From a virus, in IMG/VR virus record IMGVR_UViG_3300010293_000026, positions 1-31,203 of that record: a DNA stretch of 31,203 nt. The stretch is one strand, 5' to 3'. Position numbers and translations under genes: made by a program. Numbering within the stretch: position 1 is the first letter of the stretch; each line of letters begins with the position of its first letter. This document shows, one piece after another, positions 1 through 31,203 of the stretch. Below the pieces are notes generated by a model, which saw nothing but the letters and a program-made list of their open reading frames with translations, did not search any database and had not been told where the DNA came from.

Positions 1-435
1 CTCAGGAACCTCAGGGGCCTCAGGCGCGCTGGAAACCTTGGCGCTTTCGAGCTTGACCTTGGCGCGGTAGTAGCCGATGCAGCCCATGGTGGTCTTGGCG
101 TCGGGGTACTCGGCCTTGACGGCGGCCAGCACGGCGGCGTTGGTATGGCCTTCGCGGATCAGGTCCTTGGCGAAAGCGCCGATGCCAGAGCGCGGCGAAC
201 GCGGGTGCGCGAAGCTGACGCCCAGGAGCTTCTTGATGGCATTGCGGGCCTTGGTCAGGGTGCCGAGTTCCTTTTCGGTCTTGGTCGTGTCGGACAGCGA
301 GTTGTACTTGTCGACCAGTTCAGCCATGGTCATCTTCTTGAGGGACTCCAGCTCCTCTTTGGTGGCCTGCTCGATGGCGTCAGCGCCAGTGTCGACAACT
401 TCCTCGTTCACAGCGGGGGCTTTCTTCTTGCTCAT
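1..435 (-). CDS. Small basic phage protein, paralogue of the 10500-10847 gene (partial)
   Basis: The reading frame is open from an ATG with a good ribosome site (AGGAGA, 7 bases upstream) to the window edge, giving 145 residues without a stop. The N-terminus is MSKKKAPAV, followed by an acidic/coiled stretch (about 15-65) and a conserved block at about 85-127 containing GIGAFAKDLI, TNAAVLAAVKAEYPDAKTT and GCIGYYRAKVK. It ends in Ala-Pro-Glu repeats at the edge. The conserved block and the N-terminus match the protein encoded at 10500-10847, so the two are paralogues. Short proteins with this block are, from memory, common in podovirus-type phages, but I know no established function. A small nucleic-acid-binding or replication-accessory role is only a guess. 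It lies 59 bases downstream of the helicase gene and is probably the next gene of the same operon. Confidence 0.8.
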   Translation of the reverse strand, partial: MSKKKAPAVNEEVVDTGADAIEQATKEELESLKKMTMAELVDKYNSLSDTTKTEKELGTLTKARNAIKKLLGVSFAHPRSPRSGIGAFAKDLIREGHTNAAVLAAVKAEYPDAKTTMGCIGYYRAKVKLESAKVSSAPEAPEVPE

Positions 436-494
436 GGTATTTCTCCTATAGAACTGCGGAATCTGCTGGGCAACATGCGGCAGCAGTAAAACAA

Positions 495-1889
495 TTATAC
501 TGCAGTATCTTCCAAATTAACACCTTTTTTTAACAAAGCTTGGAAGACTTTCTCTTGCGTAGCATCCTTTGCTGCCAATGCTTTAGCAAGATGTACATCA
601 ATTGTACCTGGAATTGTGAGGATGTAATTCCTCACAGCACTCTCCTGGCCTTGACGCCACAACCGGCCAATCAGCTGGATGTAATCTTCCAGCACGTAAG
701 TCAGGGAGAACCAACACAGTGCGCTCCCCCCAAACTGTAGATTTAGACCATGCGCCGCCGCTTGGGGTTGCACCAGTAGCACTGAGGCATCACCACGGTT
801 CCAGGTATCCATGGTAGACTGCACGGCATTCCTTGTCATGCCACCTTTGATATAGAGGGCGTCGGGGTGGCGCTTACGGATCCGCTCGAGTTCATGGTCA
901 TACATATAGGCAACCATCAGTGGCTCGCCCGCCATCTCCTCGATCAAGTCGTCCAGTGCATCAAGCTTAGCACTATGGATCTCCATCAGTGTGCGGTCCC
1001 CATCGTAAACCGCGCCGCCAAGGAACTGTCTCAATTTGCTACTCAAGACACCAGCATTGACCGCCGTCAGAGTTTCATCAAGCAGGTAACTTTCCTCAAA
1101 AATCCGATAGCGGTTCATGATCTGGGGCGCAAGATCTACGCGCAAGGGGATAGTCAGCAGCTCCGGCAGCTCAAGGTAATCTTCAGCCTTGATATAGTGC
1201 GCGATCTGGCGCAGCTTGTTATAGAGTGCGGGGAGCCGGTCTTTCCGTATTTCCCACAGGTACTTGTTATATGGGTGTTGAGTGAAGTACTCCAATCGGA
1301 AGTGAGTAATGTACCGCCCGAATGCTGCCCCCTCATCTAGCGAGTAGACTTGTCCGAACAGATCCATCAAGCCATTAGAGACAGGCGTTCCGGTCAAGCC
1401 CCAACGGAACTGGAACTTCCCGAGTATCGGCCTGAGAAGCTTGAAGCGCTTGGTGTTAGTATGCTTGACTTTCGTCAGTTCATCAAAGGCAAGGATCTGA
1501 AACGGGTTGAAGATCTGCAGTGCAGGGCTCAGCCAGGGCATTGCGTCATAGTTTGCAACCACAATGTCATAGTCTGGATCCATCAAGACCCGTATGCGGT
1601 CGTTGCCATGGGCGAGACCAATGCGCAGTCCGGCGAACTTATCCCACTTGCGGTGCTCGTTCATCCATGTTGTTTGGCATACACGCAATGGCGCAAGAAC
1701 CAGCATGCGGTACTTGAACCCCAACTCGCGTAGCCGCATGAATGCGTCCAGTATTACGGCTGTCTTGCCTAATCCAGGCGACCAAAAGAGTGCGCCAGCC
1801 GGATGCATGATTAGCCACTCAATACCCGCACGCTGGTAACTATGCGGCACCCACTGTCTCACTAAGGATTCGTTTGAAAAGTTCCACAT
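495..1889 (-). CDS. SNF2-type superfamily 2 helicase
   Basis: This 464-residue protein has the superfamily 2 motifs in order. Walker A is SPGLGKT (37-43), motif II is FDELTK (135-140), motif III is LTGTP (165-169), motif V is HGLNLQFGG (380-388) and motif VI is QLIGRLWRQGQ (405-415). The QxxGRxxRxGQ form of motif VI is typical of SNF2-like phage helicases, which translocate on or remodel DNA during replication and recombination. I chose the ATG at 1889 because GAGGA lies 8 bases upstream; a GTG two codons earlier is too close to that site. The start lies inside the end of the VRR-NUC gene (about 50 bases of overlap). The nuclease-helicase-nuclease-polymerase order supports a DNA repair or replication-fork role, and fused or adjacent VRR-NUC and SNF2 helicases are a known arrangement. 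No defect in the motifs was seen. Confidence 0.93.
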   Translation of the reverse strand: MWNFSNESLVRQWVPHSYQRAGIEWLIMHPAGALFWSPGLGKTAVILDAFMRLRELGFKYRMLVLAPLRVCQTTWMNEHRKWDKFAGLRIGLAHGNDRIRVLMDPDYDIVVANYDAMPWLSPALQIFNPFQILAFDELTKVKHTNTKRFKLLRPILGKFQFRWGLTGTPVSNGLMDLFGQVYSLDEGAAFGRYITHFRLEYFTQHPYNKYLWEIRKDRLPALYNKLRQIAHYIKAEDYLELPELLTIPLRVDLAPQIMNRYRIFEESYLLDETLTAVNAGVLSSKLRQFLGGAVYDGDRTLMEIHSAKLDALDDLIEEMAGEPLMVAYMYDHELERIRKRHPDALYIKGGMTRNAVQSTMDTWNRGDASVLLVQPQAAAHGLNLQFGGSALCWFSLTYVLEDYIQLIGRLWRQGQESAVRNYILTIPGTIDVHLAKALAAKDATQEKVFQALLKKGVNLEDTAV

Positions 1890-2133
1890 TATCACATTCC
1901 TCGGCGCGAAATTTCATCGTGCGCAGTAATCTTAGGAAATAGCGCTGGAGCGGCTTCAGTTCGCCCCCCTCACGCTTGAACTCAATGAAGGCAACACGCC
2001 CGTTAGGGGCGAGCAGAATTCGGTCCGGCCACCCCTTAATCTGGAGTTTGAGAAGCACGCAACCGGCTTGTTTAGCAAGCTCGTTGCAATGCCTCTCAGT
2101 GAAAGCCTCATTATCCTTTAGTGCATGGACCAT
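1840..2133 (-). CDS. VRR-NUC domain nuclease
   Basis: This is a compact 97-residue protein that is almost entirely one VRR-NUC domain, a PD-(D/E)XK-fold nuclease. The family signature is visible: GWPDRIL (34-40, with the active-site Asp37), FIEFK (49-53, Glu51 and Lys53) and a following Gln63 after a basic linker. The family cuts branched or structured DNA; stand-alone phage members are common and accompany SNF2 helicases. A longer upstream open frame exists, but it overlaps the Cas4-like gene completely. The ATG at 2133, with GGAAGCAAGG just upstream, gives the normal domain length and only a short overlap. The gene overlaps its upstream neighbour by 23 bases and the helicase downstream, so all three are probably co-translated. 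Confidence 0.9.
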   Translation of the reverse strand: MVHALKDNEAFTERHCNELAKQAGCVLLKLQIKGWPDRILLAPNGRVAFIEFKREGGELKPLQRYFLRLLRTMKFRAEECDNVELFKRILSETVGAA

Positions 2134-2767
2134 CCTTGCTTCCCGAGTAGTTGCAGTATGCGCAAGCCCGTGAGGGGGTAGCCTCGAAGACTTCATCTGC
2201 GAAGAGCGGGAGGTTCTCGTACTTGCTCCGCAGCACGTCCAGATATTCTCGCGTGAACTCCTTGGATAGCACATTGCCCGAGTCCAGGAACCAATACTCA
2301 GCAACGACTTTGGTTGCCTCAGGGTACACCGACGCCCCGCAGATCGCATACAGTTCAATTTGCTCGGCCGGAGGTACCTTGTACTTGCCGGTCTTGAAGT
2401 CGATCACATGAAGCGTCTCCCCCTCAAGATAGACGGCATCGCATTTGGCACGCAGCCAAGTCTCGGGTTGAAACCAGTCCTGGAGCTTCTTCCAGTTTTT
2501 GTCAAAACCCCAGGACATCTCGGTCTTGGGTTTCTTGAGGCGCAGCTCGTCAAACTGTTTCTCCCAGTTCTCAACACGAGCGTCCAGCACTGGGTCCCAG
2601 CCGTTGATGTACGCCTCGCAAGCTTCATGGATCTCGCTACCACGCACGAGCGCAGGGGAGGTGGTGTTGCCGACCTTCGCCAGCTCAATGTATTGGAAAG
2701 CAAACTTACGCGGGCATTCATTGTAGGTTTGCAGCTTAGAAAAACCCCAGGGACCGGTGAATCGCAT
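2111..2767 (-). CDS. Cas4/RecB-like PD-(D/E)XK nuclease with probable Fe-S cluster
   Basis: This 218-residue protein has the RecB/Cas4 nuclease pattern: His47 in EIHEACEAY, Asp110 in AKCDAVY, the VIDFKTGK motif (Asp123, Lys125) and Gln136. Four cysteines, C18 in the NECPRKF motif plus C202, C205 and C215 at the C-terminus, match the 1+3 arrangement that holds a 4Fe-4S cluster in Cas4 and AddB. The likely role is a 5'-3' or 3'-5' DNA exonuclease in phage recombination or replication. There is no cas1/cas2 nearby, so a CRISPR role is not suggested. The start overlaps the polymerase stop as TAATG, so translation is coupled to the polymerase. The active-site set appears complete. Confidence 0.92.
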   Translation of the reverse strand: MRFTGPWGFSKLQTYNECPRKFAFQYIELAKVGNTTSPALVRGSEIHEACEAYINGWDPVLDARVENWEKQFDELRLKKPKTEMSWGFDKNWKKLQDWFQPETWLRAKCDAVYLEGETLHVIDFKTGKYKVPPAEQIELYAICGASVYPEATKVVAEYWFLDSGNVLSKEFTREYLDVLRSKYENLPLFADEVFEATPSRACAYCNYSGSKDGPCTKG

Positions 2768-4554
2768 TACAGTTCTCCAAAGTTATACCCGCGGGACTCC
2801 GTGGATATGATCTGATAATCCAGCCTATCTTGGAAGCTGGTATTCATTGCCTTCTCAAGCAGTGCTGCCTCCTCATCTTGATGCTCAATAGGGCACTCGA
2901 TCACAATCTCGTCGTGCACTGTCAGCACCAGCCTGCCATGCTTCGTATGCGTGGCATAGTATAGCATTGCCTCCTTGGTCTGGTCCGCCGCGCTCCCCTG
3001 AATGAGGTAGTTCGTCAGCTTGTAGGCGAATGTCCGGAGTATTCCGTTCTTCATCGCTGGCTTCTCGGCATAATAGCGACGCCCGCCGAGGGTGCGAAGG
3101 AACCCACCGGAATTCCCGCGCCACTTGAGGTCAGACTGCAAAGTGTTAATCTCCGGCAAGGCTTCAAGGTAGTTGGCCTTGATTTTCCCTGCTTGGTCGA
3201 CAGGGATACCCAAGCTGGAAGCGATCTTGATTACGCCCGCACCGTACAAGACAGCGAAGCCCAGGGTCTTGGCAACCTTCCGTGTGATCCCCGCGATGTT
3301 CGCAGCAATCATGTGGACGTCAGCTTCGGGGTCGGCTTGCAGTCGCTTCAGCAGCTCTCCCCCCGCGAAGTGGGCCAACAGTCTCAACTCTTGGGCTGAG
3401 TAGTCTCGGCCAATGAAGATATGCCCAGGCGACGGGATAACATATTGGCGCACCAACGGCAGCGGAAAGTCCAAGTGGTAGCCGATCTTCTCGAGCTCTG
3501 CCAGCAGACCCTCCCATTTAACGGGAATTGCTTGCATGTTAGGGGAGGAGCTGATGCGGCCGGTTCTCGCCCCCGTGTCACTATAGTTTCTGACTTGGTT
3601 CCAGCGCACGTACAGTTTGCCCGTGTCCTTGGCTGCTGCATACCAAGGGTGGAGGAATGTGCGCAATGACGTCGCTAATGCACGCCGCACAAGGATATTG
3701 CCGAGAAGCCTGGAATCCGAGATTGCGCTGATTACAGACTCCTTGTTAACTGAGCGATTCCCCTTCGGCGTGAGTAGGAAGCCGTTGTTAGCCATTTTGT
3801 GCTCTTCGAGTGCGTCAGCTAAGGCCGCGCCCGAATCGATGTCTACGGGCCCCAAGACCAGTTGAATCTCTTTGTCAATGTCGGCGAGCTTGTCTTCGTA
3901 GTAATGAATGTCCGCCTTGAGTAGCGGCACATCGATATGCACCCCACGCCGCTCCATCTCCATGATATGCGGCATCAGTGCCATCTCACGCTCGTATGCT
4001 TCTTGCAGGCGTAGATCTTTAGCGAAGTCTTCCTGGAAGTGCTGCAGGAGCTGGGCTGTCCGCTCGACGTCACCCACGGCATACGACCCAACCAACTTTC
4101 CAGGCGCTTTGCTGATGTGTGCACCCGCTTGCTTGCGTGTACAGACGCCATGCTCCACAAGCCAGTCAGCCACGGCGTCCCGTTCTGAGGGCGGCATGTT
4201 CAAGTGCTGTTCAGCCAAAGGCTTGAGGCTTAGCTCACCATGCGGATCCATTAGGAAAGCCATGACCATGGTACAGTCCACGCGGTCCCATGGAACGGTC
4301 AGATTCCACTTCTCTTCGAAGATGGCGCAGTCGAAGGCAGCATTGTGGAAGATAAACCGGTGGTCGCGCAACGCCAGTAGCCGTTGGGTTTGCTTGATGA
4401 CGTCAGTCTCCTCACTGTCATTCTCACAGGGATGCCCCCACGCCATATAGTAACTGTCGAGGGCATATCGTACGGCCAACCCAACCGGATTCGGGGGATA
4501 ATTCGGCCTGTTGTCGATTGCCTCAGATTCGAAATCAAGAACGACGTTTGCCAT
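2767..4554 (-). CDS. Family A DNA polymerase with 3'-5' exonuclease
   Basis: This 595-residue DNA polymerase I-like replicase has an N-terminal 3'-5' proofreading domain, with LDFES (Asp7, Glu9), FHNAAFD (Asp75) and YAVGD (Asp162). The polymerase domain follows: TGRISSSPNMQAIP (331-344), motif A RDYSAQELR (Asp384), motif B R425-K429-F433-Y437 and motif C VHDE (548-550). There is no 5'-3' exonuclease domain, as usual for phage polymerases such as that of T7. The position equivalent to E. coli F762 is Phe. The ATG at 4554 has GGAGAAG upstream and follows a 195-base leader containing a promoter-like pair. The gene heads the nuclease/helicase group and must be the replicative polymerase of this phage. 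Confidence 0.97.
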   Translation of the reverse strand: MANVVLDFESEAIDNRPNYPPNPVGLAVRYALDSYYMAWGHPCENDSEETDVIKQTQRLLALRDHRFIFHNAAFDCAIFEEKWNLTVPWDRVDCTMVMAFLMDPHGELSLKPLAEQHLNMPPSERDAVADWLVEHGVCTRKQAGAHISKAPGKLVGSYAVGDVERTAQLLQHFQEDFAKDLRLQEAYEREMALMPHIMEMERRGVHIDVPLLKADIHYYEDKLADIDKEIQLVLGPVDIDSGAALADALEEHKMANNGFLLTPKGNRSVNKESVISAISDSRLLGNILVRRALATSLRTFLHPWYAAAKDTGKLYVRWNQVRNYSDTGARTGRISSSPNMQAIPVKWEGLLAELEKIGYHLDFPLPLVRQYVIPSPGHIFIGRDYSAQELRLLAHFAGGELLKRLQADPEADVHMIAANIAGITRKVAKTLGFAVLYGAGVIKIASSLGIPVDQAGKIKANYLEALPEINTLQSDLKWRGNSGGFLRTLGGRRYYAEKPAMKNGILRTFAYKLTNYLIQGSAADQTKEAMLYYATHTKHGRLVLTVHDEIVIECPIEHQDEEAALLEKAMNTSFQDRLDYQIISTESRGYNFGEL

Positions 4555-4660
4555 GTCTTCTCCGCAGCAGAATATTAAAGCCCATGATCATCTCCAGATG
4601 CGTGGGTAGCCGGCCAAGTAGAAACATTAAAACCGTGTGCAAAGCATTGAGGCGCGATGT

Positions 4661-4691
4661 AGTATAGCGCATTCTACCCCCTTTATGTAAA
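4661..4691 (-). promoter_or_regulatory. Putative sigma70-like promoter for the polymerase operon
   Basis: Read on the minus strand, a TTTACA box (4686-4691) is followed after 19 bases by TATACT (4661-4666), about 105 bases before the polymerase ATG. The spacing is slightly long. It lies in the only sizeable gap between the four-cysteine protein gene and the polymerase gene, where a secondary promoter would be expected. Confidence 0.4.
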
Positions 4692-4713
4692 CAAATAGGT
4701 AGCCATAAAGGAT

Positions 4714-4743
4714 AGGGGGGAGACCGTCACAGCCGCCCCCCCT
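4714..4743. terminator. G/C-run hairpin after the four-cysteine protein gene
   Basis: AGGGGGG (4714-4720) pairs with CCCCCCT (4737-4743) around a 16-base loop, seven bases past the stop codon of the minus-strand gene ending at 4750. There is no T tract, so it may be a weak terminator, an RNA-processing signal or an mRNA-stabilising structure. The sequence AGGGGGGAGACCGT here nearly repeats AGGGGGGAGACGGT in the hairpin at 10468-10493. Confidence 0.4.
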
Positions 4744-4749
4744 TGAAGG

Positions 4750-5469
4750 TTAGTACTTGCTGCTGGTCCCGTGATCCTTATTCAGATCCGGGTAGGGCTG
4801 GTTCAGGGTTTCGATCGCAGCGTTCATCTTGGGCAGCAGCTGCTCGAGAGACCACTGGTTGTTGCCGAGGGGGATGATCGACACCTTGAAGATGGACTTG
4901 TTGTCGGGCACCACCTTGAGACGCACCTTGTACTGGCAGGTCAGCTGGCCGTTGGCTGAGGCATACGCAAGGAAGTCCTTGACCGTGCCAAGGGAGCTGA
5001 TCGGCACCTTAGCCATGTAGACCGCCGACTGGTTGAGATCCGCCAGCGAGCTGATGACACCCAGGCGGGCAGCCTCACGACAAGCCTTGCCGCGACCTTC
5101 CTTGCCGGAACCCCATGCATCACGCGGGCAACCCTTACACGTGGGATTCTGCGGGGCTTGCGCTTCCGGGTGCGGCCCAATGTTGTCATAGGTGTAGCAG
5201 TCGGGAACCTGCGACACATCGGGGTTGTACGCCTTCGAGTAGAAGGTGCGCTCAAACATGATGGCCAGCGGAATGACTTCCACCTCACCAGATGGGACGT
5301 CTGTGCCATCGATGCTCAAACGGCCACCTTTGAAAGAAATCAAAGCACTCCCGCTGGCCATCTGCTCGCGCGTCGCGGCTTGGGCTTTCAGCCGGGCTTC
5401 AACTTCCGCCTTCATATCCAGCACAGCAGTGGATTCGGAGTCGGCAACGGGTTCAGTTTTCTTGCTCAT
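4750..5469 (-). CDS. Conserved phage replication-module protein with four-cysteine motif
   Basis: This is a 239-residue protein. After a charged N-terminus (1-40) comes a domain with C91, C111-x2-C114 and C130 (CKGCPRDAWGSG and GKGKAC-like context), which looks like a zinc or Fe-S site. The remainder (145-215) is beta-rich in appearance. From memory, phages with family A polymerases often carry a protein of this pattern in the replication module. Single-strand DNA binding would fit the position and the gp32-like idea of a zinc-containing SSB, but I cannot prove it. I chose the internal ATG (MSKK) because AAAGG lies 8 bases before it; an ATG five codons upstream lacks a clear site. The start overlaps the winged-helix gene by 17 bases. 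Confidence 0.8.
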   Translation of the reverse strand: MSKKTEPVADSESTAVLDMKAEVEARLKAQAATREQMASGSALISFKGGRLSIDGTDVPSGEVEVIPLAIMFERTFYSKAYNPDVSQVPDCYTYDNIGPHPEAQAPQNPTCKGCPRDAWGSGKEGRGKACREAARLGVISSLADLNQSAVYMAKVPISSLGTVKDFLAYASANGQLTCQYKVRLKVVPDNKSIFKVSIIPLGNNQWSLEQLLPKMNAAIETLNQPYPDLNKDHGTSSKY

Positions 5470-5797
5470 GGTGTAACCTTTCATTTGTAAATGTCATAGA
5501 ATGAAACTGTGTGTGAAACTCAGAAGCTTCAGGGATAGTAAAGTAGTAAGGCCTTCCTCCTAAGATGAATTGATACTGCTCTGGCGGCGCATAGTATTCC
5601 CACGCCGGGCGACTGTGCGGGCGATGCGCTGGGCGTCGCTCGACTTTTCCTTCTGTGTGGAGAGTGCTAAGAATCTGACTGAGTTTGTCAGCCATCTCCG
5701 CATCACCAAGATAAAACTTGGCCGCCAACTCTTTGGCAGTGATGGCATCCCGTGTTATCCAGTTGAGTACTTCGAACTTGCTTGGTGTACTAAACAT
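5453..5797 (-). CDS. Small winged-helix-like DNA-binding protein
   Basis: This 114-residue protein starts at an ATG with a strong AAAGGAG site six bases upstream. Residues about 5-60 read like a winged helix-turn-helix: a helix (KFEVLNWI), then ITAKELAAKFYLGDAEMADKL as the helix-turn-helix, then LSTLHTEGKVERRP as the following helix and wing. The C-terminal third is aromatic and of unknown fold. A role as a regulator or replication accessory is inferred only from the fold-like pattern and its place in the replication operon. It overlaps both neighbours, which supports coupling. Confidence 0.7.
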   Translation of the reverse strand: MFSTPSKFEVLNWITRDAITAKELAAKFYLGDAEMADKLSQILSTLHTEGKVERRPAHRPHSRPAWEYYAPPEQYQFILGGRPYYFTIPEASEFHTQFHSMTFTNERLHHEQEN

Positions 5798-6036
5798 CTT
5801 AGCTCCTTTGAGGGGGGGAGGAGTCGAAATGAGTAGGTGCCGCGTCTGTAGTCCGCCGTCAGAACCTCTAGACCATGCTTACGTGCCTCCTTCTCAATCC
5901 ACTCCGGAATCACTCCAGTTAGCTGTCCGCTTTTGGGGTCCAGTTGATGCCCCACATAGCCGAGCAAGGACGTCTCTATCGGATTCGGCCAGCAGGCTTC
6001 AGCAAATCGGCGCAAATCATCAAAACCTATGTCCAC
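5755..6036 (-). CDS. Hypothetical small early protein
   Basis: This protein of about 93 residues has no recognised domain; it has protein-like composition with Trp- and Arg-containing helices (FDDLRRFAEACW, PEWIEKEARKHG) and ends inside the start of the winged-helix gene. The start is uncertain. The GTG at 6036 has GAGGA six bases upstream, which is the best ribosome site. ATGs at 6042 and 6051 are in the same frame but have poor spacing or no site. It is the first gene after the structured gene-free stretch at 6052-6469. Confidence 0.55.
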   Translation of the reverse strand: MDIGFDDLRRFAEACWPNPIETSLLGYVGHQLDPKSGQLTGVIPEWIEKEARKHGLEVLTADYRRGTYSFRLLPPSKELRCLVHQASSKYSTG

Positions 6037-6051
6037 GTTCATTCCTCGCAT

Positions 6052-6469
6052 CGTGCATGTTGGTTGTTGGTGACCGGTGCTGATCTCCGGCTTGTCTAGT
6101 CACCCGATCTCTACTAAACGGCTTCGGTCTGTGCGTAATCGGTTCAAACGCACTACCTATTCTTACTCACTGCCTGTGCATCAGCCTGCACACTCACCAA
6201 CATGGCTGGCGACTGGGTTTTGGGCTTGCTTACTCGTTCTTCTAGAAAGACAGCGGCGCCAGTCGCCAGACGTGTTGGTCCCCGTCTCTCCGGGGTGTCA
6301 CTCCGTCGTAGCAGTAGTTTTCACCACACCTACGAGTCAACCATCAGTCTCGCCCTAAGAGTTCGGGCCTCATTACGTGGATGGTTCACGCCAGATCGTT
6401 AGTGCCTCAAATCTGGAATGCTGGTTTAACGACAGTAGGGATGTCAGCCGCACAGCAGAATCCACTTTG
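6052..6469. other. 418-base gene-free region with many inverted repeats
   Basis: I see no convincing coding frame on either strand; the plus-strand frames here lack ribosome sites and oppose operon direction. The stretch holds several perfect stems. An 11-bp stem pairs 6206-6216 with 6259-6269 (CTGGCGACTGG and its complement). Others pair 6131-6136 with 6148-6153 (6 bp), 6280-6284 with 6291-6295 (5 bp), 6306-6311 with 6330-6335 (6 bp) and 6391-6396 with 6411-6416 (6 bp). It could encode a structured RNA, a long leader for the minus-strand operon, or be remnant DNA. No tRNA cloverleaf could be drawn. Confidence 0.5.
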
Positions 6470-6844
6470 TCAAGACCGCTTCGACTTGGTCAAAGACAGA
6501 TCGACGATGGCGATAGATTCAATACCAGGAATCTCGCCTTCGTTGTTCACGATGTCTTGCCAAAGCGCTGCGGAGATCCGCCGATGGAGGAGGGCGAAGC
6601 GGCCAGTCTCGGCGATGTAGTGATAGATCGCATCCCAATCAACTGCCTGAGGCTGATTGCTGTACGTGAGGGCAGCAGTAGCCATCTTACCCTTCGCCCC
6701 CTCAAGAGTCTCGTCTTGCAGCAGACCGATAATCTCGCCCCGCATACTTGACTCTTGTTCCTTCATCTCTTTGACCTGCTTCTCGAGGTCAAGCCTTGCA
6801 TTGCGCAGGGTGTAGAGGGAATCAATCTTTGAACCGATGTCCAT
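6470..6844 (-). CDS. Conserved phage coiled-coil protein
   Basis: This 124-residue protein is first in the minus-strand operon, with AGGAG upstream of its ATG. Residues 5-45 form a charged coiled coil (DLEKQVKEMKEQESSMRGEI). A middle conserved-looking segment follows (GAKGKMATAALTYSNQP, then VDWDAIYHYIAETGRFALLHRRIS). From memory, many podovirus-type phages carry a protein of this build near the replication genes, usually without known function. Its position next to the divergent control region suggests early expression. Nothing suggests an enzyme. Confidence 0.75.
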   Translation of the reverse strand: MDIGSKIDSLYTLRNARLDLEKQVKEMKEQESSMRGEIIGLLQDETLEGAKGKMATAALTYSNQPQAVDWDAIYHYIAETGRFALLHRRISAALWQDIVNNEGEIPGIESIAIVDLSLTKSKRS

Positions 6845-7045
6845 GCTAATCTCCTAGTTAAACAGTCTCAATCGACTGTACTGTTATTATGCGCCCTTGG
6901 ATTACTGTTGTATACCAGTATTTTACGCGCGCGCGCGTCGCGATACATATATGCAGAGCCCCCGATAAGTAAATCTGATGACGCTCAGGGGAAATTCGGT
7001 GTATAATATTTATCTATGCACTGCGCATAGTAATTGGAGACCGCC
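6845..7045. promoter_or_regulatory. Divergent control region between the two early operons
   Basis: This region separates the leftward and rightward early genes. For rightward genes there is TATAAT (7002-7007) with ATGACG (6978-6983) 18 bases upstream, a moderate sigma70 match. A perfect 14-bp alternating palindrome ACGCGCGCGCGCGT (6925-6938) is followed by the alternating ATACATATATGCA. TACTGTT occurs twice near 6881 and 6903, the second inside an imperfect 18-bp dyad (TACTGTTGTATACCAGTA), which could be operator sites. No clear leftward promoter was found. Confidence 0.55.
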
Positions 7046-7219
7046 ATGAACGAGTTTGAAGCAGCTGAATGGCTGGGCTGCGATGTAAAATACTTCCTCA
7101 AGAATTGGGAGAAGTGGCAAGTACAAGAATGGTCGGAGACAGACAGTCAGATGATTATCTGGAAGCATATCTGGAACTCCGGGTTGAAAAACGTTTACCA
7201 GGAAAGACTCGCAGCATGA
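7046..7219 (+). CDS. Trp-rich 57-residue protein coupled to the primase
   Basis: The ATG at 7046 has GGAGA five bases upstream and lies 38 bases after the -10 box, so this should be the first rightward early gene. The protein is short, acidic and unusually rich in Trp (six of 57, as in EWLGC, NWEKW and IIWKHIW). No family is recognised. Its stop overlaps the primase start as ATGA, so the two are translationally coupled. It may be a primase partner or an early host-takeover peptide; both are guesses. Confidence 0.65.
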   Translation: MNEFEAAEWLGCDVKYFLKNWEKWQVQEWSETDSQMIIWKHIWNSGLKNVYQERLAA

Positions 7220-9366
7220 TTCCAGAACACGCCTCATCATCCCGAGAGTTCATGCTGGCCGACCTAGCCAGAAGTGGTCTCGAGCCTGCTGACTTCCCCC
7301 TTAAGGTCGACCCCATCGAGGGCGGCTTCGACCAACGCTACCGCATTTGGTATACCCCTGAATACTACAAGGACCGCATCAACCGGGCAGATAACAAATA
7401 CATCGGCTTGAAAGACGCCGAAGTTCCTGTTGTTGTGTTCGGCCAGTTTGAGGGGGCCAGACTCACGGCCACCGTCGAAGGATACAAAAAGGCACTCGCC
7501 TTCTTCAAATACACCGGCATCCCAACCATCTGTCTCGATGGTTGTTGGGGCTTCACTGCCGAGCAGGACGCCATCAAGCGTCGCCTCAACCCTGTCATTG
7601 CCAACCACGTCGACCCCTTCTCTAGCCACCTGATCCTCTTCGATGGTGACTGGAAGACCAACCCGGGTGTGGGCAGCGCCCTCACGACATACTCCATGCT
7701 CCTGGCGTCCATCGCCGTCCGGGCCACTCCCCTCGATCTTACGGGTATAGGCGAGCAACGACTCGGCGCGGACGACTGGATCATGGCGCAACTGTCGACC
7801 GGCGCCAAGCACGAGGAGATTTACGACCGGGTCCTCGCCTGTCAGCAATGCAAGCTGGATCCTCTTGAGGGGGCGCGGTCTCACTTCGTCACGACTCCCG
7901 AGCTCTTTGAATTCGGTTATATCGATGCCACAGATGCCGGCTTAGCCACTCTGACCCTCCAGCTGTACGGCCATGATAACCTCAAGTACCTCAGCGATAT
8001 AGGCAAGTGGGCAACCTGGGATACGAAAGGCTGGACTGTTACGGATCGAGACCCCTTCGACATTATCAATATCGCCACGCAACACCTCGCCAAGAAGGTC
8101 GACAGTATCCACAAGATCCTTCATGACGTGGATCCGGAAGCCGAAGGCGCCTCCGACCGTATCAAGAAACTCAAAGGCCAGCTCGCTGAATACAAGTCGG
8201 GCCTCCTCCGCGGTCGCTCCCTCGCCGGGATGCGCGCCGTCACGGGCATCTTACAATCCCGCTGCGCCGACCGGTATAGTGAATTTGACTCTGATCCTAA
8301 CCTTCTCGGTTTCCCAAATGGTCTGTACGACCTAGCTAAGAGTGAGTTCCGCGCCCCTACGCATAAGGATAAAGTCTCTAAGTATTGCGCATGGGACTAC
8401 GTGAGGGGGGCGACTGATGAGCGCTTCGACACCTTCATCCAGGAAATAACCTCCGACGATCATGGTAAACCCAACGTCGTGCGGGCCAAAACCTTGCAGT
8501 ACCGGTTGGGACAGATGCTCTATGCTGGCAATAAGCTGACGACATTCGACATCTGGCAGGGTGAGGGGGCGAACGGTAAATCAGTTCTCGCGAAGCTTCT
8601 CAGCGCGGGCTTGAATGACTACGCTGCCAACATTCCCGCTAAGGCTGTTCTCTCCGCCTTCAAGACTGAGGATAAAGAGAAAGCCTCACCCTTCATGATT
8701 AAGGCAATTGGCAAGCGGTTGGTCTTTCTCTCTGAGACCACCGACACTGCCTACCTCGATGAGGGTGCAATCAAGCTGCTAACAGGAAGCGACAAGTTCG
8801 CCGCCCGGGACTTATACCAGTCTGGTAATGAGTATGACGTCACCTTTAATTTGATTCTCCTAACTAATGCACTGCCTCACATCGCTCAAGGGGGGCGAGC
8901 CATGTGGGACCGAATGCATGTCTCTGAGTTTAAATGCCGCTGGCGACGCCCGAACAACGTCCACGCTAGCGAGCAGCATCTTCCTATCGAGAATCGCTGG
9001 TACCTCGATGAAGCTGTACACGATCCTTCATTCATGCAAGCGATCCTCGCCTGGGTCGTTGAGGGGGCAGCGATGGAACGGCAGAACATCTTCTCACAGA
9101 CGCTTGAGAACTATCGCAATGAGGAAGATACCATGGCACAGTTTGCCGATGAGATGGAATTTGTCTTCGATCCTGAGGGATACATCTCATCTGCCATGGT
9201 ATACCAGCTCTATGTGAACTGGACCAAGATACATGAGGGGAGGACACCGGTGGCCAACAAGATCTTCGGCCGACGCTTTCTAGAGAGGTTCCCTGCGGTT
9301 ACCGGTACAAAGCACAAGCAGGTGCGCGCATACAAAGGGATCAAACTCGCCGATGGCCGCTTCTAG
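7216..9366 (+). CDS. Primase-helicase with DUF3854-like and D5/SF3 helicase domains
   Basis: This 716-residue protein combines an N-terminal DUF3854/Toprim-like primase region with a C-terminal superfamily 3 helicase of the phage D5 type. The N-terminal region has VPVVVFGQFEGARL near 69-83 and LILFDGD near 139-145 as a metal site. In the helicase part, Walker A is GEGANGKS (449-456), Walker B is RLVFLSE (501-507), the sensor motif is LILLTNALPH (546-555) and the arginine-finger area is MWDRM. Such proteins prime and unwind DNA at phage origins. The frame stays open upstream, but I chose the ATG at 7216: it overlaps the stop of the preceding small gene (ATGA) and has AGGAAA about ten bases upstream. 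It should work with the family A polymerase. Confidence 0.93.
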   Translation: MIPEHASSSREFMLADLARSGLEPADFPLKVDPIEGGFDQRYRIWYTPEYYKDRINRADNKYIGLKDAEVPVVVFGQFEGARLTATVEGYKKALAFFKYTGIPTICLDGCWGFTAEQDAIKRRLNPVIANHVDPFSSHLILFDGDWKTNPGVGSALTTYSMLLASIAVRATPLDLTGIGEQRLGADDWIMAQLSTGAKHEEIYDRVLACQQCKLDPLEGARSHFVTTPELFEFGYIDATDAGLATLTLQLYGHDNLKYLSDIGKWATWDTKGWTVTDRDPFDIINIATQHLAKKVDSIHKILHDVDPEAEGASDRIKKLKGQLAEYKSGLLRGRSLAGMRAVTGILQSRCADRYSEFDSDPNLLGFPNGLYDLAKSEFRAPTHKDKVSKYCAWDYVRGATDERFDTFIQEITSDDHGKPNVVRAKTLQYRLGQMLYAGNKLTTFDIWQGEGANGKSVLAKLLSAGLNDYAANIPAKAVLSAFKTEDKEKASPFMIKAIGKRLVFLSETTDTAYLDEGAIKLLTGSDKFAARDLYQSGNEYDVTFNLILLTNALPHIAQGGRAMWDRMHVSEFKCRWRRPNNVHASEQHLPIENRWYLDEAVHDPSFMQAILAWVVEGAAMERQNIFSQTLENYRNEEDTMAQFADEMEFVFDPEGYISSAMVYQLYVNWTKIHEGRTPVANKIFGRRFLERFPAVTGTKHKQVRAYKGIKLADGRF

Positions 9367-9678
9367 CAGGACGTCGACAACGTCCTCCCGTCGTCCTTTT
9401 AACGTCATAAAATTGGAGAACTGCGTAATGTTTAAGCGAGAAGCCGATATACACTGTACGCTATTGGTAGTTAACAAAAGCCGACTAAAACACTTCAGGA
9501 CGTTTAAACGTCCTACGTAAGTCGTTGATTTTAAAGACTTTTTTGCCCTCAGGACGTCAGTCGGACGGCCGAAAAAACTTCTTTATAATATGGGACTTTT
9601 TAAAAAGGGCCTTAATATGAAAAGTTTTATATATTTGACGTCCTGATGTCCTAAATTAGATACATAAGGAAAGAACCT
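9367..9678. repeat. 312-base gap with AGGAC/GTCCT inverted repeats
   Basis: The AT-rich gap between the primase and small terminase genes carries a repeated half-site AGGAC/GTCCT. At 9368-9386 AGGACGT and ACGTCCT flank five bases. An 18-bp perfect palindrome, AGGACGTTTAAACGTCCT, lies at 9497-9514. AGGACGTC is at 9551, GACGTCCT at 9637 and GTCCT at 9648. I counted eight half-sites in about 290 bases. A TATAAT-like box is near 9592. The sites could be protein-binding sites (terminase, repressor or origin) or transcript hairpins; see findings. Confidence 0.7.
9428..9520 (+). CDS. Possible 30-residue peptide over the 18-bp palindrome
   Basis: An ATG with GGAGA eight bases upstream opens a 30-codon frame (starting MFKREADIHC, basic C-terminal half) that ends just after the 18-bp palindrome at 9497-9514. 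The ribosome site is as good as those of the real neighbours, but the frame is short, has no known relatives that I recognise, and could be chance. If translated, ribosomes would melt the palindrome in the mRNA. Confidence 0.25.
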   Translation: MFKREADIHCTLLVVNKSRLKHFRTFKRPT

Positions 9679-10149
9679 ATGAAACTAGATCCGAAGGCAG
9701 ACCCTGCTTCCCCTTACTATCGGCCGACTCCGCACCCCTCGGAAGCGACTGAAATCGATGGGAAACTGTACAAATTGGACTATGCGACCAAGAAGCCGAT
9801 CGTGTTAGTGGATGGCGAGTGGGAGATGTACGTCCCGCCACCGCTCGCCCCTATCGTGCCCATTCTTGACTTGCAGGAGGTCCCCGCTCGCCGGCTGAAG
9901 AAGGACATCATGACTGTCTACAATCGGTTGGGTGGTGTGGAATACCTGGAAAAGGTCGCCAAAAGCGATCCCGACTTGTATCACAAGTTGCTTCTTAAGG
10001 TTATCCCGCAAGCTGTGGAGTCGGATGTGCGGCTGGAGGCCACTGTCCACAATGACATTGTGTCCCTCCCCACAAGCCAGCTGAAAAAGATGTTCCTGGA
10101 GATGGTCGCGAATGAAAAAGTGATCGAAAACGACGGTCCCGATCGATAA
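9679..10149 (+). CDS. Probable terminase small subunit
   Basis: This is a 156-residue protein with AAGGAAAG upstream of its ATG. The C-terminal half has the pattern seen in many phage small terminases: a helix (RLKKDIMTVYNRLGGVEYLEKVAKSD is the region at about 73-98), then DPDLYHKLLLKVIPQ and an acidic tail. The N-terminal half is Pro-rich with a short beta-looking segment (IDGKLYKLDYATKKP). The small terminase recognises packaging sites for the large subunit. The assignment rests on this helical pattern and on its place ahead of the large subunit. Unusually, 1.3 kb with repeats and opposite-strand genes separates the two subunits. A virion or regulatory role cannot be excluded. Confidence 0.6.
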   Translation: MKLDPKADPASPYYRPTPHPSEATEIDGKLYKLDYATKKPIVLVDGEWEMYVPPPLAPIVPILDLQEVPARRLKKDIMTVYNRLGGVEYLEKVAKSDPDLYHKLLLKVIPQAVESDVRLEATVHNDIVSLPTSQLKKMFLEMVANEKVIENDGPDR

Positions 10150-10167
10150 ATCGGTCGTCGTATAGTT

Positions 10168-10226
10168 CCGCCGTCGCGTTTATTTCGACAGGCCCTGACG
10201 AACGTATTCGGCCGAAAACGCGACGG
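10168..10226. other. Long-stem inverted repeat after the small terminase gene
   Basis: CCGTCGCGTTT (10171-10181) pairs perfectly with AAACGCGACGG (10216-10226) around a 34-base loop, with partial extension outward. It lies 20-75 bases after the terminase stop. There is no T tract, so it may be a factor-dependent end of the rightward early transcript or part of a cis-acting site. Confidence 0.45.
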
Positions 10227-10322
10227 TGGCGGACTTCAAATCAAATGCTGGGATTTGGGATTTACCCGGCTGGTTGGCTGCAACTTTTCGAGCGCCCGTC
10301 CAACTGGTGGGGATTTACGGAG

Positions 10323-10355
10323 AAAAAAAGGGAGCCCAACCGCTTGGCTGGGCCC
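10323..10355 (-). terminator. Intrinsic terminator of the short minus-strand operon
   Basis: Read on the minus strand, a 10-bp stem with two G-U pairs (GGGCCCAGCC and GGTTGGGCTC around the loop AAGC) is followed by CC and seven Ts. It begins six bases after the stop of the possible 33-residue gene, so it ends the leftward transcript from 10847. Confidence 0.8.
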
Positions 10356-10360
10356 ACCAG

Positions 10361-10462
10361 TTACTTGAAACAGTCGAGCAAGGCAAGAACCCCAATAACT
10401 CCAATGCACAGGAGGAAGAAGAGGGTCAGGCCTATAAGATAGACTCCAACGATGGCTGTCAT
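10361..10462 (-). CDS. Possible 33-residue single-span membrane protein
   Basis: A 33-codon frame (starting MTAIVGVYLIG) encodes an almost wholly hydrophobic peptide with one membrane span (about residues 4-28) and a short LLDCFK tail. Support is positional: it follows the basic protein gene on the same strand, and its stop is directly followed by an intrinsic terminator. Against it, no ribosome site is visible; the 10-bp hairpin at 10468-10493 lies just upstream of its ATG and could control access. Small phage membrane peptides include holins, antiholins and inhibitors; no assignment is possible. Confidence 0.45.
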   Translation of the reverse strand: MTAIVGVYLIGLTLFFLLCIGVIGVLALLDCFK

Positions 10463-10467
10463 TTGAT

Positions 10468-10493
10468 TGAGGGGGGAACCGTCTCCCCCCTCA
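10468..10493. other. Perfect 10-bp G/C-run hairpin
   Basis: TGAGGGGGGA (10468-10477) and TCCCCCCTCA (10484-10493) pair perfectly around a six-base loop, six bases past the stop of the 10500-10847 gene. There is no T tract on either strand. It may attenuate transcription or hide the start of the downstream tiny gene. Confidence 0.6.
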
Positions 10494-10499
10494 GTCTCC

Positions 10500-10847
10500 T
10501 TAGGCCTGTTTCTTGACATTAGGGCCGGAAGGCGGCTGACGCAGCAAGGCGGCATTGTAAGCCTGTTTCTTGGAAGCCGTCTTGTACCAAGCGATGCAGG
10601 CCTTGGTGGTCTTGACTTCGTCCCCAAACTCCTTCTTGACTTCGTCCAGCAACTGGGAATTGGTCAGTTCGGGCTGGGTATTGATCAGGTTCATGACAAA
10701 CTTGCCAACGCCCAGTCGGGGGCGGGAGACCTTCGCAGTGGCGGGGGCAGGGTCAGCACCAACTTGGTGCTCAGCCGTGGCCATGACTTCCTCAGTGGCA
10801 GGGGCGACAACAGGGGCGGCAACAGCGGGGGATTTACGTTTGGACAT
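10500..10847 (-). CDS. Small basic phage protein, paralogue of the left-edge gene
   Basis: This 115-residue protein begins MSKRKSPAV and has an Ala/Pro-rich linker (8-45). A conserved block at 45-93 follows (GVGKFVMNLI, then TNSQLLDEVKKEFGDEVKTTK and CIAWYK). It aligns with the left-edge protein over both the N-terminus and this block, so they are paralogues. The last 18 residues, NAALLRQPPSGPNVK plus KQA, are absent from the paralogue but are shared at nucleotide level with the large structural gene at 26379-28628. CAAGGAG precedes the ATG. It is transcribed leftward, away from the repeat region at 10973-11437, whose position suggests it carries the promoter. Function unknown. Confidence 0.85.
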   Translation of the reverse strand: MSKRKSPAVAAPVVAPATEEVMATAEHQVGADPAPATAKVSRPRLGVGKFVMNLINTQPELTNSQLLDEVKKEFGDEVKTTKACIAWYKTASKKQAYNAALLRQPPSGPNVKKQA

Positions 10848-10972
10848 AATCTACTCCTTGGTTAGGCTGAGTAACATTACTCAGTGATTTTATTATAGCC
10901 ACAGGGAACAAAAAAAGATGCTAAAACTTTTCTATAGCTAAAATAGTTTTACTTATAGATGAAGGGGAGGCT

Positions 10973-11310
10973 GGCGATCGAAGATAAAAGGACCTCTATG
11001 TCCTGGTTGACAGGCGATCCAGGATAAAAAGACCTTTAGGTCCTAATTGGCTGGCTGGCGATCGAGGACATAAAGGTCCTAATATACTAAAGCCATATAG
11101 GTATTAAGACCTTTAGGTCCTCTTTACCAAACCAGCTATTAGGGCCTTCATACCCTCTTTGACTGTCATACTGGCTATGTGGGTATTCATACCCTTTTAC
11201 CCTCTATGGGCATGGGATATGCAGGTATTAAGACCTTCTTATCCTCTTTGACTGTTATACTGGATATGAGGGTATTAAGACCTATTTGTCCTCTTTGGAC
11301 TTCGACCCAC
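10973..11310. repeat. Degenerate ~42-bp tandem repeat array with AGGAC/GTCCT hairpins
   Basis: Units start near 10973, 11013, 11057, 11099, 11141, 11180, 11223 and 11269, with spacings of 39-47 bases. The first three begin GGCGATC and then carry AGGAC-n6-GTCCT (10989-11004; 11065-11080) or GACCTTTAGGTC (11031-11042). Later units begin (G)GGTATT; the 13-mer GGTATTAAGACCT occurs exactly at 11100, 11224 and 11271, each followed by TCCTCTTT. GGGTATTCATACCC (11181-11194) is a clean hairpin. The conserved hairpins within diverged units suggest selection on structure or binding sites. Confidence 0.75.
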
Positions 11311-11374
11311 GCCCCCCGGGTCGTGGACATGCGATAGCCTCAAACGGCCAACCACAGCGTCTAGCGTACATGAA

Positions 11375-11437
11375 ATTTCAATATCGTACTAGATAATTTG
11401 AATATCATACTAGATAATTTCAATATCGTCCTAGATA
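11375..11437. repeat. Three tandem 21-bp repeats
   Basis: Three contiguous units of exactly 21 bases (11375-11395, 11396-11416, 11417-11437) each begin ATTT(C/G)AATATC and end CTAGATA, with one or two differences each. Every unit contains a TATC...GATA dyad. A 21-bp period puts the copies on one face of the helix, as for plasmid iterons or repressor arrays. There are no spacers, so it is not CRISPR. Confidence 0.85.
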
Positions 11438-11480
11438 GCCCCAGTGAAAAAAATAATTTCCGTTCGGGGGCCCCAGGCAG

Positions 11481-11486
11481 TATAAT
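11481..11486 (+). promoter_or_regulatory. TATAAT box directly before the large terminase start
   Basis: TATAAT lies seven bases before the ATG of the terminase gene; its extension TATAATAATA runs to three bases before the ATG. No good -35 box is present (TTCCGT at 11458-11463). If used, transcription would begin at or near the ATG and give a leaderless or near-leaderless mRNA; no ribosome site is seen there. Confidence 0.35.
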
Positions 11487-11492
11487 AATAAA

Positions 11493-12977
11493 ATGAGGCC
11501 AAGCCAAATCCTGCAGGAGTTGGAGAAACGTGAGCTCGCAGAGGCTCACTTGGCGCATTATTGCCGTTATGTCATGGAGGTCGCCCCCTCAGCGCATCAT
11601 GAGCTAATCTGCGATACCATAGACCAGCTCCTCAATGACGAGTTTGATGAACTGATAATCCTGGCGCCCCCAGGCAGTGCAAAGTCGACCTACACATCAG
11701 TAGGACTGGCGTCTTACTTCATGGGAAAGTATCCTCGTGGACACATCCTTACGGCGAGCTACTCTACGGAGTTGGCTGAGAAGTGGGGTAGACGAGTTAG
11801 AAATCTCGTGGACACAGCCGCCTTCAAGCGTCTCTTCCCCCAAACTGAGTTATCTAAAGATAGCACGAGCGCCGGACGTTGGGCGACTGATGCTGGGGGC
11901 GAGTTCTACGGCGCGGGTGTCGGATCAGGCATTCTGGGATTCCGCGCTGATCTAGCAGTGATCGACGACCCCATCAGTGGCTTCGAACAGGCGCAGAGTC
12001 TCACCCAACTTAAGAAGATTCATGGTTGGTATGAGACTGACTTCGTGACGCGTCTCAAGCCCAACGCGAAGCTGGTGCTGATCTGTCAGCGCCTAGCGCG
12101 TAATGACCTAGCTGGCTATCTGATCGATCGCAACGCCGCCTCCCCCACCCGTCGTCAACGGATACTGAAACTCCCGATGTTAGCTGGTGAGAATGATCCG
12201 TTGGGGCGTCAAGTTGGCGAGCGACTCTGGCCGGAGTGGTTCACGCATGAGATGGTGGTGGATGCCCAGCGGGATGACTTCAAATGGAAGACGCTCTACC
12301 AGCAAGAGCCTCCGGCCGACAGTGGAAGTTGGGTGGCTAGCGATGAGATCCGCTTCGCTCCCTCCCCTAAGTACGAGCCGGAGAGCTACTACTACTATGG
12401 CATGACTGACCTCGCGCTGAGTGTGAATAAGGGGGACTACACAGTCCACTTTATGGTAGCCCAGCATCGCACGACAGGGGATTGCCACCTGGTGGACTGC
12501 TATCGCAAGCGGGCAGACCCCAATGCGTCGAGTCAGGCGCTATGTGCCATGGCGACTACGTACAGGCCCATTGAGTGGCTGATTGACGACGACAACGCCA
12601 GCAAAGTGTTCATGCAGCTGGTGGCGACTGAGGCACGCAATACCAACTCGCCGGTGACCTGGCATCCAATGCCGATGCGTGGGCAGGATAAAGAGACCCG
12701 GGCGGCAGGCTTGCGTGGGATGTTCAAGCGGGGGAAGATTTACATGGACCCCGCGCTGTCCTGGACTAACGTTGTAGTTAATGAGTTGCTGCAGTTCCCG
12801 AATGCGCTAGGAGTTGGCGTGGATGACTGTGTGGATGCACTGTCGCTGCTTGGACGCCGGCAGAATAGCATGCGAGTTGTCCCTGTCGCGGTCCCTCCCC
12901 CCAAACGGCCTACAATTCAGCAGATGACTTTGCAGGATTTGTGGGCGGACCAACCGCGGAAAGTGAGCCGGATATGA
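11493..12977 (+). CDS. terL: Terminase large subunit
   Basis: This 494-residue packaging motor has an N-terminal ATPase with Walker A APPGSAKST (58-66) and Walker B DLAVIDD (153-159, with Asp158/Asp159 at the acidic positions). The C-terminal RNase H-like nuclease has Asp306 in GMTDLALS, Asp365-Asp367 in LIDDDN, and Asp444/Asp445/Asp448 in VDDCVDAL. The length is normal and the motor and nuclease motifs look intact. With the portal it translocates DNA into the prohead and cuts it. No Shine-Dalgarno is visible at the ATG, but a TATAAT box lies seven bases upstream. It is the first gene of the late operon and overlaps the next gene as ATGA. Confidence 0.96.
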   Translation: MRPSQILQELEKRELAEAHLAHYCRYVMEVAPSAHHELICDTIDQLLNDEFDELIILAPPGSAKSTYTSVGLASYFMGKYPRGHILTASYSTELAEKWGRRVRNLVDTAAFKRLFPQTELSKDSTSAGRWATDAGGEFYGAGVGSGILGFRADLAVIDDPISGFEQAQSLTQLKKIHGWYETDFVTRLKPNAKLVLICQRLARNDLAGYLIDRNAASPTRRQRILKLPMLAGENDPLGRQVGERLWPEWFTHEMVVDAQRDDFKWKTLYQQEPPADSGSWVASDEIRFAPSPKYEPESYYYYGMTDLALSVNKGDYTVHFMVAQHRTTGDCHLVDCYRKRADPNASSQALCAMATTYRPIEWLIDDDNASKVFMQLVATEARNTNSPVTWHPMPMRGQDKETRAAGLRGMFKRGKIYMDPALSWTNVVVNELLQFPNALGVGVDDCVDALSLLGRRQNSMRVVPVAVPPPKRPTIQQMTLQDLWADQPRKVSRI

Positions 12978-14062
12978 GCAGCTGGGCGGCTATGATTGAG
13001 GCACTTCGGGGGAAGCCTAAGGGTGCTCCGGATCCGTTCGATCGCCAGGCGAATGCGGCGCAAGCGCTTATGGGGTTCAGTGATATTATCCCTGAAGCTG
13101 TGACGCAAACGACAGGCTCGGACCTAGCTGGGATGGCAGCAGGCTTCTTGAGTCCGACGAGCATGCTACGCAAACAGCCGGTCAAGCGCGAGATGATCCG
13201 CAAAGGTGGGGATCCGAATCTTTTGCTCACGCATGGCTCGTCCTTTGACAACTTACTGGAACTGCTGCGCCAGCGGAAGTATTCCTGGAAACCCAGTACG
13301 CCTACGCTTGATGCGCCCTCGATGGCAATTGGTAAAAAGCCTGCGCCTTTTGAAGCTGAGGTTGAGCTTTACATGCAGCCCCAGCGGTTTGACCCGGCGA
13401 CGAACCCCCGTTCGGATTTGTACTCGACAGATATCTACTCCTATCGGAAATCTAGGCAACCGAATCTGTACGCACGTTCAGCACAACTACGTAAAGATCC
13501 CATGTTCACTGAAGGTGAAGCGCCCAGTACTGCGGGGCGTTTACTGGAAGTTGCTGCTGCGCAGAAATTCCCCAGTTACGAGGCGTATGAGAATTCTTGG
13601 CGCGGCGCAAAGCATTTGAAGACGGGGCATGATGTACCGCTTGATTTCCCTGTGGGGCAGTATCGGAGTGCTGAAAACCGCTTCTTGAATTGGTTTGATA
13701 ATCAATCTGGCGTGCCTTTTATGCCAGATAATCCCGATGTGCCAGATATGGCGCGGGAGTATTTGCTGCGCTTCCCGGAAGAAAAGGCGCTATTCCAGCA
13801 AATGCCGCAGGACTATGCGGAGCTGAAATACCACGGCCCGGTTGCCCTTACGCCTGAGAACATTGCTGCAGTGCGCATTCCTAATGCGACAAGAGAAATG
13901 GCTGGCCCTGAGTTTATGCGCGAAATAACTCAGATGCTTAACCGGCAGCAGATTCCAATTATGCGTGGTGTTCTTAATCATCCCGCAGCAACGCAAGAAC
14001 AAATTGCTGAGTATGTAGACCAACTGACTGGTCTGCGTGGACAAAGAAAGTACCCGCGATGA
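12974..14062 (+). CDS. Orphan enzyme-like protein resembling a polyvalent-protein domain
   Basis: This is a 362-residue protein between terminase and portal. I chose the ATG overlapping the terminase stop (ATGA). Residues 83-158 show a distinctive series: LLLTHGSSFDNLLELL, then APSMAIG, then AEVELYMQPQRFDP, then LYSTDIYSYR. A later block reads DYAELKYHGPV...ENIAAVRIP (280-303). This order recalls a domain in large polyvalent proteins of phages and conjugative elements (H-x-L/S...PS-x-A...G-x-v-x-L...D-P...Y-x-x-D-x-Y...E-x-K...P), sometimes suspected to be ADP-ribosyltransferase-like. That link is from memory and unproven. It ends overlapping the portal start. It may be packaged and delivered with the DNA. 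Confidence 0.7.
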   Translation: MSSWAAMIEALRGKPKGAPDPFDRQANAAQALMGFSDIIPEAVTQTTGSDLAGMAAGFLSPTSMLRKQPVKREMIRKGGDPNLLLTHGSSFDNLLELLRQRKYSWKPSTPTLDAPSMAIGKKPAPFEAEVELYMQPQRFDPATNPRSDLYSTDIYSYRKSRQPNLYARSAQLRKDPMFTEGEAPSTAGRLLEVAAAQKFPSYEAYENSWRGAKHLKTGHDVPLDFPVGQYRSAENRFLNWFDNQSGVPFMPDNPDVPDMAREYLLRFPEEKALFQQMPQDYAELKYHGPVALTPENIAAVRIPNATREMAGPEFMREITQMLNRQQIPIMRGVLNHPAATQEQIAEYVDQLTGLRGQRKYPR

Positions 14063-16164
14063 CTATTGCAAGTATCCGCAAAACTAATGAAACTCCTGAA
14101 GCGCAATATAAGCGTTGGCATGAGGAGATTTGCATGTCCGAGAAGTCACTGGATGACTTCTGGGAACGTGGTGAGAAGATTCGCCGCCGGTATATAGACG
14201 ACCGCGGCGCACTGGAGTCTGATACCCGCAAGTTCAACCTGTTCACGACTAACGTGGGCATCCTCCAGTCGGCCCTGTACTCCAAGATCCCCAAGGTCAG
14301 CGTGGAGCGCAAGTTCCAGGACATGAATGACGACGTGGCCCGGGTTGCTGCACACATAATGGAGCGCGCAGTCACGCAAGATCTGGATGTCCCCGACTGC
14401 TACTTCTCCCAGATCATGACGGAGTGCATCGAGGATCGCCTGGTGCCGGGTTTTGGCCAGGCGTGGGTTCGTCTCCAGACAGACACTGAGCAACCTGCGG
14501 ACACCATCGACCCCATTACCGGCGAACCGATCACTCCTCCTCCCCAAGTGGTCAACCAGACAGTCATTCTGGAGCATGTCCACTGGAAAGACTTCCTGTG
14601 GTCTCCGTGCCGCACCTGGGCTGAACGCCGTTGGGTGGGTCGTCGGGTCTACATGGACCGCGATAGTCTTGCCACGCGCTTTGGTGAAGAAGTTGCTGAA
14701 AAGATCCCCTTGGACTATGCGCCTAAGAAGGATGGTGAGGATGACAAGACTGAAGTACTACAGAAAGCTATTGTCTACGAGATCTGGGACAGGCAAACCC
14801 GACGCGTCATCTGGCTTAGTAAGTCCTATCCTGAACTCTTGGACGAGCGAGATGACCCTCTCCAGCTTGAAGACTTCGAGCCGTGCCCGCGGCCACTATT
14901 TGCTCTCACCACGACTAGCTCGTGCATTCCTACCGCCGACTACTACCTGATCCAAGACCAGTACAAGGAGCTGGATCAGGTCAACAACCGCATCAGCTTG
15001 CTGAATGAGGCGCTGAAGGTGGTTGGGGTGTACGATCGGGCGTCTGAGGGCGTCCAGCGCATGCTGTCCGAGACTGTTGAGAATCAGCTGGTGCCTGTGG
15101 ATAACTGGGCAATGTTCGCTGAAAAGGGCGGCATCAAGGGGGCGGTGGACTGGCTGCCTATTGAGCAGGTTGCTGCCGTACTAGAGCGTTTGCGGACCCA
15201 CCGTGATGACATTAAGGGGCAGATTTACGAGCTGACTGGTATCTCCGACATTGTGCGGGGTCAGTCGAAAGCCAGTGAGACGCTGGGCGCTCAGCAGATC
15301 AAGGCCCAATATGCGTCTCTACGCATCCAGCAACTGCAAGATTCAGTTGTCAACTTCGCCTCGGCCCTGTTTCGCATCAAGGCGCAGATTCTCGCCAAAC
15401 ACTTCACTCCTGAGCAACTGCTGAAGGTATCCACAATCGAGTTTACTGTGAATGCCAAGCAGCCTGAGCTGATCGGCCAGGCGCTCCAGCTTATCAAGAA
15501 CGAGCAGCAGTTCATGTGGCGGGTGTCGGTCGATGCCGACTCCATGAAGATGGCGGACTATGCGGCTGAGAAGCAAGAGCGTGCGGAGTTTGTCACTTCG
15601 CTGGCCACCTACCTCCAGTCGGCGGCGACAATGGTTAAAGCCGAACCGGGTGCCACCCCCTTGCTTATCTCCATGATCAAGTATGCCACAGCTGCGCAGA
15701 AGGGGGCTAAAGAGCTTGAGGGTATCCTGGATAATACCCTGGCCGCCTGGCAGCAACAGCAGCAGAATCCGCAGCAGAATCCGCAGCCGGATCCTGAGCA
15801 GCAGGCTTTGCAGCAGAAACAGCAGATGGAGCAACAGAAGCAACAAGCTGATATGGCTATCGCGCAGCAGCGTGCGCAAATGGAAATGGCTGCTAAGCAG
15901 CAAGAATTGAAATTCCAAGAGCAGCAGAATGCGATGGAGATACAGCATCAGCAAGCTATGAATGCTCTGGAAATAGAGATGAAAAAGATGGACATGGCGC
16001 TGCAAGCACAAAAGCAGCAATTGGACATGGTATTCAAGCAGCAGCAACAGCAGCAGGCGGCAGCGGCACAGCCTGCTGAGAAAGAGCCACAAGAAACTGG
16101 ACCGCGCGTAGGTAGTATTAGCCGCGGTACTGATGGAAAAATTGCAGGCTGGTCTGCCGCATGA
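14059..16164 (+). CDS. Portal protein
   Basis: This 701-residue portal of the P22-like type forms the dodecameric ring at the DNA-entry vertex and binds the terminase. Recognisable features are the N-terminal helical region (YKRWHEEI...DDFWERGEKIRRRY), the HWKDFLWSPCRTW segment near 173-186, DQYKELDQVNNRISLLNEALK, and the conserved LTGISDIVRGQSKASETLGAQQIKAQY region is at about 394-420. From about 564 to 670 the protein turns into a Gln-rich coiled coil (runs of QQQQQ, QKQQMEQQ), corresponding to the portal barrel area, ending in a charged tail. The start overlaps the previous stop as ATGA, and the end overlaps the endolysin start as ATGA. Confidence 0.95.
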   Translation: MTIASIRKTNETPEAQYKRWHEEICMSEKSLDDFWERGEKIRRRYIDDRGALESDTRKFNLFTTNVGILQSALYSKIPKVSVERKFQDMNDDVARVAAHIMERAVTQDLDVPDCYFSQIMTECIEDRLVPGFGQAWVRLQTDTEQPADTIDPITGEPITPPPQVVNQTVILEHVHWKDFLWSPCRTWAERRWVGRRVYMDRDSLATRFGEEVAEKIPLDYAPKKDGEDDKTEVLQKAIVYEIWDRQTRRVIWLSKSYPELLDERDDPLQLEDFEPCPRPLFALTTTSSCIPTADYYLIQDQYKELDQVNNRISLLNEALKVVGVYDRASEGVQRMLSETVENQLVPVDNWAMFAEKGGIKGAVDWLPIEQVAAVLERLRTHRDDIKGQIYELTGISDIVRGQSKASETLGAQQIKAQYASLRIQQLQDSVVNFASALFRIKAQILAKHFTPEQLLKVSTIEFTVNAKQPELIGQALQLIKNEQQFMWRVSVDADSMKMADYAAEKQERAEFVTSLATYLQSAATMVKAEPGATPLLISMIKYATAAQKGAKELEGILDNTLAAWQQQQQNPQQNPQPDPEQQALQQKQQMEQQKQQADMAIAQQRAQMEMAAKQQELKFQEQQNAMEIQHQQAMNALEIEMKKMDMALQAQKQQLDMVFKQQQQQQAAAAQPAEKEPQETGPRVGSISRGTDGKIAGWSAA

Positions 16165-16583
16165 ACACCCCGGCCCTGCGCCTCGCCAACTACTGGATGG
16201 ACCGCGCGGTCGCCTACAAGGGCGACATGTCGCCGGAGATTGTCCGGGCGGCGACGCATTTGCTGCGCAAGGTTAACCAACTGATCGCGGTGTCCGGGCT
16301 GGCTCTGGAGCCGCACCCTGTCACCCGCAACCCGATTTCAAGCGGCTGGCGTCCTCCTGCCGTGAATGCCAGGGTGCCCAATGCGGCCCCTCGTAGCAAG
16401 CATATGACGGGCGATGCCGTGGACCTCTATGACCCCGAGGGGGAACTGGATGAATGGTGTATGGAGCATCTAGACGTACTGGCGGAGCTTGGGTTGTGGA
16501 TGGAGCACCCGTCCGCGACGAAGGGCTGGTGCCACTTGCAACAAGTTCCGCCGAGGAGCGGCAGAAGGGTGTTTTGGCCATGA
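16161..16583 (+). CDS. Endolysin, M15-family peptidoglycan peptidase
   Basis: This 140-residue enzyme carries the M15 (VanY/DacY-like) zinc motif SKHMTGDAVD with zinc ligands His81 and Asp88, and a third His125 in GWCHLQ. Upstream, SGWRPPAVNARV (61-72) is the typical substrate-loop region of the M15_3 group. Such enzymes cleave peptide crosslinks in murein and serve as phage endolysins. There is no signal peptide, so release should depend on a holin. It opens a GC-rich lysis cassette placed between portal and head genes and overlaps both neighbours. Confidence 0.93.
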   Translation: MNTPALRLANYWMDRAVAYKGDMSPEIVRAATHLLRKVNQLIAVSGLALEPHPVTRNPISSGWRPPAVNARVPNAAPRSKHMTGDAVDLYDPEGELDEWCMEHLDVLAELGLWMEHPSATKGWCHLQQVPPRSGRRVFWP

Positions 16584-16816
16584 CCCGCCGTCCTAGCTAC
16601 TTCATCCGTCTGTTGGATGCCGTGAGCCAATTGCTCAACGTCGCCCTCTTGAATGGCGACGCCAATGAGTCCATCTCCGGCCGCGCCTTCCGCCAAGGCT
16701 GGCGGTGCACTGAGGCGGTGATCGACACACTGGCTTTTTGGGAGCCGGACCACTGCCGGCGGGCGCACGAGACGGACATCCTGCGGGCGCACCGGCTCGT
16801 GAAGGAGAACACATGA
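16580..16816 (+). CDS. Conserved small phage protein in lysis cassette
   Basis: This 78-residue protein starts in ATGA overlap with the endolysin stop. It reads SQLLNVALLNGDANESISGR, then FRQGW, then DTLAFWEPDHCRRA. I recognise this LLNV-LLNGD-NESISGRA-R-GW pattern from many proteobacterial phages and prophages, where it is uncharacterised and often lies in the lysis region. There is no signal peptide or clear membrane span. Its last codons (LVKENT) carry the AAGGAG ribosome site of the next gene. The function is unknown. Confidence 0.8.
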   Translation: MTRRPSYFIRLLDAVSQLLNVALLNGDANESISGRAFRQGWRCTEAVIDTLAFWEPDHCRRAHETDILRAHRLVKENT

Positions 16817-17049
16817 TGCGCTTGTGGCGGTTGCTGTCGAACGGCGAACACCAGTTCCTATGGCGGGACAAAAACGGCGTTCCTAAGACGCACCACAAGC
16901 GCGATTGCCCGCACTGCCGGGCGCGCGGCTACGAGGTCGGCTGCGCACTGCCATTTCGGCAGCACCGCCTGATTGAAAAAGACACACCCGTCTTTTCCTT
17001 CTGGCGGGTGCGTAATTCGTGGCGAAAACTCGTGAAGGAGAACACATGA
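16813..17049 (+). CDS. Small basic Cys/His protein flanked by duplicated junctions
   Basis: This 78-residue basic protein is linked by ATGA overlap to both sides. It contains HHKRDCPHCRARGYEVGC (about 27-44), which could bind zinc, and FLWRDKNG and FWRVRNSWRK segments. No family is recognised. Strikingly, its last 20 bases and its upstream neighbour's last 20 bases are identical (CTCGTGAAGGAGAACACATG), so both proteins end LVKENT and both next genes get the same ribosome site. This fits insertion of the gene by recombination at a short duplicated junction. Confidence 0.7.
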   Translation: MMRLWRLLSNGEHQFLWRDKNGVPKTHHKRDCPHCRARGYEVGCALPFRQHRLIEKDTPVFSFWRVRNSWRKLVKENT

Positions 17050-17270
17050 ACCTCCGCACAAAACGCTGGCTGCGCGGCCTGATGCGCTCCTGGACAGCGA
17101 ATACCGCCGTGGTCATCGCCGTCCTGGGCTACCTGCAAACGCAGCACCAGTTGATCGACAAGCATCTGGGCGCGGACGCCACCGGCCTGATCCTGATGGT
17201 GATCGGCCTGCTGATGGTGGCGCTGCGGGCCAAGACGACGTCGAGCCTTGAAACGAAGGGGGCGAAGTGA
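17046..17270 (+). CDS. Putative holin-like two-span membrane protein
   Basis: This 74-residue protein has a basic N-terminus (LRTKRWLRGLMRSW), a first hydrophobic segment (about 20-31), a second stronger one (45-62, TGLILMVIGLLMVALRA) and a polar tail ending SLETKGAK. Size, topology and position directly among endolysin and spanin genes fit a small class II-like holin or the DUF7940-type membrane proteins found in proteobacterial phage lysis cassettes. Translation is coupled by ATGA with the gene before and GTGA with the gene after. Confidence 0.65.
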   Translation: MNLRTKRWLRGLMRSWTANTAVVIAVLGYLQTQHQLIDKHLGADATGLILMVIGLLMVALRAKTTSSLETKGAK

Positions 17271-17482
17271 GCACCGATAACAGTATCATTTTGTCTGGTT
17301 TGACTTTCGGCGATGCGTTTACCCACATCAAAGCGGGTAAAAAAGTATGCCGTGCCGGCTGGGATGGGAAAGAGGTGTGGTTGCGGGATACCCCCGCAGA
17401 TGCAACGACGGATAACAGGTTTGTCCCCTGGCGAGCAAGGCAAACTGACATGCTGGCCGAAGATTGGATGGTGGTTGAGTGA
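17267..17482 (+). CDS. Tad2-like (DUF2829) protein, putative anti-Thoeris sponge
   Basis: This 71-residue protein matches the DUF2829 family, now called Thoeris anti-defence 2-like. The N-terminal motif is FGDAFTHIKAGKKVCRAGWDG (14-34 region, typical FGxAlxxlkxGkkVxRxGWnG), and the C-terminal signature is VPWRARQTDMLAEDWMVV (53-70; family form pW-aSQtDmlAeDW). Characterised Tad2 proteins bind and sequester signalling nucleotides such as gcADPR, blocking the Thoeris defence; many family members are untested. This copy is shorter than usual, with a compressed middle. It starts at GTG in overlap with the holin-like gene, and its stop overlaps the spanin start, so it is built into the lysis cassette. 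Confidence 0.88.
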   Translation: MSTDNSIILSGLTFGDAFTHIKAGKKVCRAGWDGKEVWLRDTPADATTDNRFVPWRARQTDMLAEDWMVVE

Positions 17483-17967
17483 TCCACCCCCTCGCTCTCC
17501 GCTTCCTGCCGCACGCCCTGGCCGCGATTGCCGTGGTGGGTGTGGCGTGGTGGGGCTACTCAACCATCTGGGACAGAGGCTATGCGCGCTGCGAAGCTGA
17601 ACACTCCGAAGTCCTCGCTCGAGCGACTGCTCAAGCGCATCAGGACTATCTGGATGCCGTTGCCAGGGGTGACGCGCTCTCAGCGAAGCTGGCCACCGCC
17701 CAAACCGAAAACCGGAGGCTGAAGGATGAACTCTCGTCTGACATTGATCGCCTGCGCGGCTTGTGTCCTGCCGGCCTGCGCATCATCCACGATGCCGCCG
17801 CCGCCGGTCGCAACCTGCCCGACGCCGCCCGCGCATCTCTTGACTCGCCCGCAACCGTTGATGCCCGTGCGATCGCTCACGCTGTCGCCGACAACTACGC
17901 AGCCTGCCGAGGCTACATCGACCAACTCAACGCCCTGATCGACTTCCATGACCATCCGAAAAACTGA
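17479..17967 (+). CDS. Rz-like inner-membrane spanin subunit
   Basis: This 162-residue i-spanin starts at a GTG overlapping the previous stop. It has one N-terminal membrane anchor (about 8-27, LPHALAAIAVVGVAWWGYS), a periplasmic alpha-helical coiled-coil stretch (35-95, AEHSEVLARATAQAH through ENRRLKDEL), and a C-terminal region with two cysteines. It works with the outer-membrane lipoprotein Rz1 to fuse the membranes in the last step of lysis of Gram-negative cells. The Rz1 gene is nested inside in another frame, the classical arrangement, which strongly supports the call. Confidence 0.88.
   Translation: MIHPLALRFLPHALAAIAVVGVAWWGYSTIWDRGYARCEAEHSEVLARATAQAHQDYLDAVARGDALSAKLATAQTENRRLKDELSSDIDRLRGLCPAGLRIIHDAAAAGRNLPDAARASLDSPATVDARAIAHAVADNYAACRGYIDQLNALIDFHDHPKN
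17726..17938 (+). CDS. Rz1-like outer-membrane spanin lipoprotein, nested in Rz
   Basis: This 70-residue frame lies entirely within the Rz gene, one base out of frame. It begins with a lipoprotein signal (MNSRLTLIACAACVLPACAS) with lipobox L-P-A-C18, followed by a short Pro-rich mature part (PPPPVATCPTPPAHLLTRPQP). GGAG and AAGG precede its ATG. Small Pro-rich lipoproteins nested in Rz are the hallmark of o-spanins. It ends 29 bases before the Rz stop. Confidence 0.85.
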   Translation: MNSRLTLIACAACVLPACASSTMPPPPVATCPTPPAHLLTRPQPLMPVRSLTLSPTTTQPAEATSTNSTP

Positions 17968-18406
17968 CTCAGCCGTGGAAGATAATCTCCGCGACAAGAT
18001 CATGCGGAATATCGAGGCGTGCGAAGACAAGACGCTGAAGGTCGTACTGCTGACGCAGCTTGAGGTGCTGGACGCCATCGGTAGGAAGATCGACGCCGTG
18101 ATGCGTGACGAGGAAGTGCTGCGCGATCTGGTGCTCAATGGTGATGCTAGTACGCATGGCGATGATCATCGACAGTGGCGCGAGTTTCGCGAGGAGTGGG
18201 TGGAGATTCGGCCCATGCTCGGCATCCTCAAAGATCGTTACGCTCACGGTGGTTACTGCTCGTGGGCTGTCAGCAAGATGGATGCCGAGAAGCAGGACGC
18301 CGAGAGCCGGCGCAAGGTGCGCGACGGCTGGCTGGTGCATGCCACCTGGGCTACGACGGTGGTGATCGCCGGGGCGCTCGCGGCGAAATACCTGGGGGGT
18401 GTGTGA
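17948..18406 (+). CDS. C-tail-anchored membrane protein of the lysis cassette
   Basis: This 152-residue protein starts 20 bases before the end of Rz. It is mostly charged and helical (coiled-coil-like 10-65 and 105-128) with one membrane span at the very C-terminus (about 131-148, HATWATTVVIAGALAAKYLG). This topology resembles XhlA-type holin-associated proteins, but I see no firm family match. It could be a second holin, an antiholin or a superinfection-related membrane protein. It is the last intact gene of the GC-rich cassette. Confidence 0.75.
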   Translation: MTIRKTDSAVEDNLRDKIMRNIEACEDKTLKVVLLTQLEVLDAIGRKIDAVMRDEEVLRDLVLNGDASTHGDDHRQWREFREEWVEIRPMLGILKDRYAHGGYCSWAVSKMDAEKQDAESRRKVRDGWLVHATWATTVVIAGALAAKYLGGV

Positions 18407-18446
18407 TGCACCTTCCCAGGCCAGATTAAAGAGATAGGAGATTCAC

Positions 18447-18539
18447 ATGGCGGACAACATCCCCACGACTGCAAACGCAAGCATCGCCACCGACGACATC
18501 GGCAATTGCTGCTGCTGTCCGCACCGAACTCGAACCTGA
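18447..18539 (+). pseudogene. Truncated, frameshifted N-terminus of a phage structural gene
   Basis: AGGAG precedes an ATG opening a 30-codon frame that begins MADNIPTTANASIATDDIG and then runs into four Cys codons and a stop. The first 19 residues resemble the start of a common family of phage structural proteins (MADN-ip...vATDdigG). The sequence in the +1 frame at the same place reads AIAAAVRTELEPELANMDAPISG, a typical piece of a different phage tail/structural protein, continuous with the next gene. It therefore looks like a recombination joint of two genes with loss of frame. The short peptide may now serve as a leader that delivers ribosomes to the gene 11 bases downstream. Confidence 0.55.
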
Positions 18540-18549
18540 ACTCGCCAAC

Positions 18550-19029
18550 ATGGACGCGCCAATCAGCGGAATTCGTACCGGGGGCGGCGGTGGTTTCCAT
18601 TTCTTGTACGGTCCAGAAGATGAGTACAGGAAGCATAAGAAAGCTGAGGAAGTGTCTAAGACAGTCCTACAGTCGCTTATGGAAGTAGTCGAACCGGGCG
18701 CCCCCCTCAATGAGCCGCTTGTGCGTGAAATCTCAGAAGTACCCATTAATATTACAACTGAGGGGCTCACACAGGCCGTCGCACAGCTTAAAATGGACGC
18801 AGCGCAATTGTTGACATTAACTGCTGACGCGCGTGCTCAGCAGACTCCGCCAACTATTGATGATATGCAAACAGCTATGCTGGAAGCGCAGCTTCTTCAT
18901 ATGAAAACGCAGATTGTAGCTATAGTAACACAAATTGGCGCATTAGCATATGAATTAGAAGTTGTACGAGATGACGGCGAGGCGCTGTTCTTAATTGGCC
19001 AGGCGACACAAGGAGGTGGTAATGCCTAG
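18550..19029 (+). CDS. Hypothetical protein ahead of the head genes
   Basis: This 159-residue protein has a Gly-rich N-terminus (IRTGGGGGFHFLYG), then mostly helical, charged and Gln/Thr-rich sequence (about 35-150). No family is recognised. The ATG lacks a ribosome site but is 11 bases after the stop of the 30-codon leader frame, so reinitiation or a +1 shift in the leader could supply translation. The frame remains open upstream to include AIAAAVRTELEPELAN. Codons become A/T-rich from about 18600, unlike the lysis genes. Its position before the scaffold gene suggests a head-assembly role. Confidence 0.7.
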   Translation: MDAPISGIRTGGGGGFHFLYGPEDEYRKHKKAEEVSKTVLQSLMEVVEPGAPLNEPLVREISEVPINITTEGLTQAVAQLKMDAAQLLTLTADARAQQTPPTIDDMQTAMLEAQLLHMKTQIVAIVTQIGALAYELEVVRDDGEALFLIGQATQGGGNA

Positions 19030-19336
19030 AACTACCTATGTCATGCGCGATGGCAAATTAGTCGAGAAGCATTTGGCTGCCCCGCTTCAAAGTGCACAAC
19101 AAGGTGTAACTATAATTGGCGAAATCCAAGCTTTTGTTTCGCCTATTGACGGTACGCTAATTGATAGCCGCGCTAAACTGCGCGAGCATTGTCGCATGCA
19201 TGAAGTTGTACCTACCGCTGAATTGAAAGGCTTACCACCTAAATTGGCTGCGCAAGAATACACATTGTCCAAGCGAGAGCAGCAAGAAAGGCGCGAGTTT
19301 ATTGCGCATCAAGTGAACCAGAAGTTTCGCAGGTAA
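19022..19336 (+). CDS. Conserved phage protein upstream of scaffold
   Basis: This 104-residue protein starts inside the end of the previous gene, with AGGAGG just upstream. The pattern MPRTTYVMRDGKLVEKHLA, then GEIQAFVSPIDGTLIDSRAKLREH (about 34-57) and a charged C-terminal helix is familiar from podovirus-type phages, which carry such a protein next to scaffold and coat genes. The function is not known to me. The SPIDG-x-I-xSR-xxLREH block recalls a small zinc-ribbon-like fold without the cysteines. Confidence 0.8.
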   Translation: MPRTTYVMRDGKLVEKHLAAPLQSAQQGVTIIGEIQAFVSPIDGTLIDSRAKLREHCRMHEVVPTAELKGLPPKLAAQEYTLSKREQQERREFIAHQVNQKFRR

Positions 19337-19353
19337 ACCACAAGGAGAACACC

Positions 19354-20379
19354 ATGTCTGAGTTGCGCGCGGCGATTGAGTCCGCAGTAAAGGAAGATTC
19401 CAATGTATCGAGTACCCCCGAGAGTACTCCCACTCCCAGTCCAGTCGTGGATTCGTCTCAAAATGCTACGCCTGCGCCGGTTCAGCCTGGTGATCGAGCA
19501 GCCCCCGCAGACCCCGCGCCTAGCGAAGCGCCTGCGGCTCAAGCGAAGGTTGATGAACCTGCGTCTGCGGCGCCTGCTCCAACTGTAGCTACCCCCTACG
19601 ACAAAGCTCCTGCATCCTGGAAGGGTGAAGCCAAGGAAGTGTGGTCCAATCTGCCGGAGCATGTACGGCGTGAAGTATCTCGCCGAGAGAGACAAATTAA
19701 CACCGCTCTCAATGAGAATGCGGCTGTGCGTAAGGAATTTGAGCAAGTTGCGCAAGTTGTGCATGAGTATGCCCCACGCATACGCGAATGGGGTACCAAC
19801 CCGGCGCAGACGCTTGGGATATTCATGGAAGCTGATCGTGCCTTGTCGACTGGGCCGATGGCTTCGCGTGCCGCCAAAATGGCACAAATCATCAAGGACT
19901 ATGGCATTGACTTCCGCGCCTTGGATGCCGCTTTGTCCGGATCCGCTCCCCCACCCCCGGTTGATGTGGGAGCGCAGATGGAGGCACGAATTGAAGCGCT
20001 AGTAAACCAGCGTCTAGCGCCAATCCAGCAGCGCTTCCAGCAAGAAGCTGACGAGCAGCGTCAGGAAGTTGCTATGACTATTCAAGAGATGGCAGCGGAT
20101 ACTACCAACTACCCTTACTTCGAGGATGTAAGGGAGGACATGGCAGACCTGATCGAAATAAATTTTCGGCGGGGCGTTCCGTTATCGCTCCAATCGGCGT
20201 ATAATAAAGTTGTAGGGTATCGTGGCTTTGCGCAACCAAGTCCGCAAGTCGCTCAGCAAGCACAGAAAGCAATTGCTGCATCTGTGTCAGTTGGGGGAGC
20301 TCCAGCGACAGTTGTGAATGGCGGGAACCCTGCGGACTTACGGGGCACTATCCTGAAAGCATACGATGGTGGCAGATGA
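19354..20379 (+). CDS. Capsid scaffolding protein
   Basis: This 341-residue protein with AAGGAGAA before its ATG lies just upstream of the coat gene. Residues 1-85 are acidic, Pro/Ala-rich and probably disordered. A conserved-looking core follows (PASWKGEAKEVWSNLPEHVRREV at about 87-109, HEYAPRIREWGTNPAQTLGIFMEADRAL, AKMAQIIKDYGIDFRALDAAL). Then comes a long helical, Gln/Glu-rich part (205-260, MEARIEALVNQRL...), and a small C-terminal basic end (DLRGTILKAYDGG). This architecture and order fit scaffold proteins of podoviruses, which bind coat protein during prohead assembly and are later released. Confidence 0.85.
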   Translation: MSELRAAIESAVKEDSNVSSTPESTPTPSPVVDSSQNATPAPVQPGDRAAPADPAPSEAPAAQAKVDEPASAAPAPTVATPYDKAPASWKGEAKEVWSNLPEHVRREVSRRERQINTALNENAAVRKEFEQVAQVVHEYAPRIREWGTNPAQTLGIFMEADRALSTGPMASRAAKMAQIIKDYGIDFRALDAALSGSAPPPPVDVGAQMEARIEALVNQRLAPIQQRFQQEADEQRQEVAMTIQEMAADTTNYPYFEDVREDMADLIEINFRRGVPLSLQSAYNKVVGYRGFAQPSPQVAQQAQKAIAASVSVGGAPATVVNGGNPADLRGTILKAYDGGR

Positions 20380-20506
20380 TGACTTCCATCCATTTCAGTG
20401 TAGCCAGTCTCCTGAGTGACTTGCCTGCGACCCACAGGCGGCTAAAGCAGTTTCTGCTCATTAGCGGTTAAGGGAAACCAATCAATTCACTTTCTAGGAG
20501 TACATC

Positions 20507-21487
20507 ATGGCATTCCCCTCGTCCATTAGCGACATCATCGCTACGACCATCCAAAATCGTTCCGGCGTCATTGCCGACAACGTGACCAAGAACAACGCCC
20601 TTCTGGCCTACCTGCAGAAGCAGGGCAACATCAAGAAGTTCAGTGGCGGCAACACCATCCTGCAGGAACTGTCGTTTGCTGAGAATGGCAATGCCAGCTG
20701 GTATTCGGGCTATGACCTGCTGCCGGTTACTGCGCAAGATGTGATCGGCGCGGCTGAATACCAAATCAAACAGTGCGCGGTGCCTGTTGTGGTTTCTGGC
20801 CTGGAGCAGCTGCAAAATGCTGGTAAAGAGCAAATCATCGACCTGTTGGAATCTCGTATTGCTGTTGCTGAGGCCACGATGTCTAACATGATCGCCGCCG
20901 GTATCTATGCTGACGGTACTGGTTTTGCCGGCAAAGAAATCACCGGCCTGAATGCTCAAGTTGCGGTCACCCCGACCAACATTGTTGGCGGTATCGATCG
21001 CAATGCTGCCATTGGTGCTTTCTGGAAGAACAAGTCAGTCGATGCTTCGACGTACCTCGGTGCCGCAACTTCTGCCAACAACATCCAGCAAGTGTTCAAC
21101 TACATGTGGGCGCAACTGGTGCGTGGCCAAGACCGTCCCAAGCTGGTGGTTGTTGACAACGACTACTGGGGCAAATACGTCGCCTCGCTGCAAGCCAACC
21201 AGCGTTTCTCTTCTTCGGCGCAAGCTGACCTGGGCTTCGTGTCGCTGAAGTACATGGACGCTGACATTGTGCTGGACGGCGGCGTTGGCGGCTTCATGGG
21301 CGCGAGCAAGGCGTACTTCCTCAACCCGAAGTATCTCCATTACCGCCCGCACGCCCAACGGAATATGGTGCCCCTGTCCCCCGGCAAACGCTACAGCGTG
21401 AACCAGGATGCCGAGGTGCAAATCCTGGCCTGGGCCGGCAACCTCACCGCCTCCAACCTCTCGCTGCAAGGCGTTGTCGTCGAGTAA
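20507..21487 (+). CDS. Major capsid protein
   Basis: This 326-residue coat protein has AGGAG upstream of its ATG. The N-terminal region NNALLAYLQKQGNIKKFSGGNTILQEL (29-55) and the following SGYDLLPVTAQDVIGAAEYQIKQ, GKEQIIDLLESRIAVAEATMSN and YADGTG segments form the pattern of a widespread podovirus coat family (HK97-type fold expected). It lies after the scaffold and before a probable decoration gene. Codon use shifts to C-ending codons compared with both flanks, as expected of a very highly expressed gene. A 127-base leader precedes it, and a hairpin follows it. Confidence 0.93.
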   Translation: MAFPSSISDIIATTIQNRSGVIADNVTKNNALLAYLQKQGNIKKFSGGNTILQELSFAENGNASWYSGYDLLPVTAQDVIGAAEYQIKQCAVPVVVSGLEQLQNAGKEQIIDLLESRIAVAEATMSNMIAAGIYADGTGFAGKEITGLNAQVAVTPTNIVGGIDRNAAIGAFWKNKSVDASTYLGAATSANNIQQVFNYMWAQLVRGQDRPKLVVVDNDYWGKYVASLQANQRFSSSAQADLGFVSLKYMDADIVLDGGVGGFMGASKAYFLNPKYLHYRPHAQRNMVPLSPGKRYSVNQDAEVQILAWAGNLTASNLSLQGVVVE

Positions 21488-21491
21488 TAGC

Positions 21492-21513
21492 ATGGCCCCT
21501 TAACTGGGGCCAT
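21492..21513 (+). terminator. Hairpin after the coat gene
   Basis: ATGGCCCC and GGGGCCAT form a perfect 8-bp stem around TTAACT, four bases after the coat stop. It is followed by TTGCAATCTTT, not a clean T tract. It probably acts as a partial terminator or protects the 3' end of coat mRNA. Confidence 0.55.
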
Positions 21514-21537
21514 TTGCAATCTTTCAGGAGAAACATC

Positions 21538-22029
21538 ATGTCTTTTGCACCTACCAATCCCGTTATCGGCATGCAGCCGATCAACGAAGCCAGTTCTGTT
21601 CAGCAGCACCCGCTGGGCATGATCGTCCAAGCCTACGACGAAGTCTACGGCGCCGGCGAATTCACCTACCTCAAGGGCGTTGCCAGCTGTGTGGTCGGCT
21701 CGTGGGTTACCTACAATGCCTACGATGGCACTTCCAACCTGCTGGCTGCAAATGCCATCGGTCCTGTCGCGATCTCCATGAGCGCTTGTGGTGCCAACAG
21801 CTTCGGCTGGTTCCAGATCAGCGGCAAAGCAGTAGGCCTGGTGGCTGCTGGCTTCGCCGACAACGCCAGTGTGTTCGCTACGGCCACTGCTGGAACGGCT
21901 GACGATGCTGTCGTTGCTGGCGATCGTGTCAAAGGCGCCAAGGGTGCATCTGCGATTGGCACCCCGTCCGCTGGTATGGCCGAAATGGAAATCCATCGCC
22001 CGTTCATGGACGACGCGCTGGCCGCGTAA
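21538..22029 (+). CDS. Probable capsid decoration or head-associated protein
   Basis: This 163-residue protein has AGGAGAAA before its ATG. The sequence (SSVQQHPLGMIVQAYDEVYGAGEF through LKGVASCVVGSWVTYNAYDG, then Ala/Gly-rich beta-like repeats to EMEIHRPFMDD) is of the kind encoded directly after coat genes in many phages and found in virions. A head decoration or stabilising role is inferred from position, size and the same C-rich, highly expressed codon pattern as the coat gene. A double hairpin/terminator follows. Confidence 0.75.
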   Translation: MSFAPTNPVIGMQPINEASSVQQHPLGMIVQAYDEVYGAGEFTYLKGVASCVVGSWVTYNAYDGTSNLLAANAIGPVAISMSACGANSFGWFQISGKAVGLVAAGFADNASVFATATAGTADDAVVAGDRVKGAKGASAIGTPSAGMAEMEIHRPFMDDALAA

Positions 22030-22036
22030 CACCCCG

Positions 22037-22094
22037 CCCTCCCCTTAAGGGGAGGGTCTACCCGTGAGCTTTATGAGTTTACGGGTAGACTTTT
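22037..22094 (+). terminator. Double-hairpin terminator after the decoration gene
   Basis: A 20-bp perfect palindrome CCCTCCCCTTAAGGGGAGGG (22037-22056) is followed by a 10-bp stem GTCTACCCGT/ACGGGTAGAC (22056-22065 with 22081-22090) and TTTT. It should reduce read-through from the highly expressed coat/decoration genes into the connector genes. Confidence 0.75.
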
Positions 22095-22158
22095 AACCAC
22101 CCATTGCGGGGGGTGTATGGCACGGTATCCCGCTATCCCAAACACAAGGAGAATTACC

Positions 22159-22752
22159 ATGCAACAAGAAATGCTTCCTAGCTATGAAAGTGGCGTCATG
22201 GGCGGGCAAGAACGTTTTGCCGCTGATAACCGTCTCTATATCGAGTTCTACCGGAAGGCGGTCAACAATCCCTTCAAGTCTCAAGAGCAGGGGCGCCCGG
22301 TTTATGACGAGAAAGACTTCGTCAAGATCATGATTCCCGGCGACAAGTATTCCAGTGTGGATACTCCCGTAACTGAAGAGCACCGCCGGCGGTTCCCAAC
22401 ACAATGGGCGCAATACCAGGCAGGCCAGGCACAGGCCGTTTCCGGCACCCCCCTTGAAGTATGGCCGCAAGCCACGATTGGCCTTGTTGCAACACTCAAA
22501 GCCATGAATATCGTCACTGTTGAGCAGCTGGCTGAATTGTCAGACGCCAACGCAATGAATATCATGGGTAACCATGATCTACGCCGCCGTGCTAGAGCAT
22601 TTCTTGACGCAGCTAAAGGCGAGGCTGTCAATACAAAGCTGGAAGCTGAGTTGGAAAAACGCGACCTTGAAATCGCCGCTCTAAAAGAGCAAATGGCGCA
22701 GCTGGTGGTTTCGACACAAAAGCAGGTCAATGCCAAGCCTGCCAAGGAGTAA
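22159..22752 (+). CDS. Conserved phage structural-region protein with helical hairpin module
   Basis: This 197-residue protein starts at the ATG with AAGGAGAA upstream; a longer frame starts earlier but without a site. The N-terminal half is conserved-looking (DNRLYIEFYRKAVNNPFKS, DFVKIMIPGDKYSSVDTPVTEEHRRRFPTQW). Residues about 105-145 (GTPLEVWPQATIGLVATLKAMNIVTVEQLAELSD...LRRRARAFL) resemble a helix-hairpin-helix or Rho-N-like element, followed by a coiled coil. Proteins of this form sit between coat and connector genes in several podoviruses; the role is unknown. Confidence 0.75.
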   Translation: MQQEMLPSYESGVMGGQERFAADNRLYIEFYRKAVNNPFKSQEQGRPVYDEKDFVKIMIPGDKYSSVDTPVTEEHRRRFPTQWAQYQAGQAQAVSGTPLEVWPQATIGLVATLKAMNIVTVEQLAELSDANAMNIMGNHDLRRRARAFLDAAKGEAVNTKLEAELEKRDLEIAALKEQMAQLVVSTQKQVNAKPAKE

Positions 22753-22755
22753 GTA

Positions 22756-23466
22756 ATGCAACTGACTGCCCTGCAAATTATCCAACAAGCAGCACTTGAA
22801 TTAGGCCTAAATAAACCTAACGAAGTCGCGGCGTCGCTGGAGAATACAGGCCAGCAGATGCTTGCATTGCTCAATGCCGCGGGTGCAGACCTTATGTTTA
22901 TGCATCCGTGGCAAGAGATTACAGCTATCCACGTATTTCAGACGAATGCCGCACAAGCTGCCTACGCGTTCCCGTCTGACATGAACTATATTGTGGATGG
23001 CACTTTCTGGAACCGCACGAATGATGAGCCATTGATAGGCCCAGTTACTTCCCAAGAATGGGCTGCATTGACATCAGGTGCTGATTCCCTGACGCCGCAT
23101 GAAGTATTCCGGTTTCTAGGCGGTAGTGTCCTAATTTTCCCCACTCCAACTGCAGTTTTAGACATAGCATTTGAGTATGTCAGTGCTAACTGGGTGGAGA
23201 GTGGTCTGAATATTGGTACCTACAAATCTACTATTACAGCTGACACAGACATCCCGCGGCTTAATTCCAACCTTCTCATTAAAGCCCTGAAGGTCAAAAT
23301 GTGGAATGCTAAGGGCCTGGATACTACTGCTTTGTTGGCTGAATTTAACCTGGTATTCGAAAGTCTTCTCGGCAAGAATAAGGGGGCGCGCGTGCTCTCC
23401 CTTGCTGCGAGAGCGAGTTCTGGCTATCTAAGCATGCGCAATGTCCAGAATGGCAGCTGGAATTAA
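22756..23466 (+). CDS. Head-tail connector / tail tubular protein A-like adaptor
   Basis: This 236-residue protein starts three bases after the previous stop, with AAGGAG inside the end of that gene. The N-terminus (MQLTALQIIQQAALELGLNKP...GQQMLALLNAAGADLM...HPWQEI) and the beta part (YAFPSDMNYIVDGTFWNR, FLGGSVLIFPTP) form the pattern of the P22 gp4 / T7 gp11-type adaptor that extends the portal ring. The adjoining large tail gene supports this role. Confidence 0.85.
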   Translation: MQLTALQIIQQAALELGLNKPNEVAASLENTGQQMLALLNAAGADLMFMHPWQEITAIHVFQTNAAQAAYAFPSDMNYIVDGTFWNRTNDEPLIGPVTSQEWAALTSGADSLTPHEVFRFLGGSVLIFPTPTAVLDIAFEYVSANWVESGLNIGTYKSTITADTDIPRLNSNLLIKALKVKMWNAKGLDTTALLAEFNLVFESLLGKNKGARVLSLAARASSGYLSMRNVQNGSWN

Positions 23467-23467
23467 T

Positions 23468-25069
23468 ATGCAGCGCACAGCCAAAATCCGCACTTTTCCT
23501 GCGCCCATCGGCGGGCTAAATATCGTCGATAATTTGGTGTCGATGCCCGCGACAGATGCGACTGTCTTGCGGAATTTTTTTAGCCAGCCTTACGGACTAG
23601 AAGTTCGCAAAGGCAATGTGCGCCACGCAACTGGGCTCGGCGCGCAAGTGCAAACAATTATCGAGCATATCACAGCCCAACAGAGCGGTCTAACAAAGCT
23701 ATTTGCTTTTGCTGGCAGTGGCATGTATGATGTAACTACGCCGGGTGATCAGACACGCACGCCTGTCCTAACTGGTCTTTCCAATGCTAAATGGGACGGC
23801 CCAGCAATTAGTAACGCATCGGGTTATAACCGTATCCTGTTCAATGGCGTAAATGACGGAATCTGGATTAAAGACAATTTTACTATTGGCCGCATTACGT
23901 CAGCAGTTGATCAAAATAATCCCACGGCAGGCGAACTCGCCGGTGTTAACCCCAAAACTCTCGTAAGCGGGACAGTCCACCAAAAACGCATTTGGCTAGT
24001 CCAAGGTAATAGTACGCGCGCATGGTACCTGGCACCTGAAGCAATCAGCGGCCAAGCTACTATGTTTGACTTCGGCGCTATCTTCCAACGTGGTGGCTAC
24101 CTTGCAGCCATTGCCACTTGGACAATTGATTCCGGTACTGGTATTGATGATCTGCTTGTTGCAGTATCGTCTAGAGGCGAAATTGCTATTTACGCAGGTA
24201 CCGATCCGGCAGGTATTGATACTTGGTATCTAAAGGGCGTATTCCAATCGGGTACCCCCCTTAGCGTTCGCGCAATTACTAAAATTAAAGGTGATCTGGT
24301 TATCGCAACGCAGTTTGGCCTGCTTTCTATGTCTGAAGCATTAAAGCTGGGTACTACTGGCGAAGGCGGTAAAAGTGGCGCGTACTTGTCGCGAAAAATC
24401 CAGTATTTAGTGGCCCAATTAGCCCATGACCTGTCGACCGAATTTGGTTGGCAGATATGCTATTGGCCTGATAACAACATGCTTTTAGTCAATGCGCCTA
24501 AGCTCGACAGTTCAGGGCAGCTTGTTATGTCCACCATCACAGGTGGCTGGTCACAGTTTGATAATTGGGATGCACTCTGCTTTACGATCTTTCAAGGACA
24601 GCCTGTTTATGGCGATCGTAATGGTAATATATGGCGCGCTTGGGAAGGCTATACTGATGGCGCAATCCAATCTGACGCAATTACTATTACATCTGGCACA
24701 GCAGTTTATGCCGAGGTTCAAGCAGCATTCAATTTCTTTGATTCTGCCGCAGTTGTAAAGCATGCCAAAATGGCGCGCCCAACATTTATTGGCGGGCAGT
24801 CAATTGCCTATAACATTATGGTAAACTCTGATTATAACTATGATGTTGTGAGCGTGCCGGGAATAGCTGGTAGCGCTCCGGCCGCTCTCTGGAACGCAGG
24901 TATTTGGGGGGCAGACAAATGGTCTGCTTCGCCGAAATCTACGCAGCACATTTGGACAAGCGTTACTGGATTAGGTTCTGCTTTTGCAATGCGCTTAGCA
25001 TTTCAAGTCGCGCAGCCGGTGCTCTGGGCTTCATATGATATAATGTATGAAGAAGGCATAGGTATATGA
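23468..25069 (+). CDS. Tail tube/stopper-type structural protein
   Basis: This 533-residue protein follows the adaptor gene directly. I chose the ATG right after the adaptor stop; a few extra codons upstream would overlap. The N-terminal KIRTFPAPIGGLNIVDNLVSMPATDATVLRNFFSQPYGLEVRKG is at about 5-47 and is typical of the P22 gp10 / T7 gp12-like nozzle proteins of short tails. The rest is repeated beta-propeller-like segments (LFAFAGSGMYDVT, RILFNGVNDGIWIKD, LLVAVSSRGEIAIYAG). It should form the short tail tube that extends from the connector. It uses A/T-rich codons, unlike the coat gene. Confidence 0.85.
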   Translation: MQRTAKIRTFPAPIGGLNIVDNLVSMPATDATVLRNFFSQPYGLEVRKGNVRHATGLGAQVQTIIEHITAQQSGLTKLFAFAGSGMYDVTTPGDQTRTPVLTGLSNAKWDGPAISNASGYNRILFNGVNDGIWIKDNFTIGRITSAVDQNNPTAGELAGVNPKTLVSGTVHQKRIWLVQGNSTRAWYLAPEAISGQATMFDFGAIFQRGGYLAAIATWTIDSGTGIDDLLVAVSSRGEIAIYAGTDPAGIDTWYLKGVFQSGTPLSVRAITKIKGDLVIATQFGLLSMSEALKLGTTGEGGKSGAYLSRKIQYLVAQLAHDLSTEFGWQICYWPDNNMLLVNAPKLDSSGQLVMSTITGGWSQFDNWDALCFTIFQGQPVYGDRNGNIWRAWEGYTDGAIQSDAITITSGTAVYAEVQAAFNFFDSAAVVKHAKMARPTFIGGQSIAYNIMVNSDYNYDVVSVPGIAGSAPAALWNAGIWGADKWSASPKSTQHIWTSVTGLGSAFAMRLAFQVAQPVLWASYDIMYEEGIGI

Positions 25070-25497
25070 TTGTGCATGGTCGCGAAATTGCCGATTGGAT
25101 TGATCAGCAAGCTGGGACTGCTTTCGGCTTGACTGTGCAAGCTATTGGAGAGCTACGTGATGGTAAGTTGATTGCAGGTATTGGCTATGGTGGCTATTCG
25201 GGGCCTAACATCTATGTAAATTTGGCCATCACGGTGCCCCCCTCAAAAGAATTTTGGTACGCTGCTGCAAGTTATCCATTTAATGACTTAGGCGTGAATC
25301 GTATTACTGCGCTAGTCAAGCAAAGCAATGAGCGTTCAATCCGTATTTTGCAGCATTTGCAGTTTGAGTGCGAGTGCTGGTTGGAAGGTGCTTCTGAAGG
25401 CGACGATGGCGAGGTAGAGGATACTCTTGTCTATCGCTTGTGGAAGAAGGATTGCAAGTTATTGACGTGGAGTAAAGATCATGGGCAGCAAGCCTAA
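25066..25497 (+). CDS. GNAT-like acetyltransferase of the tail region
   Basis: This 143-residue protein starts in ATGA overlap with the tail gene. It reads like phage-encoded GNAT acetyltransferases: beta strands (LIAGIGYGGYSGPNIYVNLAI), then FWYAAASYPFNDLGVNRITALVKQSNERSIRILQHLQFECE (region 63-105), where the VNRITALV and SNERSIRILQHLQF parts correspond to the family's acetyl-CoA-binding fold and B motif. Homologous genes occur beside tail genes in many podoviruses. The substrate is unknown; it may modify virion or host proteins. Confidence 0.8.
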   Translation: MIVHGREIADWIDQQAGTAFGLTVQAIGELRDGKLIAGIGYGGYSGPNIYVNLAITVPPSKEFWYAAASYPFNDLGVNRITALVKQSNERSIRILQHLQFECECWLEGASEGDDGEVEDTLVYRLWKKDCKLLTWSKDHGQQA

Positions 25498-26368
25498 AGC
25501 ACCCAAAACACCGGATTATAGATCTCTTGCGAAGCAGGAAATTAAGGCACGCAGGGACGCACATGCGCTGGCAACAACTGTCAACCGCTTTACTGACGTC
25601 AACCCATGGAGTCAGTCAGGCTGGACTAAAGACGCTGCTACTAACCAATGGACACGTTCAACCACGCTGCACCCTGAGCTCCAGAGGGCTCTTAACGCCC
25701 AAATGGGATTGCAGGGTGACTTGAGCGAATTGGGCGTGGGCATGCTCGGTCGCGTCGAGCAGTCCATGCAAGATCCCTACGACTTCTCTGGTGCACCTGA
25801 GGCAGGTAAAGCAGGCTTCGGTGCAATCCAGGAAGTCCAGGATGCCATGATGTCTCGTATGCGCCCTGACCTTGACGCACGGCGCAAGCAGCAAGAAGCC
25901 CAGATGATTGCGCAAGGTATAGGCGGCAACACAGGCGGCGAGGCGTGGGATCGTCAGCAAGCGCTGATTGGGCGCAACGAGAATGACGCCTACCAGCAGG
26001 CTCTGATGGGTGCGATGGACCAGTATCACAACCAGTTCACTCGCCAGAATATGGCGCGGAACCAGTACATCAATGAGATGAATATGCTGCGTGATCGGCC
26101 CATGAACGAGATGTTGGGTGTACTGGGTGCAGCGGGCGAAGTTCGTACACCTGTCCATCAAAACTTGTACACGCAAGGCGCGCATGACGCCAGCGGTATG
26201 GCGAATGCAGCGCAGATGCAGTATGGCGCCGACATGGACAAATACAATGCTGCAATGCAAAGTCGTGGCAACACCCTTGGGACCATCGGCACGGTTGCTG
26301 GCACCGTAATGGGTGGACCAGTTGGTGGAATGATCGGTGGCGCAGCAGGTCGACTGTTAAGCAAGTAA
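25481..26368 (+). CDS. Internal virion / ejection-type protein A
   Basis: This 295-residue protein overlaps the GNAT gene by 17 bases, with GGAG upstream. It is Gln/Met/Asn-rich and helical (RPDLDARRKQQEAQMIAQGIGGNTGGEAWDRQQALIGRNENDA lies at about 126-168) and ends in a Gly/Ala-rich amphipathic, membrane-insertable segment (TIGTVAGTVMGGPVGGMIGGAAGRLL). This build is typical of small internal ejection proteins of podoviruses that are ejected into the cell to form a conduit for DNA. Confidence 0.75.
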   Translation: MGSKPKAPKTPDYRSLAKQEIKARRDAHALATTVNRFTDVNPWSQSGWTKDAATNQWTRSTTLHPELQRALNAQMGLQGDLSELGVGMLGRVEQSMQDPYDFSGAPEAGKAGFGAIQEVQDAMMSRMRPDLDARRKQQEAQMIAQGIGGNTGGEAWDRQQALIGRNENDAYQQALMGAMDQYHNQFTRQNMARNQYINEMNMLRDRPMNEMLGVLGAAGEVRTPVHQNLYTQGAHDASGMANAAQMQYGADMDKYNAAMQSRGNTLGTIGTVAGTVMGGPVGGMIGGAAGRLLSK

Positions 26369-26378
26369 AGGAGCAATC

Positions 26379-28628
26379 ATGGCTGAAGCAAAAAAGAAAA
26401 CTCCTACGTGGCGTTCTCGCCGTAAGGAGCTTGATCGTCAGCAGCAGGCGATTGACCTTCTGCGCGCGCAGGCACAAGCGGATAACTCCGGGGGCTCTTT
26501 TGTTGGGGGCGGCGGTGGCCATGGAATGTTTGGCGATCGCCCGAAGATCTACGTCCCCAAGCAAGATGAGTGGGGTGTAGCTGGCCAAGCGTTGCAAGGA
26601 TTGCTGGCTAGTCAGCAGCAGCGTAACCAAGATAAAGTCGAGCGCGCTTTGGAAGGCGAGATGGTCGAAGACCAGCAACGCCGGATCGAAGCGATGTTCG
26701 GTCGCCCCCCTGAAGCCGCGCAAGGCCCTGCCGTTCCCGCCTATGGCCCGAGTGCTGGCGGTACAATGGGCTCGCCTAACCCGACGGCGCTTGACATTGG
26801 CATGCCGCCGCCCGGTGGCTTCCAACCGCAGCTGCTGCCCCAGCCCGGCGCGATGATGCCTGGCATGGGTACTCTTGGAGGTGCCCCTGTAAACCCTCCT
26901 TTGGGGGCAGCGCAGGCGGTCCAGCCGGCTCTGCCCCTTTCCGCACGCCCGACTTCAACCCCTACGCCCGAACAGGCGGCAGTGCTAGCGCAAACCCTTG
27001 GGGGCGTGTCCTCGCCGGGATCGGCAAGCTCTTTGGGCGGTGACCCCGAGCAAGCATTAGTTGAGCGGATGCATGCTCTTCAGCAGTTGCAAATTGACGA
27101 GGATAAGCAGATCGCCCGCGACCAACTGCTGCAGGAAGCTGATGAGCAGATCGCCCGCAATGCGGCCTTGCTGAGTCAGCCGCCTTCCGGCCCCTATGTC
27201 AAGGGTGCTCAGACGACTATACCTAGCTCAGGCACCATGTCGTCGTCGCAAGGTGCGCGGGAAATCAGTCTCAATCCTGCGCCGTCGCCTCGTACGCCGC
27301 CGCCTGGTTTTGGTAGCTTGCCTGGGACGTATCGCAATGAGGCTGACCTGCACGGCTTGATGGGGGACATTCCGCCCGAGCAACCCAAGACTGCCCATCT
27401 GGACGAGTTGGACCGCGAGATTGCCCGCACCACAGACCCGAAGATCATGAAGGTCCTCATGGACGAGCGTGATAATCTGGCGGCAAGTTTAGCGGGCGCC
27501 CCCCTGACTGTTCCGCAGTCGGAAGGCGAGCTGTCGCCTATCGATGTAGGTGGCCCTGAAGTAGGTATGCTGGAAGTTCGTGCGCAGCGTGGGCCCGCAT
27601 TGCCTGCCGCTGTTGCACAATCGACCAGCTTGCCGTCTGAGCCGACCAGTATTCCGCAGCACGCACTCCCCCAGGTCATGAAGGTATCCGGTGGTATGGA
27701 TGATGACTGGCGGGCGATGATGCACTGGGCTGGCAATGCCGCAGTGAATCCGCTAATGGAGAGCCTAGCAAAGAGCACCTGGGACAAAGGCATGCTGACT
27801 TGGAGCCAACAGGCTACCGAGGCCAGCAAGCAACTGCTGAAGTCTCAAATGCAAACGCTTGGGCTAAGCTCTGACGATCCCGCAGCCGTCCGTGAATTCA
27901 AGTACTTCATGAGTCTGCCACGCGCCCAGCAAGAGCAATACATGGCTGTCAAGCGCGCGGCCCAGATCATGAACCTCGGCGGTACGCAAGCTGTGAGGGG
28001 GCCGATGGGAGGCATTGCCGAGCAGTATGTTGTCACGCCCAAGCCCGGTGAAATGCCTGCTTTCCAAGCTGCGCAGACAACTGCTGTTGAGAGCGCCAAG
28101 GCGGCAGTTGAAAAAGAGGCTGCTCGTCTTGCTGCCATGGCTGCCTATCGTGCAGCTGTGCGCAAATCTGATGAGACTATCGCAGCCATTGATAGTACGC
28201 TCAAAGATGTTAACCAAATGTCGGCGGGCTTGCCTGCGCAAGCTACAGTTGGTATTGGCCAGACGCCCGCGTATAATCTAAAAGCTAAACTGGTAACATT
28301 GGGCGCTAAGTTTGCTTTTGAGGCTATGGCCGAACTGAAAGCCGCTTCCCCCACTGGCGCAACTGGTTTGGGTGCGATCGCAATCAAAGAATTCGAAGCA
28401 TTGCAAAATGCTACAGGCGCCATTGACCAGTTCCAAGATCCGGATCAGCTGAAAGATCAACTCCGGCTTATCCGTATGCACATGCAAAACATCCGCGGTT
28501 TGATTGACCAAGCACATAAGGAAAGGTGGGGAACTGACGCAGTTCCCGCAGCTCCTGCGGCACCCGCGACGGCTGTTCCCCAAGGGCCCGTAAAGCGTTA
28601 TAATCCGGTTACTGGAAGGATTGAATAA
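26379..28628 (+). CDS. Large internal virion / ejection-type protein B
   Basis: This is a 749-residue protein, with AAAGGAG upstream. It has a basic N-terminus (KKKTPTWRSRRKELDRQQQAI), a Gly-rich patch, a long Pro/Gly/Ala-rich disordered middle (115-420), then a helical C-terminal domain. That domain contains ATGLGAIAIKEFEALQNATGAI and DQLKDQLRLIRMHMQNIRGLID, a motif seen in phage ejection proteins. Residues 261-275 (NAALLSQPPSGPYVK) are encoded by a 45-base segment nearly identical to part of the small gene at 10500-10847. It overlaps the next gene by one base (TAATG). The order matches the three ejection proteins of P22-like phages. Confidence 0.72.
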   Translation: MAEAKKKTPTWRSRRKELDRQQQAIDLLRAQAQADNSGGSFVGGGGGHGMFGDRPKIYVPKQDEWGVAGQALQGLLASQQQRNQDKVERALEGEMVEDQQRRIEAMFGRPPEAAQGPAVPAYGPSAGGTMGSPNPTALDIGMPPPGGFQPQLLPQPGAMMPGMGTLGGAPVNPPLGAAQAVQPALPLSARPTSTPTPEQAAVLAQTLGGVSSPGSASSLGGDPEQALVERMHALQQLQIDEDKQIARDQLLQEADEQIARNAALLSQPPSGPYVKGAQTTIPSSGTMSSSQGAREISLNPAPSPRTPPPGFGSLPGTYRNEADLHGLMGDIPPEQPKTAHLDELDREIARTTDPKIMKVLMDERDNLAASLAGAPLTVPQSEGELSPIDVGGPEVGMLEVRAQRGPALPAAVAQSTSLPSEPTSIPQHALPQVMKVSGGMDDDWRAMMHWAGNAAVNPLMESLAKSTWDKGMLTWSQQATEASKQLLKSQMQTLGLSSDDPAAVREFKYFMSLPRAQQEQYMAVKRAAQIMNLGGTQAVRGPMGGIAEQYVVTPKPGEMPAFQAAQTTAVESAKAAVEKEAARLAAMAAYRAAVRKSDETIAAIDSTLKDVNQMSAGLPAQATVGIGQTPAYNLKAKLVTLGAKFAFEAMAELKAASPTGATGLGAIAIKEFEALQNATGAIDQFQDPDQLKDQLRLIRMHMQNIRGLIDQAHKERWGTDAVPAAPAAPATAVPQGPVKRYNPVTGRIE

Positions 28629-30184
28629 TGCCCATCAAGAATGTCCCCGGTCATGGCCCTGTCGAGTTTCCCGATGACATGGATGATGCCGCTATTGACA
28701 AGGCAATCCGGCTGAACTCTCCTGGTCGTTGGGGCGACGATAATCCTAGCATCTTGCAGCAGACGCTGGGTGGTCTTAAGCATTCTTGGGATCGCGCAGC
28801 CTACGGTCTAGCCGACCTTGTTGGGCAGCAGACGCCTGAGATGAAAGGCCAGCTTGCACATGGTAAGGACTTTGTCCAGCGGACTGGTCCTATGTCCACA
28901 GTTGGAAATGTCGGTGGCGATATTGCCCAATTGGCCGGACCTGGCATGGCGCTTGCCGGCGTGAAAAGCCTCGGTAAATATGGCCCTGCCGTCCTTGACA
29001 TGCTCCTTGGCGCTGGGCATGGCGGTTTGACTGCTGAAGAAGGCGAGGGTACTAAGGGGGCCGCGATGGGTGCCTTAGGCTCTAGCTTTGGGTCTGCCGC
29101 AGGCACAGTTGGTGCTAAGGTTTTTGCGCCTGCCGGCAAGTTGGATCCTAATGCGCAAAAGCTAATTGACGCCGGGATCCCCCTTACACCCGGACAGGCA
29201 GCGCCAGATTCCTGGTTGGGTAAAGCCGAGCCGTGGATTGCCAAGGTCCCATTGGTCGGTTCCAACGCCCGCGCAAGGCAAGCTGACGCTGCCGCAGCTA
29301 CAGCACCGGCGCTAGGGCGCGCCATGGGGGCGCCGAATTTGACGGCCACCGCCCCCCAAGAAGTTGTGGACCAACTACGCCAGTACACCAGTGATGCCTA
29401 TAGTGCTGCTGCGCGCCAGGCGCTTGACTTGAACAAGACTTTCAAGTACGACCTACAGCAGGCCTTTAACACGATAAGCCAGACACGCGGTATTGACCCT
29501 GGTATCGGTAAGCAGCTCATGCGTGACTTGTCATTGGCGCGGCAACAGATCGCCGCCGCCCCTGATGCCGCCAGTGCAGCAGCTGTCTGGAAGGACATGG
29601 ATGCGCTAATTGGGCAGGCCGGTGAGCGTTTCAAACCGCTGCAAGATCAATGGCGTGAGGCTTTCCACAAGGTTGCCCCGCATAATGCCTCGGCAGCTTT
29701 ACTCAGGGCTGATTTGCTTGACCGGCAAGTCCGCGCACTCGAAAAAGGGGTGGGCACGAAGACCGACGTCACCCCCGAGCAGCTCGTCAGAGGCCTACGC
29801 ACTGTCGACATAAAACCGCACGCTGTAGAAGCTAATGCCCGGAAGTATGTGCATCCCCAAACGGCAGCAAGCCTTGGCCAGCAAGCTGCCAAGGTTAATG
29901 AGTTAGGGGAGGCGGCGGCGTCGCTAGCCAAGCGGCGGCAGTCACCCTGGGTTATTCCACAAGCAGCCGCCGCCCTTGGTGTTGGCACGTATTGGGGTGG
30001 CGCGTCTACGTTGCTCCCCGCTGTTCTTGCTGGCGCTGGTGGTGCGTCTGCTGCGTATACTAAGCCTGGCCTTAAGTGGGCTACAAGCCAATATCCGCGA
30101 GCTTTGCAATTATCTGAATGGCTACGCCAAGGTGCTGGTAAGCAAGCTGCGCGTCGTCTTGGTACTGAAATGAACGAGGAGTAA
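28628..30184 (+). CDS. Internal virion / DNA ejection-type protein C
   Basis: This 518-residue protein starts within the stop of the previous gene (TAATG). The N-terminus (IKNVPGHGPVEFPDDMDDAAIDKAI) is a small module common at the start of ejection proteins. Gly/Ala-rich hydrophobic stretches (about 95-180) and a second near the C-terminus (438-470, LGVGTYWGGASTLLPAVLAGAGG) suggest membrane interaction; the middle is helical. It probably is ejected with the DNA and helps cross the envelope. It is followed three bases later by the tail fibre gene. Confidence 0.72.
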   Translation: MPIKNVPGHGPVEFPDDMDDAAIDKAIRLNSPGRWGDDNPSILQQTLGGLKHSWDRAAYGLADLVGQQTPEMKGQLAHGKDFVQRTGPMSTVGNVGGDIAQLAGPGMALAGVKSLGKYGPAVLDMLLGAGHGGLTAEEGEGTKGAAMGALGSSFGSAAGTVGAKVFAPAGKLDPNAQKLIDAGIPLTPGQAAPDSWLGKAEPWIAKVPLVGSNARARQADAAAATAPALGRAMGAPNLTATAPQEVVDQLRQYTSDAYSAAARQALDLNKTFKYDLQQAFNTISQTRGIDPGIGKQLMRDLSLARQQIAAAPDAASAAAVWKDMDALIGQAGERFKPLQDQWREAFHKVAPHNASAALLRADLLDRQVRALEKGVGTKTDVTPEQLVRGLRTVDIKPHAVEANARKYVHPQTAASLGQQAAKVNELGEAAASLAKRRQSPWVIPQAAAALGVGTYWGGASTLLPAVLAGAGGASAAYTKPGLKWATSQYPRALQLSEWLRQGAGKQAARRLGTEMNEE

Positions 30185-30187
30185 AAT

Positions 30188-31093
30188 ATGCCGCGCAATC
30201 TCTCTGGTATCTATTCACCGCCGGCAGGTAACCCGGTTACTGCTGGTACGGTTATCTCGCCTGATTGGGCTAACCCCACTATTGCTGATTTGGGTAATGA
30301 GATCACGCAATCATTGCCGCGTAATGGGGCTGCGCCTATGTCGGCAAACTTGCAGATGGGTGGGCATAGGATTGTTAATGTGCTAGATGGCATTGTCGCT
30401 ACAGATGGCGCCAGTGTAGGCAACATTACAGCTGGAGTTAATGCGCACGAAGCAGCCGGCGACCCGCACCCGCAGTACCTGACCCCGGCCGAGGGCAACG
30501 CCGCCTACCAAGGCTTGGACGCCGAACTGACCGCCCTGGCGGGCCTGTCCAGCGTAGCCGACAGACTGCCCTACTTCACAGGCGTAGGGACTGCAGCGCT
30601 AACCACTCTGACCAGCTTCATGCGCACCCTACTGGATGACGCGAACCAAGCGGCGGCCCAATCGACATTAGGGATCAGTTATGCATCATCAACAGAAAAT
30701 GCAGCCGGGGCGATTGAGGGGAAAGTAGTTGATCCGCTCGGAGTGCGGGAGGCACTCAATGCAGCAGGTTCCGCCCCTGTCTACGCCTGTCGTGCATGGG
30801 TGAACTTCAACGGCACGGGTGCTGTGGCGATTCGTGCGAGTGGGAATGTGTCGAGTATTACGGACAACGGCACAGGTGATTACAAGGTGAACTTTACGAC
30901 GGCGATGCCTGATGCTAATTTCGCTGTCAGTTATACACGTTCGAACCCAAACGTTTCACCGACTGGGACACGTTCCCACTATACGATACAAGGGTCGCAA
31001 ACAACTACATCCGTGCGGGTGGCAGCAAACGCCAATCATAACTCCACAAACGCTGAAGACGTTACTGACGCGAGCGTAATCATCTTCCGCTAA
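30188..31093 (+). CDS. Tail fibre protein (mosaic)
   Basis: This is a 301-residue fibre. Residues 1-75 are a probable virion-anchoring N-terminus (PAGNPVTAGTVISPDWAN...MSANLQMGGHRIVNV, a motif of many podovirus fibres). Residues 87-97 contain HEAAGDPHPQYL, the H-x-H metal-binding trimer motif of fibre shafts. Residues 108-162 (GLDAELTALAGLSS...SFMRTLLDDANQAAAQSTLG) are a widespread fibre module. From about 199 a beta-rich C-terminus (RAWVNFNGTGAVAIRASGNVSSI) resembles receptor-binding tips. The base composition jumps to GC-rich over about 30440-30670 and back again, which marks domain exchange. It determines adsorption specificity. Confidence 0.9.
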   Translation: MPRNLSGIYSPPAGNPVTAGTVISPDWANPTIADLGNEITQSLPRNGAAPMSANLQMGGHRIVNVLDGIVATDGASVGNITAGVNAHEAAGDPHPQYLTPAEGNAAYQGLDAELTALAGLSSVADRLPYFTGVGTAALTTLTSFMRTLLDDANQAAAQSTLGISYASSTENAAGAIEGKVVDPLGVREALNAAGSAPVYACRAWVNFNGTGAVAIRASGNVSSITDNGTGDYKVNFTTAMPDANFAVSYTRSNPNVSPTGTRSHYTIQGSQTTTSVRVAANANHNSTNAEDVTDASVIIFR

Positions 31094-31102
31094 AGGACAA
31101 CC

Positions 31103-31203
31103 ATGAACCAACGAATCATTTACACAACAGACGAAGGCGGTGTAGCCATTATCGTTCCTGCGCCTGAGTGTGGTTTAACTATCGAGCAGATTGCCGCCAA
31201 AGA
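31103..31203 (+). CDS. Conserved tail-fibre-associated small protein (partial)
   Basis: The ATG with AAAGGA upstream opens a frame (MNQRIIYTTDEGGVAIIVPAPECG, then LTIEQIAAK) that runs off the window. Proteins beginning VIYxxxDGGVaVIiPaP-xGLtiEeIAaKD often directly follow fibre genes in proteobacterial phages and prophages. Their function is unknown; a fibre assembly role has been suggested by position only. Only the first third is visible. Confidence 0.75.
   Translation, partial: MNQRIIYTTDEGGVAIIVPAPECGLTIEQIAAK

Follow-up and report, generated by a model that had tools for sequence, protein, structure and literature searches.

SPO1 Tad2 (gp34.65; PDB 8SME/8SMF/8SMG) is an anti-Thoeris sponge for gcADPR, Myroides ModTad2 (8V3E, 9EIB) binds His-ADPR, and HgmTad2/AcrIIA7 and SptTad2 (8KBI-8KBM, 8WJD), which belong to the same family, also bind cyclic dinucleotides, for which a long insert between β2 and β5 is used (PMC12043709). 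The gcADPR pocket is composed of the loops β1-β2, β3-β4 and β4-α3 together with β4 and α3 from two protomers, and the dimer interface is formed by α2 and β2 (PMC12043709). Tad2-like genes were also found between lysis genes. In Sinorhizobium phage AP-20-A the order is holin p014, Tad2 p015 and autolysin p016 (adjacency taken from gene numbers; PMC13299392), and in Ruminococcus phage phiRg507T2_3 a Tad2-like protein (gp19; our locus L178, 2255-2764) is encoded between holin (gp18) and endolysin (gp20). The domains of both are full-length, the AP-20-A protein having 97 aa and gp19, with two PF11195 stretches, 169 aa.

In the window, i.e., the whole 31,203-nt stretch of viral DNA that was analysed (IMG/VR record IMGVR_UViG_3300010293_000026), a Tad2-like gene is likewise placed among lysis genes, yet between holin and Rz and with a shortened core (Table 1). 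The original prediction had assigned its product to DUF2829/Tad2 on the motifs FGDAF...GKKVCRAGW and PW-ARQTDMLAEDW. Both are present in the ORF, and the assignment was confirmed by a match to PF11195 (Tad2-like, formerly DUF2829; E 2.5e-16, 60.4 bits vs a curated cut-off of 25) that covers profile positions 2-73 of 73. A phmmer search of PDB returned Tad2/AcrIIA7 chains as the sole significant relatives (E 4e-10 to 7e-9; next best no lower than 0.29), ModTad2 being the best match (E 4e-10). The N-terminal FG.A helix, the R.GW strand/turn and the C-terminal QTDMLAEDW helix-strand are all present, and residues F14, A17, R29, G31, W32, G34, W55 and Q59-D66 are invariant across all 49 aligned PF11195 members. 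Since codon usage in the tad2 frame resembles that of the neighbouring genes (z 3.4 over shuffles), the gene is not a chance ORF. Judged by sequence, membership in the Tad2 family is secure, whereas membership in the functional class of anti-Thoeris sponges is not. PADLOC gave no match, and no DNA-level relatives of the 14-19.4 kb region were found among phages.

Table 1. Coordinates of the tad2-like gene, its neighbours and the associated signals in the window.
Feature	Position	Strand	Details
Portal protein gene	14059..16164	+	upstream of tad2; PHROG 12082 E 1.5e-162
Endolysin-like M15 peptidase	16161..16583	+	Pfam PF08291 E 7e-5; PHROG endolysin E 3e-4
Small ORF X1	16580..16816	+	78 aa; PHROG 3342
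Perfect 21-nt direct repeat, left copy	16796..16816	+	CTCGTGAAGGAGAACACATGA; SD and ATGA
Small ORF X2	16813..17049	+	78 aa; directly upstream of holin; no family; second apparent cargo gene
Perfect 21-nt direct repeat, right copy	17029..17049	+	CTCGTGAAGGAGAACACATGA; X2/holin junction
Holin-like gene	17046..17270	+	74 aa; by position, hydropathy and relatives L162/L265/L267/L269
tad2 Shine-Dalgarno (SD)	17256..17263	+	within holin gene 3′ end (GAAGGGGGC)
tad2-like gene	17267..17482	+	71 aa; GTG start; PF11195 domain residues 13-70; core shortened between W32 and W55
Rz inner-membrane spanin	17479..17967	+	162 aa; GTG start; PHROG Rz-like spanin E 1.1e-11
Rz1-like lipoprotein ORF	17726..17938	+	out of frame inside Rz; signal peptide with LPACAS lipobox
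Major head protein gene	20507..21487	+	downstream of tad2; PHROG 9953 E 2.4e-104

The 71-aa product shares with SPO1 Tad2 the Pfam family, the FG.A, R.GW and QTD.LAEDW motifs and, in its model, the fold. However, SPO1 Tad2 has the β2-β4 core, N in GWNGK and S in PSQTD, while the window protein reads GWDGKEV and WRARQTD and its core is about 20 residues shorter; the same core and residue differences separate it from ModTad2. The region of the HgmTad2/AcrIIA7-type β2-β5 insert is deleted, so that this insert is missing as well. The core span, measured between the W of GW(N/D)GK and the W preceding QTD (W32-W55), amounts to 23 residues. It is 35-62 residues in the 99 relatives of viral and phage origin and at least 35 in those from bacterial loci, so that the window protein lies 12 residues below any closer relative measured. 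The shortest other core, of 31 residues, belongs to a divergent 72-aa PF11195 paralogue in L065, and the claim that the window core is shorter than that of every member was softened for this reason. In L065 two PF11195 genes overlap in tandem (384-602 and 595-858), the first encoding this 72-aa protein, which lacks GWNGK, and the second a full domain. Core spans of 30-31 scored for L194 and L205 turned out to be text-pattern artefacts, as both sequences have full cores. The original prediction had called the protein a minimal version at 71 residues; the length holds, but 'minimal' does not, since intact members of 71-74 aa exist (L052, 71 aa; Curiosium gp4, 72 aa; XC38), and the unusual part is the shortened core.

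The AlphaFold2 model of the window protein, built with 49 sequences (pLDDT 81, pTM 0.68), contains helix α1, strand β1, helix α3, strand β5 and an N-terminal strand, with β2-β4 missing; a control, L010, modelled with the same sequences (pLDDT 90, pTM 0.77), shows the full order α1-β1-β2-β3-β4-α3-β5. Element names were assigned here after the published Tad2 order, and both models are of monomers, that of the window protein being of moderate confidence. In a fold search its only confident matches were Tad2/AcrIIA7 (best E 6e-4, TMq 0.69), the matches of the intact control being stronger (best E 2e-8, TMq 0.84). The complete β1-β4/α3 core of the pocket-forming Tad2 proteins is thus absent from the model, in line with a core of 23 vs 35 or more residues.

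Two conserved segments, GWNGKGM and W(L/V)(A/P)SQTD, are altered in the window protein (N33→D, G36→E, M37→V, L56→R and S58→R). The position of N33 is occupied by N in 99/99 viral and phage and 65/65 bacterial-locus relatives, and that of S58 by S in 99/99 and 69/70, respectively. When the pocket is mapped onto the sequence by structural element, following the description in PMC12043709 and not by ligand contacts, N33→D, G36→E and S58→R fall in the segments equivalent to the loops β1-β2 and β4-α3, and β3-β4 is missing. By this mapping, not all pocket residues are lost. The idea that the window protein is alone in deviating at these N and S positions was discarded, since changes in the same segments occur in the remote family members L184, L279 and L281, and for the same reason the N33 and S58 changes bear on the pocket and not on family membership. 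Among viral contigs the pattern GWDGK..WL was found at 11 loci, one of which is a Tad2 (L184) with an intact core and the S, so that no closer shortened relative was recovered.

Could the short core still form a tetramer with gcADPR or His-ADPR pockets and block Thoeris, as an ordinary Tad2 sponge does? PF11195 membership and the Tad2-like model speak for it, but of the elements that build the pocket (PMC12043709) β3-β4 is missing and the N33 and S58 changes lie in the other two segments, which makes this explanation improbable. As the core is 12 residues shorter, β2-β4 are absent and N33 and S58 are replaced by D and R, canonical signal binding, viewed from sequence and model, is doubtful. 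The expectation that the protein sequesters Thoeris signals as an anti-defence protein hence keeps its family part, and its sponge part is weakened. Family membership alone does not amount to anti-Thoeris activity, and much of the pocket-building part is gone from this member. Should it bind something, its Tad2 core would be the smallest among those compared here.

The locus was also compared with five IMG/VR contigs that carry the same holin and Rz. In L162 and L265 holin is joined directly to Rz via the same GTGA, so that the slot is empty; the near-identical pair L267 and L268 carries there a 120-aa ORF (PHROG 13573) with 4-nt overlaps, and L269 has three ORFs, which measure 81, 67 and 84 aa. 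In the window, tad2 constitutes 212 extra bases exactly between two overlaps. The Rz of L162 is 74-75% identical to that of the window, and a nested Rz1-like ORF is found also in L162, L265, L267 and L268. The holin-like ORF gave no family match in Pfam or PHROG, its name being derived from where it lies and from its one or two hydrophobic segments, and tblastn searches of phages with the holin and with the Rz family (L267) returned no matches. PF11195 is absent from all five other slot-sharing records and from 50 related records (portal relatives and L162; many are fragments), and tad2 is therefore most simply a gain in the window lineage, with loss elsewhere also possible given the few relatives. 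Its G+C content, 52.8% vs 63.6% and 64.0% in the flanking genes, is consistent with a later arrival, though this is weak evidence when taken alone, because the whole phage averages 54.6%.

The gene was predicted to be translationally locked between its neighbours, and this was found at both ends: the stop TGA of the holin-like ORF lies within the GTGA at 17267-17270 that starts tad2, and the stop TGA of tad2 within the GTGA at 17479-17482 that starts Rz. The SD duplex of tad2 (-10.8 kcal/mol) is the strongest among ten starts tested. In L162, where the slot is empty, the equivalent site serves Rz (-10.5 kcal/mol), while the Rz of the window has a weaker SD (-6.8); tad2 has thus taken over the SD that serves Rz in that relative.

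This arrangement bears on two further explanations. The first is a lysis function, in which the small soluble protein regulates holin or spanin, or the frame merely sets the Rz:holin ratio. It would suit a gene wedged between holin and Rz whose start, like that of Rz, is coupled to the preceding frame, and whose insertion swaps the strong SD of Rz for a weaker one; however, relatives that share this holin and Rz lack tad2, the slot is elsewhere taken by unrelated ORFs, and the product has no transmembrane segment, so that a role in lysis is the least probable of the explanations considered. The second is that an ordinary Tad2 entered the slot, suffered an in-frame deletion of its core and now, as a decaying remnant, binds no ligand, its frame being kept by coupling to Rz, which an early stop codon in tad2 would break, as initiation of Rz would now rely on ribosomes that terminate at the end of tad2. 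The shortened core, the missing β2-β4 and the N33/S58 changes all fit decay, and with the SD of Rz itself weaker (-6.8 vs -10.5 in L162) coupling would keep the frame open without any protein function, which is why an intact frame was rejected as a proof of function. Yet QTDMLAEDW, FG.A, R.GW and FVPW are perfectly kept, codon usage is normal, and remote intact-looking members (L281, L279) likewise vary at N and S.

The holin/Rz slot being empty or differently filled in relatives, tad2 is read here, tentatively, as accessory cargo of the Tad2 family which, if functional, would act late, as a nucleotide-signal sponge whose pocket is altered. The decaying remnant is a serious possibility ranked close behind, the ordinary sponge and the lysis role being less likely. 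Against the altered-pocket cargo stand the short core, the model lacking β2-β4 with its weaker fold matches, the N33 and S58 changes and the absence of a close homologue through which purifying selection could show. Under this cargo reading the PF11195 gene, placed in a variable slot of the late operon, would be co-transcribed with the portal and major capsid genes and be translated by re-initiation at GTGA, and its product would accumulate as capsid protein accumulates. Its putative function would be to capture a nucleotide alarm signal, as a sponge or decoy produced late; with the pocket remodelled, gcADPR, His-ADPR and cyclic dinucleotides would presumably not be bound in the canonical manner.

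The original prediction regarded late timing as odd for an anti-defence protein, which was not borne out. Placement was surveyed in 30 annotated phage regions with a Tad2-like match, some of which are not independent (Huey/IME10, PWKp9B/NNA-G4 and the three Rz-convergent cases each represent one type). In five of the 30 the Tad2-like gene has a same-strand lysis gene no more than three genes away (Huey, IME10, Pm86, phiRg507T2_3 and Vibrio 24E35.2), and in three it converges on Rz (VLCpiS13c, AB4P2 and Tbat1_6). Another five lie within head, tail or packaging operons (phiAH14a, PWKp9B, NNA-G4, IME346 and vir215), and in IME346 the gene overlaps each of its neighbours, terminase and a portal-like gene, by 4 nt. 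Members of the Tad2 family thus commonly occupy late positions, and the AP-20-A order p014-p015-p016 (PMC13299392) also counters the objection, as does the activation of Thoeris by the late major capsid protein (PMC12578639), owing to which a sponge made alongside capsid would be in time. Since the portal, endolysin, holin, tad2, Rz and major head genes share one strand from 14.1 to 21.5 kb, tad2 is probably expressed together with the capsid genes. Promoter- and terminator-like sites in 10.9-21.6 kb showed no excess over shuffles, and the operon is accordingly inferred from the layout. A member of a signal-sponge family carried as swappable, translationally coupled cargo of a lysis operon would offer late delivery of counter-defence, which is a testable idea.

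A second apparent insertion lies upstream of holin, where ORF X2 is flanked on both sides by a perfect 21-nt repeat; by our own estimate the chance of such a repeat in 1.5 kb is of the order of 1e-7. X2 looks like a second cargo insertion through linker duplication. The first ORF inserted in L269 ends in a perfect 22-nt repeat of the SD-bearing holin 3′ end, and shorter variants of this linker close the second and third ORFs. Because repeats bound both the L269 cargo and X2, and a 21-nt repeat is not expected by chance, entry of cargo by linker duplication or by recombination at the linker is suggested. No SD/start linker repeat was found around tad2 itself, so that this route is not indicated for tad2. 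The linkers resemble the Start-Associated Sequences of Cluster K mycobacteriophages, short SD-bearing repeats at gene starts (PMC3203893), but differ in having two exact copies per genome, a length of 21-22 nt that includes the 4-nt overlap, and a position that bounds single inserted genes in a lysis operon. On sequence grounds the holin/Rz junction is a variable, partly linker-bounded slot, known from six contigs so far, and such a slot in a lysis operon is the finding of wider interest. The holin/Rz gap is also a place to seek counter-defence genes. A bolder and rather unlikely extension would make the lysis operon a cargo bay, in which 4-nt overlaps and partly duplicated 21-22-nt SD/start linkers let cargo be placed between holin and Rz and before holin and be translated in series, the core-deleted Tad2 being one such cargo with a ligand unlike those known.

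Several further observations were made. All three serial ORFs of L269 (3202-3921) close with a version of the C-terminal holin sequence, ESKG(A/S)K, and this version carries the SD of the next gene. Coliphage N4 gp49 (L173, 2261-2743; PF11195 E 8e-24), for which no function is annotated in that record, adjoins the virion RNA polymerase gene and is oriented towards it. An N-acyltransferase-like gene of the window (25066-25497; PHROG 4470 E 4e-19) sits between that of an amidase-annotated protein (23441-25069) and a virion structural gene. Among the viral-contig relatives of Tad2, several (of L003, L017, L020, L048, L062 and L080) appear to adjoin portal-, terminase- or scaffold-like genes, and many have an N-terminal extension with a GY.SWSPK..F...Y motif.
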